Virus record (IMG/VR): IMGVR_UViG_3300045971_000577
Location: 186,001-250,000 of that record
Direction: 5' to 3' (one strand)
DNA length: 64,000 bases
From: a virus
In this document: positions 1 through 64,000 of the stretch, in pieces
How the letters are laid out: every line of letters starts with the position of its first letter
How positions within the stretch are numbered: the first letter of the stretch is position 1
Made by a program: the position numbers and the translations under genes
The notes under the pieces: generated by a model
Database searches by the model: none
What the model was told of the DNA's origin: nothing
What the model saw: only the letters and a program-made list of their open reading frames with translations

Positions 1-166
1 TACACGCAACATCGTACGGAACTCGATCGGGCTGTAAGGCTCTAAAGAAGATTTTATTGTCCACACCTTTATGACATTTTATTGGGTTTTTGGACATGGG
101 TCCCGTATCCTTACAAGGACAAAAAGAATCACCAACGACTGTCAACTGTCTGACATGGTCGTACAT
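1..166 (-). CDS. Hypothetical protein, cut by window edge
   Basis: An open frame runs from an ATG at 164-166 to the window edge without a stop (55 codons visible). An AAGG ribosome-binding site lies six bases before the ATG. The visible part holds a CPC-type cysteine pair and a later cysteine. No family is recognised. It follows the GIY-YIG gene on the same strand, so it is probably the next gene of the same transcript. Confidence 0.5.
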   Translation of the reverse strand, partial: MYDHVRQLTVVGDSFCPCKDTGPMSKNPIKCHKGVDNKIFFRALQPDRVPYDVAC

Positions 167-192
167 ATATACCTTATTTAGGTTTATATCCA

Positions 193-873
193 TTATTTGG
201 CTACCTTTTTGCAGTTATCAAAATGCCATCTTTGCATGGCGCCTTTTCCACCCGATTTATCACAATACGGGCATGTATTTATTATCTTCTTGCTACCCAA
301 TAAATGAGATGGCCGGCCCTTTAGCGAATTTGAGCTTCCTTTCTTGGGGCCTGGTTTTCCCTTCTCCTTTATCGGTTTTTCTTTCTTCATTCCTTTGTTC
401 CACGCGTCTTTACCGAACATGGGATTTTTATCTCCCTGTTTTGACTTGGAAATATTATCTCTATGAGTTTCACTTTTAGATATACCCTTACCAAAACCAG
501 CAAGCGTGTTGGATATCTTCTCTCTTGTTTCTGCAGTAACCACATAATTATCATTAGATCTACGGGTGACAGCCTGTTTCTTTCTTGACTCTGCCGATAC
601 TATACGTCCGGCACTTCCTTCGCCACCATCAGTCATATTTCGAAGGATGCCAGTGCCATTATCTTTCCGACCGTACCAGCGGATCATTCTGCGTTCAATA
701 GCAAACGCACCGAGTTCGGTAAGCTTTGTTTCAAGAAAGATTATTCTATTACGATCTTGCGGTACAGCTATACTATGATTTTTAGAGAATGCTCGGCTAT
801 CCTTCCCCTTACCTATGTGATAGGGTGAGAAATCCGCACGAAGATAAGCATAAACATAAAATTCTGTGTTCAT
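193..873 (-). CDS. GIY-YIG homing endonuclease
   Basis: 226 aa. The N-terminal GIY-YIG nuclease domain shows FYVYAYLR, the YHIGKGK active-site segment near residue 19 and an [19 protein letters not shown] helix, then a [14 protein letters not shown] turn. The middle carries NUMOD3-like DNA-binding repeats (residues 110-160, [12 protein letters not shown] type). The C-terminus has a zinc-finger-like CPYC...RWHFDNC module that recurs in the HNH gene at 4732. This is a free-standing mobile endonuclease that spreads by cutting cognate loci. A GATAAATA box lies just upstream. It is a paralog of the enzyme at 7376-7960. The nuclease call is firm; the target site is unknown. Confidence 0.9.
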
Positions 874-880
874 AATCTAT

Positions 881-888
881 TATTTATC
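881..888 (-). promoter_or_regulatory. T4-like late promoter box (GATAAATA)
   Basis: GATAAATA on the minus strand, eight bases before the ATG of the GIY-YIG gene. The same octamer precedes the tail tube, sheath and other late genes in this window. Confidence 0.5.
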
Positions 889-919
889 ACCCGCAGCGTG
901 TGTATCGATAAATATCATT

Positions 920-1291
920 ATGATAAAATTAGACGAAATTCAATCAAAGTTCCCCTTCCTTAGCGGGTTAAAGTGCCTTACTCACGAGTATATTGGCATC
1001 ATTCAGAACTCTGACGATAAAATTATAAGTTTCTACGATTATGAATCGATTAGGACGCCAGAAGAAAAGAAGCTCTTCTTAGAGTATGGCGAAATTTGGT
1101 GGTGGGAGAGTAATAGACTTCTGCCTATCAACATCTTTATGCAGGGCCAAATGGTCCCGTTTAGGTATTGTCTCAAGACAATGGTCAATAAAGATGTAGA
1201 GATTATGTTTGGTTCGGTAACAAGCCTAAACAACATAATGAAGAAGCGTATTAAGAAACGACAGATTCAGCTAGTAAGACGGCAGGACTAG
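920..1291 (+). CDS. Conserved small protein of unknown function
   Basis: 123 aa from the ATG at 920; an earlier ATG at 866 would add 18 residues that look non-coding. The protein is mixed alpha/beta with a WWW cluster near residue 55 and a basic C-terminal tail (MKKRIKKRQIQLVRRQD). It is one of only four plus-strand genes here. Its 3' end overlaps the end of the convergent gene at 1251-1460 by about 40 bp. A GATAAATA sequence lies five bases before the ATG, which is closer than expected for a late promoter. No family is recognised. Confidence 0.6.
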   Translation: MIKLDEIQSKFPFLSGLKCLTHEYIGIIQNSDDKIISFYDYESIRTPEEKKLFLEYGEIWWWESNRLLPINIFMQGQMVPFRYCLKTMVNKDVEIMFGSVTSLNNIMKKRIKKRQIQLVRRQD

Positions 1292-1460
1292 ATTCTTCAA
1301 ATTCAATACTGGCGTATTCAAATTGTGCGCCCATAAGACGAAAGATAACCAAGTCTGATTCGTCTACAGTTACATTTTCGCAGCCATTTGAATGATAGAG
1401 TTTGCGAACTCTATCAAAATCACATATTATGAAATTCTCTTTCACACATTTATAAGTCAT
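1251..1460 (-). CDS. Hypothetical small protein
   Basis: 69 aa. The ATG overlaps the stop of the upstream Pol III alpha-like gene (ATGA), so translation is probably coupled. It contains an acidic C-terminal half (FEYASIEFEESS). No domain is recognised. Confidence 0.6.
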   Translation of the reverse strand: MTYKCVKENFIICDFDRVRKLYHSNGCENVTVDESDLVIFRLMGAQFEYASIEFEESSPAVLLAESVVS

Positions 1461-2050
1461 TCTTGTGACATTTTCTCAACAAGTAGATTTAGGTGGACAA
1501 TAATGGCCAGAGAGTAGGATATAGAATGGCTTCTTTTGAAAAAGTAAGCATCATCGCCCTCGACCTTTACCCACACATCTTTGCGAATTCTATCCCAGTC
1601 ATGCCGCTGTAGGTATGCTTTTGCTGGGCGCATAATCGCCAAAATCATAGCTAAATCCTCGACCGACTTAGGCTTGTATCGCTGTAGTAGGTCGCTATGC
1701 CCTTTGAGGTGGAATAACTGGTCAGTTATCTCTTCGTATTCAAAGAAATCCCAAGGTGGTTCTTTATTTAGAAGGTCAAGTAGATGCTGCTCGCTCCTAA
1801 CACCTTCATACATGTTTACATTCAAGAAGTCAATCTTAAAATATCCATAATCCTTGGCAATACGGTGATCAATCGTAGAAATGTTTGTTACAGGATCGCG
1901 TGGAATATTCTGAAAATAGATAGCCGTATTATGCTTATCATATTTGTTATCAGCACGGTCAATGCGGCCAACAACATGCTCCAATCCTTGCAAGATTTTA
2001 TCTCTATTGTAGACGTCAAGATCAACGTCGGTGATTACCTTTTTAGACAT
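1457..2050 (-). CDS. Miniature DNA polymerase III alpha-like protein
   Basis: 197 aa. Three stretches match the order seen in DnaE/PolC: a DVDLDVYNRDKIL segment near residues 8-20 resembling the palm D-x-D motif; a KPKSVEDLAMILAIMRPAK block near residue 125 resembling the 'KP-SFED-ALYRPG' region; and a FKRSHSISYSLAI segment near residue 170 resembling 'NKSHAAAYALVSYQ'. The PHP, thumb and most of the fingers are missing, so if catalytic at all it is a reduced core. The T4-like lineage normally uses a family B polymerase, so an alternative is a decayed or repurposed fragment. The assignment rests on motif order read by eye. It sits in a run of overlapping small genes. Confidence 0.5.
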   Translation of the reverse strand: MSKKVITDVDLDVYNRDKILQGLEHVVGRIDRADNKYDKHNTAIYFQNIPRDPVTNISTIDHRIAKDYGYFKIDFLNVNMYEGVRSEQHLLDLLNKEPPWDFFEYEEITDQLFHLKGHSDLLQRYKPKSVEDLAMILAIMRPAKAYLQRHDWDRIRKDVWVKVEGDDAYFFKRSHSISYSLAIIVHLNLLVEKMSQE

Positions 2051-2270
2051 CGTTTTCTTCTTTTTGTATCTTCTGTTCTACCAAAGTTTTGTATCGCGGG
2101 ATTCCAAATGTCAACGAAAATAGCATTGCTGCATCTTCGTTTTCGAAAGTTATTATGTGCCTATGCCAGTCCCATGAGAATTCATTATATAGGCTGTTAT
2201 TTCTGAGCCAATCATTTATTAGCTCCATTGGCACATTATCGGGAATTTTAAATGATACTGGTATAATCAT
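2043..2270 (-). CDS. Small paralogous-family protein
   Basis: 75 aa. It ends with an ITFENEDAAMLFSLTFG motif. Related endings (aromatic/hydrophobic-E/N-E-D-x(3)-F-x-L-x-F) occur at 2335-2547, 2537-2728, 54736-55188 and 58528-58779, suggesting a dispersed phage-specific family. It overlaps the next gene by eight bases. The function is unknown. Confidence 0.65.
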   Translation of the reverse strand: MIIPVSFKIPDNVPMELINDWLRNNSLYNEFSWDWHRHIITFENEDAAMLFSLTFGIPRYKTLVEQKIQKEENDV

Positions 2271-2334
2271 GCCGGCTACGGAATATAAGGTGCGTGGAAT
2301 ACGCCGATATCGTATATGATCTTCCCACGAAATC

Positions 2335-2547
2335 CTACTTTATACTGTGTTTTATCTCTTTTTGAAAAGCGAGCTTGAAGGCGATATAATCTTCTTCGTT
2401 TCGAAACTCATATGTTGTACTAGGTGCTCCACGACCATTGAACATGCCGCCAAGACCTGTGATTGCATGCATTACAGCACCATTGGTAGCAATCCAATGC
2501 ATAAGCTCGGTGTAAGTAATACGCCATTCGAGAATGTCAATAATCAT
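2335..2547 (-). CDS. Small paralogous-family protein
   Basis: 70 aa from the ATG at 2545-2547, which has AAAGG six bases upstream and overlaps the end of the preceding gene. The N-terminus (MIIDILEWRITYTELMHW) resembles that of the next gene (MTLIDLLYWDISHQSLMFW), and the C-terminus carries the family motif YEFRNEEDYIAFKLAF. The two genes are therefore tandem paralogs. The function is unknown. Confidence 0.65.
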   Translation of the reverse strand: MIIDILEWRITYTELMHWIATNGAVMHAITGLGGMFNGRGAPSTTYEFRNEEDYIAFKLAFQKEIKHSIK

Positions 2548-2728
2548 CGTCAACCTTTATAGTGCGTCTCTCTGACTTATCAAATGTCAGCTTGAACATT
2601 AGAAAATCTTTAGAAGGGATGCTGAATTTTGTAATAGAAACTCTTCTTACAGGCACATTATTATTATGACACCAAAACATAAGCGATTGGTGCGAGATGT
2701 CCCAATACAATAGGTCAATAAGAGTCAT
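2537..2728 (-). CDS. Small paralogous-family protein
   Basis: 63 aa, with the shared ending FSIPSKDFLMFKLTFDK. The start overlaps the stop of 2715-2933 and its end overlaps the next start, so the three genes form a translationally coupled chain. The function is unknown. Confidence 0.65.
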   Translation of the reverse strand: MTLIDLLYWDISHQSLMFWCHNNNVPVRRVSITKFSIPSKDFLMFKLTFDKSERRTIKVDDDY

Positions 2729-2933
2729 CTTCTTCTATTTCGTTTAGCATCTTCTGCCAATTTGAGTGATTACGTTCGAGGCATACTTTATTATCGCAAA
2801 GAGCGACACTTGTATCTCTAAACCAGTGTGTGGCAGGATTCGTACGACACATATCACACTTACCCTCTGGGCCACTCCATCCCTTCGTGATAGTTCCTGC
2901 TGTTCTGCCCTTTGTTCTATGAGTTTTGGTCAT
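2715..2933 (-). CDS. Small zinc-ribbon-like protein
   Basis: 72 aa. It has a CDMC pair near residue 26 and a CDNKVC pair near residue 46, spaced for one zinc site, with a basic N-terminus (TKTHRTKGRT) and an acidic end. It may bind nucleic acid or protein. It overlaps the start of the next coupled gene and the stop of the previous one. Confidence 0.6.
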   Translation of the reverse strand: MTKTHRTKGRTAGTITKGWSGPEGKCDMCRTNPATHWFRDTSVALCDNKVCLERNHSNWQKMLNEIEEDDSY

Positions 2934-3610
2934 AGTCCTGCCTGCTCCAAAATATTTCTTATATATTCTACATCATCCGGATTCTTCTTGAACTTTTTCA
3001 TCCAATATCCGGGATCGATGATAGTGCCTATCATCTTAGCATGGTCTTCATTGAATCGGTCCATTAGATCCCCGCCGTTCGCTGAAAGATATAACACCCA
3101 TGGGCTAATCTTACCTGTTCTTATAAAATGCGCGGCTTCGTTTGCTGATATAGTGTTAAAGAAATGGTTAAATGGCGAACCATTCTTTTCAGCCCACGCA
3201 ATTATTTCTACAATGCTACGATCGGTAGCACTGACCGCTGGTTCTTTCTTGACTAGGTCTTCGACGTATAGTTCGTATACGGAATCTTTTGTCCAGTCTT
3301 TTAGTTTGACGCCATTCTTGATAACGAATTCAATATATTGATCGATATGCACTGGCTTGAGCAGTGCAAGATGATTTCCAAACTTTACAAAGTCAATGTA
3401 ATACTGACTATTGATAAATTCGTCTAAGGTCTTTGGTTTCTTAGCGTTGGTAGAGATTGTATAAAATTTCTGGAATGTCAGAAATCCAATCCGTGGGCCT
3501 GCCGCATTTGCATCATTATGGCGCTGTTTCTTCACGCACATATGCGAGGTAAGAGTTTTTTCTTGGTGAAACTGTTTACCACAAAACTTGCATTGATGAT
3601 CTTGGAGCAT
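2930..3610 (-). CDS. C2H2 zinc-finger protein, conserved unknown
   Basis: 226 aa from the ATG at 3608-3610; a TTG at 3628 is possible. The first 25 residues form a C2H2-like finger (CKFCGKQFHQEKTLTSHMC). The rest is an alpha-helical domain with no recognised family. Upstream lies the gp62-like gene, so it belongs to the replication cluster by position. A role in DNA or RNA binding is inferred from the finger only. Confidence 0.6.
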   Translation of the reverse strand: MLQDHQCKFCGKQFHQEKTLTSHMCVKKQRHNDANAAGPRIGFLTFQKFYTISTNAKKPKTLDEFINSQYYIDFVKFGNHLALLKPVHIDQYIEFVIKNGVKLKDWTKDSVYELYVEDLVKKEPAVSATDRSIVEIIAWAEKNGSPFNHFFNTISANEAAHFIRTGKISPWVLYLSANGGDLMDRFNEDHAKMIGTIIDPGYWMKKFKKNPDDVEYIRNILEQAGL

Positions 3611-3630
3611 TTTTTTCTTGGCTAACAATG

Positions 3631-4206
3631 TTAGGACCCTTTGAATATTTCCTTTATAGTTTTATCATCGTACCCATTGTCAATGAAAAACTGCTTCAGG
3701 TCATCCTGTGTATTTATTTGTATCAAAAGTTCAAGATCAGAATCCTTAAGTAAAGGAAAGAACGTCAATAATGCTTCCTCTAACCTGTTTTTTACAGCAC
3801 CCTTCGGCGGCTTCATAAACTTACGTTGTGGACTCTTTCCTGTTCCACACAATGCAAGCAACATCCACTGCAACTCTTTGTGCCCCTCGATGCCCAACGT
3901 CTTCTTCTGTACAAGACACGAGAAGTTATTATTGACGAAATCGTTGATGGAGAGCAAGTAATGCGGTTGTTCGCGATCAGATACAGCAGAAGTCATCCAG
4001 CGCATCAATAGCCAGGGCTCGATGCTTACCTTTTCTTCGGAAGTCATCTTACTGAAATAAAACTTATCTCTGCGATCTAAGGCTGGAAGAACTTGCCTGA
4101 ATAGATCAAGCTTATACGTCTTTGCCTTTGTATCTTCTTCGACCGCGTCAATATCAGGATTTAGATCGTGAAAACCTGCTAGCCAGTCGCCAACTTCATT
4201 ACTCAA
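3631..4206 (-). CDS. Possible clamp-loader small subunit (gp62-like)
   Basis: 191 aa from a TTG at 4204-4206, chosen because GGAG lies six bases upstream; there is no in-frame ATG near the start. The central region (PWLLMRWMTS...YLLSINDFVN...ELQWMLLALCGTGKSPQRKFMKPPKG) follows the order of hydrophobic and basic blocks of T4 gp62, which with gp44 loads the gp45 clamp. The match is by pattern only and gp44 is not in the window. It overlaps the preceding gene by eight bases in a cluster with uvsW. It could instead be another conserved T4-like protein. Confidence 0.4.
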   Translation of the reverse strand: MSNEVGDWLAGFHDLNPDIDAVEEDTKAKTYKLDLFRQVLPALDRRDKFYFSKMTSEEKVSIEPWLLMRWMTSAVSDREQPHYLLSINDFVNNNFSCLVQKKTLGIEGHKELQWMLLALCGTGKSPQRKFMKPPKGAVKNRLEEALLTFFPLLKDSDLELLIQINTQDDLKQFFIDNGYDDKTIKEIFKGS

Positions 4207-4702
4207 AGAGTGCTCCAATATCAATAATGTCGGGAAGCTTGTTCACTTCCTTGACAAACAATACACAATTAGGGAACGGCTTATCTTCAACAGGAACCAC
4301 AAGAATATTGCCATTCTTCAGCTTCGGGAAATACCACTTCACTTCAGCGTACACATTTGTGATATTGATTTGTTGTGGTCTCGGAACCATATGACGCAAC
4401 GGATTGAATACCATTGTGTGAAATCCGCGATCATTCAAACTTGTTAGCGGCATCACTTCCAAATCGCTGTAGTCTTCGTCGCATACAAGGATGGACCAAT
4501 CTAGCGGCATTTGTACTTTCCATTCACCAATCTCAAGAACTACCGCTGGTGCATAAAAGCTTTCTAGGAAGATGAGCGGAATAAAGAAATAGTCAGGATT
4601 CTTTGGATCAGAATAATCTAAGACGCAATATCTAATGTCTTCGATTTCATTAGGTATCTTATCTAAATCATATGATTCGTTTGCGTTAGTTAAAATTTTG
4701 AT
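4199..4702 (-). CDS. Conserved T4-like protein, possible non-AUG start
   Basis: The frame is open from 4199 back to a TGA at about 4709 and contains no ATG before 4510, although the region 4510-4702 clearly codes (DLDKIPNEIEDIRYCVLDYS and FFIPLIFLESFYAPAVV are protein-like). A GAGG sits seven bases before an ATC at 4700-4702, giving 167 aa. The best-preserved part is MPLDWSILVCDEDY and NVYAEVKWYFPKLKNGNILV. The gene lies 29 bp from the divergent HNH gene at 4732, so the original start may have been lost or altered. The function is unknown. Confidence 0.55.
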   Translation of the reverse strand: MKILTNANESYDLDKIPNEIEDIRYCVLDYSDPKNPDYFFIPLIFLESFYAPAVVLEIGEWKVQMPLDWSILVCDEDYSDLEVMPLTSLNDRGFHTMVFNPLRHMVPRPQQINITNVYAEVKWYFPKLKNGNILVVPVEDKPFPNCVLFVKEVNKLPDIIDIGALFE

Positions 4703-4731
4703 TTTAGCACCTCAAAAAGGTAAATAGTTAT

Positions 4732-5562
4732 ATGACAATATTTATAAACAACAAATATACTAAATGGTATAATAACATTATCTCTACTGCTAAGTCAAGA
4801 ATTTCAACCGGATATGTAGAGGTACATCATATAATACCGAAGGCAGTGGGTGGTCTAAATTGTGATTCTAACCTGGTCAGACTAACTGCCAGAGAACATT
4901 TTATATGCCATTTATTATTGCCAAAGATGCTCGATAATCCATACAAGTCAAAAATGAGATTTGCATTATGGATGTTAACTAACGGTAAAAATTCATTTCA
5001 GCAAAGATATAAATGTAATTCAAAAATTTACGAAATTGTAAAGAAGGAATATGCAATAGCATCTTCGGAGTTACATAAAAATAAAATATTATCGCAGGAA
5101 ACCAAAGATAAAATTTCTAAGGCACACAAGGGTAAGAAATTATCAGAAGAACATAAAGAAAAAATAAATCCAAAAGGTAGAATTTTATCGCAAGAAACTA
5201 AAGATAAAATTTCAAATAGCAATAAAGGTAAAATCGGTATTATGACCGGTAAAACACATTCGCAAGAAACTAAAGATAAAATTTCAAATAGCAATAAAGG
5301 TAAGATAAGAGCTAAATTATCCGAAGAAAGAAAACTACAAATCTCTAAACAATTTTCCGGAACTACACAATCTGAAGAACACAAAACAAAGAGATTATCT
5401 TCAAGGCAATCAAACGGATATTATAAAAATGAGGCTGAGACAAAAGCAAAAATGTCAACAGCAGCAAAGAATCGACTAAAATACACATGTCATTGTGGGA
5501 AAGAATGCACTGCCGCTAATTATAAAAGATGGCACGGAGAAAAGTGTAAACTACCTAGTTAG
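4732..5562 (+). CDS. HNH homing endonuclease with NUMOD3 repeats
   Basis: 276 aa. The HNH core is VEVHHIIPKAVGG...NLVRLTAREHF (residues 28-60). Four or five NUMOD3-type repeats follow (SQETKDKISNSNKGK twice, with SEEHKEKI forms), the helical modules that contact DNA. The C-terminus has a zinc-finger-like CHCGKEC...YKRWHGEKC. The gene is on the plus strand, against its neighbours, and very AT-rich, consistent with recent insertion between 4199-4702 and 5551-5937. The same HNH type occurs at 19075-19752. Confidence 0.9.
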   Translation: MTIFINNKYTKWYNNIISTAKSRISTGYVEVHHIIPKAVGGLNCDSNLVRLTAREHFICHLLLPKMLDNPYKSKMRFALWMLTNGKNSFQQRYKCNSKIYEIVKKEYAIASSELHKNKILSQETKDKISKAHKGKKLSEEHKEKINPKGRILSQETKDKISNSNKGKIGIMTGKTHSQETKDKISNSNKGKIRAKLSEERKLQISKQFSGTTQSEEHKTKRLSSRQSNGYYKNEAETKAKMSTAAKNRLKYTCHCGKECTAANYKRWHGEKCKLPS

Positions 5563-5937
5563 TCCAATTTTCTTTCGGTGTTCTTGCCACCCTTTTTCCA
5601 TTTCTTCATTACTCTTTCGCATAACATATTGCCCAATGGGAATCATCTGCGGTTCTACCTTACAACGAATCAAAAAATCACACAACATATTTTCAAATCC
5701 AAGATGCTTGAAAGATAGTGATGTAATAGATAGTGCAGTATCTGAATTATCTTCATATGTAATTCTTGTATACTGTCTCCCTACAGTAATTTTCGATTCC
5801 TTACCCGGCGCAATAGCTTCTGCACGTTCCATTTCGAAGTAATATGGTTCAAACTTCAATACCAAACTATTTGCTTGAGCAAATATCTGAAGTAGTGGAA
5901 GATATCCCCACGATATTTGCGTATTAACAACGGTCAT
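5551..5937 (-). CDS. Conserved unknown protein downstream of uvsW
   Basis: 128 aa. The start overlaps the uvsW stop by one base (TAATG), so the two are coupled. No domain is recognised. The C-terminus is helical and charged (SNEEMEKGWQEHRKKIG). Its 3' end overlaps the end of the convergent HNH gene by 12 bp. Confidence 0.65.
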   Translation of the reverse strand: MTVVNTQISWGYLPLLQIFAQANSLVLKFEPYYFEMERAEAIAPGKESKITVGRQYTRITYEDNSDTALSITSLSFKHLGFENMLCDFLIRCKVEPQMIPIGQYVMRKSNEEMEKGWQEHRKKIGLTR

Positions 5938-7400
5938 TAGTAATTCACTTTCGTAATACTGTATGGATATTGTGCTTCTGCATAGAACTTCTTTCTCTTT
6001 GTAAGATGTCGCTTGGAGAATTTACAATTCGAACACACGTCATACACGTTCACAAAATCCTTATCTGGCGCAACTCTAATACCTCTACCAATACTCTGAA
6101 TGACACGCACAAAACTCTTGCCTGCTTCAAACAATACTAGATTATAGATACGAACGATATTGATACCAGTTGATGCTACACCATATGTAGCAATAATGAT
6201 TTTGCCGTCTACTTCCTGAACTTCTTTATACTCGGCCTTTCTATCTTTCGACTTCATCTTACCGGAAACGAAGATCGCGTCTGGTATAAGCGATTGTAAC
6301 TTTTCGCCAGTCTCAATGCGATCTACCAAAATGAGTGTGCTGCCGGATTCCGCCATGGCCCCAATCTGCTTCGCTAAGAACTTCAATCTAATTTGATTCG
6401 TTGTCAACCACTTTAATTCTGATTGATAGTTATCAAATGCAGCTTCACCTAAATCGTTTAGTTGCCACACATTCACATGTAATTGTGCAAGAATGCCCTT
6501 GTCTTGCAATTCTTTTGTGTTGATTTTTCCAAGCAACGGTCCGATACATGCAATAACTGCTGTCTTTTCGAGATCTTCTTCGGGCATTGTTCCTGTAAGG
6601 CCCCATCGAATTGGAGCATTAGCCAAATAGCTCGATAATAGCTTTCTCAATACATCGGCTTTCGCCTTGTGTACTTCGTCCACAATGACGCACACCACGT
6701 CGTCGAAGAAAACGTTTATATCTATTTCTAACTCTTCCTCTTTCGAACGCTTTGAAAGGCTTTCCAAACTTTGCCATGTGCAGATAGTATGTTTACGTTG
6801 ATAGTCTTTTCTGTCACCGAAGAATACACCTACATCTAGTCCAAGATTGATATAATCTTCTTCGGTTTGTGTAACTAGGTCTTTAGTTGGAACAATAACA
6901 ATAGTGCGTCCATACGGCTGAACTTTATGGCTAAGAATAGCCGTTATCAGCGTTTTTCCAGATCCCGTAGGAGCAATATTGATACCATTTAGATTCTCGA
7001 GGTACGAATTGATTACATCGAGTTGGTGATCCTTGATAACGATCGGTTGACCGGCAAGTGGATGACCTACTGGCCAACCAATATGCGAATAGCTATCTTC
7101 TTTTACTTTCTCAAATTCAAACGAATGTTCGAATCGATTATCGTCGATTTCAATTTCGTACCCTTGCGCCTGCACAATGGGTAGCATCTTATCGAGTAGG
7201 TTGATATAGCTGCGACCACCGATGTCTGCAAAGCTCATCATACCATTCCAGCGTCCCAACTTGTAACTTGGAGAGTATCTGGCTGCAGGGATAAAGAACT
7301 CCAACGATTCTACTAACTTACGCCGTGTTACCACATCGAGATCGTGAAAGCGAATATTCACTTCGTCTAATATTTCTAATCTTGCTTTTTGCATTGCCAT
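5937..7400 (-). CDS. uvsW: UvsW-type SF2 DNA/RNA helicase
   Basis: 487 aa, close to T4 UvsW (about 500 aa). It has a short N-terminal DNA-binding part, then SF2 motifs in order: Walker A APTGSGKT (near 143), Ia [13 protein letters not shown]-class box [10 protein letters not shown] (near 238), motif [12 protein letters not shown], motif [12 protein letters not shown], motif [11 protein letters not shown] and motif [11 protein letters not shown]. UvsW unwinds branched DNA and R-loops and drives the switch to recombination-dependent replication. The C-terminus has a CSNCKFS cysteine pair. The first 25 bp overlap the end of a GIY-YIG gene. Confidence 0.95.
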
Positions 7401-7960
7401 CTCTTTATTGCTGCTTGTCTTATTCGTTCACATTGTTCGGGAGTGCGGGGACCTAATTTCTTACCACTATTCCAGGAAGGTTTTCCTGTAGGTCCAGTTT
7501 TTACTCCGCTATTCCACGACGGCTCGCCGGTTTTTATTCCACTATTCCAAGCCTTCTTTCCGCTATTGGCCTTACTTACCGCCTCTTTTTCTTTATCGGT
7601 TCTTTTTCTACCATACATTCCGTTCTTCTCGCCCTTACGAAGTTCAGAGTTTTGTTTCTTCCATTCATTGGGCGCTTTCCAGCCGGAGGCACCTTCGCCA
7701 CCATCTGTACGATTTTCAAGTATACCTGTTCCTAAATCTTTTCTACCCCACCATGCTATCATTCTGCGCTCAATAGCAAATGCACCTAATTCAGTCAGAT
7801 TATTTTCCAATATGATATTAAGAGATCTATCTTTAGGCCGCTTTGTTCCATAATGTGTTTCCCATGCTCTGAACGCGGAGCCTTTGCCTATGTAATAAGG
7901 TGTTCCTGCCTTTGCTGTGGCAGAATCCTTATAACGAAGATAGGCGTAGACGTAGAACAT
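7376..7960 (-). CDS. GIY-YIG homing endonuclease
   Basis: 194 aa. GIY-YIG core: [24 protein letters not shown] and [19 protein letters not shown], followed by [15 protein letters not shown], nearly the same as the enzyme at 193-873. After residue 110 come NUMOD-like repeats built on [18 protein letters not shown]. It overlaps both the upstream gene (by one base) and uvsW, so it is a compact insertion that keeps the neighbours intact. Confidence 0.92.
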
Positions 7961-8262
7961 TATTTCAATTCATCTGCTAGATTTGCTAATAAATCAATTG
8001 CCTGACTTAATGCTGCTGGCTCTGTATGGCAGGCATCGCCCAAATGAGGATTACGTGGTTGTAATATTTCATCGATTTTATCTTTCGAAATTTCTTTTTC
8101 AATACCATATATTCCTAAATTATGAACAAAGTACACATAGGTCTTTGCTTCGACATCGAATACCAATGTCACCGGAAAAGATATATTCTTTATAATCAAA
8201 TTCATATTTTGCCTGCCCACGTTATGTTTATTATCGGCGATAGTTAGTGTTGCTGTTGACAT
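7960..8262 (-). CDS. Hypothetical protein
   Basis: 100 aa. The N-terminal half is beta-rich ([21 protein letters not shown]) and the C-terminal half helical. Starts and stops overlap on both sides. No family is recognised. It sits between uvsY-like genes and the GIY-YIG gene in the recombination cluster. Confidence 0.6.
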
Positions 8263-8453
8263 TACTGGCTACGAGACTCTTCGTCGAGTTTCCTCCATTT
8301 GGACAACGAGTTCAACGAATCTTTTAAAGATCCTGCAAGTTCAGCAGCCGCGTCGAGATCTCGTGATGTTATTGGTGACCTATTCAAAATCGATTCTATA
8401 GATTTGAATATCTCCAATGAACTACCGTAATCGGTTATATTTTTCAAAGACAT
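8262..8453 (-). CDS. Hypothetical small helical protein
   Basis: 63 aa, predicted helical throughout (DLDAAAELAGSLKDSLNSL). The start is an ATG at 8451-8453 and its end overlaps the next start. The function is unknown. Confidence 0.55.
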   Translation of the reverse strand: MSLKNITDYGSSLEIFKSIESILNRSPITSRDLDAAAELAGSLKDSLNSLSKWRKLDEESRSQ

Positions 8454-8454
8454 A

Positions 8455-8610
8455 TTATTTCCTTTTTAGAAGTTCTACCTCTTTTGCTATACTATCAATA
8501 ACTCGAAACAGTTCCTTGAAGTATGCTGTTAGTTCCTCTCGTTCCTTAGGTGGCAATGTTGCCATATCGGGTATTCTCTGAAGAACTGGTGTTAGTCTCA
8601 ATAGTTCCAT
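8455..8610 (-). CDS. Hypothetical small helical protein
   Basis: 51 aa from the ATG at 8608-8610, selected because AAGGAG stands seven bases upstream. The product is a single helical region with a hydrophobic heptad pattern (ELTAYFKELFRVIDSIAKEVELL), suggesting coiled-coil pairing. Confidence 0.6.
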   Translation of the reverse strand: MELLRLTPVLQRIPDMATLPPKEREELTAYFKELFRVIDSIAKEVELLKRK

Positions 8611-8620
8611 TTTATCTCCT

Positions 8621-9082
8621 TTATATAGATGCATCGTCCAATCCGGCTGCACGCAATTTTATGATATGTCCAGTCATAAAGTTTTTCGCTTCTTGAGCCT
8701 TGGATATAGCTAAAAACTTATTTCTAAGTAAAGCCACTTCGTTGATAAGAAGTGTAGAATCCACGATTGTAGAAACACCGTCAACATATTTTTCCGCATC
8801 ACGCGAACTTAATGCCTTATTGTATGCTTCTAGAAATCGTTTGAATTCTATCGACCTATCTTTTCTTAGTTGTATATTTAGGTACTCGAGTATTGCTTCG
8901 ATCTCCTGTAGTTGTGCATATCTATGCTCAACCAAGCCGGGAAGTTCAGCCGCATGCCTTTCTAACGATTTCCCTTTTAGCGATAACTCTAAACGAGCTG
9001 TTTCCAGCTCTTGTTCGAAGTAGTCAATAAATGCGGGTACGTTAGAAAGATCATTTGTTACTTTGTAATACCAGTTACTCAT
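8621..9082 (-). CDS. UvsY-like recombination mediator
   Basis: 153 aa, all helical. The segment RKDRSIEFKRFLEAYNKALS (near 95-115) followed by a C-terminal helix ending FMTGHIIKLRAAGLDD follows the layout of UvsY proteins of T4-like phages, which load UvsX onto gp32-coated DNA. Its location four genes upstream of uvsW and just downstream of uvsX supports this. Sequence identity to T4 UvsY is low, so it remains tentative. Confidence 0.5.
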   Translation of the reverse strand: MSNWYYKVTNDLSNVPAFIDYFEQELETARLELSLKGKSLERHAAELPGLVEHRYAQLQEIEAILEYLNIQLRKDRSIEFKRFLEAYNKALSSRDAEKYVDGVSTIVDSTLLINEVALLRNKFLAISKAQEAKNFMTGHIIKLRAAGLDDASI

Positions 9083-9218
9083 TCTCTTCTTTCGTGTCGG
9101 ATATACTTATAAGAGGGATATATGGACAATAGAAAAAGCCGACATCGAGCGGGGACGGAGGATATTTCAACCTCCTTACTATTTCCTCGGCTTCGGCGTC
9201 GGTGTTATCTTCGTTCAC
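9075..9218 (-). CDS. Hypothetical 47-aa protein
   Basis: A GTG at 9216-9218 overlaps the TGA of the preceding gene, and the stop overlaps the ATG of the uvsY-like gene. The double overlap and clean frame (it includes KYPPSPLDVGFFYCPYIPLI) argue that this short frame is translated. The function is unknown. Confidence 0.55.
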   Translation of the reverse strand: MNEDNTDAEAEEIVRRLKYPPSPLDVGFFYCPYIPLISISDTKEENE

Positions 9219-9523
9219 AAATTATGCACTCTTTTCACTGCTAGTTCCATTGCCTGTACCAGAAGTACAGCACGCTGGGTTCTCGACATCAATACTCTCT
9301 TTATCGCCATCGCACGAGGAGGGACACCTAGGTCTTCTGCCAGGGCCTTATGTACCAAGGTCAGATTTGCAGGTTCAGTTATCCAAGTTACGTAGTCGGC
9401 ACCCACAGTCGCATCTCTCATATTATCTCTGAACTGCTGGACTTGCGTCATGACTAACTGAACATCCTTGCTTTTGATAGTTTCGAGTAAGGTCTTCCCA
9501 AACTCAGCGCCAGACTGGCTCAT
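9215..9523 (-). CDS. Conserved unknown protein downstream of uvsX
   Basis: 102 aa from the ATG at 9521-9523, six bases after GGAGG; longer readings run into the neighbouring acidic gene in another frame. Mostly helical. No domain is recognised. Its start overlaps the end of 9504-9755, so it is coupled to it. Confidence 0.65.
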   Translation of the reverse strand: MSQSGAEFGKTLLETIKSKDVQLVMTQVQQFRDNMRDATVGADYVTWITEPANLTLVHKALAEDLGVPPRAMAIKRVLMSRTQRAVLLVQAMELAVKRVHNL

Positions 9524-9755
9524 CATCACCCTCCATATCGTCGTCATCTTCGTCCAATGGTTCGGCCAGGTGGCTTCTTGCTGCTGCGCGAAGTTCCTTG
9601 TCCAAATCTTCGTCCAGTAAGTCATCTTCGACGAGACCGAACTCGTCGAAAACAACCACAAGAATATCTGCCACTTCTAATCTCTCTTTTGGAGCAATGT
9701 GGGACTTAACTCTAGCCCATAGTTCCAATAAGAGTTCGTGATTGCTGTTTATCAT
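9504..9755 (-). CDS. Acidic small protein downstream of uvsX
   Basis: 83 aa with a strongly acidic C-terminal third (LDEDDDDMEGDDEP). The start overlaps the uvsX stop by one base. The charge suggests a partner for a basic protein or DNA mimicry, but no family is recognised. Confidence 0.65.
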   Translation of the reverse strand: MINSNHELLLELWARVKSHIAPKERLEVADILVVVFDEFGLVEDDLLDEDLDKELRAAARSHLAEPLDEDDDDMEGDDEPVWR

Positions 9756-10840
9756 TATGCCTCCTCTGCCTTCTTTGTTTCATCGACTGGATCTGCAATG
9801 ACAACCTTGAAGTCATCATCTGTAAATTCGTCCATGATTACTCGCATCTTTGCTTCGTCATTCCATTCCTTGCGGAAATACTTCATGACTTCGCCTGTTA
9901 CCTTACTTGTGTAGGAATAACGATTTCCTTCCTTGACAAGTACACCGGACTTTTCGAACAAGTCAAACAAGCCAGAAACAGGATTCATACCAGTTTCCCA
10001 CGGAATGTCAATCTTGATTGTTTCGAAAGGCTTTGCGTAACGTGTTTTGACTACTTTGCAGGTTGCTTTGATACCGGTTACTTCAGTTACCTTGTTTCCG
10101 TCTTCGTCTTCCTTCAGTTTGTACTTCTTCATTGCAACAACGATACTCGATGCAAAGATGAAGCCACTACCGCCGGAAATCTTGTCGTCTGGGTCAAACA
10201 TATCCTGACTTGCATATGTATGGTTTGTTACAGCCATACCAATGTTCAAATCACCGAACATATTCACGCAATTCGATACAAGCGACTTGAGTTGCTTTGC
10301 CTTACGGCCCATATCGCCCTTCATGTCGCCAGCACTAAACTGGTTGATGTCGGTAGGAGTCAAAAGCATACCCAACGAGTCTACAATAAACAAAATCTTC
10401 GGACGTTGATCCTTTGGAAGATCTAGATAGTTTTCCTTGTATTCCTTGACAAAATCGTGAATAATCTTTGCCACTTCATCGATCATTGATGCACCAATGC
10501 GAAGCATCTTATCTTCGGATGTATCAACACCGAGATTCTTCAGCCAGCTTTCGTCAAGCGCATTTTCTGTGTCGATCATTACGACAAAGATACCCTGCTC
10601 TTGTGCAGCCTTTGCGATGTTACCGGAAACGATATAAGACTTGCCAGCGCCGGATTCGCCTGCAAATACTGTAACCTTACCCATTGGAATACCTTTGAAA
10701 AAGTCTCCACTGATAAGATAGTTCAATCCATAGGATCCTGTACTGATCCAAATATCAGGATCGTTAAATCCTGTCGAAATGCCTGTGATATTCTTAGTCA
10801 ATCCCTTTCTAAAACGGGATATATCAAATGCTTTTGCCAT
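9755..10840 (-). CDS. uvsX: UvsX RecA-like recombinase
   Basis: 361 aa, near the T4 UvsX length (391). Walker A is GESGAGKS (near 64); Walker B is ILFIVDSLGML (near 148). AVTNHTYAS matches the NTH segment of loop 2 and SGGSGFIFASS follows it. UvsX forms filaments on single-stranded DNA with gp32 and UvsY and drives strand exchange and recombination-dependent replication. Upstream an EndoVII-type homing endonuclease overlaps its first 17 bp; downstream genes are coupled. Confidence 0.95.
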   Translation of the reverse strand: MAKAFDISRFRKGLTKNITGISTGFNDPDIWISTGSYGLNYLISGDFFKGIPMGKVTVFAGESGAGKSYIVSGNIAKAAQEQGIFVVMIDTENALDESWLKNLGVDTSEDKMLRIGASMIDEVAKIIHDFVKEYKENYLDLPKDQRPKILFIVDSLGMLLTPTDINQFSAGDMKGDMGRKAKQLKSLVSNCVNMFGDLNIGMAVTNHTYASQDMFDPDDKISGGSGFIFASSIVVAMKKYKLKEDEDGNKVTEVTGIKATCKVVKTRYAKPFETIKIDIPWETGMNPVSGLFDLFEKSGVLVKEGNRYSYTSKVTGEVMKYFRKEWNDEAKMRVIMDEFTDDDFKVVIADPVDETKKAEEA

Positions 10841-11351
10841 TATTATTCCTTTTCATATAATCTAATATTTTCTCAAGTTCGTCGATAGACATATTAGATT
10901 TGAGTTTATTTGCTCGCCAGCTAATTATGAATACGTTTCCCGGCACATAACCTAATTCCGGTACAAGTTTGTCAATACTTGCCTTGCAGGGATCTCGTGT
11001 CTGCTTACCATCTTCACCTGTACTGCAAGCATAATTTAGTTTCACACCGAGCACTGGGCAAAATTCAGGTTTATGTAATTCTTCAAATGTAATAGAAAAC
11101 GGTATTCCATTTTTTATAGCAGATTGCCGTCTATGATGAAATTGTCTGAAGAATGTATTCTCGGGATTTCGATAATTATTTCTATCCGTAATCTGATGAA
11201 TTTCCTTAGCACACTGAATGCAGGTCTTTGTCGAAACTCTACGCTCGGCAATATGTCCATGCTTGCAGGGTTTACCCGTAAAGTATGTGGATTTACCCAA
11301 TAGTATTGCTTCTTCTCGGGCCGCATTCAGGCGATAAGGTCGTTTTATCAT
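10824..11351 (-). CDS. HNH endonuclease, EndoVII-like homing type
   Basis: 175 aa from the ATG at 11349-11351. The N-terminus has CKHGH and CIQCAKE, a four-ligand zinc site; the middle has EFCPVLGVKLNY; the nuclease end carries ASIDKLVPELGYVPGNVFII and SWRANKLKSNMS, the pattern of recombination-endonuclease-VII-related homing enzymes. It sits between gp32 and uvsX and overlaps the uvsX start, a usual site for such insertions in T4-like phages. Confidence 0.85.
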   Translation of the reverse strand: MIKRPYRLNAAREEAILLGKSTYFTGKPCKHGHIAERRVSTKTCIQCAKEIHQITDRNNYRNPENTFFRQFHHRRQSAIKNGIPFSITFEELHKPEFCPVLGVKLNYACSTGEDGKQTRDPCKASIDKLVPELGYVPGNVFIISWRANKLKSNMSIDELEKILDYMKRNNNGKSI

Positions 11352-11357
11352 AAACGT

Positions 11358-11379
11358 AAATGGGGATTTCTCCCCATTT
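11358..11379 (-). terminator. Hairpin at the 3' end of gp32
   Basis: Inverted repeat AAATGGGG / CCCCATTT with a six-base loop, just past the gp32 stop and before the endonuclease ATG. Only a short T-rich stretch follows, so it may slow rather than end transcription or may protect the gp32 mRNA end. Confidence 0.45.
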
Positions 11380-11382
11380 ATC

Positions 11383-12444
11383 TCATTTATTACGATTTCT
11401 GAGCATCGCAAGGATTTCTTGCGGTGTCTTACCGGCAGCTGGGGCTGCGGCTGTCGCTTCTTCCTTGACAACTGTCTTAGGAGCATCTGGTTCGAAAGGA
11501 GGATCTTCCGACTCAACTTCCTTTGTTAGCACTGGGGCAGCCTTCACAGGTGCTGGTGCTGGTGCTGCTGGACGCGGACTGGTTACCGAGGCGCGCTGAA
11601 CACGTTGACGTTCGCCACCATCTGCATCATCCTTAGAACCACTGTCGAAGCCGAATGGCTTGTAATGTTGGCTCCACAGCGATGGGTCATACAGTTCACC
11701 ATCCAACGATGCCTGGAACATATCGAAGATAATCGATAGTTGCTCAGGTGTAGGACGCTTTGGAAGATATGTAGACAAGTCTACCAAACCGTACTGGTCA
11801 ACAGCGGCTTGCATTTCTTCTGTGAGACTGGATTCCTTGCGTGCCCACTTCGATGTGCCGTAATCAGCAAAACCACCCTTGCTTGTCTTGTTGACAATAA
11901 AGTCGGTACCGTTGATGTAATCAACCGGGCTGTTTTCCATATCAGGATCCAACAATGCAGCCTTGATGATTGCAAAGATTTGTGGTCCGATAATGAACTT
12001 ACGGATTGGGTTTTCTGGCTTCTCAACTTCATTCAAGCCGTCTTGCTTCACGAAACCCTGCATGTAATAGGTACGCTTGCACCAATACTTACGGGCTGTG
12101 TCTTCAAGAGACTTATCCTTCCACCATGGACGTACTTCGTTCAAGATTGGGCAGGTCTTCGGACCGTCCCACATTTCGATACAAGGCACTTGTACTTCTA
12201 CAGGCTTGTTTTCGTCTTGACCCTTGATGCCAGGGAATGCTAGCTTGATGATTTGACGTTCAGCCCAGAAGAATGAATTATCTGGATTTGCGTCTGGCGC
12301 GAAACGGAGGATTGATGATGTACCTTCGGCGATGTTCCAATGTGCATAAGTTGCTTTATCGCCACCACTGAAATTGCCTCCACCGCCCTTACGGGATTCG
12401 ATGGCTTGTAGCTTTCTACGGATTTCTTCTAATGTTTTGCTCAT
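11383..12444 (-). CDS. 32: gp32-like single-strand DNA-binding protein
   Basis: 353 aa. The N-terminal basic region (SKTLEEIRRKLQAIESRKG) matches the cooperativity domain. The core contains ATYAHWNIAEGTSSILRF and a cysteine cluster (VPCIEMWDGPKTCPI, KYWCKRTYY) in the position of the gp32 zinc site. The C-terminal third is acidic and Ala/Pro-rich, the usual protein-interaction tail, though it ends in a basic LRNRNK. gp32 coats single-stranded DNA in replication and recombination. A strong sigma70-type promoter lies 110 bp upstream. Confidence 0.9.
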   Translation of the reverse strand: MSKTLEEIRRKLQAIESRKGGGGNFSGGDKATYAHWNIAEGTSSILRFAPDANPDNSFFWAERQIIKLAFPGIKGQDENKPVEVQVPCIEMWDGPKTCPILNEVRPWWKDKSLEDTARKYWCKRTYYMQGFVKQDGLNEVEKPENPIRKFIIGPQIFAIIKAALLDPDMENSPVDYINGTDFIVNKTSKGGFADYGTSKWARKESSLTEEMQAAVDQYGLVDLSTYLPKRPTPEQLSIIFDMFQASLDGELYDPSLWSQHYKPFGFDSGSKDDADGGERQRVQRASVTSPRPAAPAPAPVKAAPVLTKEVESEDPPFEPDAPKTVVKEEATAAAPAAGKTPQEILAMLRNRNK

Positions 12445-12555
12445 GATTTTATTTCCTGCTTTAGTTTATATTGAACGCTATTATTCGAGCTGCGATCTAC
12501 TTGGGTCACGTTAGGCCCTTTCGCATCTTACCTGCTAAGGTCTTCGTATGCAGCT

Positions 12556-12584
12556 AGTGTACGAAAACCTTGTGTGTTTGTCAA
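12556..12584 (-). promoter_or_regulatory. Sigma70-type promoter for gp32
   Basis: TTGACA (12579-12584), a 17-bp spacer and TACACT (12556-12561), reading toward gp32. The 147-bp leader before gp32 contains no gene; it could hold the gp32 translational autoregulation site known from T4. Confidence 0.75.
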
Positions 12585-12591
12585 GAACTTC

Positions 12592-14265
12592 TTAGTAGAA
12601 GTTCAATATATATTTATCAAAAAATACTGACAAGTCAGTGGACTCTTTGATTTCTTTCTTAGCTACAGGTGCCTTTTCAACAATCTGTAGATTTTCAAGA
12701 ACTTGTGTAATAACTGCTTTTTCGAAATCGTTTACAATGCCTTCCTTGCAAAGCTTTGTACCAACCTTGTTGACAAATCCTGCAAGCTCTTCATTTTCAA
12801 CAATTCTTAGAGCAAGTTCATTCAATTTGAATCCTAAACGAGCATTTTCGCTTGCAAACTCAAACATCGGTGTAGTATTTATAGCCTCTCTGCGAATCAT
12901 GACAGGAATCGCGGCAGCCTCTTCAATACGCTTATGGAAGGTATCCTTCTCTTGAACCATTTGCTTGATGATAGGAAGCACGCCTTCGAACTTCTCGTCG
13001 AAGCGACGAATAGTGAATAGATCCTTTAGACCGGAAGTGTCATCTTCTGAAAGAGCTTCACGTTCAAATGTTTCAAGACGAGCCTTTACGGTCTCGTATG
13101 TCTTCGAGCCAGTTAGCTTACGGAGTTCGGTACGAATGGTCTCGATGTTCTCTTTCACTGTGTCCACAATGCTGGAGCTATCTTCGTTGATTAGTCTGTT
13201 TGTAGTTACATAGCGATTAAAAGATTGTAGCTTTAGAAGATTGCCAGTACTTTCAGCAATGTAAGCACCTACCTTGTCGCCCATTATACCGCCGTGTGCC
13301 ATATGTTGTGCCATTGCACGAGCACCCGGAAGATAGGTATGTGGGAAGCGGAAGCGTTCGCCGTTGCACTCAAGGAAAATCGCCGAAATTTGGCGAGAAC
13401 GCGCACCTCTAACATTCTCGTCTACAGGAGTCTTGTGACGGACAAGAAGACGAACGTTTTCCAAGGTTTGTTGCGAAGTACGAGCAGAACCGAACATCTT
13501 ACTAAAGCTTTCCATAATAGCCTCGTCAACTGCTGCACAATAGAATGGAGAACCATCTGCTGCATCTGTTTGTCCGTTTGTTGCGATCTTTCCATCCGTA
13601 ACTAGCTTGTTCAGTGCCTTTTGAACATCACCAAGGTGTGTTCCTTTGATATTCTTTACAAGACCGGATGCTGTAAACGTTCCACCTGTCTTTGTAATCA
13701 AGTGGACAATCTGCCCCATCAAATGACTATTCACTGCTGTATTTTCCATCACTGCACCTACCACTCTACATTGAGATTTATCTAAATTATGAAGTATTCC
13801 CTTATTGTCTTTAACAATGACACTGTTACCTATGAGTTTAGTAACTTCGCCCGAAATAATTCCAAATCGACCCGAGGAACATACTACGGATGTGCCTACT
13901 GATATATTTTCACTATTTTCCATCACCGCACCTTGCTGATTCTTTGCTTGATATGCGAAATGTTTTGGTTCGATTGCCTTACCAAAGACCTTTATCTTTG
14001 AGTTCATCATAAACTCGTCTGCCAATCTGCGGATATTCTTCTGCAGAGTCAACACGGTATTATCGACGGATGCACCCTTGCTGAACTCTACATTGTTACC
14101 TTCTTCGTCGATTGTTACCATTAGATTCGGATTAGCGACAAAGAAACGACGGCCTGCTTCGGGATCGGTCGTTTCTGCACCCTCGGCATCGAAAATCTTT
14201 ATCTGCAAACCATTACCTTTCAGCAATGAAAAGATTTTCCCAGCGAGTCCGTTTTTTTCTTCCAT
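12592..14265 (-). CDS. Conserved T4-like structural or head protein, unknown
   Basis: 557 aa. An alpha/beta N-terminal part is followed at residues 110-167 by a 58-residue insert resembling a KOW/SH3-like barrel (SSGRFGIISGEVTKLIGNSV), flanked by in-frame direct repeats encoding GAVMEN. A winged-helix-like stretch comes next (HLITKTGGTFTASGLVKNIK, VQKALNKLVTDGKI), then a long helical C-terminal half. A late-type GATAAATA box precedes it and terL is immediately upstream, so a virion or assembly role is likely. I do not recognise a characterised family. Confidence 0.7.
   Translation of the reverse strand: MEEKNGLAGKIFSLLKGNGLQIKIFDAEGAETTDPEAGRRFFVANPNLMVTIDEEGNNVEFSKGASVDNTVLTLQKNIRRLADEFMMNSKIKVFGKAIEPKHFAYQAKNQQGAVMENSENISVGTSVVCSSGRFGIISGEVTKLIGNSVIVKDNKGILHNLDKSQCRVVGAVMENTAVNSHLMGQIVHLITKTGGTFTASGLVKNIKGTHLGDVQKALNKLVTDGKIATNGQTDAADGSPFYCAAVDEAIMESFSKMFGSARTSQQTLENVRLLVRHKTPVDENVRGARSRQISAIFLECNGERFRFPHTYLPGARAMAQHMAHGGIMGDKVGAYIAESTGNLLKLQSFNRYVTTNRLINEDSSSIVDTVKENIETIRTELRKLTGSKTYETVKARLETFEREALSEDDTSGLKDLFTIRRFDEKFEGVLPIIKQMVQEKDTFHKRIEEAAAIPVMIRREAINTTPMFEFASENARLGFKLNELALRIVENEELAGFVNKVGTKLCKEGIVNDFEKAVITQVLENLQIVEKAPVAKKEIKESTDLSVFFDKYILNFY
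13741..13933. repeat. In-frame direct repeats flanking a domain insert
   Basis: ATTTTCCATCACTGCACCT at 13741-13759 and ATTTTCCATCACCGCACCT at 13915-13933 differ at one base and lie 174 bp (58 codons) apart, bracketing the KOW-like insert in the gene above. Confidence 0.85.
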
Positions 14266-14283
14266 GATTAACTTCCTTTAGCT

Positions 14284-14291
14284 TATTTATC
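14284..14291 (-). promoter_or_regulatory. T4-like late promoter box
   Basis: GATAAATA 18 bp before the ATG of the 557-aa gene, followed by a good AAAGGAAG ribosome-binding site. Confidence 0.6.
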
Positions 14292-14301
14292 TTTATACGG
14301 G

Positions 14302-15876
14302 TCAGATGAACACAGGCATCGGTGCGTCGTATTGTGAATGTTCCCTATCAGCAATGTTGCTGTTGATAGCATTCTGAGATTTATCATCCCACGTAGATAT
14401 AAAGTCTGTCATTCGAACTGCAAGAATCATGGCCATAATCAAGTCGTCTGTTTGACCAATACGAGCTTCGAATGTATTCGCTCTGGATACGAAAACTTTC
14501 AACTCCGACAATAGACCTTTAGAGTTGATTTTCATTCTACCAGATTCAATCAAGAACTTCAATTTAGCGCATGCTTCGAGCTTGGATTTATTTGTTGTAA
14601 CGAATCCTGCTCTACGGCCGGTCTTACCTTGTAGTCTATTCTTAGGATCATGCAACATTGTGCCGGGAAAGTTTTCTTCGCCTGTGTCTCGAATAACAAC
14701 AAGAGCAGCTTCGCCAAGTGAATTACTTTCTACAGACCAGTAAATTTCAGGCTTACCTGCGTTGTGTAATTCTTCAAGAATGGTACGCATAGTGCGAACC
14801 TGATCTTCAATCACTGTTCTGTTACTACTCCATTCTGCAACCTGCACAAGTGTAGGAAGCTCTAATACCTGAATAGCTGCATTGTCGCCGCCCGTCCCCA
14901 TAGACGGGTCAAGAGAAACGACATATGTAAGATCAGGGTGAATAGGCGCATACCAGCGAACCTGTCCAGTCTTACGTATAGGTTGCCTTGATTCCAGCTG
15001 TGAGAGTTTGACAGCATTGATAAGTGTTTCCTCGAATGTAATGAACTGACATTCATGTTCGCGTAGGAAACGGTCTTCACCTAGTGCAGCACGTTCCGAA
15101 TCTGCCCAATCCTGGTTACGATCAGGATGCGATGACCATGTGGAAATATATGGTCTGAAACCGTTTTGTCCTATCTCTGTTTCGTTTCCGTTAGCATCAA
15201 CCAGCTTATTTGCACCAAACCATATATCAGCGAATTGATCTTCGTCAGTATTAGGGGTCGAAGTGATAATACACTTACCACCAGTGGATAGTGTAGGAGA
15301 TAGGGAAGTCCAAAACTCTTTAGCGATATTAGGTTCAACGAATGCAAATTCGTCAAGGTAAACTAACGACAAGGATAATCCACGACCTGTGTTTTCTGTT
15401 GTTGTTGTCGCTACGATACGTGACCCATTATCAAAGTCAACAGAGCGTTTATTGTAAGATTTCACACCTGCACGGATATGGTCAGGCACCGACTCATACG
15501 CATAACGCACTCTATGCATGATTTCCTGTGCGCCATCGTATTTGTTCGATGCAACCAGAATAGTTGCATCATTCACAAACATTGCATACCAAAGAAGGTA
15601 TCCTGCCGCAACTGTGGTTTTACCCATCTGACGGCTTACCATGTTTACCGACTTTCTGTAACTGTGATAAGTGTGTATTAGATCAATCTGAAAATCATAT
15701 AGCTGTAGCTTTTCTCTACCACGCATCGGGTGCTGAATGTACATAAAGTTAGTAATGAAATATTCCGGTCCAGTATCCGGATCCATACATTTGCGTAGTT
15801 CATCGATTTGTTCCTTTGTATAGGAAACCTTCGTATACGCACGTTTTACGAGTTTATCGTCTTGATAGATAGCCAT
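14302..15876 (-). CDS. 17: Large terminase subunit (gp17-like)
   Basis: 524 aa. The ATPase domain shows SRQMGKTTVAAGYLLW (Walker A variant, near 80), LSLSLVYLDEFAFVEPN (Walker B plus catalytic Glu, near 165) and CIITSTPNTDED (coupling motif C). The nuclease domain has VVSLDPSMGTGGD (near 300), an SVESNSLGEAAL segment and a final TDDLIMAMILAV with acidic residues. The protein pumps DNA into the prohead and cuts concatemers. terS is 2.3 kb upstream, separated by structural genes, as in several non-enteric T4-like phages. Confidence 0.95.
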   Translation of the reverse strand: MAIYQDDKLVKRAYTKVSYTKEQIDELRKCMDPDTGPEYFITNFMYIQHPMRGREKLQLYDFQIDLIHTYHSYRKSVNMVSRQMGKTTVAAGYLLWYAMFVNDATILVASNKYDGAQEIMHRVRYAYESVPDHIRAGVKSYNKRSVDFDNGSRIVATTTTENTGRGLSLSLVYLDEFAFVEPNIAKEFWTSLSPTLSTGGKCIITSTPNTDEDQFADIWFGANKLVDANGNETEIGQNGFRPYISTWSSHPDRNQDWADSERAALGEDRFLREHECQFITFEETLINAVKLSQLESRQPIRKTGQVRWYAPIHPDLTYVVSLDPSMGTGGDNAAIQVLELPTLVQVAEWSSNRTVIEDQVRTMRTILEELHNAGKPEIYWSVESNSLGEAALVVIRDTGEENFPGTMLHDPKNRLQGKTGRRAGFVTTNKSKLEACAKLKFLIESGRMKINSKGLLSELKVFVSRANTFEARIGQTDDLIMAMILAVRMTDFISTWDDKSQNAINSNIADREHSQYDAPMPVFI

Positions 15877-16352
15877 TAGTCCCAGTCCCTCTCAGGTTCA
15901 TCAAAGTCTTGCTCTGGCGGTTCTAGATTCTCTACCGCTTTTATGAATAACTTATTTATGTCGGCTGTATAGAAAGTCGGATTCAAAAGTTGTTTCAAAA
16001 CATGTGGATCCACATGTTGCTGTAGTACATAAAATTCAACTTCATCATTATCAACAACATATGATCCGTTCGGAGTGAATGTTACTGAAGTTACAGTAAT
16101 ATCACCAAAAGTAGCAGTTGTATAGGATGTGTAGGTTGGCTGATCTGTACCGTGATTCCAACCAGTCGGTTCTTCATCAGTTTCCCAACCAATTTCGGCA
16201 GTAGCAGTTACGTCGATCGAATAACCGATATCCATCGACTGACCGTTTTTAGATTGAACTTTTGCAGACATGCTGAGAGTTCCATCAAAATCAACGGATC
16301 TGCTATCAGCATATGCATTATCGTGATAATCCTGTAGTTGGACATCTGCCAC
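15876..16352 (-). CDS. Acidic late protein, possibly read as a fusion
   Basis: 158 aa from a GTG at 16350-16352 with no visible ribosome-binding site. The sequence is beta-rich in the middle (DGTLSMSAKVQS, ITVTSVTFTPNGSYVV) and very acidic at the end. The frame is open upstream into an A10 run near the end of the preceding gene, so a one-base slip would fuse the two. Its end overlaps the terL start. No family is recognised. Confidence 0.6.
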   Translation of the reverse strand: MADVQLQDYHDNAYADSRSVDFDGTLSMSAKVQSKNGQSMDIGYSIDVTATAEIGWETDEEPTGWNHGTDQPTYTSYTTATFGDITVTSVTFTPNGSYVVDNDEVEFYVLQQHVDPHVLKQLLNPTFYTADINKLFIKAVENLEPPEQDFDEPERDWD

Positions 16353-16362
16353 AAGGGCAGAT

Positions 16363-17514
16363 TCAGTTAACTTTTTTTTTTGGATCAGTGGATTCTTTCA
16401 AGAAGTCTCTGTAACCTAAGACAAGTTCCTTATGTACTTCTGCTACTTGCATTTTCTTTTGTTCGGGATTATCGCCTTGTCGTGCTCCAGATGGACCGAC
16501 TGCGGTGACAACTGGACTATCTGCACCATCTGGGAAGAAATCTTCGCCCTGTGCAACTTCAATATCGCTATATCCATTGTTTAGATCTTCTTCCATACCC
16601 TTATCAAACTTACGAGAATATGACGAACCTTGGACTCCGTTGCCTTCACCCTTAAGGATCATATCATATAGAAGCTTTACAACTGCCATTGTGTTTCTAG
16701 AACCCTCGAGTTGACGGATAAGATACTGTTTCTTAACGTCGGATGTGTTTGTTCCATTGATGATTTCTGCTGCGCGAGCTTTTGCTGTATCATGCGGCAT
16801 GCGTGCCATAGCATTAACTTCGGCAGGGTTGATCATGTCTGGTTTGGCTTCAAACATTCTGTCATCTTCATCACCCATGTCATCATCGGCGCCCATATCA
16901 CCCATACTATCTGGATTACCCATCTCGCCTTGGCGCATTGTATAGTCAGTGTAATCTTCGGCACCTATATTATCGTCGCCACCTTGACCAGTAACTACTT
17001 CGAGTTGTTTATCAAACACACGTTCAAAATCTGGATTATCTCCATAACCCGTCTGGCCTGCTACCATAGACATTAACTCTTCTCTGCTTGTGGCTGTGGG
17101 ATACATGTCACGGATAACACTGCCGATAAAATGGTCATCGTAGTCTGTCATTGTTTCCATTACGTCATCTTCGTCGATTTCGGCAGGGATTGCTATATCT
17201 TCCCTAACATCTTTCTTAGCGGCAATCTTTGATGTTGCCTTGGCTACATTTCCTGCACCTTTTTCGGCACGCTTGGTTAGCCAATCTGCTTCATCATCCC
17301 ATGCGGCGGCCTTTTTTGTATCACCGTGCTTCCTCTTGTCGGTGGCCATATCCTTAGCACCCTGAGCGTCACGCTGATCAGCATGCACATCTTTGCCACG
17401 TTCCTTAGAATATGACTTCAGCGTGTTTTTGCTAAGTTCGGTTAGAACAGGATTGATGCCAGGCACTGCCACAACACCCTCCATCAAGGAAATAAGTTCT
17501 CTCATACTTTTCAT
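16363..17514 (-). CDS. Late head-associated protein with capsid-targeting-like N-terminus
   Basis: 383 aa. The N-terminus MKSMRELISLMEG ends in L-M-E, matching the T4 prohead protease consensus (L/I-x-E). Next comes a basic stretch (residues 25-100), then a very acidic Met/Asp/Gly-rich region (MGDMGADDDMGDEDDRM) and a mixed C-terminus ending DPKKKVN over an A10 run. Composition and position between terL and terS fit a scaffold or internal head protein. No family is recognised. Confidence 0.6.
   Translation of the reverse strand: MKSMRELISLMEGVVAVPGINPVLTELSKNTLKSYSKERGKDVHADQRDAQGAKDMATDKRKHGDTKKAAAWDDEADWLTKRAEKGAGNVAKATSKIAAKKDVREDIAIPAEIDEDDVMETMTDYDDHFIGSVIRDMYPTATSREELMSMVAGQTGYGDNPDFERVFDKQLEVVTGQGGDDNIGAEDYTDYTMRQGEMGNPDSMGDMGADDDMGDEDDRMFEAKPDMINPAEVNAMARMPHDTAKARAAEIINGTNTSDVKKQYLIRQLEGSRNTMAVVKLLYDMILKGEGNGVQGSSYSRKFDKGMEEDLNNGYSDIEVAQGEDFFPDGADSPVVTAVGPSGARQGDNPEQKKMQVAEVHKELVLGYRDFLKESTDPKKKVN
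16372..16381 (-). promoter_or_regulatory. A10 slippery run at a gene junction
   Basis: Ten consecutive A on the coding strand, eight bases before the TGA end region of the 383-aa gene. Loss of one A, or gain of two, joins this frame to the 15876-16352 frame. Confidence 0.6.
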
Positions 17515-18173
17515 AGCTTACCTACCTTCATTGGACTGGTTTTCTTTACGCGGCCGAAGAAACCAACATCGGCTGTTTTTAGATTTTTAGGATTATTGAA
17601 TCCGTCATACCCCTTAGGTAGGGTAGAATGATCAGTCGATGCATTAGGACTCAATGGGTTATTTACGGTAACAATTGGTCTTTCTTTACGGACTTGTTCA
17701 AGTTCCTTCAAGAATCCCGTTGTATATGCTTCTCCGTAAGGAACGGCTTCTCCGCCCTCGTAATCACTCCCGAGTTGTGTCTTGTACTTTGCTTTGAACT
17801 CTGGAGAATTTCTGTCTAGATACAAATCTGTTTCAATTTGTCTTGGGTCATTTTCAGAGTATACAGCTAGTTGACCTGGAGAAATTCCAAGATTGTTGCA
17901 TACATATGTTCTTAGGAAATCAAGCGAACCCGGATATCCAAGAACTAGATCGCAAATGAATACAGGTGTATTCTTAACATTTGGAAAATCAAGCGGACTT
18001 TCCTGAATAGGTGTTTTTCTAAATGACGATGCTGACTTTAGGTCATACTTCTTTAACGAAGTTTCCAAACTATCAACCATCGCATCTGTCATTTCGTTCA
18101 CAGCAAACTTCAAGACATACTTATATGCTGTCTTTGTTTCTGCAACGTATGATGTAAAAGATTTCTCTGCCAT
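17511..18173 (-). CDS. Conserved late protein, unknown
   Basis: 220 aa. The N-terminal half looks like a compact domain (KTAYKYVLKFAVNEMTDAM, TPVFICDLVLGYPGSLDFLR, NNLGISPGQLAVYSEN); the C-terminal 60 residues are Pro/Asn-rich and likely disordered. It overlaps the next gene by four bases and follows terS, with a late box and TGGAG upstream. By position it is a head or packaging gene. Confidence 0.65.
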   Translation of the reverse strand: MAEKSFTSYVAETKTAYKYVLKFAVNEMTDAMVDSLETSLKKYDLKSASSFRKTPIQESPLDFPNVKNTPVFICDLVLGYPGSLDFLRTYVCNNLGISPGQLAVYSENDPRQIETDLYLDRNSPEFKAKYKTQLGSDYEGGEAVPYGEAYTTGFLKELEQVRKERPIVTVNNPLSPNASTDHSTLPKGYDGFNNPKNLKTADVGFFGRVKKTSPMKVGKL

Positions 18174-18193
18174 ATCTGACTCCAGTGTTAATG

Positions 18194-18697
18194 CTATTTA
18201 TCAGACTTTTCTGATTTACTGGACACAATATACTTGAGGAGTTCGTTGCGATCGAACTCGCCACCGCCTGCCATTTTTCTATCGCCGTTACCTTGATCAA
18301 TGTCAATTTGTTCTGAACGAACTTTCTTCAACTGCAAATCAATCATCTTTAACTTTCTTTCGGCCTTAGCATTCTTCGCGTCAAGTGCAGTCTTTAGCAT
18401 CTGTCCTGCCACTTCATAAATCTTGCCTGCATGCATATCCGGTACATTACCACCTAGCGCAATAAGATCGTCAAACGTGCGAACTGCCTTGGCTGCGATT
18501 TCATCCATTTCGGAATCATGTGAATCTAATCCCACAACGGTAGGTAGTGCAAAATCCACCTTTTCAGCAGTTGTAAGGGATGATAATATTCCTGTTGCTT
18601 CTAGCATAAGATCATCTCTGGATTTCATTGGTACAATTTCCTCTACTTCTGTTACAGAAGGAGGAAGATTGAAGAAATCTTCCATCGGCTTAGTCAT
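18194..18697 (-). CDS. 16: Small terminase subunit (gp16-like)
   Basis: 167 aa, the same size as T4 gp16 (164). The central helical hairpin (MHAGKIYEVAGQMLKTALDA...AKAERKLKMIDLQLKKVRSEQ) is the oligomerisation core of the family, with a low-complexity N-terminus and a polar C-terminus. The subunit forms a ring that recognises concatemeric DNA and regulates gp17. It is coupled to the small gene upstream (ATG overlap). Confidence 0.8.
   Translation of the reverse strand: MTKPMEDFFNLPPSVTEVEEIVPMKSRDDLMLEATGILSSLTTAEKVDFALPTVVGLDSHDSEMDEIAAKAVRTFDDLIALGGNVPDMHAGKIYEVAGQMLKTALDAKNAKAERKLKMIDLQLKKVRSEQIDIDQGNGDRKMAGGGEFDRNELLKYIVSSKSEKSDK
18195..18202 (-). promoter_or_regulatory. T4-like late promoter box
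   Basis: GATAAATA spanning the terS stop region and 22 bp before the ATG of the 220-aa late gene, with CTGGAG as ribosome-binding site. Confidence 0.6.
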
Positions 18698-18945
18698 TAT
18701 GCTTTCCTTTTATTTCTGTGATAGCTGACCAATTTAGAAAAAGAATCTATGATATCGGAAAATCCGGAATCGTTAATGTTATATTTACTCATAATTGTCG
18801 AAGATATTTCTAAGAGAGAATTAAATTCATTATCTGTCAGCATAACATTATTATCTATTACCGAATTTACCATAGATATAAATTCATTTCGCTCGTGTTC
18901 GAGATATCTGGTCGTAATACTAATTGTTATTTCGATTAGTCTCAT
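18697..18945 (-). CDS. Hypothetical small protein (MRLxEI type)
   Basis: 82 aa beginning MRLIEITIS, similar to the start of 31255-31548 (MRLHEIKSQ). Helical throughout. It is preceded by a ~52-aa charged helical gene, the same two-gene order as at 31.2-31.7 kb. The function is unknown. Confidence 0.6.
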   Translation of the reverse strand: MRLIEITISITTRYLEHERNEFISMVNSVIDNNVMLTDNEFNSLLEISSTIMSKYNINDSGFSDIIDSFSKLVSYHRNKRKA

Positions 18946-19078
18946 GCCTCTCTATTGCACCTTTTAGTATTTTGTTCATTTCTTTAAGACATTCGAGCTG
19001 GCCTTCTATTTTTTCCTGATGGGTTAATTCGGCTGATTCTTCAACTTTTTCTTGCGACTTATCATTTTTTTCAATCAT
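18920..19078 (-). CDS. Hypothetical 52-aa charged helical protein
   Basis: The ATG at 19076-19078 overlaps the stop of the upstream HNH gene (ATGA) and the end overlaps the next start. Glu/Lys-rich with coiled-coil character (HQEKIEGQLECLKEMNKILK). It resembles the 53-aa gene at 31545-31706. Confidence 0.55.
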   Translation of the reverse strand: MIEKNDKSQEKVEESAELTHQEKIEGQLECLKEMNKILKGAIERHETNRNNN

Positions 19079-19752
19079 AACATCAATCCTAATGTTTTCA
19101 AATATATAATTTTTTCTTGTTTTTCTTCATCTGTTGATAATCTTAAAAATGTCCATCCTTTATATGATTCTTTCTTTCCTTTACATAAATCTGACACATA
19201 TTCGAGTATCAAATTATATTTTTTACATTCGTGCAGTAAAGGGCCAAACTGTATCTCTTCTCCTGTGGGGGATTTTAGCCATGCATAAATTGTCCTACTT
19301 GTAGTTTTCATCACACCTGTCTGAGACAGAGAGCATTGCAATTTAGATTCCTCTTTATGAGCCTTACCCGACATTCCCGAAGATGTCTTACGTCCTAATA
19401 ATGATTTCCTTCGTTTATCATTAGATTCCTTGGTTTGTATAATCCCTGTTCTTGCTTCTATATTTTTTCGTTTAATCCATCCAAACATTTTATTATTTCT
19501 AATATTGTTTTTTGACATGCACAATGCACTCAGCGCATATACCAACTTCCGTTCAGTTGGGTATATTTTTACTAATAGTTGATGTGCTACAAAATGCTCT
19601 TCGGGTGTTAATTCTACCAAATTTATTTTAGAATTATTACCACCCAAACATTTAGGTATAATATGATGTTTTTCCTTATAACCTATTATCTGTCTATTTT
19701 TTGCCCTATTGATTAAATTATCGTAGTGTTGCTTATAATTCATCTCCATCAA
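19075..19752 (-). CDS. HNH homing endonuclease
   Basis: 225 aa. HNH core: YKEKHHIIPKCLGGNNSK...NLVELTPEEHFVAHQLLVKI (residues 20-60), as in 4732-5562. A NUMOD-like region with SLLGRKTSSGMSGKAHKEES follows, and the C-terminus resembles a NUMOD1/helix-turn-helix DNA-reading domain (TIYAWLKSPTGEEIQFGPLL, LCKGKKESYKGWTFLRL). AT-rich relative to its neighbours and inserted between gp4 and small genes. Confidence 0.9.
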   Translation of the reverse strand: MMEMNYKQHYDNLINRAKNRQIIGYKEKHHIIPKCLGGNNSKINLVELTPEEHFVAHQLLVKIYPTERKLVYALSALCMSKNNIRNNKMFGWIKRKNIEARTGIIQTKESNDKRRKSLLGRKTSSGMSGKAHKEESKLQCSLSQTGVMKTTSRTIYAWLKSPTGEEIQFGPLLHECKKYNLILEYVSDLCKGKKESYKGWTFLRLSTDEEKQEKIIYLKTLGLML

Positions 19753-19772
19753 CCCTAAAAGTCATATAGTAT

Positions 19773-20210
19773 TTATCCTTTACGCTTTGGATTATTGAAT
19801 ATATTCGATTCATTCATTACGCGAAATTGCATTCCGTGGTGTTTTGCAAATGCTTGAGCAGCATTCCACTTGAATGTGTTCAATGCTACTGCCGCCTTTG
19901 CTCGTGGACTTTTAGCTTCTTCCAGGAAAGTTTCTTTAGCTGGTTTGACTTCGATGATTTCTGTATGCTGTTTACCATCGGCGTCAAAGTATGTAACCAC
20001 AAAGTCCGGTATATACACGGTATATTTACCGGTAAACGGATTCTGGTACGGGATTTTCAGGGATTCGCTTGCCCAATGTACAATATTTGGATTTGTATCA
20101 AACATAACCATTACTTTCTGTTCCCAAGAGGAACGAAAGATTATAGGATATGTACCGGCATATTTGTCGGGATTTAGAGGTTTATACTGACCTTGGACAT
20201 AAGATTTCAT
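19773..20210 (-). CDS. 4: Head completion protein gp4
   Basis: 145 aa (T4 gp4 is 150). Typical features: IFRSSWEQKVMVMFDTNPNI near 25, IPYQNPFTGKYTVYIPDFVV, and IIEVKPAKET, in the order E..D...E-x-K of a PD-(D/E)xK nuclease-like fold. It acts after DNA packaging to make the head competent for tail joining. It abuts the next late gene. Confidence 0.9.
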   Translation of the reverse strand: MKSYVQGQYKPLNPDKYAGTYPIIFRSSWEQKVMVMFDTNPNIVHWASESLKIPYQNPFTGKYTVYIPDFVVTYFDADGKQHTEIIEVKPAKETFLEEAKSPRAKAAVALNTFKWNAAQAFAKHHGMQFRVMNESNIFNNPKRKG

Positions 20211-20684
20211 TTATGATCTTATTTCTCTAGCCTGTAGGCTGAATTTGTTGCTGGATGCGGTTACTATCCCTATTTGATTTCCTGGATCACGAAATACATT
20301 GAACGCCCTGTAAGCATCCTGAGTAAATAATATTTTACCATCAGTGGATACCTGCTCTAACAATGATTGTGTAGAAATACCTAATGTCGATGCTATATCG
20401 ATGCTAAGTCCGGCCATCGTATCTGCATACATAGATCCTGCACCGCGTGATAAAAAATAACATTTAGTGGAATCATAGGATGACGCACTATAACTTCCGA
20501 CTACACCTTCGCCTACTGCCGACTGGGATATATTTCCCGGATCAGGGAATACAGTTGTCCCAGTCGAATACTTATATGTATTTACGGGCCCGGTCCCGGA
20601 CGATTTTACAGTTCGTTGTGTGCCCAAATAAGTGAGCATCTGCGAACTAAATCGACCTATTGACGAAATATTCGAGTTAGCCAC
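20211..20684 (-). CDS. Late protein between gp4 and tail genes, unknown
   Basis: 157 aa from a GTG at 20682-20684 with GGGAGG upstream. Ser/Thr/Gly-rich N-terminal half, then a helical segment (SIDIASTLGISTQSLLEQV) and a C-terminal beta part. T4 has gene 53 (baseplate wedge) at this place, but no sequence similarity is visible, so the role is inferred from position only. Confidence 0.6.
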   Translation of the reverse strand: MANSNISSIGRFSSQMLTYLGTQRTVKSSGTGPVNTYKYSTGTTVFPDPGNISQSAVGEGVVGSYSASSYDSTKCYFLSRGAGSMYADTMAGLSIDIASTLGISTQSLLEQVSTDGKILFTQDAYRAFNVFRDPGNQIGIVTASSNKFSLQAREIRS

Positions 20685-21936
20685 TTGTGCCTCCCGATCT
20701 GTTTACATCAGTGTATTTTGTAGATGACTTTGCGGCAGAAGAGCCAAATGGTCTAGCCTGAACTACCGGTGCGGCGGGCGCATGATACGGTGTAGGAGAA
20801 ATATTTGCCATTCCATCTAAAACACTGGCACTAACCTTTCGTACACCTTTCGAAATGGCTGCGCCGGTAGCTGAAGTTATTGTTGACTGAACATTTTTAC
20901 CTATTCTTTGTAAAATAGGGTTGTCAGACTGAAGTAGAGGATTATTAGATTCAAGAAAATCATCTAATACTGAGTTAAAAGCTAGTGCAGGAAGTTCAAG
21001 AAACTCAGCATGGGAAAATGGTTCCAAACTAGAGTCGTTATTTTCTTCGCTGCCGCCGAGTTTCATATTCTGTATTGTATAGTACGCATATTCGTATTCG
21101 ATTGAAAACGTAAGCTCAAGAGTCTTATCGTCAGCCGCATAGTTCAATATGTCGTGAGTGAATGCCGCGATGCGTGGATTCACTAATGTTACTTGATTGA
21201 ACCTACCACCGTGAACCTGAAATATATCAATAGTCTGTATTAGATTCCTAATATTGCCGACTGCAGGTAAGTTGAATCCAAAGTTATGGTTGTCAAGTGT
21301 GTCGGATATTATATTGTTTATCAATGATTTACTGCCAGACGTATTTGTAGGCAGATCCTTACCAGTGGTGGATTTACCCTGAAATAGATTCTTGACTGAC
21401 GCTGGTAAACTTGCAATACTCGGATTCAACGAAGGCGTAAGGCTCTTTACAAGAGACTCGACTGAAAATGTTTTATTACCTTGTTGCGTTCGTTTTGGAT
21501 CATTTGCACCAGGTTCGGAACCATCCATGAAATAGTATCTGTAATACATATCCCAAAACTTCAGGGTCTTTCCATCTGCTACATCATGCAGAACCATTTT
21601 TACAGGTTCAAATCCAATCTTTGTCTGACTAAGTCTTTTTCTGTTATATTGATTGAGTGGAGTAGTTTCGATCTTCATCGATGGCATTTCTACTGATTTT
21701 ACAAGAGGAGCCACTTGAGCAAAATCAACACCATTGAAGTATTTAGATATAAACTCTTTTGCCGTACCGACATTATTCAGGTTGAATGCGACATAATACT
21801 CAAACGGAAATCTTGGTTGATTTCTGTAAAGACTACGTGCTTCTTGACTGAAGGTGTAAGAAGCACCGCGCGGGCTTTTCTCGTAATAGAAGCCCGCGCC
21901 CGTAAGCTCAGTAAATAGACCTGAAAAACTAGGCAT
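20677..21936 (-). CDS. Tail-tube-like baseplate protein (gp48/gp54-type role)
   Basis: 419 aa. Two stretches have the pattern of tube-fold proteins: VKSVEMPSMKIETTPLNQYN with MVLHDVADGKTLKFWDMYY (near 85-135), and IDIFQVHGG...TLVNPRIAAFTHD...LELTFSIEYEYAYY (near 245-300). A long linker and a disordered C-terminus surround them. The gene is next to the tail tube gene. It probably caps or initiates the tube at the baseplate; the exact T4 equivalent is uncertain. Confidence 0.5.
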   Translation of the reverse strand: MPSFSGLFTELTGAGFYYEKSPRGASYTFSQEARSLYRNQPRFPFEYYVAFNLNNVGTAKEFISKYFNGVDFAQVAPLVKSVEMPSMKIETTPLNQYNRKRLSQTKIGFEPVKMVLHDVADGKTLKFWDMYYRYYFMDGSEPGANDPKRTQQGNKTFSVESLVKSLTPSLNPSIASLPASVKNLFQGKSTTGKDLPTNTSGSKSLINNIISDTLDNHNFGFNLPAVGNIRNLIQTIDIFQVHGGRFNQVTLVNPRIAAFTHDILNYAADDKTLELTFSIEYEYAYYTIQNMKLGGSEENNDSSLEPFSHAEFLELPALAFNSVLDDFLESNNPLLQSDNPILQRIGKNVQSTITSATGAAISKGVRKVSASVLDGMANISPTPYHAPAAPVVQARPFGSSAAKSSTKYTDVNRSGGTSG

Positions 21937-21960
21937 TAAGCCACCTCCAAAAATTCAGGA

Positions 21961-22578
21961 TTAACCGAATGTAGTACCACCAGTTGGGCTGGCGATATTT
22001 GGATATGGGTCTCCACCAATTGTTGTTCCGTTGTTTGTATTTGGACCGGATACGTTTGTTGCGTTATCGAAGCTGATCGACAATGTTACTTCCTGTGGGT
22101 CACCACTTGAGTAGTCACCCTCACCATATGTAACGTTTTCAATCCAGCAGCCATCAAGGACCCACGACTCCAGTTGTTCGTTATTTGTACCGTCAAGCGA
22201 ATGAATTTCCATTGCGAACTTATAGTTGATACCAGCTACCGCGCTTGTCTGCTCGTAGTGGTTCATCTGTTTCTGTACTTGTGCGCCAACCGACGAAATT
22301 ACTGAGTTAGTAATATCATCGCGAAGCTTGATTTCAATTGCATCAAAAGCGGTACGTTTACCTTGAATCAATGCTACCGAGTTGTATGAATGAAGTTCAA
22401 CACGACCGAAGGCAATCTTCGGTCGTGTGCAGGTCATTACGTTCGCTGTCATTTCGCGAAGGCCATTGTTTTCACCGAAGTTTTGCCAAACTACTCTGAA
22501 GCGATACTTTTGCTTAGGATGCAGAATACCCAGTTTGTTTCCATCTAGTGGAACACCGAATTTCGCCAAATTTGCCAT
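21961..22578 (-). CDS. 19: Tail tube protein (gp19-like)
   Basis: 205 aa (T4 gp19 is 163). Contains LREMTANVMTCTRPKIAFG and WVLDGCWIENVTYGEGDYSS, followed by EVTLSISFDNATN, the usual tube-protein beta-sandwich pattern, with a Gly/Asn-rich tail. It stacks in hexameric rings inside the sheath. A late box lies 30 bp upstream with GGAG before the ATG. Confidence 0.85.
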   Translation of the reverse strand: MANLAKFGVPLDGNKLGILHPKQKYRFRVVWQNFGENNGLREMTANVMTCTRPKIAFGRVELHSYNSVALIQGKRTAFDAIEIKLRDDITNSVISSVGAQVQKQMNHYEQTSAVAGINYKFAMEIHSLDGTNNEQLESWVLDGCWIENVTYGEGDYSSGDPQEVTLSISFDNATNVSGPNTNNGTTIGGDPYPNIASPTGGTTFG

Positions 22579-22608
22579 CTCTATTTCTCCTGCTATAAAA
22601 GCTAATAC

Positions 22609-22616
22609 TATTTATC
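22609..22616 (-). promoter_or_regulatory. T4-like late promoter box for tail tube
   Basis: GATAAATA 30 bp before the tail tube ATG, with GCAGGAG ribosome-binding site between. Confidence 0.65.
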
Positions 22617-23247
22617 AAATGTCGGATAATTTTATTCGAGGGGTTATTCCCGCAAAGGAAGTGATTGCATACTTCTCTCCGATATCTATCGAGCATTCAT
22701 AGGGTAAGACACAGTAGCCCTTATCGCCCCATTTAGGTCCGAATGAATTTGCCAGTATCCAACCATTGTCTGTACTGCCTACTATCAGCGCGGCGTGGCC
22801 ATACATCAACCGGTTATCTGTGCCATTTATTGGTCTATATTCGCTCGGATTGTGTATAAACAACTCGCCCACACTCAGTCCTATAATTACATGTACATCT
22901 CTTTGCAAATAGTTATCAATATCTTCAACTTTTTCGTATGACTGCAATCTATGCTGGATACCGTCAAATACGGCTTCGCTGGACGGCTCGACATTTATCC
23001 TGCTCCTGTCAAAAGGCCACAGTTGATCGGAACATGCACCGTATTTCTCTAGGGCCAAAAACACATTCTTAAGCTGGCATTTTTCTAAGTGTAAAGATCC
23101 CTGTATTTTTCGTGCCATGTAATACACATAAAGATGCGAGAAGATATGTCGTTTTCCTGCTCTGTTAGCAAGAAGCTCTATAGCGTGCAGGCATGCGATC
23201 GGTGCGCAACAATCGACATTATCTTGACGTTTTAGCAAGAGTTCCAT
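22615..23247 (-). CDS. Papain-like cysteine protease
   Basis: 210 aa from the ATG at 23245-23247. The papain catalytic set is visible in order: Gln8 and Cys14 (RQDNVDCCAPIA; the six-residue spacing equals papain Gln19-Cys25), a YGHAALIVG histidine near 175, and NSFGPKWGDKGY, the NSWGxxWGxxGY Asn motif. No signal peptide or propeptide. It lies between tail sheath and tail tube genes and faces the same way, so it is expressed late; a role in virion maturation, or as an injected or tail-borne protease, is inference. Confidence 0.85.
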   Translation of the reverse strand: MELLLKRQDNVDCCAPIACLHAIELLANRAGKRHIFSHLYVYYMARKIQGSLHLEKCQLKNVFLALEKYGACSDQLWPFDRSRINVEPSSEAVFDGIQHRLQSYEKVEDIDNYLQRDVHVIIGLSVGELFIHNPSEYRPINGTDNRLMYGHAALIVGSTDNGWILANSFGPKWGDKGYCVLPYECSIDIGEKYAITSFAGITPRIKLSDI

Positions 23248-23260
23248 CAATTATTTAGTC

Positions 23261-23287
23261 AAAAAGATACCGCCCGGAGGCGGTATC
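23261..23287 (-). terminator. Rho-independent terminator after tail sheath
   Basis: GATACCGCC-TCCG-GGCGGTATC followed by TTTTT, 16 bp past the sheath stop. Confidence 0.9.
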
Positions 23288-23302
23288 GAGAGTGACTAAC
23301 TC

Positions 23303-25849
23303 TTAGGTTAGGCTTGAACCAGTGTTCTTGATTCTGATTGGAATGTAGATGTATTCGATTGCCTTGACTGGTTGAATAGCAATATCAATCCAAAGTTCGT
23401 TTCTATCGATACGAGCTGGTGTGTTGTTCGACAAATCGCAAACAACCAAGAAGTCGTACAATCCGCGCAATGTGATTAGTTCTGATAGGAATCTATCGAA
23501 CGCATCCTTAACTGCGTTACGGGTTGTTGTATCGTTAGGTTCGAATAGAAACGGTGTCGACAACTGATTTAGCTGGTAGCGCAAGTAGTTTTCTAGACGA
23601 ACTACGTTGATACGGTCTGTGGCGCTAGAGTAGTTCTGACGTGTCTTTTGCCCGAAGATAACAATACCACCCTGCGGCATTATACGGATTGGATTAATAC
23701 CGTTTTGATACAGGATATCTCTCTGCCCTTCATTCAACTTGACTGCTACAAACTGCCCTTCGGCATTTACATAACCTACTGCACCTGCGTTGTTTACTAC
23801 GCCGCGTTGTAGACCGGCCGGAGCAAACCAAGGGTACGCAACCTGATCGTTGTAGGCAATGGTGCGGAGTGCCATATGCGATGGTGGCACAACTACATCA
23901 GTTCCATCAACATTTGTACTCAATCCACTTGGATACCATGCTGCAAAATACTTGCTTGCAGATACTAACCCATCTGGACCATTACCCAATGCTAGTGAGG
24001 AGTTGGCTGCCCAACTTTGCAGAGCAGTGCCGGTGGCAGCCAATGTAAACGGTGTGTCGCCGACAACAAATGCAGTGTTTCTGCGATCGTCGTTTAGTAC
24101 AAGCATTTCGTCAATTGCTTCAACATACCCCGGTGCAGTGATAAGGTTGAAATACAAATCTTCTGCACGAATATCTTCGTTAGAAGTAATAACTGCTTGG
24201 ATTGCACGAACAATACAAATATTCTGTGCTGCTGCGCCCATGTATGGACGACCTTCAGCATCGTTGCCCGAATCGCTAACCCAACGTCCCGTAGAACCGT
24301 CGTATGTGGATGCTGTTACGTTTTCAAACACATATGGTGATACCCAAACCTTGATGTTGTTTGTCGAATAACGAGTATTCCACAACATAAATCCCTTTGG
24401 ATATAGATCTGAATCAGGTGCATCAGCATCGAGATCAGGTGCTGTGCCGCCACCGTTGTTTTCGCCGCTATATGCGCCGGTGTGATACAGTGGATTTGGA
24501 CGTGCATCACGGAAGATGATACCGTGTGGTGTTGTTTGGTCTATGTTGCTAACAAGAACCCATGCAGATCCACTCCAGTAGTAAATTACTGGATATTCAG
24601 ATTGATCAGTGTCAATCCATACGTCATTTGCAGCTAATGTAGGAGCAGGAACGTTATCGCGTGGATCACCGGATTGTGTATACAATGTTGGCGAACCTGG
24701 TGTAACTGTCATTGTGCTAAATCCAGGCAAGTTGATATTCTGCCAGTGACCGGCACCGTCTGCAACCAAAATGTCGATTGTTGACAAACCATTTCCGTCG
24801 AGTCCGACTTCAGCGTTAAACCATAGTTGGCCGGTTACCGGACCTGCGGTTGGAACTGCGCCGGCACCTACCACTACAGTTAGCGGAGCCCACACACCTG
24901 CGGTATTTAGATTGATTCTAAATGAGTTAGCAGAAGCAGAAAGTCCTGTAATAACAGGCTCGATATAGATCTGGCCTAGAGAGCCTGCAGCATTCGAGCT
25001 GTAATATGTATCGGCAGCAGTGTTATCAACCAGGATAGGAGCCTCAACTTGAACAAACTTAGCAAGAGTTGCATCCATTCTGCGTAGAACAAGATTTGCA
25101 CCTTGTGCTGCGGATGTTGTCTTGATCCAGAACTTCTGTGTTGTCGCAATATTGGTAAGGTCCGGCCATACAGATTGAATTGTAACTGTCTGGCCAACTG
25201 TGCCGATTTGTACCCAAAGGCCTCCGGCTTTTATCCAGTAAGATAGGTTGCCTAATGCAGTCTGGAATACTACTGCATAATCGCCGTTGACACCGTCACC
25301 AACAGTCGGCTGGTTCGATACACCTGTTGCGAAGTTATATACAAAACCAACAGTTACCGGTACCCAAACTTCATTCGGAAATGTTCCAGACCGAACAAAT
25401 AAACCATAAGCAGATCCGTTTGGAAGTGCAGATTCATCAAACCAGTATGTTCCTACTGCTGCAGGACTAGTCGGCTGAATCGGGGTGGATTCGAGTTGCT
25501 TTGTATCAATATCAGCACGAATAAATCTACCTAGGTTAGAAATACCAAGATACGAGTAACCGGCCAATAGGCCGTATTCGTTTAGTGGGTAACCATTTAG
25601 AGATGTTCCGCTGACTTCGTAGAAAATAGGGTCGCCGAAAGTCTGTACAAGATCTCTCTGCGAAGTGATAGAATAAACCTTACCTGCATTTGCTTTGGTT
25701 GTTCCAGACGCTACAGCAAGACCAGATGGATCCAGTTTGTCTTGCTGAGTTGCAATAAAGATTAGAGGTACTGTACCCGGGCCGGCGCTGACGTTAATTG
25801 ATTGATCAATAACAGAAATACTTGTGCCAGGTGAAACTAATGTAGCCAT
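23303..25849 (-). CDS. 18: Tail sheath protein (gp18-like)
   Basis: 848 aa from the ATG at 25847-25849 (MATLVSPGTSISVIDQS) with AGGAG ten bases upstream; the longer reading starts upstream of the promoter-proximal leader. The N-terminus and the C-terminal half (WFAPAGLQRGVVNNAGAVGY, GIVIFGQKTRQ, VVRLENYLRYQL, IRIKNTGS) are typical sheath. Residues 150-500 are a long insertion of beta-rich, repeat-like material (WFDESALPNGS, LWFNAEVGLDG, VWIDTDQSEYP), probably surface domains. It is about 190 residues longer than T4 gp18. Confidence 0.93.
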   Translation of the reverse strand: MATLVSPGTSISVIDQSINVSAGPGTVPLIFIATQQDKLDPSGLAVASGTTKANAGKVYSITSQRDLVQTFGDPIFYEVSGTSLNGYPLNEYGLLAGYSYLGISNLGRFIRADIDTKQLESTPIQPTSPAAVGTYWFDESALPNGSAYGLFVRSGTFPNEVWVPVTVGFVYNFATGVSNQPTVGDGVNGDYAVVFQTALGNLSYWIKAGGLWVQIGTVGQTVTIQSVWPDLTNIATTQKFWIKTTSAAQGANLVLRRMDATLAKFVQVEAPILVDNTAADTYYSSNAAGSLGQIYIEPVITGLSASANSFRINLNTAGVWAPLTVVVGAGAVPTAGPVTGQLWFNAEVGLDGNGLSTIDILVADGAGHWQNINLPGFSTMTVTPGSPTLYTQSGDPRDNVPAPTLAANDVWIDTDQSEYPVIYYWSGSAWVLVSNIDQTTPHGIIFRDARPNPLYHTGAYSGENNGGGTAPDLDADAPDSDLYPKGFMLWNTRYSTNNIKVWVSPYVFENVTASTYDGSTGRWVSDSGNDAEGRPYMGAAAQNICIVRAIQAVITSNEDIRAEDLYFNLITAPGYVEAIDEMLVLNDDRRNTAFVVGDTPFTLAATGTALQSWAANSSLALGNGPDGLVSASKYFAAWYPSGLSTNVDGTDVVVPPSHMALRTIAYNDQVAYPWFAPAGLQRGVVNNAGAVGYVNAEGQFVAVKLNEGQRDILYQNGINPIRIMPQGGIVIFGQKTRQNYSSATDRINVVRLENYLRYQLNQLSTPFLFEPNDTTTRNAVKDAFDRFLSELITLRGLYDFLVVCDLSNNTPARIDRNELWIDIAIQPVKAIEYIYIPIRIKNTGSSLT

Positions 25850-25890
25850 TGTGATGTAACTCCTATGAAGAATATGCTTCTTGTTATGAG

Positions 25891-25898
25891 TATTTATC
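25891..25898 (-). promoter_or_regulatory. T4-like late promoter box for tail sheath
   Basis: GATAAATA 41 bp before the sheath ATG. Confidence 0.65.
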
Positions 25899-25963
25899 AA
25901 TAAAGGCCTGTAACAGGTGCAAAAGAAACTCGGATATATATCCTGTTTATTCTACATCGGGTG

Positions 25964-26461
25964 TTATACTGGCCAATAACCCTGGAAGAGTACTCTTAGG
26001 TTTAAAATTCTGTACATTTGCCCGGTAGTTATAGTATTATCTGAAATTTCAAGATCAGAACCAGACCCGCTGACGCCCACGGTGCCAATTGCTTGCTGAT
26101 AAATTGTTCCTGCATCATTTCGTACATTCCAGATAAACCATGTTGCGGTACCAGTACCTGTTGCTGCAAGATATCCTGTAGAAATTACAACAGGATTTAC
26201 ATTTGACTGAACAATAAATGAACCGGATTCTACGGAATAATCAATCAATACATCTGTTATCGGAATTGTCACCAATGTAGGGGAAACGGGCATTGTTCCC
26301 TTCATGATAGTAATATAGCCGTGTGCATACGCGGGCAACGAAGATCCACTAGGTAGTAATCCGCACTGAGCAATGCTGGTTACCGAAAAACTACTGTTGT
26401 AATTTATTATTTCGGCAATATATGTGGTTAGCAAGCCCTGGCTTAATTCTAATGATGACAT
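25964..26461 (-). CDS. Virion appendage module protein
   Basis: 165 aa. Nearly co-linear with the C-terminal ~165 residues of the next upstream gene (shared IAQCGLLPSGS, AHGYITIMKGTMP and GTIYQQAIGTVG), so it is a free copy of that module. Beta-rich. Likely a decoration or fibre-associated domain made late with the tail genes. Confidence 0.7.
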   Translation of the reverse strand: MSSLELSQGLLTTYIAEIINYNSSFSVTSIAQCGLLPSGSSLPAYAHGYITIMKGTMPVSPTLVTIPITDVLIDYSVESGSFIVQSNVNPVVISTGYLAATGTGTATWFIWNVRNDAGTIYQQAIGTVGVSGSGSDLEISDNTITTGQMYRILNLRVLFQGYWPV

Positions 26462-26495
26462 AATAGTTCCTTGTTTAGTCAGTTCTCAATAATAT

Positions 26496-28004
26496 TTACA
26501 GTTCAAATAAACTCGGGAAAGATAATCTGATATTCAATATTCTGTAGTAATTTCCCGATACAATATCTGTATCATTTATTTTGAGATCTGCAGTCGAATT
26601 AGACAATCCCACAGTACCTATTGCCTGCTGATATATTGTACCGGTATTGTTTCTTACACTCCATACAAACCAAGTAGCTGCACCGGTGGCAGTTGCAGGA
26701 ATGTACATAGTAGAAATTACAACTGGATTTTTATTTGCCTGCACATCGAATACTCCCGATTCTACCGAAAATTCTGCTAATACATCAACAGACGGAATAG
26801 AAATAAGATCTGGAGTCGCTGGCATTACGCCCTGCATGATGGTAATATAGCCGTGTGCATCGGTTGGTGCATCAGACCCCGAGGGTAGTAATCCACATTG
26901 AGAAATATTTGCTACAGAATGTGTGGCATTAAAATTTAAGATATCGACAAATAATTGATCTAATAATCCGTTGCTGAACTCAACAACATTGGTTGACTCA
27001 ACGAATAGGGACATTGATTTAGAATTTATCGATGTGTTGTTGGCTGCTGTTAGTGTAACCATAAAGTCGCCAGGAAGTGCATATGTATGCGTCGGTGACT
27101 CAAGCACAGACATATTTCCATCACCAAAACTCCACTGATAGCTCGTAGCATCAGTTGACAAATTTGTAAAGGTTACCAAACTATTCGCAGATATTGTTGC
27201 TGGCAAATATGCAAAATCTGATACAGCTACGGGCACACCTGTAACCACCACATCCGCTGTATATGCAATTATTGGAGAGGTGCCTCCGGTAAAATATGCA
27301 GTAACATACGGGTGAAATGTACCAGGTAATAGATAATCATGAGTAGGAACAAATGAAGCACTGGTTGTCCCGTCACCAAATGTCCAGAGTAGTGCATCTA
27401 AAAATCCAGTTTGAGATACTCTGTCAAATGTTACCGAGAGTGGCGCGTCACCTGTTGTTGGCGTTGCCGATACAGCAATAGCATTCGGTGCGGCTACGAC
27501 GACAGAGTGCGTTATACTTGTGGGAGTTGTTCCCGATTCCCAGGTGTTTGTTAGTTGAACAATAAATGTGCCACCCGTAACAAATGTGTATATGGGATTT
27601 TGTATATTACTTGTTCCACCATCACCAAAATCCCACTCCCAGGTCAGTGGCGAACCGGCACTTATCCCGGAGAAAGTAACCAATAATGGTGCTATTCCGC
27701 TCGAAGGTGTATATGTGAAGGCCGAGCTGTTAGCAGGTGCTGTTACTGTAATATTTGGATCATAGGTACCCGAATATAATGCTCCACTGACAAACTGTCC
27801 ACTGTACGATATTGTGTAGGTTCCACTTGTGTTGTATGAGTGTGTAGCTGGAGTGCCGGTAGTTGTGCCAGAACCGTCGCCCCAATCCCACATAACATCT
27901 AAAATAGCGCCGAATACGGCGGTCATTGTTGCATCCACAATGAGTGGACTACCACCTGTCGTGGGAGTTACTGATGGGATTGCTATTGGCGAGGAAGCTG
28001 GCAT
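26496..28004 (-). CDS. Four-PKD-domain appendage protein
   Basis: 502 aa. Four PKD-type Ig-like domains (about 1-85, 88-170, 172-255, 258-335), each with the W-x-W/F-GDG and THTY/YTF...G-F/Y-x-V pattern (for example WEWDFGDGGTSNIQNPIYTF). A C-terminal module follows that is duplicated at 25964-26461. PKD chains act as spacers or carbohydrate-binding units on surfaces, so this is probably a virion spike or decoration protein. No signal peptide. Confidence 0.8.
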   Translation of the reverse strand: MPASSPIAIPSVTPTTGGSPLIVDATMTAVFGAILDVMWDWGDGSGTTTGTPATHSYNTSGTYTISYSGQFVSGALYSGTYDPNITVTAPANSSAFTYTPSSGIAPLLVTFSGISAGSPLTWEWDFGDGGTSNIQNPIYTFVTGGTFIVQLTNTWESGTTPTSITHSVVVAAPNAIAVSATPTTGDAPLSVTFDRVSQTGFLDALLWTFGDGTTSASFVPTHDYLLPGTFHPYVTAYFTGGTSPIIAYTADVVVTGVPVAVSDFAYLPATISANSLVTFTNLSTDATSYQWSFGDGNMSVLESPTHTYALPGDFMVTLTAANNTSINSKSMSLFVESTNVVEFSNGLLDQLFVDILNFNATHSVANISQCGLLPSGSDAPTDAHGYITIMQGVMPATPDLISIPSVDVLAEFSVESGVFDVQANKNPVVISTMYIPATATGAATWFVWSVRNNTGTIYQQAIGTVGLSNSTADLKINDTDIVSGNYYRILNIRLSFPSLFEL

Positions 28005-28012
28005 GTGATTTC

Positions 28013-28393
28013 CTAAATATATTCATTACTTATGATTATGTATTCTTTTGTATAATCTATAGTAATTTCGTCTGTTTCTAATCCGTTTATGTCTCTGATA
28101 GCAATAATAAACACATCACCATTCTTTTTTATACACATGCACGCACTGGGATTATTGCTATGATTTGTCCATACCCCAAATTGTGTTCGTTTACCTGCTA
28201 TTGTCACGATCCCTATGACTTCTCCTGCAGAGATATTTACTGTAGCATGAATTCCTTTTCCGTGTATTTTAGATTCCTTCAAGATACAGTTTGTCAGTTC
28301 TATTTCTATCTGATCATCTATGCGATGGCTACGGGCTAAAAGATCCTGTTCGGTCACCCTGCAATATGCCAGTACTCTATCAAACTCCCTCAT
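28013..28393 (-). CDS. SET-domain protein (lysine methyltransferase-like)
   Basis: 126 aa. The SET signatures are all present in order: SKIHGKGIHATVNISAGEVIG (the GxGxxA AdoMet loop), WTNHSNNPSACM (the NHSxxPN knot motif) and GLETDEITIDYT (the EELxxDY motif). The size equals the smallest known viral SET enzymes. It sits between appendage genes in the late region. The substrate is unknown; a virion or host protein is possible. Confidence 0.8.
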   Translation of the reverse strand: MREFDRVLAYCRVTEQDLLARSHRIDDQIEIELTNCILKESKIHGKGIHATVNISAGEVIGIVTIAGKRTQFGVWTNHSNNPSACMCIKKNGDVFIIAIRDINGLETDEITIDYTKEYIIISNEYI

Positions 28394-28394
28394 A

Positions 28395-28895
28395 TCATGA
28401 AGCAGTTATACTCGAATCTAGTAATGCCGTATTCGTTCCCAAAACCACAGATAGATTCGCCATTCGAATAATTCCTGACCCCGAGCCCAGTGATACATTA
28501 CCGACAATAAAATTAGAATTAGGCAATACAAGACCTTGTAGCGTTATTGGTGTAATATCTGTTGTCCAAATAATTCCCCAAGCCGCCGTTCCATTATTGT
28601 ATGCAACAACATCAGCTGGAGAATTTGCCATAGTTAGCATAACTCCGCTTCCCGGAATATCATATAACGGTTGGTTGTACTGCACACCTTGCCAATGAGC
28701 CAAATATGCCGTATTATACCCTGTCCAATTCGACGATATTGTTGCTGCCGCCGGCAGCACACCCGAAAAAATAGTTACAGAAACAGTTGCTGTACCATTA
28801 CCGATCTGAGTATTTCCACCGCTTCCTGCCATGGCATTTAGCAATCCTCTACCTATCATTAGGTTTCGTATATTCGAGTTAAAAAGTATTGTCAT
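28395..28895 (-). CDS. Virion appendage module protein
   Basis: 166 aa, beta-rich and Gly/Ala/Ser-rich. It shares the general plan of the modules at 25964 and 26496 (GRGLLNAM start, TIFSGVLPA, AWGIIWTTDI, FIVGNVSLGSGSGIIRMANL end), indicating a third, more diverged copy. Confidence 0.6.
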   Translation of the reverse strand: MTILFNSNIRNLMIGRGLLNAMAGSGGNTQIGNGTATVSVTIFSGVLPAAATISSNWTGYNTAYLAHWQGVQYNQPLYDIPGSGVMLTMANSPADVVAYNNGTAAWGIIWTTDITPITLQGLVLPNSNFIVGNVSLGSGSGIIRMANLSVVLGTNTALLDSSITAS

Positions 28896-28907
28896 GATAT
28901 TCCTATA

Positions 28908-30557
28908 TTAGTTTGTGTTCAATGATATTAGTGGATATCCATTGCCGATTGCTGTGTACGAATACCCTATCTGCATACCATTCTTGAAAATAAATACTAT
29001 ATTGGCAAAGCCAGCATATGTTATTCCAATCACGTCACCGATAGAAAATGTACTGCTAGGTGATATAACTGTGGAACCAATTCCAAAAACTCGGCCATCG
29101 TCGATATAGAATACACTGCCGGTGGAAGCATTACCGAAATTTATATTAGGATCAAAATGGTTCGACGGTTGATCTACAAACATGCCAACTGCCAGGAGTG
29201 CCGAATGTTTATGGATTCCCGACTCCCAATAAAACTCCCAATATGCGTACGGGCTTGCCGCGTATGGTGCAGGTACTGTACCCAATACTGCAGATATTCC
29301 AGAATTAGCAAATGTCACTGTGGTGGCTGACGGGAAGGTTGCCAATGAATTTATATTGGACTGATCATAAACCCCTGTAACTGGACCGGAATTTACCGGG
29401 CCCGATGTGGAAACTGTTTCCATTGCTGCATCATATGCCGCAGAATATTGTATATCGGCATTCTCCGATCTAAATATTATAGTAGGAGTTGTCGATGGCA
29501 AAGCTGGTACACGAGTAATAGTTGTCTGCACCTGGGCAGATATAGACGGAGACGATACAATGTAATAGTCGCCGGCTGACGCCGTAGGACCTACAACAAT
29601 GTGAAAATAATATTGATAAGAATATCCGCTCGAATCAGGGAATGTCGAAAAATCAGAATATACTATCCATATTTTATCATCGGTTTTCATAGGTATATAA
29701 AAATTCAACACATTCTCTGTCGATGGTGGAACTCCACTAAACGACCTAGTCTGATATATAGGCAAAGGTTTTATCTGATATTGTGCATTTGCTGAATTTC
29801 CGGCGCCAACATAAAATGTACCATCGCCGGAATTTATTCCGCTGCCTGTTAGAACAATATTACTTGCCGTTCCACCGGAGGCCGGTGTAGTCTGATCAAT
29901 ACCGTCGGACACGCTGAACGGAGGTATGTCCGACAAATGACCTATAATGCCTATATCGCCGCCGAATCCATTACTTGCAGCAAAAGTACCATATCGTGTA
30001 TATTGATTAGATGCGAGTGCAAGTGTTACTGGAAATGGTGTTACATCGTCTGTAGAAAATACATTATTACCGAAACCTAGTGAAGTAGGTTCTGTTGTTA
30101 CATCGTTTGTAGAAAATACATTATTACCGAAACCTAGTGAAGTAGGTTCTGTTGTTTGATCTCCGATAAAATCTGTCGGGGGAATAACAACAATAAAGTC
30201 CATCTTTGTTACACTTCCGGATCCGGATGCATTCGTAGCAATCAATTTTACAGAATAAGTCCCGGGAGTTGTATACTGATATGTAGGATTCTGCAATGTA
30301 CTATCTATAGTACCGTCGTTATCGAAATCCCATTGCCACGATGTCGGACTTTCTGTCGAATAATCAGTGAATGCTACTGTTAGTGTATCGTATCCTGTCT
30401 GAGGTGTTGCAGTAAAATCGGCAACAGGTGCAGGAGTTGGTGTAGGTGCAACTATTACAGGACCCACTGACGGTGTCTGCGCCACCGTCAGTGGCGCAGT
30501 TCCACTATCTACCGTGATAATAACTATCGGTGCTTTGAATTGGCTATCGTCCGACAA
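28908..30557 (-). CDS. PKD plus SPRY-like appendage protein
   Basis: 549 aa from a TTG at 30555-30557 (GGAG ten bases upstream). One PKD domain (about 42-130, SWQWDFDNDGTID), two identical-length 19-aa repeats (TTEPTSLGFGNNVFSTNDV), a long middle region, and a C-terminal domain that reads like SPRY (YWEFYWESG near 435, SIGDVIGITYAGFANIVFIF and KNGMQIGYSYTAIGNGYPLI at the end). SPRY/lectin folds bind proteins or sugars, so a receptor-binding or decoration role is plausible. Confidence 0.65.
   Translation of the reverse strand: MSDDSQFKAPIVIITVDSGTAPLTVAQTPSVGPVIVAPTPTPAPVADFTATPQTGYDTLTVAFTDYSTESPTSWQWDFDNDGTIDSTLQNPTYQYTTPGTYSVKLIATNASGSGSVTKMDFIVVIPPTDFIGDQTTEPTSLGFGNNVFSTNDVTTEPTSLGFGNNVFSTDDVTPFPVTLALASNQYTRYGTFAASNGFGGDIGIIGHLSDIPPFSVSDGIDQTTPASGGTASNIVLTGSGINSGDGTFYVGAGNSANAQYQIKPLPIYQTRSFSGVPPSTENVLNFYIPMKTDDKIWIVYSDFSTFPDSSGYSYQYYFHIVVGPTASAGDYYIVSSPSISAQVQTTITRVPALPSTTPTIIFRSENADIQYSAAYDAAMETVSTSGPVNSGPVTGVYDQSNINSLATFPSATTVTFANSGISAVLGTVPAPYAASPYAYWEFYWESGIHKHSALLAVGMFVDQPSNHFDPNINFGNASTGSVFYIDDGRVFGIGSTVISPSSTFSIGDVIGITYAGFANIVFIFKNGMQIGYSYTAIGNGYPLISLNTN
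30043..30156. repeat. Two 57-bp tandem repeats inside the PKD/SPRY gene
   Basis: Units 30043-30099 and 30100-30156 differ at one visible base and encode two 19-aa copies. The tight identity suggests a recent expansion. Confidence 0.9.
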
Positions 30558-31185
30558 AGTGTAATAACTCCGAGATTTGAGATTGAAGGCTGTCTAAAGT
30601 ATCATTGTTATTTATCTCAAAATCTACTTTCGCACCTACCCAGGCCCACTCACTAAAGTGTGCGCTAGAATAAGTCTTTGTCATTGCATCTCTGGCTAGA
30701 GAATTTCCCTTGTTTGCAAGAATAGCTGTTTCATACCATACGGGTAAGGCACCGCGATTGATCTTTACAAGGATACCGCCTTGGTTCTTTATAAATTCAA
30801 TTTCGTTAGGGAAGCGAACATCGCTGATTACTACGCTCTGATCCGGATTCTTTCTAATACGATTTTCTACAGTATTGAACCATAGGTCTTGATTGAAGTG
30901 ATTTCTGAGTACGTCTGTACCCATAATCTGCAATGCGTATCGTGGGCTGAAGTTGGCAATACCTAATTTTGCAGACCACCATGGATCAACAATCTCGCGC
31001 CACTCTCTTGATTCTTTTGTGTCGCCTTCGAGCAAATGTCTAGGCCAACCGAAAATTGCTGCACATGCATCCTTCAAACTTGATGCTAAACTATCTTGTC
31101 TGAAGTTGTGTTCTTCTACCAGTCTTGAAGCTACTGTACCTTTACCGCTATTGATAAACCCAATAAGTCCGACTATCTTACTCAT
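30544..31185 (-). CDS. 1: Deoxynucleoside monophosphate kinase (gp1)
   Basis: 213 aa. P-loop GFINSGKGT near residue 9; the region YALQIMGTDVLRNHFNQDLW and VISDVRFPNEIEFIKNQGG are characteristic of phage dNMP kinase. It phosphorylates dNMPs to dNDPs for phage DNA synthesis. The ribosome-binding site AGGGG lies inside an 11-bp leader helix. It overlaps the start of the next gene. Confidence 0.9.
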   Translation of the reverse strand: MSKIVGLIGFINSGKGTVASRLVEEHNFRQDSLASSLKDACAAIFGWPRHLLEGDTKESREWREIVDPWWSAKLGIANFSPRYALQIMGTDVLRNHFNQDLWFNTVENRIRKNPDQSVVISDVRFPNEIEFIKNQGGILVKINRGALPVWYETAILANKGNSLARDAMTKTYSSAHFSEWAWVGAKVDFEINNNDTLDSLQSQISELLHFVGR

Positions 31186-31189
31186 ACGA

Positions 31190-31242
31190 AACCCCTAAGC
31201 TATGTTGTCTACTGCTAGTTATGCAGAGACCGCTTAGGGGTT
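31190..31242 (-). promoter_or_regulatory. Leader helix sequestering the dNMP kinase ribosome-binding site
   Basis: AACCCCTAAGC (31232-31242 as transcribed) pairs perfectly with GCTTAGGGGTT (31190-31200), the latter containing the AGGGG Shine-Dalgarno. An alternative small hairpin (ACCGC/GCGGT, 31230-31234 with 31244-31248) uses the same bases, so the two folds exclude each other. On the plus strand the small hairpin is followed by six T and could end antisense transcripts. Confidence 0.6.
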
Positions 31243-31254
31243 CGCGGTTTTTTG

Positions 31255-31548
31255 TTACGGGATTTGTTTCTTAATAATTTCCAAATTCTTCAAATATTTT
31301 CTTACTTTTAATCGTATATCGTTAATATCTCGATCAGGAAAAAATTTAATATTCAGAAATGTATTGATTCTAAGTTCGAGATCATTTATGTTATTCAATA
31401 TCGGTCTATGCCTTGCGGATCCCACATTTTTCTCTTTCATAAAACTGTGTGTTTCAATCACAAAATTATATTCAATGTCAAACTCTATATCTAAATTACT
31501 TAATTGTAGAATTAACAAATTTTGAGATTTTATTTCGTGTAATCTCAT
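31255..31548 (-). CDS. Hypothetical small protein (MRLxEI type)
   Basis: 97 aa starting MRLHEIKSQNLL, like 18697-18945. The C-terminal half is basic and helical (RDINDIRLKVRKYLKNLEII). The start overlaps the stop of the 53-aa gene upstream. Confidence 0.6.
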   Translation of the reverse strand: MRLHEIKSQNLLILQLSNLDIEFDIEYNFVIETHSFMKEKNVGSARHRPILNNINDLELRINTFLNIKFFPDRDINDIRLKVRKYLKNLEIIKKQIP

Positions 31549-31706
31549 TCTCCGAATTTCTCTTTAAGATCGGACAGAATTTTTTTCAGAGATTCCTGGT
31601 TTTTTTTTGATCCGTTAATTAACTCTTTCAATATAGCAAGCTGTTCTTCCTCACTAGGGTGAATTACAGGAGGATTCGTTAATTCGTTTATTTTCTTATT
31701 TTTCAT
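31545..31706 (-). CDS. Hypothetical 53-aa charged helical protein
   Basis: ATG at 31704-31706, stop overlapping the next ATG (ATGA). Charged and coiled-coil-like (SEEEQLAILKELINGSKKNQ). The pair with 31255-31548 mirrors the pair at 18.7-19.1 kb. Confidence 0.5.
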   Translation of the reverse strand: MKNKKINELTNPPVIHPSEEEQLAILKELINGSKKNQESLKKILSDLKEKFGE

Positions 31707-31746
31707 TAATTTATCGCTATCCTATTACAAATAGGTTTATTATAGG

Positions 31747-32499
31747 TTAGCCGATAATGAATCCATATCCATCGCCGGCAGTCACCATGTCAAGCAACTG
31801 TTTCTCCAACTTTTCTATCTCGACTTGTGCTTCTTGTTTCATAGTAGCACCGTTTAATGTAACATTTCCAGAGGGTCCTGGGAAACCTCCTGGAAACTTA
31901 TCTCTTGCCTCGCCCAACATGTATTTCGAATATGCTGTGGCATACGATCTCAACCAAGGACCTGTATATGGATCATTGATAAGATCATCTTCAGATTTTC
32001 TCGCAAAAACACGAACTGCAACTTCTTCGTCCGCAGTTGGTCGACGAATGATTGTCAACTTATGCGAATTTACGTCCCAGTTAAAGTTGTATTGACTTGC
32101 AAAAACACGTTCAGTTGTTTCAAGAAACTGATTGTAAAAATCCCAGGTAGCCAAGCCACCTGATCTGTTTGGCTGTAACAAATAAATATTGTAGAATGCA
32201 GCATCGACAGGGTCAAAATTAACACCACCGTTGGTATATGCACCGACACCACGACGGTATAGACGTCTTACCTCTTGCACTTCCTCAGGGAGTGTATATT
32301 CAACTATATCTCTTGTAATGTGTAGAAAAATATCTTTCTCGAGCAAAGCTCCATCAGATTGCTGACGCAATTTTTGAATACCGATAGTGATTGCCTGCGA
32401 TAGGTGTTCGACGTCAAGTTCAATATCGACCATTTGCCCACCGAGCCCAAGCTCGATTTGCTTCATGAGTAACGTTCTAGCAGTAACTTGTGCGGACAT
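31747..32499 (-). CDS. 13: Neck protein (gp13-like)
   Basis: 250 aa. The pattern follows T4 gp13: an N-terminal segment VDIELDVEHLSQAITIGIQK, a middle WFYNQFL-like region, and the end GNVTLNGATMKQEAQVEIEK...GFIIG, matching gp13's GGVTIDGQRLIEEARLE...GILVG. gp13 with gp14 closes the packaged head and docks the tail. A hairpin with the ribosome-binding site in its loop precedes the ATG. Confidence 0.75.
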   Translation of the reverse strand: MSAQVTARTLLMKQIELGLGGQMVDIELDVEHLSQAITIGIQKLRQQSDGALLEKDIFLHITRDIVEYTLPEEVQEVRRLYRRGVGAYTNGGVNFDPVDAAFYNIYLLQPNRSGGLATWDFYNQFLETTERVFASQYNFNWDVNSHKLTIIRRPTADEEVAVRVFARKSEDDLINDPYTGPWLRSYATAYSKYMLGEARDKFPGGFPGPSGNVTLNGATMKQEAQVEIEKLEKQLLDMVTAGDGYGFIIG

Positions 32500-32502
32500 A
32501 GT

Positions 32503-32531
32503 GTATCAACTCCAGTGATACACTATTTATG
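32503..32531 (-). promoter_or_regulatory. Late box and ribosome-binding-site hairpin of the neck gene
   Basis: CATAAATA (32524-32531) is followed by GTGTATCA-CTGGAGT-TGATACAC, an 8-bp perfect hairpin that presents GGAG in its loop just before the ATG. Confidence 0.6.
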
Positions 32532-32532
32532 A

Positions 32533-33009
32533 CTAGCCAGGTGGTTTGTAGGTACCGTTTATAAGTGATTTTCTTACGGTGCCGTTGCCGGCCAACTTAT
32601 TCATCTGCTCGATCCATTTAGTCGCGGTATCCAAATATATCGTTCTGGTCTCGTCATCTAAGAAATCATCTTCGGGAGTCTTAGGATAGATATACTTTTG
32701 ATATTTTTTCACAGACGCATCTAGTTCCAAATACTTCTGTTCGATGGTAGATAATGGCTTGGCTTCTGCCCTTGCTGCATCAGCAGCCTTCTTTTGCTGA
32801 TAATAGTCTTTATAGAGCCGAGAATAATCTTCTTTTGCCTTTCTTAATGCAGGACTTGAATCCCATACCTGCTGAAACGGATGACGACTTACTTCTGTGC
32901 CGTCTGGTTGATGAACAGTATACACCTTATTATCTATATCCAGTTCCCAATAAGGCTCACCGGGTTTATAATTCGGATTCTTGGATTCGATAAGGTTAGC
33001 AAGTTTCAC
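32533..33009 (-). CDS. Late hypothetical protein with N-terminal L-x-E motif
   Basis: 158 aa from a GTG at 33007-33009 (reads MKLANLIESKNP); a TTG at 33024 would overlap the GATAAATA box. No ribosome-binding site is obvious. Helical and charged. The N-terminus resembles the capsid-targeting-like starts seen elsewhere in the window (L-I-E followed by S). Confidence 0.55.
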   Translation of the reverse strand: MKLANLIESKNPNYKPGEPYWELDIDNKVYTVHQPDGTEVSRHPFQQVWDSSPALRKAKEDYSRLYKDYYQQKKAADAARAEAKPLSTIEQKYLELDASVKKYQKYIYPKTPEDDFLDDETRTIYLDTATKWIEQMNKLAGNGTVRKSLINGTYKPPG

Positions 33010-33014
33010 GACTG

Positions 33015-33022
33015 TATTTATC
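33015..33022 (-). promoter_or_regulatory. T4-like late promoter box
   Basis: GATAAATA just before the likely GTG start of the 158-aa gene and past the stop of the exonuclease gene. Confidence 0.5.
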
Positions 33023-33491
33023 AATATTCTTCTGCTTCGTTCTTCCTATCAGCAAGCATCATAACTTTAGCATCATCCAACGCATTATGAATATCAAAAT
33101 CATTGTCCAGTATAATGTCTTCCTTGACAGGATCACAAATACTAATTCTAATGGGATATTCGAGCAAGTTGGCAGGCCATACTCCGGCATTGAGCAATGC
33201 TTTTAGATATGGCATATCCCATCCGGGGTTGTCACTAACAATGACACACTGTTCTTCCCTATCTTCAATCCAGTTGCCTAGTGCTAATGCACATTCGCTG
33301 AATGTCATTTTATGCGTATTCTTCAAAAACGGAATAACGTATAACTTGACAAAGGATGAACATTGTTCAAATTTGTAGGTATCCGTAAGTTCAGCGTAAA
33401 AGGAATCGCCGTTCTCATCCACCAAGGCAATACTGATTAGTTTTGCTTCTGGATGTGACTCCGTAAACTCCGTGTCAAGATAGAGTCTCAT
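33021..33491 (-). CDS. DEDD-type 3'-5' exonuclease (Rv2179c-like)
   Basis: 156 aa. DTEFTES with LISIALVDENGDSFYAEL at the start (first D and E), VSDNPGWDMPYL in the middle, and IHNALDDAKVM at the end form the D-E-D-D set of the RNase H-like exonuclease fold; the histidine in HNALDDA makes it DEDDh. The compact form with a 'YAEL' strand resembles the Rv2179c exoribonuclease group. It may degrade RNA or DNA ends. It overlaps the next gene. Confidence 0.8.
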   Translation of the reverse strand: MRLYLDTEFTESHPEAKLISIALVDENGDSFYAELTDTYKFEQCSSFVKLYVIPFLKNTHKMTFSECALALGNWIEDREEQCVIVSDNPGWDMPYLKALLNAGVWPANLLEYPIRISICDPVKEDIILDNDFDIHNALDDAKVMMLADRKNEAEEY

Positions 33492-33678
33492 CTTTACCTT
33501 CTAATTGTTCCATCGACCATCCGTACGGGCGTAGACCACGATTTACCCAATCCCTGACGTCCTGGATAGTTACCGTGCCTTCTGCTATCATTGCTTCGTC
33601 ATAAAGATAGTCATATATGTATCTAGCCTCCATCCGCGTCAGCCCACGTAACCGATTGAATGTGTCTTCTTCTGTCAT
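33475..33678 (-). CDS. Hypothetical small helical protein
   Basis: 67 aa (ARYIYDYLYDEAMIAEG, DVRDWVNRGLRPYGWSMEQL). It overlaps both neighbours, so it is translated with them. No family is recognised. Confidence 0.6.
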   Translation of the reverse strand: MTEEDTFNRLRGLTRMEARYIYDYLYDEAMIAEGTVTIQDVRDWVNRGLRPYGWSMEQLEGKDETLS

Positions 33679-34841
33679 GCTAAAATCTTCAAAATAACGA
33701 TGTCCTCATTCATGCGACCATTTGCTTTTATCTCGACAGCTTTGATGCCATCCATGAACGTTCTTAGCTGTACTTTGCCCGCCTTCTTGAACTCTGCAAG
33801 TTGCTCAACAGGCTTACGCAGGTTCTTAGACACGGATTTAGCCTCATTATAGCCAATTAGCGAGGCCCCCTTGACACTTAGCGGACCTTGCACGTCATCG
33901 GCAACGAATCTGGATATTTTGCGGGTTTTTGTGTTGAACGACCAGACTTCCTTAGCACCAAGTATTTGAGTAGGATTCAGACTCACAATACCCAAGGTAG
34001 AATCTTCCTTTTTGTACTTGAGTTTAGAAACAATCTTCTCTGTGGAGACTGGTTTCTTCTTGCGTGGGGCGCGAACTACCTTGGCTACTTCTTGCACCAT
34101 ATCGCAGGCAGAATAGAGATTGGTTAGTATAGAAAGTAGCTTTTTCATATCAACCTTGCTAAAGTTTGAATATGCTTCATTCAGATCTTTATCCTTACAT
34201 TCTACCACTCTCTCGTACTCGGCAATCCTTCTTTCGAAGATAAATCGCATATGTGGCATGTGGGCAGACTTTAGCTCATATGTTTTGAACAGATTTACGA
34301 AATCCTGCACGGTCTTTGGATTAGATTTTCGATCCATAACAAAGTCATCTAACCACCCCTCCACTTCCCCTGCAACCTCGTGTGCCTTTTCACGGAGACG
34401 GTCCTGAATTGTGATAACAACCTTATTAGTGTCGACAACAATGCTATCGCCTTTCTCTTTCGATTGGAGATATTCTTGTTGCTTTTTTTCCGCTGCAATC
34501 TTCGCTTCTTCTTCACAAATCATCTTCTCCGTTGCAGGCAGTAATCCATTCATAACGTCGTCGGGAATATCGGCATTATTATTTAGGATATACATATACT
34601 TACCAATAATGGCAAATCTATTTTCATGAATATCTTTTGCTCTGTCAAATAACGGACTCTCAATCTTCTTGAGATATTTCATTGTTTCTTTTCTTAATTC
34701 AAGTGCCGTAAGCTCATAATGAGCATACATCAATGCACCACGATAGCACGCGGAGAAATGTTTATTTGTTTTTACGGTGTTCGGAAAGTGCGGCTTGGGC
34801 CAACTAACGAATACACCTGATGTTCTTTTCTTACCAGCCAT
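33675..34841 (-). CDS. Conserved phage protein, unknown
   Basis: 388 aa, helical and charged in the first 260 residues (coiled-coil-like KMICEEEAKIAAEKKQQEYL near 130), basic around 250 (VVRAPRKKKP), then a beta-rich C-terminal domain (TLGIVSLNPTQILGAKEVWS). The layout is familiar from T4-like genomes but has no assigned function. Confidence 0.65.
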   Translation of the reverse strand: MAGKKRTSGVFVSWPKPHFPNTVKTNKHFSACYRGALMYAHYELTALELRKETMKYLKKIESPLFDRAKDIHENRFAIIGKYMYILNNNADIPDDVMNGLLPATEKMICEEEAKIAAEKKQQEYLQSKEKGDSIVVDTNKVVITIQDRLREKAHEVAGEVEGWLDDFVMDRKSNPKTVQDFVNLFKTYELKSAHMPHMRFIFERRIAEYERVVECKDKDLNEAYSNFSKVDMKKLLSILTNLYSACDMVQEVAKVVRAPRKKKPVSTEKIVSKLKYKKEDSTLGIVSLNPTQILGAKEVWSFNTKTRKISRFVADDVQGPLSVKGASLIGYNEAKSVSKNLRKPVEQLAEFKKAGKVQLRTFMDGIKAVEIKANGRMNEDIVILKILA

Positions 34842-34891
34842 TGTAATATCCTCTTGGTACTTTAGCTATTTTAGCTTCGTACAAATAGAAA

Positions 34892-34918
34892 ACGCAACTA
34901 ATCGTGGTTTAGTTGCGT
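34892..34918 (-). terminator. Terminator after the basic internal-protein candidate
   Basis: ACGCAACTAA-ACCACGA-TTAGTTGCGT, a 10-bp stem followed by TTTCTATTT. Confidence 0.8.
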
Positions 34919-34941
34919 CTTTTGGATATTTTGGGAAAGTT

Positions 34942-35136
34942 TTATTCTTCTTCGTCGAGCTTGCTTTTGTGCTTTTCGCCACGGGGCTGAGGATTACCCT
35001 TAGACGGTTTTCCACCCTTTTTATCAGCCTTGTGTTTGCCAGAACCGGTAGTTTGGGCATTCTTGGCTACGAAATTACGTGGTTGTGTAGCAGGCACCTT
35101 TGCTGGTTTTGCTTCAAAAAGTTCAAACAATCTCAT
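34942..35136 (-). CDS. Basic internal-protein candidate with capsid-targeting-like start
   Basis: 64 aa from the ATG at 35134-35136 with TTGGAG upstream. It begins MRLFELFEAKPA; L-F-E before A fits the T4 prohead protease consensus, and the start resembles T4 internal proteins (MKTYQEFIAE). The rest is Lys/Pro/Gly-rich and strongly basic (KADKKGGKPSKGNPQPRG), as expected for a DNA-bound packaged protein. It is its own transcription unit with a late box, leader hairpin and terminator. Confidence 0.6.
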   Translation of the reverse strand: MRLFELFEAKPAKVPATQPRNFVAKNAQTTGSGKHKADKKGGKPSKGNPQPRGEKHKSKLDEEE

Positions 35137-35155
35137 GGCTGCTCCAAATAAAGAT

Positions 35156-35186
35156 GTGTGAGAGTGGTAGCGAATCACTCTCACAC
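35156..35186 (-). promoter_or_regulatory. 11-bp leader hairpin
   Basis: GTGTGAGAGTG and CACTCTCACAC form a perfect 11-bp stem with a nine-base loop in the leader of the 64-aa gene, ending 13 bp before its ribosome-binding site. It probably stabilises the late mRNA; the T-run after it is too weak for a clear terminator. Confidence 0.6.
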
Positions 35187-35241
35187 GACGCCTGCCCTGG
35201 TGGGTTCCGTCAACAACGGTCCTAATGGTAGTTGTTATTCT

Positions 35242-35249
35242 TATTTATC
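35242..35249 (-). promoter_or_regulatory. T4-like late promoter box
   Basis: GATAAATA about 105 bp before the 64-aa internal-protein candidate. Confidence 0.55.
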
Positions 35250-35307
35250 AAAGAGCCTTCTGAAAATATCCTTTCAGGTTTGCGTTGAACACAGACACTT
35301 CGTAAAG

Positions 35308-35400
35308 CTAAAGTGCGTGCAAAGCCAAAAGATATTCCATAGGATTTGTCGATTTGGCAATCTTAGCCAAATACCAACTTCTCAATATTCCAGCAGTCAT
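35308..35400 (-). CDS. Hypothetical 30-aa protein
   Basis: The ATG (35398-35400) overlaps the stop of the cREC gene (ATGA) and TTAGGA precedes it by ten bases. It reads as a short amphipathic helix with a hydrophobic end (MEYLLALHAL). Too short for certainty. Confidence 0.4.
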   Translation of the reverse strand: MTAGILRSWYLAKIAKSTNPMEYLLALHAL

Positions 35401-35774
35401 GTTGATTTTTTCCTAAATGCTAAGTAGTTATCCATTAATGAGTGAATATTCTTTGTTCCCTCTGGATTCTTGCTGTGGACAGTATAACTGAAATCGTCAG
35501 GTATCAATCCGGTATCCAGATCATAATCGACCAACCATTTTGCAAAGTCCATGCCGGTTTTGCCGTCAGAATAATCTCCAGCGTAGTGCATCAAACCCAA
35601 ATCATGGTCAAAACTGATCACATTTGGTACGCCGTTCGATTTGACCCACTCGCAGGCTTCTGCAAAGGAACGAACAATCTGCCAGTCTGCACCCCAAAAC
35701 CCGCAGCCACCAATAAGGATCCAGGTTACGTCCTTTGGCACTCGTTCGTCGTCAAGGAATAGATATTTTTTCAT
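35397..35774 (-). CDS. cREC (cyclic-phosphate processing receiver) domain protein
   Basis: 125 aa from the ATG at 35772-35774. Features: KYLFLDDERVP at the start, ISFDHDLG near 65, TGMDFAKWL and YTVHSKNPEGTKNI near the end. These are the acidic and His signatures of the receiver-like family that has been predicted to process cyclic phosphates on RNA ends. It is a single domain without a kinase partner, so a signalling role is unlikely. Confidence 0.75.
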   Translation of the reverse strand: MKKYLFLDDERVPKDVTWILIGGCGFWGADWQIVRSFAEACEWVKSNGVPNVISFDHDLGLMHYAGDYSDGKTGMDFAKWLVDYDLDTGLIPDDFSYTVHSKNPEGTKNIHSLMDNYLAFRKKST

Positions 35775-35797
35775 AATGTATTGTAACAAGTAAAAAT

Positions 35798-35825
35798 GGC
35801 AGTGGCAAGTCTCCCTACCACTGCC
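35798..35825 (-). terminator. Terminator downstream of the rII region
   Basis: GGCAGTGG and CCACTGCC (8 bp, 12-base loop) followed on the minus strand by ATTTTTA. Confidence 0.75.
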
Positions 35826-36025
35826 AAATGTGTGTATCTAGGCACCCCACCTAAATTCCCCGTCCTGTGTTTCGGATCCTCCGCGGTTACATTCCCTCTG
35901 TAGAAGAAAGTGCCGCTCCGCCCTATATAGAAGCATGGATGCAGTCGACTGCATTTTATCCAGAGACTCTATGTTCAAACCACAGGTTCGCTAATCCGGC
36001 CCTACAAAGCCACACACAAACAACC
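35826..36025. other. 200-bp non-coding stretch with a 16-bp palindrome
   Basis: No frame is convincing. A perfect palindrome ATGCAGTCGACTGCAT lies at 35939-35954 inside a longer pairing (GGAT...ATCC). It ends at the terminator above, so it may be an untranslated tail or a small RNA. Confidence 0.4.
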
Positions 36026-36415
36026 TTATTTTATAACTTTCATTGTATAGTAAGCTTCGCATTGTAGCTTTGCAAGCGCAACCACCTTTTCCTCGTACGA
36101 AATTTCGTCCGCTCCAGGTTTCTTACCGTAAATCTTTGAAGCTATTCTATCGAAGTTATGCACCAAATCGTACAGGTTGTTCTGCACAATCTTAGCATAG
36201 GACTTACTCTGCTTCTTTACATAATCCTCGATGCACGCACTAACTTTCTCTTCTCTATCTACTATATCGATTAGTTTACCTGTTGGTATGATATATTGTT
36301 CTTCAAATATCTTATGAACTTCAAGAGGAGTGATTACTTCCGGTGGAAGCGGTTCAACACCCTTTGAAAAGACATTTGTTGCAACAAATAGTAGGAGAAA
36401 TATTAGTGTTCGCAT
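36026..36415 (-). CDS. Exported small protein of unknown function
   Basis: 129 aa from the ATG at 36413-36415. It has an N-terminal signal peptide (MRTLIFLLLFVATNVFS, likely cleaved after FSKG). The mature part is helical with two cysteines (SACIEDYVKK and LAKLQCEAYY), suggesting a disulfide in the periplasm. It follows rIIB. No family is recognised. Confidence 0.65.
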   Translation of the reverse strand: MRTLIFLLLFVATNVFSKGVEPLPPEVITPLEVHKIFEEQYIIPTGKLIDIVDREEKVSACIEDYVKKQSKSYAKIVQNNLYDLVHNFDRIASKIYGKKPGADEISYEEKVVALAKLQCEAYYTMKVIK

Positions 36416-36445
36416 CACTTAAGAGAAGGCCTTTCGGCCTATCCC

Positions 36446-37507
36446 TTAGACTTCTTCGTCAGTACCAGCCTTAACGATCTTCAGCTGGGCCTTCTTCTGG
36501 CGAATGTTCTTCTCGACTTGGGCTTCCGCTTCTTCATACGTCATGTTCTCGTATTCAACCCAATCAGAGTCACGAACACGAACCAGGTCGTACAACTGTT
36601 CGTCGGAATCAAGCGGCAGGTCGCCGAAACCATCATCGTCAAACAGTTCTTCAGGCGGTTCGTCAGCATCTTCATGCACAACATCTGCACCAGTAGCGAA
36701 CGGCCAGACAGCTTGCGGAGCCAGAACGTCACGTACCACGCGGGCTGCCTGGGCAGCATCCACATTACCAGCAACCACTTCGGCAAACGCCTGAGCGGCA
36801 TCGCCTTGAACTTCAGCAACCACTTCGTACTTCATGCAACGACCCTTGGCACCGTTGTAGTCAGTAGGAATGCTAACCACGTCAGCCGGGCTGATCTTCA
36901 GGATCATGACAGGCTGATCGCGACCACCGAAGTGACCCAGATAGCTTTCGCTGCAGAAGTGCAGACCGGTGGAGCAATGCGAATCAGGATCATCGTCAAC
37001 CAAGTTGCGATCCATCTCGACCACAGCACCGACATGGTTGCTGATAGAACCGGAGTGAATGTCCAGGTAGTCATTGCGAACACGCTTGAATGCCAAGAAA
37101 TAGCCGTCTTGCGTGATAGGCAGGTTGTTCTTTTCCAGGAAGCCGTAGACCTGGTCCACAGAACGCTTGGACGGGTTCTGCATCAGGTTTTCCATGAAGC
37201 GTGCCATCGAATCGACAGGCATACCGTCTTGGAACATTTCCAGCATACGTGCGGTCAGCGCGTTGTGGAACGGTTGACCCTTCCAGAGGATCTTGTTGCC
37301 GTCCAGGCTGATATTACCCTTGCCGAAGTTGATAAGTACCTTCTTGGGCGAAACGAGATCACGGAGTGAATCCCATTCCCTGTTCTTCAAGGCGTCCACG
37401 ATCTTGCCGTAGGCAATGTGGGTGTCCTTCGAGATTGTGTGGCTCTTGCCATCGATTACCAGGATGATGTTCTTACCCTGGATCAGATACGGAATCGCTT
37501 GTGTCAT
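36446..37507 (-). CDS. rIIB: rIIB-like protein
   Basis: 353 aa (T4 rIIB is 312). N-terminal helix-turn-helix-like half, then the typical segment NPSKRSVDQVYGFLEKNNLP, ITQDGYFLAFKRVRNDYLDI and CSTGLHFCSESYLG near 185. The C-terminal 100 residues are acidic and extended. It follows rIIA in the same order as T4. rIIA/rIIB block superinfection exclusion systems such as RexAB in T4; the mechanism is unsettled. Confidence 0.88.
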   Translation of the reverse strand: MTQAIPYLIQGKNIILVIDGKSHTISKDTHIAYGKIVDALKNREWDSLRDLVSPKKVLINFGKGNISLDGNKILWKGQPFHNALTARMLEMFQDGMPVDSMARFMENLMQNPSKRSVDQVYGFLEKNNLPITQDGYFLAFKRVRNDYLDIHSGSISNHVGAVVEMDRNLVDDDPDSHCSTGLHFCSESYLGHFGGRDQPVMILKISPADVVSIPTDYNGAKGRCMKYEVVAEVQGDAAQAFAEVVAGNVDAAQAARVVRDVLAPQAVWPFATGADVVHEDADEPPEELFDDDGFGDLPLDSDEQLYDLVRVRDSDWVEYENMTYEEAEAQVEKNIRQKKAQLKIVKAGTDEEV

Positions 37508-37516
37508 GTTTTACCT

Positions 37517-39628
37517 TTACTGTTTGTCAATGAGTTTGATGTACTCTGCTACTTCTTTTTCATCCGCCTGATGCAAGTGCTTCAGAAGAGGATACTTTGC
37601 ATACAAAGCTGCCTTTGTATCGTTGATTTCTTTCTTGATTTTGTCTACCGTTACAGCCTTACCATACTGGCCGCACAATGTAACAAGTTGCGAAACATTA
37701 CCATTGGCACGCTTTACGCTACCATATTTAGCCATGTATTTGGCATAATCCGAGGTCGAATCGACCATCTTTGCAACATTTGCATTAGTATAAATGCGAG
37801 TGGTGTAATGGTCAAGCATTTCCGATGCAACCAGACCGATGATTTGCCTATCACCGACCTTGGCGGTTTCTTCGCGAATCTTTTCTTCGATCCACACCCA
37901 GTTATCCAGTTCAGCAATTTCGGCAGCACGGCTCTTTCGCACACCGTAGATTTCTACGTTGGCTAGCGATGAAATACCGCACTCGTCCATCAACGCCTTC
38001 AGATTATGGATGGGAAATGCGATACCTTCCTTATCTACTGGATCGTAGTTATTCAAAAGGACGTAGTAATACGTCACATTCTCGTCAATCTCGAAATCTG
38101 CAGGGTGGAATGTGTATGATGCAGAATACCCGCGGCGTGCGCACGCCTTTGGCCCCATCTTCATAATGCCTTGAGTGGACGTAGGCTTGGCCTTTTCGCG
38201 CTTTGTCAGCGTGCTGGCGTCAACAATGGTTGGCGGAGTGAACAGCTCGAGCATCAGTGCATCGAATGCTGCGCGTCTATCTTCCACAGTGGCGCCGTTA
38301 TGCGATACGCAAAACACGGTTGCCGTTGCATTGGTGCTGTTGTAATGGTATCGTGCTCGTGCAACGCAACCCGTTTTCAGATCGTTGAATACAAACACCA
38401 CATCCGTGTCTACCGCAATTTCGGTGTACTTGACATAACCACCGCCTGCAACATAATCGCTGCCTTCGCCGGTCTTGTAGGAACTACCGTGACGTGAAGC
38501 AAATGCCTTGATGTCGAATCCACGAGCCGCCAGGTCAGTTTCCTTGAACTTGAATGACTTTCTGCCATAATACGCCAGTGGATCATACAGTGGAAATTTC
38601 GTATCTGCAACATATTTCGCCACAGCAGCCTTGTACAGGTTTTCGTGTGCGCGTTGTTGCAAATACGCTGCGCGAAGCCAAAGATTCTCAATCTCATCTG
38701 CCTTGGTAGCAAGATGGATTGCAAGATTAGCATTCAATTCTTCCAGCTTCTTCTTGATGCTCTTCAGTGTCATCGGAACATAGCTCAGTTCTTCGCGTGA
38801 TGCTGCAAAATCCAGCTCACCAATACCAAACTCCAACGCAAGACCGCATTCGAGCAGATTAGAAAGTTGGCCGAAGTGTTTCTGCGGCTCGGGAATCTTG
38901 CCCAGCGGATAGGCAATGTTGCCCATGATTGCGACAGAGTGATAATTGTGTTCACGGGCATGTACGCCGGGAACAATGTCACGTTCCTTGAACACTTCCG
39001 GCTGTACCGTAAAGTGATCCACACCAATGATTGTGGGCTGCAACTTGAACCACTGGAATACTTCCTGCGATTCGTGCCTGAAGCTGTTGTAATCGTAGCG
39101 GTCGGTAACGCTGAACTTAACTTCGACGCCGTTTCCTTCGTCGGTAAGTTCTTCGCTCATTTCTGCAATGGACGGGACACCAACCTCGTTGATGAACGCA
39201 CTATAAATGCGGCGCGTGCCGTTCTTTATAGCGGTAACGGTAAAGTTTTCCGTGTAGCTGAATGGACTCTTCGAACCAAGTCCAAGTGCGCCAATGAACT
39301 CGTTGGAGTCAGTCTTGGTGGATTCGAAATAGGTGGTGTAAATATTGACAACCTGACTGCCATCAAGTCCGAGACCAAAGTCACGAACGGCAAACCAGGG
39401 TTCGAATTGTGTAGGAAGGTGTACTTCGAAAGGAATATCTGCCTTGCCGGCGCCGACGTGGCTGTCAACGGCGTTGCAGGAAAGTTCCCGGATAATGGCG
39501 CGGATCTTGTTTGAGTACAAGCCGTCCGAAAGAATTTTGAATGCTTTGGCGGAGTTGCGGATTCTGAATTCACCAGTAGTGCCCACGTTAGATAGGACTA
39601 CTTCATTGACTGCGACGTCTAGCTTCAT
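37517..39628 (-). CDS. rIIA: rIIA-like protein
   Basis: 703 aa (T4 rIIA is 725). The N-terminal GHKL ATPase fold shows IRELSCNAVDSHVGAG (N box, near 42), VRDFGLGLDG (G1), TYFESTKTDSNEFIGALGLG and SKSPFSYTENF (G2). The remainder is the usual helical C-terminal part. Membrane-associated in T4. Higher GC and different codon use than the late tail genes. A near-consensus promoter stands upstream. Confidence 0.92.
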   Translation of the reverse strand: MKLDVAVNEVVLSNVGTTGEFRIRNSAKAFKILSDGLYSNKIRAIIRELSCNAVDSHVGAGKADIPFEVHLPTQFEPWFAVRDFGLGLDGSQVVNIYTTYFESTKTDSNEFIGALGLGSKSPFSYTENFTVTAIKNGTRRIYSAFINEVGVPSIAEMSEELTDEGNGVEVKFSVTDRYDYNSFRHESQEVFQWFKLQPTIIGVDHFTVQPEVFKERDIVPGVHAREHNYHSVAIMGNIAYPLGKIPEPQKHFGQLSNLLECGLALEFGIGELDFAASREELSYVPMTLKSIKKKLEELNANLAIHLATKADEIENLWLRAAYLQQRAHENLYKAAVAKYVADTKFPLYDPLAYYGRKSFKFKETDLAARGFDIKAFASRHGSSYKTGEGSDYVAGGGYVKYTEIAVDTDVVFVFNDLKTGCVARARYHYNSTNATATVFCVSHNGATVEDRRAAFDALMLELFTPPTIVDASTLTKREKAKPTSTQGIMKMGPKACARRGYSASYTFHPADFEIDENVTYYYVLLNNYDPVDKEGIAFPIHNLKALMDECGISSLANVEIYGVRKSRAAEIAELDNWVWIEEKIREETAKVGDRQIIGLVASEMLDHYTTRIYTNANVAKMVDSTSDYAKYMAKYGSVKRANGNVSQLVTLCGQYGKAVTVDKIKKEINDTKAALYAKYPLLKHLHQADEKEVAEYIKLIDKQ

Positions 39629-39664
39629 GTGTTGTTGTCTTTCTGTTGTAAGTAACGATCACTT

Positions 39665-39693
39665 ATTATGCAATACGCACCATTTGCCGTCAA
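39665..39693 (-). promoter_or_regulatory. Sigma70-type promoter for rIIA-rIIB
   Basis: TTGACG (39688-39693) in a CCACTTGACG block, a 17-bp spacer, and CATAAT (39665-39670), 37 bp before the rIIA ATG. Confidence 0.8.
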
Positions 39694-39696
39694 GTG

Positions 39697-39704
39697 GATA
39701 AATA
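39697..39704 (+). promoter_or_regulatory. Late promoter box, plus strand
   Basis: GATAAATA reading toward the plus-strand gene at 39782, back to back with the rIIA promoter. Confidence 0.55.
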
Positions 39705-39781
39705 TGAGTTATATAAGGAATAGTTCCTTGTATGAATAATGTAGATCCTCGAAAGAGAGTAACTATTCTAAGGAGTATATC

Positions 39782-40165
39782 ATGGGAAAACCCATTCAAA
39801 AGAAGAATTTTGGTCCACTCGGCACAGCAGGTAGCCAAATCCGTGTAGCAGGTGCAAAATGGGCCGATGGCACAACTGCAACAGGTATGTATATTGTAAA
39901 GCAAACAGGCTCAAATGCCTATGTTGTCAGCAACGGTACAACAAAGACAGAAATTCTGTTCATGGTAAATGCTGACAACGTCGGTGATTTGCTTCCAGGT
40001 GAGTGCTATATTACAGCAACACCATTCGGCGGTCTAGCACTTCCATGCAAAAAGATTGCACAATATCGTGTTGACATTTTTGCTGCAGACGGTACAGTCG
40101 ATAGCTACAGCTGGTCGAATGTTCCTGCATCTGCACCAGGTCAAGCCGATCTCAACAGAGCATAA
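39782..40165 (+). CDS. Abundant-type small phage protein, unknown
   Basis: 127 aa with AAGGAG eight bases upstream. Beta-rich (TGMYIVKQTGSNAYVVSNG, CYITATPFGGLALPCKKIAQ). It has its own late box and a strong terminator, an arrangement suited to a highly expressed virion or decoration protein, and it is the only plus-strand non-endonuclease gene in the second half of the window. The N-terminus MGKPIQKKNFGP is distinctive. No function is known to me. Confidence 0.75.
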   Translation: MGKPIQKKNFGPLGTAGSQIRVAGAKWADGTTATGMYIVKQTGSNAYVVSNGTTKTEILFMVNADNVGDLLPGECYITATPFGGLALPCKKIAQYRVDIFAADGTVDSYSWSNVPASAPGQADLNRA

Positions 40166-40180
40166 GAAGTTTTGCTCAGC

Positions 40181-40207
40181 AAAAAGCCGCTCTTGGAGCG
40201 GCTTTTT
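40181..40207 (+). terminator. Rho-independent terminator
   Basis: AAAAAGCCGCTC-TTG-GAGCGGCTTTTT, 15 bp past the stop of 39782-40165; symmetrical, so it may work in both directions. Confidence 0.92.
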
Positions 40208-40213
40208 CATGTA

Positions 40214-40288
40214 TGGCGTCTCTAAGAAGAATCCAACTTCTATCTTGACCTTAGGAGTGTCTTATTCTATGCATTGAACTATAGAGAC
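40214..40288 (-). tRNA. tRNA-Arg (CCT)
   Basis: Acceptor GTCTCTA/TAGAGAC, encoded CCA, T-stem AGAAG/CTTCT with an unusual TTGGATT loop. The anticodon loop is CTCCTAA, but its stem has only three good pairs. A weakened tRNA; it may be functional only after modification. Abuts the next gene. Confidence 0.6.
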
Positions 40289-40512
40289 TATCTTTCTGCT
40301 TTTTCAAGTCTATCGTAGTAATCAGGAAACTCGTTCAAATGATCTAATGCAATTTCTTTAGCAAGGTTGAGATTACCTGTATGTTCTTGTTCAACCTTGA
40401 TACCCTTACGAAGCTGATTTGCGAGATCGTTATACGGAACTCCGTGCTTCTTTAGCACTTCCTGGAAGGAAGGGGTTTTCTTACCCATCATGTCGAATTC
40501 GTATAATCTCAT
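40288..40512 (-). CDS. DUF5661-like small protein
   Basis: 74 aa. N-terminus MRLYEFDMMGKK is of the capsid-targeting-like type. The C-terminal half HTGNLNLAKEIALDHLNEFP with DYYDRLEKAE matches the DUF5661 signature (acidic helix after 'EHT'). The function is unknown. Confidence 0.7.
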   Translation of the reverse strand: MRLYEFDMMGKKTPSFQEVLKKHGVPYNDLANQLRKGIKVEQEHTGNLNLAKEIALDHLNEFPDYYDRLEKAER

Positions 40513-40520
40513 TTTGTCCC

Positions 40521-40610
40521 TGGAGGATGATTAAAGAATCGAACTTTCCCCGGCTCATCACCGAGGGGCAAACTTTCGAAATTTGTTAGCGCCCAGCGCA
40601 CCTATCATCC
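40521..40610 (-). tRNA. tRNA-Ser (CGA)
   Basis: 90 nt, acceptor GGATGAT/ATCATCC, anticodon loop TTCGAAA on a CAAAT/GTTTG stem, long variable arm CCCCTCG...CGGGG, TTCGATT T-loop and encoded CCA. Confidence 0.9.
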
Positions 40611-40620
40611 AAAATACTAT

Positions 40621-40785
40621 TTATCGACGTTCATCGTAATCGTGATCTCGGTCGTATAGGCTCTCCCTGTCCCACCTCTGTTTCTTCTCATCTAACACTG
40701 GTTCATTCTTCCTGAACTTGCGTAACCGATGCGAATCATCATTATCGTCATCATACTCGAAATCATCATACGAGCGTCTTTCCAT
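40621..40785 (-). CDS. Hypothetical 54-aa highly charged protein
   Basis: ATG at 40783-40785 with TAGGA upstream. Almost half of the residues are Asp, Glu, Arg or Lys (ERRSYDDFEYDDDNDD, WDRESLYDRDHDYDERR), so it is probably disordered. The stop overlaps a GATAAATA sequence. Confidence 0.55.
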   Translation of the reverse strand: MERRSYDDFEYDDDNDDSHRLRKFRKNEPVLDEKKQRWDRESLYDRDHDYDERR

Positions 40786-40789
40786 GATA

Positions 40790-41017
40790 TTATCCTAGTC
40801 TTTGTTTCAATCCGGAAAATCCACCGGGTAAATATTCATTATCAAGAAAAATCTGCGGTATTGATTTTACCTTTCCGCCGATTCGTTGTTCCATTTGTTC
40901 TAGATTATTTTCTGTGTCAATGTCGATGTATTCGTATTGTATTGCCTTACTTTCGCAAAGAGCAATAGCATTTTTACAAAATCCGCACCAAGGTGCACCA
41001 TATATATCTACTTTCAT
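40790..41017 (-). CDS. Glutaredoxin
   Basis: 75 aa. CxxC active site in YGAPWCGFCKNAI; KSIPQIFLDNEYLPGGFSGLK supplies the cis-Pro and glutathione-binding part. It probably reduces ribonucleotide reductase or other disulfides in the infected cell. It has its own promoter and GGAG ribosome-binding site. Confidence 0.92.
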   Translation of the reverse strand: MKVDIYGAPWCGFCKNAIALCESKAIQYEYIDIDTENNLEQMEQRIGGKVKSIPQIFLDNEYLPGGFSGLKQRLG

Positions 41018-41068
41018 AATAGTCTCCTGATTGAACTATTACTTATTATAACTACTACTGCAAATAAA

Positions 41069-41097
41069 AATATACAGAATCATCGATCTGCTGTCAA
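41069..41097 (-). promoter_or_regulatory. Sigma70-type promoter for glutaredoxin
   Basis: TTGACA (41092-41097), 17-bp spacer, TATATT (41069-41074). The -35 overlaps the stop of the preceding gene. Confidence 0.8.
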
Positions 41098-41306
41098 TCA
41101 ATCACGCTCATAAACTCCAGCTTGCCGTCGGGATATTCAAAAAATCCTATAGTGGTTACACCGTGCCTATCGAACGGAACTTCCTTTGGAAGCTCGGTAA
41201 TTTTTACCACGAGCACATTCTTTCGATATGTTTCTGTGATCTTGATAATATCGCCCTTGATGCCGTTGAAGGAGAATCTACTACCTTCCCTGAAAAATGA
41301 TGCCAT
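41094..41306 (-). CDS. Hypothetical beta-rich small protein
   Basis: 70 aa. The order RFSFNGIKGDIIKI, KNVLVVKITE and TTIGFFEYPDGKLEF suggests a small barrel of the SH3/KOW type. Located directly after two tRNAs. The function is unknown. Confidence 0.6.
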   Translation of the reverse strand: MASFFREGSRFSFNGIKGDIIKITETYRKNVLVVKITELPKEVPFDRHGVTTIGFFEYPDGKLEFMSVID

Positions 41307-41325
41307 ACTTGCCTTTTGTTATTAT

Positions 41326-41400
41326 TGGTGCCCCTGCCAGGAGTTAAACCTGGACCGCATTCTTCGGAGGAATGCATGATATTCATTTCACCACAGGGAC
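41326..41400 (-). tRNA. tRNA-Arg (CCG)
   Basis: 75 nt. Acceptor GTCCCTG/CAGGGGC, anticodon stem CATTC/GAATG with loop CTCCGAA, T-stem CCAGG/CCTGG, encoded CCA. Two bases separate it from the next tRNA. Confidence 0.88.
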
Positions 41401-41402
41401 AG

Positions 41403-41476
41403 TGGTGCTGGTTGACCGGATTGAACGGTCGTCCCCACGTTACGAGGGTGGGATATTGCCACTATACTAAACCAGC
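41403..41476 (-). tRNA. tRNA-Thr (CGT)
   Basis: 74 nt. Acceptor GCTGGTT/AACCAGC, anticodon loop CTCGTAA (one C-C mismatch in its stem), T-stem GACCG/CGGTC with TTCAATC, encoded CCA. Confidence 0.88.
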
Positions 41477-41479
41477 GTT

Positions 41480-41728
41480 TTAGTCTCCCTTTGCGAAGAC
41501 TATCGTATCGAGATCGATTACATCTTTATTTACCGATTCTCTCATTCGTTCGATTGACTTTAGGAGCTCCTCAATTGTTTCACCGGATGGCCCCACCGAA
41601 TTTTCGGTTGTCGCATTGATTTCGCCCTTACTGTTGTAATAAACCTCGTGTATTGCAAGGTTTACTTCCTCATCTTGTGTTCCTTTGCTGTAAGTGGTCT
41701 TACAGACACGATAGTTCCAATGAGACAT
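41480..41728 (-). CDS. Conserved small protein, unknown
   Basis: 82 aa. MSHWNYRVCKTTYSKGTQDE at the start and IHEVYYNSKGEINA in the middle are typical of a widespread small family of unknown function with a 'W-YRV' start and 'IHEVYY' strand. Confidence 0.65.
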   Translation of the reverse strand: MSHWNYRVCKTTYSKGTQDEEVNLAIHEVYYNSKGEINATTENSVGPSGETIEELLKSIERMRESVNKDVIDLDTIVFAKGD

Positions 41729-41729
41729 A

Positions 41730-42203
41730 TCAATACCTTATTTTAGATTCATCGTATTCAAAACAGTAAACTAATCCGTTACCATATTGATTGTTGTATG
41801 TTGTCGTTCCGCACATGTCGGAATCTTTGTAGAAATACATTCTATCGTTATGCATGAATATCAGCATAAGGAAATCAAGCTTCAGTATCTGCACTGCCTT
41901 CTGATAATCTGTAAACTTCTTATCAACTGTGAAGCATTGTTTGCCACAAGCTGGGTAAATTGCAGACTTTACCTTTACGTCCACCCCGTAATTGCCCTTG
42001 CTTGTATTCTTGTTGTATACCGCAAAATCTGGCAAAACTACACGGCCTTCCGTACCCTTTAGGCGCGGGCCGTGACCTTTGCCGTGTACCTGATAACGCA
42101 TGTCCTGAACGTAGCTATTATGTCTTTCAAGATATGGAAGTACAATATCTTCACCTGCGGTACCTATGGCAAGTTTTTCTTCAAAGTCATCGTCTGATTT
42201 CAT
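41730..42203 (-). CDS. Possible PD-(D/E)xK-fold protein
   Basis: 157 aa. An early GEDIVLPYLERH, then GRVVLPDFAVYN and YGVDVKVKSAI give the E...PD...D-V-K order of restriction-like nucleases. A His/Cys-bearing C-terminal part follows. It overlaps the NADAR gene. If it is a nuclease the substrate is unknown. Confidence 0.5.
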   Translation of the reverse strand: MKSDDDFEEKLAIGTAGEDIVLPYLERHNSYVQDMRYQVHGKGHGPRLKGTEGRVVLPDFAVYNKNTSKGNYGVDVKVKSAIYPACGKQCFTVDKKFTDYQKAVQILKLDFLMLIFMHNDRMYFYKDSDMCGTTTYNNQYGNGLVYCFEYDESKIRY

Positions 42204-42663
42204 CTCTCACCTGCATAAGAACTTCGCCGAGCCAATTTGTGCCATTCCATAGAGCAGGGTTTGTTGCACGTGGGTCATCTACTGACATCCCAATGCCCCA
42301 AATCTTATCTGTAGGGCTTGCTTCTACAATAATGGTGTCTTCTGTGTCGAGTAATGTTGTCAGGCAGTATGTATCTTGCATGAACTTTGATACAAGTCCT
42401 TCAACCATAATGGGTTTGCATTTAGCATCCCACACGCTCTTCACAAATCCGCGAACTTCTCTTCCAAGAAACTTCTGATTACGTGGATGACCTTGCTGCA
42501 TAATCATATCAGCAACATCGTAATCCGTGAACATCATTGCTTTCATCCGCATCATATACTGTTCAGAACAGTTATACTCATGTCCATTGTGAACAAATGG
42601 ACACATATACCAGTTAGAAAACGGATGGGACGAACTATAAAAGAAAGTAAACTCGGCAGTCAT
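42187..42663 (-). CDS. NADAR-domain ADP-ribose hydrolase
   Basis: 158 aa from the ATG at 42661-42663. Signatures: FFYSSSHPFSNWYMCPFVHN, NCSEQYMMRMKAMMF, KFLGREVRGF, VWDAKCKPIMVEGLVSKFMQ, and ASPTDKIWGIGM. NADAR (YbiA-like) enzymes cleave N-glycosidic links and include reversers of guanine ADP-ribosylation. In a phage this could undo host ADP-ribosylation defences or recycle NAD-derived products. It directly follows two tRNA genes. Confidence 0.92.
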   Translation of the reverse strand: MTAEFTFFYSSSHPFSNWYMCPFVHNGHEYNCSEQYMMRMKAMMFTDYDVADMIMQQGHPRNQKFLGREVRGFVKSVWDAKCKPIMVEGLVSKFMQDTYCLTTLLDTEDTIIVEASPTDKIWGIGMSVDDPRATNPALWNGTNWLGEVLMQVRDEIRR

Positions 42664-42683
42664 TGGTTGCTTTCGAAGTGTGT

Positions 42684-42757
42684 TGGTACCCCCGGAAAGA
42701 TTCGAACTTTCGCGATGCAAGTTTAGAAGACTCGCCGCCTAATCCATAGGCGGGGGT
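42684..42757 (-). tRNA. tRNA-Arg (TCT)
   Basis: 74 nt. Acceptor ACCCCCG/CGGGGGT, anticodon stem CGAGT/ACTTG with loop CTTCTAA, TTCGAAT T-loop, encoded CCA. Confidence 0.88.
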
Positions 42758-42763
42758 GATGTT

Positions 42764-42838
42764 TGGTAGGACGTAAAGGAGTTGAACCTTTCACCTCAAT
42801 CTTGTCACGATTGCAATCTACCGCTGATATAACGTCCC
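42764..42838 (-). tRNA. tRNA-Val (GAC)
   Basis: 75 nt. Acceptor GGGACGT/ACGTCCT, anticodon stem CAATC/GATTG with loop GTGACAA, T-loop TTCAACT, encoded CCA. Six bases separate it from tRNA-Arg. Confidence 0.82.
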
Positions 42839-42840
42839 AA

Positions 42841-43071
42841 TTATTTTACTGGTGTAATTTGATGATTTGCTTTTATTCTGTCGTGAAAGTATTTACCCTT
42901 TGATGGAGTTTTATTCCATTGGTCAAATACTGCACGAGTAATTCCTAAGATAGAATAGGCTTTTCCGTTGGATAAACGCATCGTCAACTTCTTGTTTGGA
43001 CGATTATATATCAATTCGCTTATCCAGGTCGAAGTTACCTTCTTCTCTGTTAGAAACTCATCTGCTCTCAT
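42841..43071 (-). CDS. KTSC-domain protein
   Basis: 76 aa. N-terminus MRADEFLTEKKV (capsid-targeting-like). The rest is a KTSC domain: SELIYNRPNKKLTMRLSNGK, YSILGITRAVFDQW, SKGKYFHDRIK. KTSC domains occur alone or fused to phage and RNA-processing proteins; the biochemical role is unclear. Confidence 0.8.
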   Translation of the reverse strand: MRADEFLTEKKVTSTWISELIYNRPNKKLTMRLSNGKAYSILGITRAVFDQWNKTPSKGKYFHDRIKANHQITPVK

Positions 43072-43085
43072 TCTTTACACTCGCA

Positions 43086-43114
43086 AGTATATTATTTATC
43101 TCTGCGATTGTCAA
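43086..43114 (-). promoter_or_regulatory. Sigma70-type promoter with overlapping late box
   Basis: TTGACA (43109-43114) within CCACTTGACA, 17-bp spacer that contains GATAAATA, and TATACT (43086-43091), 15 bp before the KTSC gene. Confidence 0.8.
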
Positions 43115-43119
43115 GTGGT

Positions 43120-43524
43120 TTACTCGATGGTGCGTCTAATCCATCCTGGCAAGAAGCTCTTACCGGCAGCCGGTTGATCTTCTATCACTGGTTCTACCGT
43201 AACTTCGGGAACAATGTTAGGTGCAATATCTACGATAGTTTCAGGAACAGGTGGTGCAGGAACAACTGCCGATACAATCGTCGGCATATCTTCGGGTTTC
43301 ACAAAGGCCAACATTCCTGCGGCTGCTTCCATAATCTCTAGCGGAGTAGGATATGGTGGAAATGGCGGGTGCGGCAATATTCTGTGTTCGTTGACCCAGG
43401 CAATGTGCCTATCGATCAACCAAGTGTTATGTTCGGTGGCGCGTCTATACTTATATTCTTCGTTTAGCATTTCGCTTGCCAGCTTCAAAACTTCGAATCT
43501 GTGATTTACATTATCGGGTGTCAT
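43120..43524 (-). CDS. Pro-rich late-region hypothetical protein
   Basis: 134 aa from the ATG at 43522-43524 with GGAAG upstream. Helical N-terminal half (RFEVLKLASEMLNEEYKYRR), then a Pro/Val-rich stretch (VVPAPPVPETIVDIAPNIVP). No family is recognised. Confidence 0.6.
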   Translation of the reverse strand: MTPDNVNHRFEVLKLASEMLNEEYKYRRATEHNTWLIDRHIAWVNEHRILPHPPFPPYPTPLEIMEAAAGMLAFVKPEDMPTIVSAVVPAPPVPETIVDIAPNIVPEVTVEPVIEDQPAAGKSFLPGWIRRTIE

Positions 43525-43732
43525 TATATTCTTCCAAGTGCGGCTATTGCAGCCATAGGTAGTGGCATCGACGCCGACATTATAACCTGCAATAGTATTG
43601 CATTCTGAAAGCAATACGAATGATGGTGTGGTCGTGCTATAGATAGATAAAGTTGATATCTAGTATCGGAACAATACTGTCTATGTCTATGAATATGCCC
43701 GTGTTCAAATCTATACATACGTTCTCCAAAAA

Positions 43733-43761
43733 AAGGAAAGGCCCTTTAGTGACCTTTCCTT
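43733..43761 (-). terminator. Rho-independent terminator
   Basis: AAGGAAAGG and CCTTTCCTT (9 bp) followed by a run of seven T, after the Ala-rich protein gene. Confidence 0.9.
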
Positions 43762-43790
43762 GCCTTACACATCAACGGACCTACTTAGTA

Positions 43791-44384
43791 TTATGTTGGG
43801 TAGGTTGCAGTCACTGGAGGACCGTATGTAACGGTTCCCTCACAATGTCCACGGTGACCATGATTGCGGTCATGGAATTTCGATGCCAATAGTTCTTGGC
43901 GAAGTTCATCCACTGTGGTTGAGTTCATCAATGCGCGAGTTTGATTTCCATCAGCAACGATTTGCTGACCAATCAATGCCTGACCAAGTGCTGCTGCGGC
44001 TGCTGTCTTTGCACCTTCAAGGGCTGTCGCTGCCTGGCCTGTTAGGGCTGCTGAATTGATAGCTGCTAGGGTGTTTGCAAACTGCATGTCTGTACCAGCC
44101 TTTAGGGCTGCTAGTGCTGTTGCATTTGCAAAGGATTGTGCTTGCGATGCGATGAAGTATGCTGTGTCTTGAGCAACAACACGGTCAGCTTCAGAACCTG
44201 TACGGTCTGAATTTGCCCATCCTGCTGTCTTAACTGCATCAACAACTGATCCAGCTTCTGATGCGTTTTCACGACGAATGTTTGCGCCGATCTGTTCTGC
44301 TTCTCTACGAATGTCAGCTTGTCCCATCAATAGTTGACTTACGTCAAGTTGACCGGTTACTGTACCTGTTACGATATCTGCCAT
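43791..44384 (-). CDS. Ala-rich coiled-coil protein, unknown
   Basis: 197 aa, Ala/Gln/Thr-rich helix throughout (SQAQSFANATALAALKAG, ALEGAKTAAAAALGQALIGQ), ending in a His-rich patch (HDRNHGHRGHCEG). Its own terminator follows. Could be structural. The function is unknown. Confidence 0.6.
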   Translation of the reverse strand: MADIVTGTVTGQLDVSQLLMGQADIRREAEQIGANIRRENASEAGSVVDAVKTAGWANSDRTGSEADRVVAQDTAYFIASQAQSFANATALAALKAGTDMQFANTLAAINSAALTGQAATALEGAKTAAAAALGQALIGQQIVADGNQTRALMNSTTVDELRQELLASKFHDRNHGHRGHCEGTVTYGPPVTATYPT

Positions 44385-44500
44385 ATTATGGTTTTCCTTA
44401 TAAGTAGCTACGGAAGAACCTATTTCTTTTTGTAGCTACTATTACTTACAGTGATATGAGGCTAAAGAAACCACGCGCTAGTATATGATACACTCCAGTA

Positions 44501-45172
44501 TTATGCTTTTAGGGATGAACTTGCTGCTAATGCAAGTTGGGTACGGTTTCTAACACCATACTCTTTCAAGATTGCACTCATGTGAATCTTTACTGTACTT
44601 TCGGATATCTTCAGGGCACTTGCTATCTTCTTGTTTGACAATCCACGATTGCATACAAGCGATAATACTTGATTTTGACGAGTGGTAAGGTGTATACCTG
44701 CAGCGCGGGTTGGCTTTATTTCAATCACAGAACTACCTGCTACATCACGTGGCCAGTGGCTGTGTCCTTGTAGAAGTCTTCTTAGAGCCACCACTGCTGG
44801 CTCATATCCGTATCTAGATACTGCGGGGACTACACCCATTAGTTCGGTACCTTGCATTGCTTTGATAAATGTATGATTGCATGGTTCTGATAAGACTACC
44901 GCCATATGCATTTTTGTAGAGAACGAAATACATCTATGCATTGTAGAAATCATGCCAACTATTTCATTTATGGTTATTTCTTTATCGCATAATGCACCTG
45001 CATCTACCAAAATTAGTAACGGTGTCATATCGAGAAGAGAAATCATGCCAATCCTAGTTATGAGTAATGCCCACGAAGTGCATACCTCAATTGTAGATCC
45101 TATGTCATTTTCGAGACGAAGTATTAGAGACTGATCGATAATCGATGGATCTGCGTGAAAATATACTATCAT
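44501..45172 (-). CDS. LuxR/NarL-type transcription regulator
   Basis: 223 aa. The C-terminal helix-turn-helix is canonical LuxR (HLTTRQNQVLSLVCNRGLSN, KKIASALKISESTVKIHMSA, ILKEYGVRNRTQLALAA). The N-terminal 120 residues look like a degenerate receiver or sensor fold without an obvious phospho-acceptor. It acts on DNA in the cytoplasm. A strong CGGAGGG ribosome-binding site, a TATAAT -10 and a dyad in place of the -35 suggest autoregulation. LuxR-type factors are rare in phages. Confidence 0.88.
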   Translation of the reverse strand: MIVYFHADPSIIDQSLILRLENDIGSTIEVCTSWALLITRIGMISLLDMTPLLILVDAGALCDKEITINEIVGMISTMHRCISFSTKMHMAVVLSEPCNHTFIKAMQGTELMGVVPAVSRYGYEPAVVALRRLLQGHSHWPRDVAGSSVIEIKPTRAAGIHLTTRQNQVLSLVCNRGLSNKKIASALKISESTVKIHMSAILKEYGVRNRTQLALAASSSLKA

Positions 45173-45254
45173 TTTTACCCTCCGGGTACTATACTATTAC
45201 TTACTTGATATACGAACGTCATAATAGCCATTATAGTGGTAGTAATACTTCATG

Positions 45255-45289
45255 TGTACGGTATCGCACACTCTGTGGGCTACCGTACA
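45255..45289 (-). promoter_or_regulatory. Operator-like dyad and -10 of the LuxR gene
   Basis: TGTACGGTA (45255-45263) and TACCGTACA (45281-45289), perfect 9-bp arms 17 bp apart, lie over the -35 zone of a promoter with TATAAT at 45230-45235 and no TTGACA. Confidence 0.5.
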
Positions 45290-45304
45290 TAAGGAACGGC
45301 CAAT

Positions 45305-45331
45305 AAAAAAGGGCCCTTCGGGGCCCTTTTT
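45305..45331 (-). terminator. Rho-independent terminator after DHFR
   Basis: AAAAAGGGCCC-CGAA-GGGCCCTTTTTT on the minus strand, 16 bp past the DHFR stop; symmetrical. Confidence 0.93.
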
Positions 45332-45346
45332 GTACTGAAATCTGTA

Positions 45347-45823
45347 TCATTCTTTATGCGTTATGTATTCGACAAACCTATATCTATGATTATCATCACT
45401 TGATGATGTCTCACTACTTATCCTCCACAGTGCGGAATCGATGTTCGGAAAGAACGTGTCTGCTTCGCACTCGATATCAACGTGAGTTATTACCAGCTTA
45501 TCAGCGAATTCGATAGTTTGTGCATAAACAGATGCACCACCTATAACCACAATCTCGGGATAGCAGTGTTCAATGGATAATGCGTCCTTGACGCTTTTTG
45601 CACGAATTGCTGCGCCGTGCAGATCTTGAGTGGAAATTACTATACACTTTCGTCCAGGCAGTGGCTTACGCCCAATGCTCGTGAAAGTATTATGACCCAT
45701 GATAACAACCTTTCCCAGGGTGTATTTTTTGAAGTGCTTTAGATCCTCTGGAATATGCCACAGAAGTTTATTTCCTAAGCCGATCTCGTTATTTCGGCCT
45801 ATTGCTGCAATCAGTGTTATCAT
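45347..45823 (-). CDS. folA: Dihydrofolate reductase
   Basis: 158 aa, full length for bacterial-type DHFR. MITLIAAIGRNNEIGLGNKL, LLWHIPEDLKHFKKYTLGK, VIMGHNTFTSIGRKPLPGRK, VIGGASVYAQTIEFAD and TFFPNID all match. It reduces dihydrofolate and supports phage thymidylate synthesis. It overlaps the DUF3135-like gene by four bases. Confidence 0.96.
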   Translation of the reverse strand: MITLIAAIGRNNEIGLGNKLLWHIPEDLKHFKKYTLGKVVIMGHNTFTSIGRKPLPGRKCIVISTQDLHGAAIRAKSVKDALSIEHCYPEIVVIGGASVYAQTIEFADKLVITHVDIECEADTFFPNIDSALWRISSETSSSDDNHRYRFVEYITHKE

Positions 45824-46110
45824 TTTGGTGGATGGAGAATATCTTCGCAGGCTGATCTAAGCTGTGTTAGTGGAGCCTTTAGTTCTTTAAGCTTCTCTGA
45901 AGCCATTGTAGTTATTATTGCTGCCGATTCCATCGGACCATGTGTGTTGCGTATAGCATCACATTCCATCTGCAATAATCTGAGACCATTTCTATTCTCG
46001 ATTGGTGCTTTTAGAATTTGTTGTTCTAGAAGGTCTTTACGACGACGCTCGAACTCAACCGGGTCGGTTTCGTAAAGTTTAGCCCATTCATCAAAAGAAA
46101 AATCGTCCAT
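45820..46110 (-). CDS. DUF3135-like small protein
   Basis: 96 aa. FDEWAKLYETDPVEFERRRK and LLEQQILKAPIENRNGLRLL fit the DUF3135 helical signature (FD-W..L...DP..FE..R). Coupled to DHFR. The function is unknown. Confidence 0.7.
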   Translation of the reverse strand: MDDFSFDEWAKLYETDPVEFERRRKDLLEQQILKAPIENRNGLRLLQMECDAIRNTHGPMESAAIITTMASEKLKELKAPLTQLRSACEDILHPPK

Positions 46111-46120
46111 TCAAATCTTA

Positions 46121-46212
46121 TGGTAGGAGCGTAGGGAATCGGACCCTATCGAGAACACCTATCTAGTGCTAAGAGGCTTATAAGACCTCCCTGACTGCCA
46201 AGTCTCGCTCCC
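46121..46212 (-). tRNA. Type II tRNA with apparent anticodon TAT
   Basis: 92 nt. Acceptor GGGAGCG/CGCTCCT, long variable arm (AGCAC...GTGTT), T-stem TAGGG/CCCTA with a TCCGATT loop, encoded CCA. The D-arm is minimal (GACT-TGGC-AGTC, four-base loop). Anticodon stem GAGGT/GCCTC encloses CTTATAA, giving TAT. A long variable arm belongs to Ser, Leu or Tyr tRNAs, not Ile, so the amino acid is unresolved. Confidence 0.7.
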
Positions 46213-46218
46213 AAATTC

Positions 46219-46341
46219 TTATTTCTTTGCTTTGAATGCTGCCCATTTTGCTTCAACAAAAGACTGAAATGCTTTTGCCCAAAATGGTTGTGGGAAATTC
46301 CAACCTACAAATGCACCAAGTGCGATCCATACTAATGTCAT
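46219..46341 (-). CDS. 40-aa hydrophobic/basic peptide
   Basis: ATG at 46339-46341 with AGGAG eight bases upstream. MTLVWIALGAFVGWNF forms a membrane helix; the rest is amphipathic and basic (FWAKAFQSFVEAKWAAFKAK). It follows a GATAAATA box and a GTTACTC/GAGTAAC hairpin that holds the ribosome-binding site. A small membrane protein. Confidence 0.65.
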   Translation of the reverse strand: MTLVWIALGAFVGWNFPQPFWAKAFQSFVEAKWAAFKAKK

Positions 46342-46348
46342 GTCAGTT

Positions 46349-46371
46349 ACTCCTGTGAGTAACTATTTATC
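46349..46371 (-). promoter_or_regulatory. Late box and ribosome-binding-site hairpin
   Basis: GATAAATA (46364-46371) then GTTACTC-ACAG-GAGTAAC, a 7-bp hairpin containing the GGAG of the 40-aa gene. Confidence 0.6.
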
Positions 46372-46642
46372 ATTTAGTTGCTTTGGCCTTACCTATTTCT
46401 ATTTGGAACTCAAGTCTGTCTCTCTTCAGAAACTCGTTGTATTCGTCGCCAGTGATCTGTCTAAATCTGCCTTCTTCCGACCATTCGTCATAAGGGCGAT
46501 GCCAGGTCTTGTATTCGAAGGGATAGACATGATGATATACAACCCACTTGGTGTTATCTACTGTGCTTTCTGAAATATCAAGCACATGATATAAACCACC
46601 ATAACGGTGTTGGTAGTATACGCCTACTTTTGGAGTTGCCAT
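46370..46642 (-). CDS. DUF1653-like protein
   Basis: 90 aa. GVYYQHRYGGLYHVLDISES, KWVVYHHVYPFEYKTWHRPY and GRFRQITGDEY match DUF1653 (beta-rich, 'G.Y.H.+GG.Y.V' start, 'WHRP' block). Often found in phages and integrative elements; the function is unknown. Confidence 0.8.
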   Translation of the reverse strand: MATPKVGVYYQHRYGGLYHVLDISESTVDNTKWVVYHHVYPFEYKTWHRPYDEWSEEGRFRQITGDEYNEFLKRDRLEFQIEIGKAKATK

Positions 46643-46649
46643 TTTTGTT

Positions 46650-46723
46650 TGGAGCGGGATAGGAGAATCGAACTCCTTTGACTAGCTTGGAAGGCTAGGA
46701 CACAACCAATATGCCAATCCCGC
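46650..46723 (-). tRNA. tRNA-Gly (TCC)
   Basis: 74 nt. Acceptor GCGGGAT/ATCCCGC, anticodon stem CTAGC/GCTAG with loop CTTCCAA, TTCGATT T-loop, encoded CCA. Confidence 0.93.
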
Positions 46724-46847
46724 ATTTGTTAGATATGTGACCCCATGATCTAAATCCGCACTTCCCATAAGCCGGAGACCAGAGGGGGCATCTACCCCTC
46801 ACGCAGATACTATTTTATACTTGGTGGCGTATCTGCGGAGTAAATTC

Positions 46848-47084
46848 TTACGCTGTTATTCGATTTGCCTGTGCAGTGCGAATTTCTTCTGCTTGCTTCA
46901 TCAAGAAGCGACCAAGCTGCTCGAGTTGAACCGGAGTCATATAGACTTCGTTGGTACCACGAACATTTTCAGGAACGATATGACGCTCAATGTTCATGTA
47001 AACCAGTTCCGAATATTGATCGCTTTCGCGAACAGAAACATCCGTAACCAACATACCTGCCTGTTCAATTCTGTAAACTGCCAT
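46848..47084 (-). CDS. Hypothetical small protein
   Basis: 78 aa from the ATG at 47082-47084 with AAGGAAG upstream. Beta-rich start (MAVYRIEQAGMLVTDVSVRE) and a helical end (YMTPVQLEQLGRFLMKQAEE). No family is recognised. Confidence 0.6.
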   Translation of the reverse strand: MAVYRIEQAGMLVTDVSVRESDQYSELVYMNIERHIVPENVRGTNEVYMTPVQLEQLGRFLMKQAEEIRTAQANRITA

Positions 47085-47098
47085 GTTACTTCCTTTGT

Positions 47099-47515
47099 TC
47101 AAAAACTCTTGCCTTCGGCATATCTTTCTCTACGTGAATGGCGACCGTTACCTTTATTTCTGCCTTTATAAGTTGGTGTATAACTATGGCAGTTTGGACA
47201 AAGTAACTCCACATTGTCTTCGTGATCGTTTGCGCTATTCCCGTCTTTATGTTCTAACTCGAGATTTATGGGTTTGCCCATCCATTCTGTATTCTTGCAA
47301 TGGTTACATGTACCATTCTGTTTTTCAAATAAATATCTCTTCAACCAGGGTGCCGAGCCTGTGCCACTTTTTGCATTGTGTGTAATCTTCCATTCTGCAA
47401 TCTTTAGATTGTACTGAAAGTCTACCTGACACCTAGTGGAACAATATTTATTTTTCTTTCTATGCTTATCGTATTTACATTCCTGTAAACAAGATAAACA
47501 TTTGTATGTAGTCAT
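47099..47515 (-). CDS. HNH homing endonuclease beside tRNA-Thr
   Basis: 138 aa from the ATG at 47513-47515. Two N-terminal CxxC knuckles (YKCLSCLQECKYD, KYCSTRC) and a C-terminal HNH with its own zinc (CNHCKN, LELEHKDGNSANDHEDNVEL, LCPNCHSYTPTYKGRNKG). The ATG is four bases past the CCA of tRNA-Thr (TGT), so the gene is fitted to the tRNA end. Paralogs at 48623 and 63191. Confidence 0.92.
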   Translation of the reverse strand: MTTYKCLSCLQECKYDKHRKKNKYCSTRCQVDFQYNLKIAEWKITHNAKSGTGSAPWLKRYLFEKQNGTCNHCKNTEWMGKPINLELEHKDGNSANDHEDNVELLCPNCHSYTPTYKGRNKGNGRHSRRERYAEGKSF

Positions 47516-47519
47516 TTGT

Positions 47520-47593
47520 TGGTGCCCCCACACAGAATCGAACTGCGAATTGATGATTACAAGTCAACTGTTATGCCATTTAACTATGAGGGC
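47520..47593 (-). tRNA. tRNA-Thr (TGT)
   Basis: 74 nt. Acceptor GCCCTCA/TGGGGGC, anticodon loop CTTGTAA (one T-T mismatch in the stem), T-stem CGCAG/CTGTG, TTCGATT, encoded CCA. Confidence 0.88.
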
Positions 47594-47659
47594 GAATTTA
47601 TTATGCTGTGTATTTATGATCTTAGTATAGCATGCCTTCAAACTTTGATCAACCGCGCC

Positions 47660-48469
47660 TTAGTTGATTGCACAAACTTCAGCCTTTGCAGCCTTAGCAC
47701 TCTTTGTGGCAGAGGGCCAGATCTTGTCGGCGTATTTGACGGATTTTGGCACGGGAAATACGATACCAGTCTCTTTTTGCACTTGAGCAAGGCTAGATAA
47801 GAACTTGGTCAAACTACCAGATGCAGCTTCGTGGTTAAATCTGAATACCATTGCTTCGTTTGTTTGCGTGTCGATGATAATCTTGTAGAAGCCGTTAGGC
47901 ACAGTTACCAAGTTTGCACCCATTGTCTTATCTTGCTTCTGGTTATAAATCGGCCCAGCATAGATAAGCAAGGTGTGCGAACGGTTGATTGCCCAAGCAC
48001 GAGTTTGGTCTTCGAGCTTTTTCCAAATGCCACGGTTGAATTGCGGCAGTTGTGGAGTCATGTTGCTTAGGATAAAGCTTTCTCTTGCTGCTTCTGGATT
48101 CCAGCTCATATCTGCACTGTTGGCAATGTGGCCTGTATCGTATCCGGACTTGGCATAATCCTTTAGTTCGGCACGCTTATCAGCTGGCAACGAACGGTCG
48201 GACTTGAACACAGACATTCTCTTTTCGCAGCCAGTTGCATTTTCCGGCTTCAATGTGTAAGACACCCACTGCGGAATCTTTGCCTTGTTATCGTGCTCGA
48301 GCAGATATGCTTTACGACAGATAACGGCTGTGTCATGTTTCTTGACAACAGGCTGACCATACGGAATTTGGGCAACACATTGTTCGATTGGAAGTGGCGG
48401 ATCCTGTGACTGGGCTGCTGCCGACACAGAGAATGCGAATAGAATTGAATATGCGATTTGTTTGATCAT
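47660..48469 (-). CDS. Exported NucA/EndA-type non-specific nuclease
   Basis: 269 aa from the ATG at 48467-48469. Signal peptide MIKQIAYSILFAFSVSAAAQ. The nuclease shows GYDTGHIANSADMSW (the DRGH motif with Arg replaced by Thr) near 120, and a downstream SFILSNMTPQLPQFNRGIWK, matching the Asn and Arg of the beta-beta-alpha-metal fold. Cysteines near the start, middle and end could form disulfides. It would act in the periplasm or outside, for example on extracellular DNA. It has its own promoter. Confidence 0.85.
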   Translation of the reverse strand: MIKQIAYSILFAFSVSAAAQSQDPPLPIEQCVAQIPYGQPVVKKHDTAVICRKAYLLEHDNKAKIPQWVSYTLKPENATGCEKRMSVFKSDRSLPADKRAELKDYAKSGYDTGHIANSADMSWNPEAARESFILSNMTPQLPQFNRGIWKKLEDQTRAWAINRSHTLLIYAGPIYNQKQDKTMGANLVTVPNGFYKIIIDTQTNEAMVFRFNHEAASGSLTKFLSSLAQVQKETGIVFPVPKSVKYADKIWPSATKSAKAAKAEVCAIN

Positions 48470-48489
48470 AAAAATGCCTATGTGCAAGT

Positions 48490-48518
48490 AATGTACTTAC
48501 TTATCACACAGGCGTCAA
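48490..48518 (-). promoter_or_regulatory. Sigma70-type promoter for the exported nuclease
   Basis: TTGACG (48513-48518) in CCACTTGACG, 17-bp spacer, TACATT (48490-48495). Confidence 0.8.
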
Positions 48519-48533
48519 GTGGCTAAAAATGTC

Positions 48534-48608
48534 TGGAGCGGGATATCGGTCTCGAACCGATGGCCTAAACTTTGGCAAAGTTTCGCTCTACCCCTGAGCT
48601 AATCCCGC
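48534..48608 (-). tRNA. tRNA-Gly (GCC)
   Basis: 75 nt. Acceptor GCGGGAT/ATCCCGC, D-arm GCTCAGGGGTAGAGC, anticodon stem AAACT/AGTTT with loop TTGCCAA, TTCGAGA T-loop, encoded CCA. Confidence 0.95.
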
Positions 48609-48622
48609 AGTGTTCTATTTAT

Positions 48623-49018
48623 CTAGTATAGCGGCAAACCTAATGATTTGCGACCTCTACCTTTGTTAGCTGCACCTAAAAACTCTGTCTGATAATGGCA
48701 GTTTGGGCATAGTAGTCTTAGATTTGTTGGATGATCATTACTCGAATCACCATTTGTGTGATCTACGTGCAATGTGAGTGGCTTACCTAACCATTCTGTA
48801 ACACCACATTCAGGTATTTCACATTTGTATCCACGAACTTCAGCAATATAAGTTCTTGCTGTAGGACGATCTATTCGTGTGAGCTTTCCAGCCCAAAAAT
48901 CTTCTCGATGTTGTTTAGCTTTCGATTGTGAAGCACATTTCACACTACAATACTTGTTGTTACTTTGATAACTCCATTTACATTCTTTATTACAAAATCC
49001 ACAGGTATATGTTTTCAT
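48623..49018 (-). CDS. HNH homing endonuclease beside tRNA-Gly
   Basis: 131 aa. N-terminal knuckles YTCGFCNKEC and KYCSVKC; HNH core YKCEIPECG, LTLHVDHTNGDSSNDHPTNL, LLCPNCHYQTEFLGAANKG. It ends 14 bp before tRNA-Gly (GCC). A GATAAATA box lies 20 bp upstream of its ATG. Confidence 0.92.
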   Translation of the reverse strand: MKTYTCGFCNKECKWSYQSNNKYCSVKCASQSKAKQHREDFWAGKLTRIDRPTARTYIAEVRGYKCEIPECGVTEWLGKPLTLHVDHTNGDSSNDHPTNLRLLCPNCHYQTEFLGAANKGRGRKSLGLPLY

Positions 49019-49037
49019 GGTAGAGTTCCCCTTATGG

Positions 49038-49045
49038 TATTTATC
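49038..49045 (-). promoter_or_regulatory. T4-like late promoter box
   Basis: GATAAATA 20 bp before the HNH ATG at 49018. Confidence 0.55.
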
Positions 49046-49072
49046 ACTCTACCTTGCAAAAAGTCATAGATA

Positions 49073-49089
49073 AAGGGCCGAAGCCCCTT
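49073..49089 (-). terminator. Hairpin after the Ro60-like gene
   Basis: AAGGGGC-TTC-GGCCCTT followed by TATC, 16 bp past the stop; a short GC-rich stem with a weak T-run. Confidence 0.55.
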
Positions 49090-49105
49090 ATCGTCTTACG
49101 ACCTC

Positions 49106-50527
49106 TTAGAAGTCGTACTTTTGAACCATGACGGTTTCAAGCATGATGCTGATTGGAGTCATTTCCTTACCACCCAGCACGCTCTTCACAATGCTTGGCG
49201 AGAAGCCAGATACCAACGCAGCACCGACCTTGTTGTAGGTCACAGGGCTGTTTCCGGCGCGACCGTTCAAGTTCCAGAACACAACTTGCGGGACCTTGTA
49301 GCCAGCCGCAGCGTATTCCTTCTCAATGAACTCCATCGCAGAAACGCTAACCGCAGCGCCACCGCCATAACGGCCACCAGTTGTGCCTGCTGTTACACAA
49401 GCATCAAACTCCATGTCCGAAAGGATAAGCACCTTGGTAGGCATTTCCTTCTGATCAACCTTACCCTTCACGGCCGCACCAAGAATCAGCTTGAATACTG
49501 CTGCAAGGTCGGTGTTCATTGCCCAATCCGAACGGTTCATCGCGTCGTAACGCTGACCCAAGTCACCTGTCAACTTAACCATCGATGGCGAGCCACTGAA
49601 GGTTACAAAGGTGTCCTTGAATACACCGCCCATACGCTCGGAAACGTACAAACCCAACGACACTGCAACATCCAGAGCAGTTACGCTACCAGACACTTCA
49701 GAACTCATCGAACCCGATACGTCAACGACCGGCATGATGTTCTCGTCCGAACCTTCCAAGTAGTTAGGCAGAGCCTTCCACTGTTCGATCGAAACGGTAC
49801 GATCACCGGACTTCAACGAACGGATAACGTCGTATGGGTACGACACGCTCGCGTTGATCTTGGTTTCACCAGCCACCAGTGCAGCCTTGTAAGCACCGTA
49901 TCCCGAAGGATCGTGCTTCAAGAATGCCTTCTGGTAACGACCAGCAGCAACCGAAGGAACGTGAGGGTATGTGATACCTGTCCACTCCTGCGCACACATC
50001 TTCTGCTCGACAGTGTTGGACAAGCCAACTACGAGCTTACGATATTCCTTGGGAGTTAGACGCAAGTAGGAGCGAATCTTGTTCGCTTCCGCGCCCTGAC
50101 GAGGCATCCACTTTGCGCACAAACCGTCCTTCACGTCGTTCAACGCAAAAGCGATCATACGCAGAGCTTCACGCTCCAATGTGGTACCAAAAGTCAGCAA
50201 AACGTCGTCCCAGCGACCCAGTTCCGGAACCTTCACCAACAGGCGCGAAGCCAATACGGGTTCAGTCTTCAGAACATAGGAGAACAACTTACGGAATGTT
50301 TCACGCTCACCAGCACCACCACGTGCATCACGTGCCCACTGAAGGACGCGGATTGCGACTTCGCTGTCTTCTGCCAAGGCAGCAGCGAAAGTAGAAGTGA
50401 TGTCCTTACCACGGCTTGCGCCAGCAAGGAAGAAGAGGTCCACGTTCTTGTTCAACGAGGATGCGTTTGTAACTGCGCCGTTAGTTGTGGTTGCGCTCGA
50501 GTTTACTGCTTCAAATAGTGTTGTCAT
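49106..50527 (-). CDS. Ro60/TROVE-like HEAT plus vWA protein (DUF2828-like)
   Basis: 473 aa from the ATG at 50525-50527 (AAAGGA upstream). Residues 1-270 are a helical-repeat ring-like part (KNVDLFFLAGASRGKDITST, VLQWARDARGGAGERETFRK, LVKVPELGRWDDVLLTFG). Residues 275-470 are a von Willebrand A domain with the MIDAS motif PVVDVSGSMSS, a middle NTDLAAVF threonine and ILSDMEFD aspartate. This is the Ro60 plan (RNA-binding HEAT ring plus vWA). A non-coding stretch with permuted tRNA-like modules directly precedes it, as Y RNA genes do beside bacterial Ro60. Higher GC than its neighbours suggests transfer. Confidence 0.8.
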   Translation of the reverse strand: MTTLFEAVNSSATTTNGAVTNASSLNKNVDLFFLAGASRGKDITSTFAAALAEDSEVAIRVLQWARDARGGAGERETFRKLFSYVLKTEPVLASRLLVKVPELGRWDDVLLTFGTTLEREALRMIAFALNDVKDGLCAKWMPRQGAEANKIRSYLRLTPKEYRKLVVGLSNTVEQKMCAQEWTGITYPHVPSVAAGRYQKAFLKHDPSGYGAYKAALVAGETKINASVSYPYDVIRSLKSGDRTVSIEQWKALPNYLEGSDENIMPVVDVSGSMSSEVSGSVTALDVAVSLGLYVSERMGGVFKDTFVTFSGSPSMVKLTGDLGQRYDAMNRSDWAMNTDLAAVFKLILGAAVKGKVDQKEMPTKVLILSDMEFDACVTAGTTGGRYGGGAAVSVSAMEFIEKEYAAAGYKVPQVVFWNLNGRAGNSPVTYNKVGAALVSGFSPSIVKSVLGGKEMTPISIMLETVMVQKYDF

Positions 50528-50544
50528 AGTGTTTTCCTTTATCA

Positions 50545-50656
50545 GAATCATTTTTTATACTGTTGCCTATACCAATTCGGCTACCTTGCTGTTACCAACA
50601 AGGGTGGGACTCGAACCCACAACTCACAGTTGCTTAGTTAATTGCGGAACTGATTC
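50545..50656 (-). ncRNA. Candidate Y RNA, module 2 (tRNA-like, permuted)
   Basis: As transcribed, outer helix GAATCA/TGATTC, then anticodon-like stem ACTGT/ACAGT. Inside these come a five-base variable part GAGTT, a T-arm GTGGG-TTCGAGT-CCCAC, a capped acceptor-like stem CCTTGTT/AGCAAGG, TA, and a D-arm GCC...TTGGTATA-GGC. All tRNA parts are present but the T-arm comes before the D-arm, so the ends meet at the anticodon side. That is the layout reported for YrlA-type Y RNAs. It ends ten bases before the Ro60-like ribosome-binding site. Confidence 0.6.
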
Positions 50657-50794
50657 ATTAGAATGAAATCAAGATTATTGTTTTACGTTGACCTGTGTGC
50701 TGCCGTTACACTAAGCTACTCCGGAGTCGAACCGGTCCCCTGGTTTGGATTGTAAGTTTTTGGTTGCTGTAATAATCTTTTAGAAATAAATCAG
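50650..50794 (-). ncRNA. Candidate Y RNA, module 1 (tRNA-like, permuted)
   Basis: Outer helix CTGATT/AATCAG (50789-50794 with 50650-50655) and a 9-bp perfect helix AAGATTATT/AATAATCTT (50771-50779 with 50671-50679) with an internal loop between. They enclose a T-arm CCGG-TTCGACT-CCGG (50721-50735), immediately followed by AGTA and a D-arm GCT-TAGTGTAACGGC-AGC. The acceptor-like stem is missing or very short. The outer helix shares bases with module 2, so the two are either alternative folds or processed separately. Confidence 0.55.
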
Positions 50795-50928
50795 ATTCGG
50801 CGTGGCGAGTTTTTGCTTTCCCCTCCAGAAAGGTTCTTAGTTAATACCCTTTCGGGTGGTTGCTAATATGCTATATTTTAGTTGTTGCTGAAACGAATCG
50901 TTAGTAATGTTGTTGCAAGTCTCGTAGT
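50795..50928. other. Leader upstream of the candidate Y RNAs
   Basis: No gene. Two small hairpins are visible on the minus strand, ACCC-GAAA-GGGT near 50850 and CTTTC-TGGAGGG-GAAAG near 50825. They may be part of the same non-coding transcript. Confidence 0.4.
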
Positions 50929-51312
50929 TTACAAGTTCTTTAGCGACATGTCAATGACTTCGGTTGTAAAGTGCGAAGTAGGACTACCTACACCCGGATC
51001 AACTAAAATATCGACACCGATCATAATATTTTTACTGTCTTCGTCCGATTGGAGATCAAACATTAGATAATATCCACCCGTGCCAGTAAATGAAAGCCAT
51101 GCATCTGGCATTCTGACTTTTGTATTACGTTCCTTAATGATGGTGTTTGCATTTGCACATGCATATCGTACCATATCGGTATGAATCAAATACAATACAT
51201 CATGCACCGATATCGGTGCAGACGGCCATTTCCTGACTGCCGGGTTATTATCCCAAATATAGGAGGCTGCTGCATGAAGTGATACAAGATTGTAGCAGAG
51301 TTCAATTTTCAT
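50929..51312 (-). CDS. Hypothetical protein upstream of the Y RNA region
   Basis: 127 aa from the ATG at 51310-51312. Helical first half (YNLVSLHAAASYIWDN, ISVHDVLYLIHTDMVRYACA), beta second half (WLSFTGTGGYYLMFDLQSDE). No family is recognised. By position it is co-transcribed with the Y RNA and Ro60-like gene. Confidence 0.6.
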   Translation of the reverse strand: MKIELCYNLVSLHAAASYIWDNNPAVRKWPSAPISVHDVLYLIHTDMVRYACANANTIIKERNTKVRMPDAWLSFTGTGGYYLMFDLQSDEDSKNIMIGVDILVDPGVGSPTSHFTTEVIDMSLKNL

Positions 51313-51363
51313 TATGATGTGGTTTAGATAAGACAGCGTGGTGTAAGGGACCTGTAGAGTCAA

Positions 51364-51624
51364 TATCTTACCGTAGCTCGATATGTTATATACATGCTAT
51401 CGGGCCTTACCCCGAGATCGAACCTTTTACATCGTCCGAGGATGTTTGTTAGTTCTTATACAGGGTTCATTGCCTAATCATACAAAAAGGCTCCGCCTGT
51501 GTCGAGTGCTAACTACAATACCGCCTTGCAGCGATGATTATTTGCTGTATCCACGCCTTAAAATATACTACAAGCTGTATTATGCAGTAGTTCTATTTAC
51601 CTGTCAACCTGCGGCTTGCCGGTT
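51364..51624. other. 261-bp intergenic stretch with a decayed tRNA-like trace
   Basis: No convincing frame. On the minus strand 51429-51445 forms ACATC-CTCGGAC-GATGT, an anticodon arm reading CGG (Pro). The adjacent GGTTCGATC has no pairing T-stem and no acceptor is found, so it is at best a tRNA remnant. Confidence 0.35.
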
Positions 51625-52416
51625 TTATAGGTCAGAATTAGTAGATTTTTGGTAGGCAAGCTCTTTATTGATAAAATCAACTGCTCTTTTCATCAATCGC
51701 TTATAATCTCGTGAACGTTCTTTTTCCGGAAAGAGGTCAGATATCTTATGAAGAGCCAGTGCTCTCCTCAATGTAGTCATTGCATGTGTTTGCATCGAAT
51801 CAGCAGGCATATCTTTCATCGCAGCCCTCTCAATTGCAAGTGTAACCGAATGAAGGACTTGGGCGAACCGTGCGTTGATTTCTGCAGGTTCGGCACGATA
51901 CGCTAAATTACCCATATACGGATCATCTATGCGGTGTTGTTTCTTTCTCGGAGTTCTGTATGTGTCCGAACTACTTGCCTTTCCACTGGATTTCAAATCA
52001 TCCAGTGCGTGCCTAAGCTCGTGTACGATGGTCGATTTGATTGTGTTCGATGTTATAAAATCTGCATTTAGATAAATTGCCGGAACAGTATTATCCCATA
52101 ATCCGAGTGTATGTCTAATATTCTCTGGATCATCGTCGACATAGTTCTTTCCTGCCTGTTCGGCTGCTGCCTTTCTCGACGCCTTGATTTTTGCACGCAA
52201 GGCATCGCCCTGCAGCAGGACTATGGAAATATCTTCTATTCCCTCAAGCGGCGTGGTGCAGAAGTCGTCTATCTTACCCACGTCTAATGGTTCGGCGTTA
52301 TCTGGATCGATATAATCAGCATACTTCTGTATGTGCTTATAAACGGCGGAAGACAGGGAAATAATCGCCCTGTCTTCTTCTGTAGTTTCGATAATGAATA
52401 GTTCTAGTAGCTTCAT
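51625..52416 (-). CDS. Zinc metallopeptidase with capsid-targeting-like N-terminus
   Basis: 263 aa. N-terminus MKLLELFIIETTEED (L-x-E-type cleavage site possible). The HExxH zinc motif is in IKSTIVHELRHALDDL near 135 and a downstream YRAEPAEINARF supplies a candidate third ligand. The C-terminus is helical and basic. No signal peptide. If the N-terminus targets it to the prohead, the enzyme would be injected with the DNA. The ribosome-binding site sits in a 9-bp hairpin next to the ATG. Confidence 0.7.
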   Translation of the reverse strand: MKLLELFIIETTEEDRAIISLSSAVYKHIQKYADYIDPDNAEPLDVGKIDDFCTTPLEGIEDISIVLLQGDALRAKIKASRKAAAEQAGKNYVDDDPENIRHTLGLWDNTVPAIYLNADFITSNTIKSTIVHELRHALDDLKSSGKASSSDTYRTPRKKQHRIDDPYMGNLAYRAEPAEINARFAQVLHSVTLAIERAAMKDMPADSMQTHAMTTLRRALALHKISDLFPEKERSRDYKRLMKRAVDFINKELAYQKSTNSDL

Positions 52417-52442
52417 AGCGTATCCTGGATACGCTATTTATC
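52417..52442 (-). promoter_or_regulatory. Late box and ribosome-binding-site hairpin
   Basis: GATAAATA (52435-52442) and AGCGTATCC-A-GGATACGCT, a 9-bp hairpin adjacent to the ATG that contains the AGGA ribosome-binding site. Confidence 0.6.
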
Positions 52443-52447
52443 TTATT

Positions 52448-52810
52448 TCACGGTACCGCATGACCTCTCAAGATATCGAACTCAGACGGTCTGAGACCAG
52501 CCGCGATCATAATGTCCATACGCTCTTGGTCGGTTTTGGTTTTCCATTCCATAATGTTGTCAATGCCACCATATGCTTTACGTGGTACGTGATGCATAAA
52601 CCATTTTGATATATCACGGAAAGATGCAACAGTCAACGCCGGATGGGCGCGGCAGGATGCATTCATGAAGTTGTTGCACAACACCGCCATTCCGAAACTA
52701 CCGGGATCAATGCCATAGGCAAGGTAATTCCAGAATGATTCTTTCATTTCTTCGGGCACATTTGGAAAATGCTCAAATGTGGCGTCGAACTGTGGGTGCA
52801 TTGTTCTCAT
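52448..52810 (-). CDS. Hypothetical protein
   Basis: 120 aa, helical (EEMKESFWNYLAYGIDPGSF, MAVLCNNFMNASCRAH, RMDIMIAAGLRPSEFDIL). No family is recognised. It is the gene before the metallopeptidase. Confidence 0.6.
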   Translation of the reverse strand: MRTMHPQFDATFEHFPNVPEEMKESFWNYLAYGIDPGSFGMAVLCNNFMNASCRAHPALTVASFRDISKWFMHHVPRKAYGGIDNIMEWKTKTDQERMDIMIAAGLRPSEFDILRGHAVP

Positions 52811-52846
52811 ATTATTCCTGTATAAACTGGCCTATAAGCTATTATA

Positions 52847-53680
52847 ATGATAAATAAAATTATGTCAATACCCTACACATATCTAATCGGCTGGTCAGAC
52901 CATAATCTATGGTACTATGGAGTACGATATGCAAAGACATGCAATCCAAATGATTTATGGGTAACATATTTTACCAGTTCTAAGAAAGTAAGAGAATATA
53001 GAGAACAGTTCGGAGAACCAAATATAAGGCAAATAAGAAAAGTATTTTCAACTACAAAATCTGCCAAAGTGTGGGAAGATAAGGTATTAGCAAGATTGAA
53101 AGTTTGTAATAATCCAAAATGGATAAACCAATCAAATAACTACTCATTTGCATCAGTCGATAAATCGTGGAACGATGGATTAACAAAAAACACCGATAAC
53201 AGATTACAGAATATATCAAATAAAATTTCTGCTAAACGAAAAGAAAAATACTGGAAATCCGGTGATTACATTCGATCAACCGATCAAGTCATTAAAAATC
53301 GTATGTTTCAAATAACAAGAAATAATCCAAATTTTATATTTGAAACATACGATCTATTTGCCGAATATTGTAATAAAGAATATGTGTCAGGTAAGTCTAT
53401 AACAGATATATCAAAATCGGTAAATGTCGGTATGGTTACAGTAAAACTTGCCATTGAACATCAGACCGGTGATATGCCGATAATCGATCAATCATGGTCA
53501 AAACTTAAGAAGAACAACCCGGAATTACCATTCGACGATTATAAAGATTTATGCGACTATCTATACTCGGAAATATTAATAAAAGGTCGAAAAAGATTTC
53601 ATCTTCGGAAAGAACTTAATATTTCCGAAGATGCTATAAGAAGAGCTATTCGTGTCTCAGAAGCCACTCGTTGTTTATGA
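52847..53680 (+). CDS. GIY-YIG-like homing endonuclease
   Basis: 277 aa; ATG at 52847 (or 52862, MSIPYTYLIGW). The N-terminal nuclease part PYTYLIGWSDHNLWYYGVRY, DLWVTYFTSSKKVREYREQF and AKVWEDKVLARLKV is the diverged GIY-YIG form common in large phages. Two C-terminal helix-turn-helix-like segments follow (ITDISKSVNVGMVTVKLAIE, ELNISEDAIRRAIRV). AT-rich, on the opposite strand to its neighbours, and overlapping the 3' end of the RNA ligase gene by 35 bp. Confidence 0.78.
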   Translation: MINKIMSIPYTYLIGWSDHNLWYYGVRYAKTCNPNDLWVTYFTSSKKVREYREQFGEPNIRQIRKVFSTTKSAKVWEDKVLARLKVCNNPKWINQSNNYSFASVDKSWNDGLTKNTDNRLQNISNKISAKRKEKYWKSGDYIRSTDQVIKNRMFQITRNNPNFIFETYDLFAEYCNKEYVSGKSITDISKSVNVGMVTVKLAIEHQTGDMPIIDQSWSKLKKNNPELPFDDYKDLCDYLYSEILIKGRKRFHLRKELNISEDAIRRAIRVSEATRCL

Positions 53681-54734
53681 CCTTAAATGAAAATTTACCG
53701 TCTATTCTCTTAAAGACCAATCCTTCTCTAATCAGCGAGTTGATAGATGGTCCTTTAGCATAGTTCAATAATCCATCGACACCGTAAATTCTTAAATCTT
53801 CTAAAGATTCAGACATAGCAATAACCGGTACATGTTCGACCATATTTTTATCGAGGCCTAATTCGTGTAATCTGTATACTACTTCATGCCGCTGATGCGG
53901 AGCAAGATAACATGCATTATCAATATCATAAATGTCAAATATGTGCAATTTATGCGATGTAAAGCCCTCTTTGTTACCCTGTATACCGGGCCCTTGCAAC
54001 TCGCCCTGTACAGCGAAATTTTCGCCTAATTCCCGCAAAGCGTCACGCAAGCCTGAGTCAATAAACATGAGCACAAGGCTATTAAACGCATTGCTGTCAT
54101 CAGTTTTCAGTTCCCAGTTTCTGCCGCACACGCCTTCAAAGCCGCTACGGAAGAAACCAGTAAACGAAGTACCATCCACTTTCATGGTAATCTCGTAACG
54201 AGAATCTTCATTCTCGACGAAAATATCATGCACAATGTTTTGGCAACGTTCCTGATCTGTCCTCTGAATGAAGCTAGGGAAGTTTCCACGAATCTGCCCA
54301 GCAAGTTCTGTAGGAACAGGAGGTTCGTATTTCTGCACACCAAGCAGGTCAGTTACATCATCACCCTCGTGAAGAGGACAAGCATGTTCGGCATTGAAGA
54401 ATGTATAGGACCATTCTGTTGCAAGTGTGTCCGAAATAGGAATCAGCAAGCCCTGCGAAACTTGGCCACGCAGTTTTACTGTTTTCAGTCTGAAACCTTC
54501 TTGCTCACCCATTCTCTTGAATGAGCTTTTACGCAGGAATTCAAACTCTTCACGGATAGGCAAGAAACTGTCAATTTCAAAGTAGACGCAAAGATCGCCT
54601 ACAGCGAATTCACCTTTCTTGACAACAACTTTCCAGCCGTCAACAGTTGCTACCTCGATAGCGTCTGCTTCAGGAATAGGGTTCAGTTCTAGAATTTTTC
54701 TGATTGTTGCTAGGTGTCTCATTACGTGACTCAT
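53646..54734 (-). CDS. RNA ligase of the DRB0094 (Rnl5) type
   Basis: 362 aa. N-terminal OB-fold-like domain (ADAIEVATVDGWKVVVKKGE, GDLCVYFEIDSFLP). The ligase core has motif I MKVDGTSFTGFF near 185 (nucleotidyl lysine in KVDG), motif III-like VCGRNWEL, IV FAVQGELQGPGIQG, and the IVa/V pair EGLVFKRI and KFSFKVINNEWLL. The Deinococcus enzyme seals 3'-OH/5'-phosphate breaks, mostly in RNA. With a Ro60-like protein nearby, this points to RNA repair. Confidence 0.88.
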   Translation of the reverse strand: MSHVMRHLATIRKILELNPIPEADAIEVATVDGWKVVVKKGEFAVGDLCVYFEIDSFLPIREEFEFLRKSSFKRMGEQEGFRLKTVKLRGQVSQGLLIPISDTLATEWSYTFFNAEHACPLHEGDDVTDLLGVQKYEPPVPTELAGQIRGNFPSFIQRTDQERCQNIVHDIFVENEDSRYEITMKVDGTSFTGFFRSGFEGVCGRNWELKTDDSNAFNSLVLMFIDSGLRDALRELGENFAVQGELQGPGIQGNKEGFTSHKLHIFDIYDIDNACYLAPHQRHEVVYRLHELGLDKNMVEHVPVIAMSESLEDLRIYGVDGLLNYAKGPSINSLIREGLVFKRIDGKFSFKVINNEWLLRHE

Positions 54735-54735
54735 T

Positions 54736-55188
54736 TTAGTATCCTCTCTCTGCTCGTTGTCCCGGTGTCATATTACACCACTCTTCGTGTTCTGGATTTT
54801 TCGGATGATGTTTAGTAGGTGTCTTTACAATTTCAGAAAACGCCAATCTAAACATCATCGCACTCTGTTCATTTTCAAAGTGAAATCTTAACCAGCTATT
54901 GCCTACTTCGTAGCTGTGATCCCAATCTTTGATTGTTTTGTGCCAATACCATCTATAATCATTCTTCAGTATATCAAATATCACAGTTTCCTGAAGATTG
55001 AGTTCAATCCATTTACGGACTCGAATTCTTATTTTATTATTAATATTGTCGCTGTGTATCGCCACACAATAAGGAAAATTCGAACTAGGCCATTCGTACA
55101 TATATCGACGACCTTCGTGGGAATAATATGCATCCTCGAAAAACCAAGGTGCATCATCGATGTCGTTTTTATAAAGTAGTCGGCCCAT
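54736..55188 (-). CDS. Paralogous-family protein
   Basis: 150 aa. The segment WLRFHFENEQSAMMFRLAFS is the shared motif of the small family at 2.0-2.7 kb and 58.5 kb. Aromatic-rich N-terminal part (WFFEDAYYSHEGRRYMYEWP). The stop abuts the RNA ligase start. The function is unknown. Confidence 0.65.
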   Translation of the reverse strand: MGRLLYKNDIDDAPWFFEDAYYSHEGRRYMYEWPSSNFPYCVAIHSDNINNKIRIRVRKWIELNLQETVIFDILKNDYRWYWHKTIKDWDHSYEVGNSWLRFHFENEQSAMMFRLAFSEIVKTPTKHHPKNPEHEEWCNMTPGQRAERGY

Positions 55189-55205
55189 AGCGTAGTATAA
55201 AAGAC

Positions 55206-55232
55206 GACACCGCCCTGTGTCAAGGCGGTGTC
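55206..55232 (-). terminator. Terminator after the structured RNA
   Basis: GACACCGCC-TTGACACAG-GGCGGTGTC (9-bp stem) followed by GTCTTTTATA, ten bases past the 3' end of the 224-nt structured RNA. Confidence 0.8.
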
Positions 55233-55241
55233 GGTTTAAGC

Positions 55242-55465
55242 AGGATGATCGTAAATGGTTATTTTATTGTCTGGTCGATATACTGAATTTACCCCGACCA
55301 TATCACTAATCGCTAGTGCTCGATTCTACTCTTGTGTCTGCTGTAGACCGCGTATCGGCTTCTGCCGTATATCTATTCCGTCGGTGTGCGATATTTCTAC
55401 CGCATGTGCCTTACGAGCCACCTTCTATAGCTTTGAGCGTATTATTGGATTGCTGTAATCATCCT
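55242..55465 (-). ncRNA. Candidate structured non-coding RNA (224 nt)
   Basis: The ends pair perfectly over 8 bp (AGGATGAT with ATCATCCT). Inside are at least five local hairpins: TGCG/CGCA, GGC-AGAA-GCC, GTCT-ACAGC-AGAC, CACTA-GCGAT-TAGTG and TGGTCG/CGACCA. No frame codes. It lies between the TAXI protein gene and a terminator, so it may be a processed 3' RNA. It fits no RNA family I know. Confidence 0.55.
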
Positions 55466-55475
55466 AAAAATGTAT

Positions 55476-56408
55476 TTACTTCTTCTTAGCAGGTGCAGGT
55501 GCAGCAACCTGCATGGTCGGCAGTTCGTACCACGGCAACACACCGCGATCCGATTCCTCAACCGATTGCCAGTTCGGAGAACCTTCGTCCTTCAGTTGCG
55601 GCAGAGCCTTGTAGAAGCATGCGCGAAGGTGAGCTTGTGCCTTTACCTTGGCTTCAGTGCTGTACTTGCGTGTCATCAGCGTGGCCAGAGGAGCCAGTGT
55701 CTTCACCGGACCAGAAGTCATGCCCTTGTAGCTGATGTTGGCCGGGCGATAGACCGTCGAAACACGGGCAGCGATCGCATCGCCGATCGGCACAATCTTG
55801 TACTGTGCAGGATTCAGTTTCTCGATGTTGGGCAGTGGTGCTGCGCCGACGAAAACTGCGGCAGCAATCTCACCACTGTTCAACGCAGCGATAACCTGGT
55901 CACCCTTGTCGAACGGAATAACCTCGAATCCACCCTGGCCCTGGCCTTGTAGGATTCGAGCAGTGAACACGCCCCCGCCGGCAGCACCAACCTTGTAGCC
56001 GGCCGTATCCTGCAAACTATTGAAGTTCACAGTCATGACATAGTTCTTCTTGGTTTTGGATTCACGCAGCATCAGCACGTGGATCGGTTCTGGATAAAGC
56101 GCAACCAGCGTCTGGAAACGTGCATAGCTGGGATCGGCCATCGAGTTCGCAAGGAACACGTCGGAGTGCATGAATGCAGCCTGAGCCTTGTTATTCACAA
56201 GTGAATCCAAGTTACCGGGGGCGCCACCAGTCACACCGTGTGCAGGCTGGACGGTGAAGTTGTCATCCGAACAGGCGCCGATGATTTCACCGAGCATCTT
56301 GGCATAGGTTCCACTGGAACTATCTGCGGCAACAACAATCTTGCTATCTTGTGCCATGCTAACCGCGGAAATCGCAGCCAGGGCAATGGCAGTAAGGAAT
56401 TTCTTCAT
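55476..56408 (-). CDS. TAXI-family TRAP solute-binding protein
   Basis: 310 aa. Sec signal peptide MKKFLTAIALAAISAVSMAQ. Mature part IVVAADSSSGTYAKMLGEI, AHGVTGGAPGNLDSLVNNKA, AAFMHSDVFLANS, YKVGAAGGGVFTARIL and FDKGDQVIAALNSGEIAAAV follow the TAXI receptor layout. These periplasmic proteins hand organic acids or amino acids to a TRAP permease; no permease is present here, so it would have to work with a host permease or scavenge alone. High GC for this phage, suggesting host origin. Confidence 0.88.
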   Translation of the reverse strand: MKKFLTAIALAAISAVSMAQDSKIVVAADSSSGTYAKMLGEIIGACSDDNFTVQPAHGVTGGAPGNLDSLVNNKAQAAFMHSDVFLANSMADPSYARFQTLVALYPEPIHVLMLRESKTKKNYVMTVNFNSLQDTAGYKVGAAGGGVFTARILQGQGQGGFEVIPFDKGDQVIAALNSGEIAAAVFVGAAPLPNIEKLNPAQYKIVPIGDAIAARVSTVYRPANISYKGMTSGPVKTLAPLATLMTRKYSTEAKVKAQAHLRACFYKALPQLKDEGSPNWQSVEESDRGVLPWYELPTMQVAAPAPAKKK

Positions 56409-56434
56409 ATGTTTCTTTCTATGTGTAAAGTTGA

Positions 56435-56563
56435 TTAGGGAATCGAAAGACCGGATGAACTATTTGAACTCGGAGCAGAATGCGGATGTTCGTCGCCGAA
56501 CAACACAAACAATGCCCCCAAGACCACGGCAAGTAAAAGCATCCCGATGATGCGTGATTTCAT
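56435..56563 (-). CDS. 42-aa single-pass membrane protein
   Basis: ATG at 56561-56563 directly after the stop of the next upstream gene. MKSRIIGMLLLAVVLGALFV is one membrane helix; the tail is polar and Ser-rich (HSAPSSNSSSGLS). Confidence 0.6.
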   Translation of the reverse strand: MKSRIIGMLLLAVVLGALFVLFGDEHPHSAPSSNSSSGLSIP

Positions 56564-57379
56564 TTAGCGACTCACTTTCTGTGTTTGGCGAACTTGTGCC
56601 ATGTCAATGACAACAGGTTCGCTGTGACCTAATTGTGCAACAGACGTGGTCGGCTTGTCAGCCTCATCCACGTCGAGTGCGGCAGCAACTTCAAGTTGAG
56701 CGAACGCCATATTCATGGATTCGAATACTGCGTCACACGCGGTGTCAGCCTTCAGCTTCTCGAATGCATCACCAGTATCCATGCCAGCAGCACGATTTGC
56801 TTCGATTGCGTCCTTGGACATTTCGTAGTACGCCTTCATTTCTTCAAGCTTGTTGTCGCCATCTTCGAGCGATTGCTGTGCTTCGGCCAAAGCCTTCTTC
56901 TTGCGTTCGACCAAATCAGTCATGCGTGCAAGTTGGGCCTCGAATTCAGGAGCGCGGGCCGGATACTTCTTCTTGAAGTTATCGACCTTTGTAGAAAAAT
57001 TCGATCGAGCAGTGATTGCCTGCGTCACAGATGCCTTGAATTCTTGGAATGCGCCCTTCTTTGCAATCAGCAACGCTGTGAGCGTTTCGATTGGATTTTC
57101 TGCGGCGGCGCCCGTGACTGCCTTGATGTGTGCAACCTTCTCTGCATCGATAAGACGATACTTCCAGTTTGCAATCTTCAGGGAGAATACAGGTGCAAGA
57201 GCTACGATCGTAGCACCCACAGCGGCTGCCACTGCCAATCCTACCACGCCACCGATTGCAATGAATACGAACGGTGCTGCCACAAGGCCTGCAACGCCCA
57301 TACTCACAGCAGTGAGTGCAGTCTTCATCTTGTCGCGTTTGGCGACTACCTCTGCTTGATTTACCACTTGATTTTCCAC
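56564..57379 (-). CDS. Membrane-anchored coiled-coil protein
   Basis: 271 aa from a GTG at 57377-57379, chosen because AAAGGACA stands six bases upstream. Two membrane segments near 25-75 (VAGLVAAPFVFIAIGGVVGL, AAAVGATIVALAPVF), then a long coiled coil (LVERKKKALAEAQQSLEDGD, NKLEEMKAYYEMSKDAIEAN) as in PspA-like membrane proteins. It may protect or remodel the host inner membrane; this is inferred from shape only. Its own promoter precedes it. Confidence 0.65.
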   Translation of the reverse strand: MENQVVNQAEVVAKRDKMKTALTAVSMGVAGLVAAPFVFIAIGGVVGLAVAAAVGATIVALAPVFSLKIANWKYRLIDAEKVAHIKAVTGAAAENPIETLTALLIAKKGAFQEFKASVTQAITARSNFSTKVDNFKKKYPARAPEFEAQLARMTDLVERKKKALAEAQQSLEDGDNKLEEMKAYYEMSKDAIEANRAAGMDTGDAFEKLKADTACDAVFESMNMAFAQLEVAAALDVDEADKPTTSVAQLGHSEPVVIDMAQVRQTQKVSR

Positions 57380-57409
57380 GTTGTGTCCTTTCTGTGTAAA
57401 CACGTATGC

Positions 57410-57438
57410 ACTATATATTAGCTTGCGTGCATGTGCAA
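57410..57438 (-). promoter_or_regulatory. Sigma70-type promoter
   Basis: TTGCAC (57433-57438), 17-bp spacer, TATAGT (57410-57415), 31 bp before the GTG start. Confidence 0.7.
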
Positions 57439-57445
57439 GCGATTT

Positions 57446-57530
57446 TGGTACCCCAACCCGGACTCGAACCGGGATGCTCTTCAGCGGGGGATTTTGAGTC
57501 CCCTGTGTCTACCTATTCCACCATCAGGGC
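57446..57530 (-). tRNA. tRNA-Leu (CAA)
   Basis: 85 nt. Acceptor GCCCTGA/TTGGGGT, D-arm with GGTAGAC, anticodon stem GGGGA/TCCCC with loop CTCAAAA, variable arm, TTCGAGT T-loop, encoded CCA. The upstream HNH frame runs 18 bases into it. Confidence 0.93.
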
Positions 57531-57881
57531 TTTCTTTGCGTTTTTATTACCAGCACGACCTTGCTTGGTTCGGGCAACTTCCTCACCGTACTTTTCTACG
57601 GACTTTTCCCAACAGGTTTTGAAATTTCCTGTTGCTTTCATGTCTTCGATATTTTCCTTCCGTGTACCCCAATACAAGTGTTGAGGATTTGAGCAACCAC
57701 CGTTGTGGCAGGCATGACACAAATCTACCATTCTATACGGAATATTCGTATCGAGATAATGTGCCAATAGACCTTTGAACATTGTACTATTACCACCACG
57801 TTCCATACACGGTGATTCTAAGTCAAGATGTTTCTGCCTCTCCTCTTTCGAGCGGGTAATATATTCTTCCATCAACACCAT
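57513..57881 (-). CDS. HNH endonuclease overlapping tRNA-Leu
   Basis: 122 aa from the ATG at 57879-57881 (alternative at 57872). HNH of the homing type: DLCHACHNGGCSNPQHLYWG and TRKENIEDM near 75-105. Its last six codons and stop lie within the 5' end of tRNA-Leu (CAA), so the gene is fitted to the tRNA. A basic C-terminal stretch follows (RTKQGRAGNKNAKKA). Confidence 0.82.
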   Translation of the reverse strand: MVLMEEYITRSKEERQKHLDLESPCMERGGNSTMFKGLLAHYLDTNIPYRMVDLCHACHNGGCSNPQHLYWGTRKENIEDMKATGNFKTCWEKSVEKYGEEVARTKQGRAGNKNAKKALMVE

Positions 57882-57882
57882 A

Positions 57883-58122
57883 TTATTTCTTTGGTTGTTT
57901 ATCCAACCAGAATTTGTACGTCTTTCTAATTTCCTTGTTTGCCACATAGATAAGCAACGCAAATGGTGGCGAACCTAGCACAACAAGAAACAACACACCG
58001 ATCATCCATGAGTTAAGGAATGCGACGACTGTGGCAAGTCCAAAAACTATGAGGTAGATTACCAATGCTAACGCATTTTCACCCTGACCTAACCACCACG
58101 AAACAAACTCAATAAACTTCAT
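57883..58122 (-). CDS. Two-pass membrane protein
   Basis: 79 aa from the ATG at 58120-58122. Two hydrophobic segments (ALALVIYLIVFGLATVVAFL and MIGVLFLVVLGSPPFALLIY) and a basic end (KEIRKTYKFWLDKQPKK). No family is recognised. Confidence 0.65.
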   Translation of the reverse strand: MKFIEFVSWWLGQGENALALVIYLIVFGLATVVAFLNSWMIGVLFLVVLGSPPFALLIYVANKEIRKTYKFWLDKQPKK

Positions 58123-58129
58123 GTTCTCT

Positions 58130-58528
58130 TCAGAATAGAGGCAAATCACCGGTAATCTTATCAATCAGCTCAGGACTGTCCGGACCAATGCCAACAGCAG
58201 TAAGTGTAGGCACTCCGTCAAATTCTGTCAAGCCGGCGTCGCGTATAAGTGATACTGCAAGGCCGGCCTTTCGTGCAGCATCATACACTGCAATCAATTC
58301 TACATCATCATTCACATAAACCGTGACTTTCTTGAATCTTCCGGTGATCCAAGATGCGACAAAAGGATTACCTAAAGGAATCACAAACTCATTCTTTATC
58401 GAATCAAATCGACCAATACCGAGAATCGCTCCCATACTAGCGTGCGCCGCTTGGGCACAATATTTCCCGGTACGCATGTTGCGCGCCTTAGGAAACTTCT
58501 TCATCACTAATACTTGTTTCGATTCCAT
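58130..58528 (-). CDS. Pth2-type peptidyl-tRNA hydrolase
   Basis: 132 aa from the ATG at 58526-58528. Pth2 signatures: LVMKKFPKARNMRTGKYCAQ with AAHASMGAI, ELIAVYDAARKAGLAVSLIR, DAGLTEFDGVPTLTAVGIGP and a final IDKITGDLPLF. Pth2 (archaeal/eukaryotic type) frees tRNA from peptidyl-tRNA, useful when translation stalls. It is unusual in bacteria and phages. Part of a coupled gene pair with 58528-58779. Confidence 0.88.
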   Translation of the reverse strand: MESKQVLVMKKFPKARNMRTGKYCAQAAHASMGAILGIGRFDSIKNEFVIPLGNPFVASWITGRFKKVTVYVNDDVELIAVYDAARKAGLAVSLIRDAGLTEFDGVPTLTAVGIGPDSPELIDKITGDLPLF

Positions 58529-58779
58529 TACATCCACTTTATTCTAAATGCCAGATAGTCTTCTTCTGTTTCAAACTCGATATAATCAATTTCTTGATCA
58601 TAATCATCTTCGGGAACCATTACTGCATTGTAAGCGGCCAATCCATCGGCTAATGCTTTGTTGCGAATGTCTGTATCGTGACTTAGTCCAGATATGCCCT
58701 TACACACGGTAATGACAAAGTTTCGCCACCATCTGGGACAGCTGTCGAAACTTTGCCAATCGGTGAAGTCAATCTTCAC
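58528..58779 (-). CDS. Paralogous-family protein
   Basis: 83 aa ending IDYIEFETEEDYLAFRIKWM, the shared motif of the 2.0-2.7 kb genes. N-terminal half helical (RWWRNFVITVCKGISGLS). The stop overlaps the Pth2 start (TAATG). Confidence 0.65.
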   Translation of the reverse strand: MKIDFTDWQSFDSCPRWWRNFVITVCKGISGLSHDTDIRNKALADGLAAYNAVMVPEDDYDQEIDYIEFETEEDYLAFRIKWM

Positions 58780-58789
58780 CTTGCTCGCC

Positions 58790-59365
58790 TTACTTCAGGG
58801 CAGACACAGCCGCATCATAGATGCGATGGTATACGCCACGGAAGAACTTGGTCACCAACGACTGGATGAAGTTGATGATGTCACCGGTGATGTTTTCCAC
58901 CATGCTAAACGGCCAGATCAGAATCCAGGCGGTGATGGTAGGCAACATGGCCTTCGGGTGCAGACGTTCAATCGCACGTTCACGATAGCTCTTGTCCAAG
59001 CCCTTGTTTTCTTCAACAACCTTTGCAGCGTGGCGCTTGTATCGCCAGAAGCTCCAGACCAGGCCGATGATCACGTATGCAACTGCACCGATGGCGATTG
59101 TCATAAGCGATACGCTGAAGAAGAAATAGGCTGTCGCAGCAGCAACCAACGCAGTGAATACAGACCAACCACGTGCGCCATTGTGTTCGAACAAGATGCC
59201 CAAAACAAACAGGACGATCAGGGCAGGCCATGAAAGCATGAGACCGGCTGCGAAGCCAGCAACTGCTGCAAAAAAGCCAGGAGATGCAACCGCAGCGGTA
59301 GCGGCACTTGCAGCACTCGACGCGGCAGCGGATGCCGCAAGTGCGATAGATACGGGTTCAGTCAT
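58790..59365 (-). CDS. Multi-pass membrane protein
   Basis: 191 aa. An Ala/Ser-rich N-terminal stretch, then four hydrophobic segments (FAAVAGFAAGLMLSWPALIV, VFTALVAAATAYFFFS, MTIAIGAVAYVIIGLVWSFW, and TITAWILIWPFSMV). Basic loops suggest an inner-membrane protein. Own promoter upstream. The function is unknown. Confidence 0.7.
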   Translation of the reverse strand: MTEPVSIALAASAAASSAASAATAAVASPGFFAAVAGFAAGLMLSWPALIVLFVLGILFEHNGARGWSVFTALVAAATAYFFFSVSLMTIAIGAVAYVIIGLVWSFWRYKRHAAKVVEENKGLDKSYRERAIERLHPKAMLPTITAWILIWPFSMVENITGDIINFIQSLVTKFFRGVYHRIYDAAVSALK

Positions 59366-59414
59366 AGTCGTCTTTCTGTGTTAGTAGGAGTAAAAGCACG
59401 CCTACTGCCCACTA

Positions 59415-59443
59415 ACTATATGCTAGCAGGCTGTGTAGGTCAA
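59415..59443 (-). promoter_or_regulatory. Sigma70-type promoter for the membrane protein
   Basis: TTGACC (59438-59443), 17-bp spacer, TATAGT (59415-59420), 50 bp before the ATG. Confidence 0.75.
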
Positions 59444-59809
59444 TCAGAATGTGCCTGATTTGTACATTGCGTTTGACACAGTGAAGTTACGCTTCCAGTC
59501 CCACTCGTCAAGAACGAGCTGGTTGAATACGTCTTCTTCGACTTCGATGATTTCTTCCACCGACAGTTCAAGCATGCGAATGGCGCGTGCATAGCTGGTC
59601 TCATATGATTGAGGTGCAGACGGCAATGGCTTGATCTTCTTGAATTCGACCAGGTCAGCTGTCTTAGCAAACGACAGGTTGGCCTTGGCAGTTTGGAGAA
59701 CGAGTGTCTTGTAGTCAGCTACCGCTTCAATAAATTCAGCCATGTGCTTTTCCTTGTTTTCTCGGACGATTGCCAAGAGTTCAAGGCGGTTCATTTTGAT
59801 AGAGTTCAT
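59444..59809 (-). CDS. Conserved phage helical protein, unknown
   Basis: 121 aa from the ATG at 59807-59809 with GAAGGAA upstream. N-terminal coiled coil (MNRLELLAIVRENKEKHMAE, FIEAVADYKTL), then an ARAIRMLELSVEEIIEVEED segment and a C-terminal WDWKRNF motif. This layout recurs in T4-like genomes but has no known role. Confidence 0.7.
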   Translation of the reverse strand: MNSIKMNRLELLAIVRENKEKHMAEFIEAVADYKTLVLQTAKANLSFAKTADLVEFKKIKPLPSAPQSYETSYARAIRMLELSVEEIIEVEEDVFNQLVLDEWDWKRNFTVSNAMYKSGTF

Positions 59810-59849
59810 TACATTCCTTCGATTGTTTAGCATGATGTTTTATTTAGGT

Positions 59850-59942
59850 TGGAGGACGGGTGGGAAATCGAATCCCCGGCAGCTTCCGCTACTCCACTTA
59901 CTTTCCAAGTAAGGCTTGCATCCCAGGCAAGATACCGCGTCC
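59850..59942 (-). tRNA. tRNA-Ser (GGA)
   Basis: 93 nt. Acceptor GGACGCG/CCCGTCC (one C-C mismatch), anticodon stem CTTAC/GTAAG with loop TTGGAAA, long variable arm, TTCGATT T-loop, encoded CCA. Confidence 0.9.
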
Positions 59943-59950
59943 AAAATTGA

Positions 59951-59979
59951 AGTATACACGAACGTGTATACAATGTCAA
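59951..59979 (-). promoter_or_regulatory. Promoter with overlapping palindrome, for tRNA-Ser
   Basis: TTGACA (59974-59979), 17-bp spacer, TATACT (59951-59956). The palindrome GTATACACG-AA-CGTGTATAC (59952-59971) covers the -10 and spacer and looks like a repressor operator. Confidence 0.7.
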
Positions 59980-60557
59980 TGATTTCTAACTGGCGACGAA
60001 ACGTCATCCGCAATATCACGGATAATCATTTCGATTAGTGCGCGGTTATCTTCAGTAGGTTGCTTACTAAGCAATACGCTCACATATCCGTTGAATTCGA
60101 CCCCAGACACAGGAACTGCGACAGAGCAAACCGATACCACATTAGGGCTAGGTGCAAATGTAAATCCATTTGTTTTATTGTAGGGGTCGCAATTAAATTC
60201 GTGATTGATCAAACGAACCAGTCTCTGGTTTAGCATATCGTCATCTCTAACGAACAATGACCTTTTATCGTTTATTATTCTTGTTGAAAAATAATCATCA
60301 TATAATCTTTTCACATCAGGATCAGTAATATACATATAAGATAACTGCCTTGTGTTGGTCTGTATATCGGCATGTATAACAATAATACCAACGAAATCTG
60401 GTATTTTTTTAGAATCCCTGTGTATATGTTCTATCGTGTTAACGTTAGTAAGAATAATAGATGGTTTTTCCACATATTTTGATATACCATACCCCACGAC
60501 ACCTAATAGACATAGTGCCATTAGCGATTCAATCACGTATTTTATAGTATTTTTCAT
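59976..60557 (-). CDS. T4 holin-like protein (paralog A)
   Basis: 193 aa. One N-terminal membrane segment (VIESLMALCLLGVVGYGISK, near 8-28) and a periplasmic domain with strands DFVGIIVIHADIQTNTRQLS and a cysteine pair (FNCDPYN near 120; SVCSVAVPV near 142), then NGYVSVLLSK and a final helix. The plan matches T4 holin T (short N-in tail, one TM, ~160-aa periplasmic domain with two Cys, late YAGTITMYW-like strand). Either holin or antiholin. Confidence 0.55.
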   Translation of the reverse strand: MKNTIKYVIESLMALCLLGVVGYGISKYVEKPSIILTNVNTIEHIHRDSKKIPDFVGIIVIHADIQTNTRQLSYMYITDPDVKRLYDDYFSTRIINDKRSLFVRDDDMLNQRLVRLINHEFNCDPYNKTNGFTFAPSPNVVSVCSVAVPVSGVEFNGYVSVLLSKQPTEDNRALIEMIIRDIADDVSSPVRNH

Positions 60558-60558
60558 G

Positions 60559-60807
60559 CTACCCCAATAACGCTGCTACTAATATGTATTCCTCTACCAT
60601 TTTTATATCTATGTTGATTTTTACCAAAAGTGCATCTGTGGCAGAATATCTACCACGTCGGGCTGATATTTCAGCCCTCGACAAGTCCCTAATCGAAGAT
60701 GATATATTCTCAATCATCTTCGTTATATCTCTGCTGTGTACTAATCCTCTAGCCCGGTGCCTGAGTGTGTTTTCTAATTTGTTCCATTCTAAAGAGTTGC
60801 CGATCAC
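60559..60807 (-). CDS. Small helical protein between holin-like genes
   Basis: 82 aa from a GTG at 60805-60807 that overlaps the upstream TGA. Charged helices (LRHRARGLVHSRDITKMIEN, DLSRAEISARRGRY) with a hydrophobic end (MVEEYILVAALLG). Coupled to the holin-like gene, so it may regulate lysis. Confidence 0.6.
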   Translation of the reverse strand: MIGNSLEWNKLENTLRHRARGLVHSRDITKMIENISSSIRDLSRAEISARRGRYSATDALLVKINIDIKMVEEYILVAALLG

Positions 60808-61460
60808 CTAAGTTCCTTCTCAAAGACAATAGTTGAAAGATGTTTTACTAAAACACGTAGTTGATCTACTTCGTCTACCGTCGGAGTACGCTTTAGAAAA
60901 ACGTGAACTGATCCAATAAACTTACCATAATACGGCGGAATTCCACTGGAACATACATGCACCGCATACTTAGCAGCCTCCGGCATCTCTGTCGCGAGGC
61001 CGGTAGATGTATATGAGTTACATACAAACTCACCATTTATCAAATCAACTATGAGTCGATTTTGAGCTATACTCTGTGTGAATACAGGCAACTCCATATC
61101 TTGTAATGAGTATTTTGCAAATATTTCTTTCATGTCTTTATCATATGCTTCTAGGAATACGATATACTTTGAATTCTTCCGAAAGTTCACGACATTAACC
61201 GAAACCCCGGCCACTATGTCGGACTTAGATGCACTCGCATTGATTTCCTTTATCGTGCTCGGGGATAGTTGCCTGAAGGCAGGCGGGTGTGAATCAAGTT
61301 TATCTTTTTTCACATAATCGAATATTTGATCACGTGCGCTAAAAGCACTCCATGCAACTGATATGATTAAAATAAGTGCGATTAGCTGAGTTAGTTTTAT
61401 CCAACTAAGCTTTGCTAGAAACTGCTGCAGAATACCTACATTTTCACCGAAATCACTCAT
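60804..61460 (-). CDS. T4 holin-like protein (paralog B)
   Basis: 218 aa (T4 holin T: 218 aa) from the ATG at 61458-61460 with AAAGGA upstream. N-terminal cytoplasmic part, one membrane segment (LIALILIISVAWSAFS near 28-44), then a periplasmic domain with VAGVSVNVVNFRKNSKYIVF, FVCNSYT, HVCSSGIPPYYGKFIGSVHV and a C-terminal helix. Length, topology, two cysteines and the G-x-I-x-V strand agree with T4 gpT, which times lysis. Confidence 0.65.
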   Translation of the reverse strand: MSDFGENVGILQQFLAKLSWIKLTQLIALILIISVAWSAFSARDQIFDYVKKDKLDSHPPAFRQLSPSTIKEINASASKSDIVAGVSVNVVNFRKNSKYIVFLEAYDKDMKEIFAKYSLQDMELPVFTQSIAQNRLIVDLINGEFVCNSYTSTGLATEMPEAAKYAVHVCSSGIPPYYGKFIGSVHVFLKRTPTVDEVDQLRVLVKHLSTIVFEKELR

Positions 61461-61563
61461 ATGTTCCTTTGCTATGCATATAGCCTGTGCAAGCAAATAT
61501 TTATCAGTGAAACTACTAAAGTAGTAGTAGGGTTATATTAAATCCTTGTCAATGGAAGGGATT

Positions 61564-61650
61564 TGGTGCGGCTGAGAGGACTCGAACCTCCACTCCCTTA
61601 CGGGAACAAGCACCTCAAGCTTGCGCGTCTACCAATTCCGCCACAGCCGC
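61564..61650 (-). tRNA. tRNA-Leu (GAG)
   Basis: 87 nt. Acceptor GCGGCTG/CAGCCGC, anticodon stem CAAGC/GCTTG with loop TTGAGGT, variable arm TTCCCGTAAGGGAG, TTCGAGT, encoded CCA. A TTGACA at 61547-61552 belongs to the unit downstream on the minus strand. Confidence 0.95.
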
Positions 61651-61706
61651 AGAGGTTCGAGCAGTTATACGCATGCTCAGGCCATAAGGCCTTTCGGCCT
61701 ATTGAT

Positions 61707-61784
61707 TGGTTGCGAGCGGTAGGATTCGAACCTACGATCTCCAGCTTATGAGACTGGCGGGATACCGGACTTCCCCACGCCGCG
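61707..61784 (-). tRNA. tRNA-Met (CAT)
   Basis: 78 nt. Anticodon stem CCAGT/GCTGG with loop CTCATAA, D-stem GGG/CCC, T-stem GTAGG/CCTAC, TTCGAAT, encoded CCA. The acceptor has an unpaired first base (C1 opposite A72), an initiator trait, and one bulged C; the GGG/CCC anticodon stem of initiators is lacking, so initiator, elongator or Ile2 identity is open. Confidence 0.82.
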
Positions 61785-61949
61785 ATTGTCTTGGATATAT
61801 TTCGTATATATCAACGGGATAGATGTCTCGTATATCAACGGCTTATTCACAGCTTCAAGATCTTGATCAGATTACATGACATTATCCAAGGTTAAAAAGT
61901 AATGGTAGAATGTATACCAACAGTGCTGTTAACACTATCATAATAAAAC

Positions 61950-62023
61950 TGGTTGCGGAGCCTCGGAATCGAACCGGCCCTCAAGGTTATGAGCCTCGCG
62001 TGCTGCCATCACACTCGCCCGCC
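61950..62023 (-). tRNA. tRNA with CAT anticodon (Met or Ile2)
   Basis: 74 nt. Anticodon stem CGAGG/CCTTG with loop CTCATAA, acceptor GGCGGGC/CTCCGCA with weak ends, T-arm CCGG-TTCGATT-CCGAG with one irregular pair, encoded CCA. It overlaps the 3' end of the gene at 61987. Confidence 0.75.
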
Positions 62024-62232
62024 AAAATCTTTGCACTCAATACCCGGGTTAGTACCGAAGTGACTTCTAACAATACAACTGTGCCTTTCTGTAGCTTACT
62101 AAACTCTATGCCTTCTGTGCGAGGATATAGATTGTAAACATTTCCATTCTGTACTTTTGCAAGTGCGATGTTTCCGTTTGGATGAACATCCACAACTTTA
62201 CCTTCTACAAAGAATGGTATTTCACGTGCCAT
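61987..62232 (-). CDS. Small beta-barrel-like protein overlapping a tRNA
   Basis: 81 aa. PFFVEGKVVDVHPNGNIALA, KVQNGNVYNLYPRTEGIEFS and LQKGTVVLLEVTSVLTRVLS suggest an OB or KOW-like barrel (S1-like 'EGKVVDV' start). The last 12 codons lie in the 5' half of the CAT tRNA, so the tail (GECDGSTRGS) is probably accidental. Confidence 0.65.
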   Translation of the reverse strand: MAREIPFFVEGKVVDVHPNGNIALAKVQNGNVYNLYPRTEGIEFSKLQKGTVVLLEVTSVLTRVLSAKILAGECDGSTRGS

Positions 62233-62247
62233 CCTTTATTTATCTTA

Positions 62248-62323
62248 TGGTGCCCTTTGTCAGAATTGAACTGACCTTTCATCTATACCAAAGATGCGTG
62301 TTCGCCAATGTCACTAAAAGGGC
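62248..62323 (-). tRNA. tRNA-Thr (GGT)
   Basis: 76 nt. Acceptor GCCCTTT/AAAGGGC, anticodon stem CATCT/AGATG with loop TTGGTAT, T-stem GTCAG/CTGAC with TTCAATT, encoded CCA. Confidence 0.92.
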
Positions 62324-62448
62324 TAAAGAGAATAGACATATAGAATTATTTTTATAATTCTATAATAAGGTCCAGGGGATATATCATTATTTATAATATA
62401 ATTGCCTGCGACATATTCTATGAAAAATGTCGGTAAAAATAGTTAACA

Positions 62449-62477
62449 ATTAAAAACTATTAAAGGTTTGCTGTCAA
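62449..62477 (-). promoter_or_regulatory. Sigma70-type promoter for tRNA-Thr
   Basis: TTGACA (62472-62477), 17-bp spacer, TTTAAT (62449-62454). It reads toward tRNA-Thr, 61987-62232 and the following tRNAs. The 62324-62532 gap holds this promoter and otherwise nothing recognisable. Confidence 0.7.
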
Positions 62478-62532
62478 TATAGTAATAGACACGGCGCTTT
62501 CGCCATAACAAACATACCAACAAAAACGGTAC

Positions 62533-62748
62533 TTAGTCCGGTGCTACAGCGCCTCTTGGTTTGCCCTTGGCGGAACTGTCGTGGTCTTTCGACTTCAGTG
62601 CTGCACGGCGCGCCGATTCTTCACACAACTGAGCATCAATCATCCCGCGCAGCCATGCACCTCGTTCGTGTGCATCCTTGAATTTGGTCAAGGTCAGCAT
62701 GGTTTTAAGTTGCGGCTTCATACGGAAATTCTTATCAGGTGTCATCAT
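62533..62748 (-). CDS. Hypothetical small protein
   Basis: 71 aa (KPQLKTMLTLTKFKDAHERG, AWLRGMIDAQLCEESARRAA), helical and basic at the end. The start overlaps the stop of 62745-63101. No family is recognised. Confidence 0.6.
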   Translation of the reverse strand: MMTPDKNFRMKPQLKTMLTLTKFKDAHERGAWLRGMIDAQLCEESARRAALKSKDHDSSAKGKPRGAVAPD

Positions 62749-63101
62749 TGTGATTCTTTCTTTTCTGCTTGAATGCGTTGATTTATATGTTTTCTAACCG
62801 AACCTACTTGCTCTGTCAATGCACGGGTTTTCTTCTCCGATGCATCTTGCCTCTTATTGAGTGCAACTATAGCATTGTTTACCGCGTTTAGTCTACCGGT
62901 ATTATTTTCTGAAACGTTGACTGATCTTACAACATTTTCTTTGTAGTGAACTGTAATGGTTTCTGCCACAACGTCCCACACTACATCGTTTACCTTGAAG
63001 TATTCGTCGTCAAACATTAAAGAATCGCCAACACGTGGAATGTGGTTAGCAGTTCCTGCATTGTATATATTACCGTAATCGTCTTCGTATATTAGTTTCA
63101 T
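62745..63101 (-). CDS. Hypothetical protein with a coiled-coil tail
   Basis: 118 aa. Beta-rich first half (MKLIYEDDYGNIYNAGTANH, PRVGDSLMFDDEYFKVNDVV) and a coiled-coil second half (RLNAVNNAIVALNKRQDASE). It follows tRNA-Asn. No family is recognised. Confidence 0.6.
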   Translation of the reverse strand: MKLIYEDDYGNIYNAGTANHIPRVGDSLMFDDEYFKVNDVVWDVVAETITVHYKENVVRSVNVSENNTGRLNAVNNAIVALNKRQDASEKKTRALTEQVGSVRKHINQRIQAEKKESQ

Positions 63102-63108
63102 TTTATAT

Positions 63109-63183
63109 TGGCTCCCCAGGATGGGATCGAACCACCGACCACTCGATTAACAGTCGAGGGCTCTGCCGCTGAGCTACTAGGGA
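63109..63183 (-). tRNA. tRNA-Asn (GTT)
   Basis: 75 nt. Acceptor TCCCTAG/CTGGGGA, D-arm GCTCAGCGGCAGAGC, anticodon stem CTCGA/TCGAG with loop CTGTTAA, TTCGATC, encoded CCA. Confidence 0.95.
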
Positions 63184-63190
63184 ATATTCT

Positions 63191-63589
63191 TTATCTATTT
63201 ATGCTTCTACTGCCTCGACCATTTCCTTTATTCTTAGCAGTAAATGTATCAGTCTGGCTATGGCAGTTTGGACAAAGTAATCTAACATTATCCGGTTTAT
63301 CATTACTTGCATCTCCGTCGATGTGGTCTAACTGTAACATCAATGGTTTCCCATTATGCTCGCCTTTATTCCCACAATCAACGCAAATATTTCCGTAAAG
63401 ATATTTCAATACCCGTTTCAGGGTTGGTCTCTCTTTTATTTCACCCTTAAGAAATCTCGGTATAGTTACTTCTTTTAGTTTATATTCCGACTGGCATTCT
63501 CTACTACAATATTTGTTAGGATTGGTAGTGGTGGTAGAATGCAAGATAGGACGAGAGTTACCGCAGTTTATACAAACTATACATTTCAT
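63191..63589 (-). CDS. HNH homing endonuclease between two tRNAs
   Basis: 132 aa from the ATG at 63587-63589. N-terminal knuckles CIVCINC and KYCSRECQSEY; HNH NICVDCG, LMLQLDHIDGDASNDKPDNV, RLLCPNCHSQTDTFTAKNKG. It fills the gap between tRNA-Ala (CCA five bases upstream) and tRNA-Asn (seven bases downstream). Paralog of 47099 and 48623. Confidence 0.92.
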   Translation of the reverse strand: MKCIVCINCGNSRPILHSTTTTNPNKYCSRECQSEYKLKEVTIPRFLKGEIKERPTLKRVLKYLYGNICVDCGNKGEHNGKPLMLQLDHIDGDASNDKPDNVRLLCPNCHSQTDTFTAKNKGNGRGSRSINR

Positions 63590-63594
63590 GTTAT

Positions 63595-63668
63595 TGGTGG
63601 ACCTGGGGAGAATCGAACTCCCATAAATAGCTTGCAAAGCTACCGTAATCCCATTATACTACAGGCCC
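63595..63668 (-). tRNA. tRNA-Ala (TGC)
   Basis: 74 nt. Acceptor GGGCCTG/CAGGTCC, anticodon stem GTAGC/GCTAT with loop TTTGCAA, T-stem GGGAG/CTCCC, TTCGATT, encoded CCA. Confidence 0.94.
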
Positions 63669-63688
63669 AATATTCTTACTGTTCTCAC

Positions 63689-63717
63689 AGTGTACTTATT
63701 TATCTCTCGTAAGTCAA
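63689..63717 (-). promoter_or_regulatory. Sigma70-type promoter for tRNA-Ala
   Basis: TTGACT (63712-63717), 17-bp spacer containing GATAAATA, and TACACT (63689-63694). The same double arrangement occurs at 43086-43114. Confidence 0.75.
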
Positions 63718-63718
63718 G

Positions 63719-64000
63719 TCACAATATCTCTTCGGTTTTGAGATTGAAGTGTTCCATTTTGGACAGTGCAATCCAATGATGTGCTTCTTCCCAGTTGGAC
63801 ATATCCACTGCACTACGAACACTCATCTTATTGGGGATTTCCCAATAACCAAACTTCTCAGTAATCTCAAGTTCTTTAAATGGCACACGTTTCAAATCGA
63901 TGTAGCGAAGTTTCATTGAAGAATCATCTCCCCAAACACAACCACCGAGGAATCCAAAGTTACAATACTGTGTCCCTTTGCAACCTACAGAAAGTCCTTC
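63719..64000 (-). CDS. Hypothetical protein, cut by window edge
   Basis: The frame from the stop at 63719 is open through an internal ATG at 63916 to the window edge (93 codons visible). The part before the ATG looks coding and is Cys/Gly-rich (VGCKGTQYCNFGFLGGCVWG), so the true start is probably outside. No family is recognised. Confidence 0.6.
   Translation of the reverse strand, partial: EGLSVGCKGTQYCNFGFLGGCVWGDDSSMKLRYIDLKRVPFKELEITEKFGYWEIPNKMSVRSAVDMSNWEEAHHWIALSKMEHFNLKTEEIL

Follow-up and report, generated by a model that had tools for sequence, protein, structure and literature searches.

Chen et al. are said to have reported Y RNAs in some phages already in 2014. Among the closest described systems is the bacterial pair of Rsr, a Ro60 protein, and its RNA YrlA (Rfam RF02553; Chen et al., 2014), as presented in PMC7790460 and PMC4726728. 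For the bacterial rsr-yrl-rtcBA operon a role as inhibitor of an anticodon nuclease has been proposed; in the sole published test YrlA was left uncut by the nuclease, which fits inhibition without proving it (PMC7790460). In the Rsr-Y RNA-PNPase particle of Deinococcus, the Y RNA tethers PNPase (PMC4726728). TROVE proteins have been found by genomics in a small subset of jumbo phages (PMC7824862), and the Ro60 proteins of mycobacteriophages and of Thermus phage phiLo (PMC12363180; PDB 9l5y) are, like the one predicted here, phage proteins with a Ro60 fold.

The window analysed here is a stretch of 64,000 nucleotides from a giant-phage genome (positions 186,001 to 250,000 of IMG/VR record IMGVR_UViG_3300045971_000577). 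On its minus strand, behind a promoter-like site, three RNA modules designated U0, U1 and U2 lie upstream of a gene for a protein with DUF2828 and DUF7788 domains (Table 1). The original prediction had described two permuted tRNA-like units beside a Ro60-like protein; both are present, as U1 and U2, with the T-arm ahead of the D-arm where it had been placed, while the third module, U0, had been overlooked. Taken together, the sequences make it very probable that the DUF2828 protein and the module RNAs belong together, as a Ro-like particle with an RNA class of its own.

Table 1. Features of the DUF2828 locus and its surroundings, in window coordinates
Feature	Position	Strand	Details and basis
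Promoter-like site TTGACA-17-TAAACT	50926..50954	-	Ahead of the modules; 10/12 consensus matches in a consensus scan, by itself no proof of function
Module U0	50790..50899	-	Outer stem GATTCG/CGAATC, then TTTCAGCAA; non-tRNA insert, probable pseudoknot; TGAT at end; stem scan, aligned orthologues, pair counts
Module U1	50667..50779	-	Outer stem AAGATTATT/AATAATCTT (50779-50771/50679-50671), TACAGCAA; T-arm 50735-50721; D-arm 50711-50697; no acceptor stem
Module U2	50541..50656	-	Outer stem GAATCA/TGATTC (50656-50651/50550-50545), TTCCGCAA; anticodon stem ACTGT/ACAGT (50630-50626/50563-50559); T-arm 50620-50604; acceptor hairpin 50603-50597/50590-50584; D-arm 50581-50565
Shine-Dalgarno-like AAAGG	50536..50540	-	About 4 nt past the U2 outer stem; sequence, leader statistics in relatives
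Predicted Ro-like DUF2828/DUF7788 protein, 473 aa	49106..50527	-	473 codons, ATG at 50527, gene end at 49106; Pfam, PHROG 850, AlphaFold, Foldseek, invariant residues
Terminator-like hairpin 3' of the gene	49069..49092	-	Consensus scan
RNA ligase	53646..54734	-	About 3 kb upstream; Pfam RNA_ligase 2e-17, PHROG 968; near the Ro-like gene in relatives too; possible functional neighbour

The 473-aa protein matches the Pfam families DUF7788 (1.6e-49) and DUF2828 (4e-24), as well as PHROG 850, in which it is called RNA-binding. Its AlphaFold model, made with 43 relatives (pLDDT 83, pTM 0.85), has a HEAT-like ring and a vWA fold, the latter with the invariant MIDAS residues D269-x-S-G-S. When this model was compared with the PDB using Foldseek, the best ten matches were all Ro60/TROVE structures (E 1e-10 to 1e-6, TM 0.45-0.64), the likeness running along its whole length, so that the HEAT+vWA plan recognised earlier is borne out and a Ro60 fold is supported for the predicted structure. 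The identification as Ro60 does not extend to sequence: the TROVE model (PF05731) matches neither this protein nor, at E up to 1, any of 43 DUF2828 family members, and the vWA_Ro60 model gives weak matches in four of those 43 (best E 0.016). The protein thus appears to have the Ro fold but to belong to a different sequence family, unlike that of phiLo, which was deposited as a TROVE-type Ro60 and for which no description of an RNA class was found. Relatives are present in 681 phage records, and in the viral library they include proteins of giant viruses (Pithovirus, Marseillevirus, Mimiviridae).

The inserts of U1 and U2 are permuted tRNA elbows. U2 corresponds to a tRNA whose anticodon loop has been opened and whose acceptor end has been closed, the order being a 5-bp anticodon stem, a 5-nt variable loop, a 5-bp T-arm, a 7-bp acceptor hairpin, UA and the D-arm; both helices proposed for it were located, and its minimum-energy fold is the entire predicted structure (-30.4 kcal/mol, z -2.15). 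In U1 the T-arm and D-arm follow one another with no acceptor stem between them. The 9-bp outer helix proposed for this module was likewise located, while the inner 6-bp helix was not supported. U1 did not fold better than its shuffled versions (z 0.07); its structure is supported by covariation in orthologues (0.478 vs 0.209). The orthologues of U0 have a probable pseudoknot in common, for which the alignment and pair counts provide modest support.

These modules belong to a family with a shared handle, recognised by reading the regions upstream of DUF2828 relatives: a terminal stem, 2-4 nt, the motif (U)UACAGCAA or CCGCAA (CAGCAA or CCGCAA in the DNA), the insert, the complementary 3' strand, and UGA or UGU. 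A scan for this handle in up to 700 nt upstream of the genes gave 74 occurrences as against 8 in shuffled sequence; since such a scan selects on pairing, tests that do not were added. In leaders from close protein relatives the stem is paired in all 11 tabulated, with differing sequences. A search for the permuted order of T-arm, acceptor hairpin and D-arm found 32 candidates on the gene strand, a few of them tandem tRNAs, and none on the opposite strand; most of these modules, though not all, have the handle. Among 20 aligned permuted modules, 26 of 28 pairs have changed on both sides, with a covariation of 0.701 vs 0.210 when shuffled; the outer stem is 100% paired in this alignment, but the modules had been trimmed on that stem, and the anticodon stem, poorly aligned, is 40% paired. 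Covariation in related phages, whose absence would have told against the original prediction, is found both in these 20 modules and in the U1 orthologues; of the two outcomes named in advance as refuting that prediction, neither was observed.

A model, R1, was built from phage modules; it scores U1, which was outside its training set, at 56.9 bits in its own genome. Run out of sample on 59 bacterial DUF2828 loci that had been fetched by protein alone, R1 gave 80 matches, 79 of them on the gene strand and most within 600 nt upstream. R1 also matches tandem tRNAs (41.6 bits in T4), and for this reason only scores of about 47 bits and above, a threshold chosen after the scores were known, were counted in whole genomes; on that basis 13 of 20 DUF2828 phage records have at least one match, and several of the others hold other module types. 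Mycobacteriophages Snenia and BobsGarage each have three modules beside a DUF2828 relative. Modules of this family are found next to DUF2828 genes of bacteria as well as of many phages.

Many inserts, such as that of U0, have no recognisable likeness to tRNA, while other modules carry a lone anticodon arm with an authentic-looking loop (CU, anticodon, AA or AC). Anticodon arms with a 5-bp stem number 10 among 95 phage modules, where 0.3 would be expected, and 11 among 85 bacterial ones, where the expectation is 0.17; related loci are not independent. They include Lys UUU, Thr UGU, Ser GCU, Asn GUU, Phe GAA, Asp GUC and Gly GCC, among others. One, TTACA-CTGTTAA-TGTAA (Asn GUU), lies in this genome beyond the window, at 275566-275622; further modules of the genome are at 252770-252828 and 266620-266684. 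Permuted tRNA genes, in which the 3' half precedes the 5' half, are known from algae and archaea. The elbow modules also have the 3' half first, and some retain ACCA between the halves; they differ in having no anticodon loop, the anticodon stem continuing instead into the handle stem.

As to the YrlA-type Y RNAs originally proposed, tRNA-like RNAs of Y type do stand beside the gene, but the YrlA covariance model gives U2 27.8 bits and the best relative 40.1, as against a gathering cut-off of 69, and U2 covers only positions 23-85 of the model. Elbow modules and YrlA have in common the T-arm ahead of the D-arm and a core closed by the acceptor hairpin; this core order is present in U2, whereas U1 has no acceptor hairpin. 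The consensus outer, Ro60-binding stem of YrlA was not found, full-length alignments of relatives leaving the inner helix of the outer domain deleted or unpaired. To judge from these alignments, only the tRNA-like core resembles YrlA, and the outer stem, presumably the protein-binding part, is of another kind; membership in YrlA was rejected, the likeness being confined to the core. The DUF2828 loci share with Rsr-YrlA the Ro fold, an RNA gene adjoining the protein gene and, in some loci, an RtcB neighbourhood. They differ in several respects: the protein is DUF2828/DUF7788 where Rsr is TROVE, the terminal stem is another and goes with the CAGCAA motif, modules are numerous in each locus, and there are lone anticodon arms and a module at the ribosome-binding site. 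The system is one that would work like Ro60-Y RNA but falls outside the TROVE and YrlA sequence families.

In 28 of 79 distinct leaders, as against 0.8 expected, the last nucleotide of a module lies 8-48 nt ahead of the start codon, and the module often abuts the ribosome-binding site. The closeness noted at this locus thus recurs across relatives, though the gap here, given as ten bases, is about 4 nt. The leader module varies in content but keeps its position, a pattern suggestive of translational autoregulation; the DUF2828 protein probably limits its own translation through the module beside the ribosome-binding site. The same leader counts, together with the failure of a consensus scan to find a terminator between U2 and the gene, would also suit modules that are leader elements only, for instance sensors of tRNA state controlling the DUF2828 gene, with no action in trans. 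Modules also occur downstream of the gene in some loci, 16-39 kb away in this genome and about 200 kb away in Erwinia phage SNUABM_44, and hence are more than cis elements; the purely cis reading is very unlikely. More improbable still is that the elbow modules represent tRNA genes, permuted or in decay, which give, or once gave, functional tRNAs. The phage genome is rich in tRNAs, and in some permuted modules (L026, L042, L084; Cronobacter phage S13) the acceptor loop begins with ACCA, following the acceptor strand, which suggests that elbow modules originated from (tandem) tRNA genes. Against the tRNA-gene reading, the handle recurs around unrelated inserts, with a conserved and covarying terminal stem and CAGCAA motif, and ARAGORN and the Rfam tRNA model (RF00005) called neither U1 nor U2, the latter giving only a 17.7-bit match that spans both together. 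A functional permuted tRNA as the present role is disfavoured, the anticodon loop being absent.

The explanation we prefer is that the locus encodes a ribonucleoprotein of the Ro60-shaped DUF2828 protein and a family of small RNAs. The modules would be processed into separate RNAs, bound by the protein through the handle (a 6-9 bp stem with its motif and UGA/UGU end), and each would display an insert of its own, in many cases part of a tRNA (a permuted elbow or a lone anticodon arm); with these pieces the particle would engage enzymes that act on tRNA, while the leader module would let the protein curb its own synthesis. The whole of this is somewhat favoured, as is the joint claim that the particle is what it seems and that its inserts engage tRNA enzymes. 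By analogy, the proposed inhibition of an anticodon nuclease by YrlA (PMC7790460) may be counted in its favour; a PADLOC search, which gave no defence match, counts against it, as do the DUF2828 phages lacking a strong R1 match and the many inserts unlike tRNA. That the tRNA pieces are decoys for tRNA-cleaving nucleases is a tentative suggestion, and slightly more doubtful is that they are tethers to repair or decay enzymes, the RNAs being scaffolds that join the Ro-like protein to RNA ligase, RtcB or nucleases, with the pieces serving to dock. Of 80 bacterial DUF2828 genes, 13 have RtcB as a neighbour, as does the gene of Listeria phage LP-048, and an RNA ligase lies near the DUF2828 gene in 11 viral loci, in Salmonella phage Munch and in Erwinia phage SNUABM_44; such neighbours, which speak for tethering, parallel the rsr-yrl-rtcBA operon (PMC7790460) and the Y RNA tether of PNPase, itself a precedent (PMC4726728). 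The variety of anticodon arms is, on the other hand, not obviously needed to dock one enzyme, and the partner is only putative. If the ribonucleoprotein explanation is right, the DUF2828 "RNA-binding protein" genes of the phage records would gain a defined RNA partner, and there would be Ro particles bearing dissected tRNAs and a link to tRNA damage during infection.

A scan with all Rfam families brought out a further likeness: Dictyostelium Class I RNA (RF01414) matches six places in 57 kb, every one of them a module, and two of these modules also give its best two matches over the whole phage genome (E 4.4e-5 and 2.7e-4). The best score, 32.5 bits, is below the gathering cut-off of 41.5, and T4 has a chance match of 24 bits, so common ancestry is not proven. 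Class I RNAs are described as having an AAG start, a 6-bp covarying stem, an 11-nt motif by its 5' strand, a CUGU end and a variable middle, and none were found outside Dictyostelia (PMC7919456). Short modules of this and other genomes likewise have the AAG start, a covarying terminal stem of about 6 bp, a UUACAGCAA-type motif by the 5' strand, a CUGU-like end and a variable middle; examples are those of KVP40 (AAGCAATC-TTTCAGCAA...GATTGC-TGT) and Aeromonas phage Ahp1 (AAGGATGC-TTACAGCAA...GCATCC-TGT). U1 and U2 have a Class I-like handle but are longer. Unlike Class I RNAs, the modules are prokaryotic or of phages, with many inserts tRNA-like and longer, and the known Class I binder, Rnp1A, is an RRM protein (PMC7919456). 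It is conceivable, if rather unlikely, that DUF2828 is a second, widespread Ro lineage whose RNAs form one ancient class (stem plus UUACAGCAA) spanning phages, bacteria and social amoebae, the prokaryotic members bearing a library of elbows and anticodon arms from tRNA, for use against tRNA cleavage or in its repair. Class I RNA would then have a Ro-like partner, a lead on RNAs that are abundant, of unexplained mode of action, and reported as unique to dictyostelids.

Bacillus phage G, intended as a negative control, has a 53-bit permuted tRNA-like RNA lacking CAGCAA, with ACCA in the acceptor loop (L116, 405207-405336), and about 3 kb on from it an ORF that TROVE matches weakly (3.4e-5, below cut-off); no DUF2828 match was obtained in phage G, one of four control phages searched without a positive control. 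RNA and ORF are perhaps a classical Ro60-YrlA pair. The T4 stable RNA rnaC (species 1; L111 909-1172, rnaC + rnaD) ends in a T-arm-like hairpin and is, by model R1, not a module of the DUF2828-linked family. Upstream of the DUF2828 gene of Listeria phage LP-048 there is a near-threshold match to ROOL RNA (L097 427-978; 90 bits vs a cut-off of 99.1). Elsewhere in the window, a second promoter-like site, TTGACA-17-CATAAT (51607-51579), is followed by a non-coding stretch within 51313-51607 that has a T-loop-like GGTTCGATC near 51420, and an NMT1-like substrate-binding protein whose start resembles a signal peptide (55476-56408) and a LuxR-type regulator (44501-45172) are unusual cargo for a phage.
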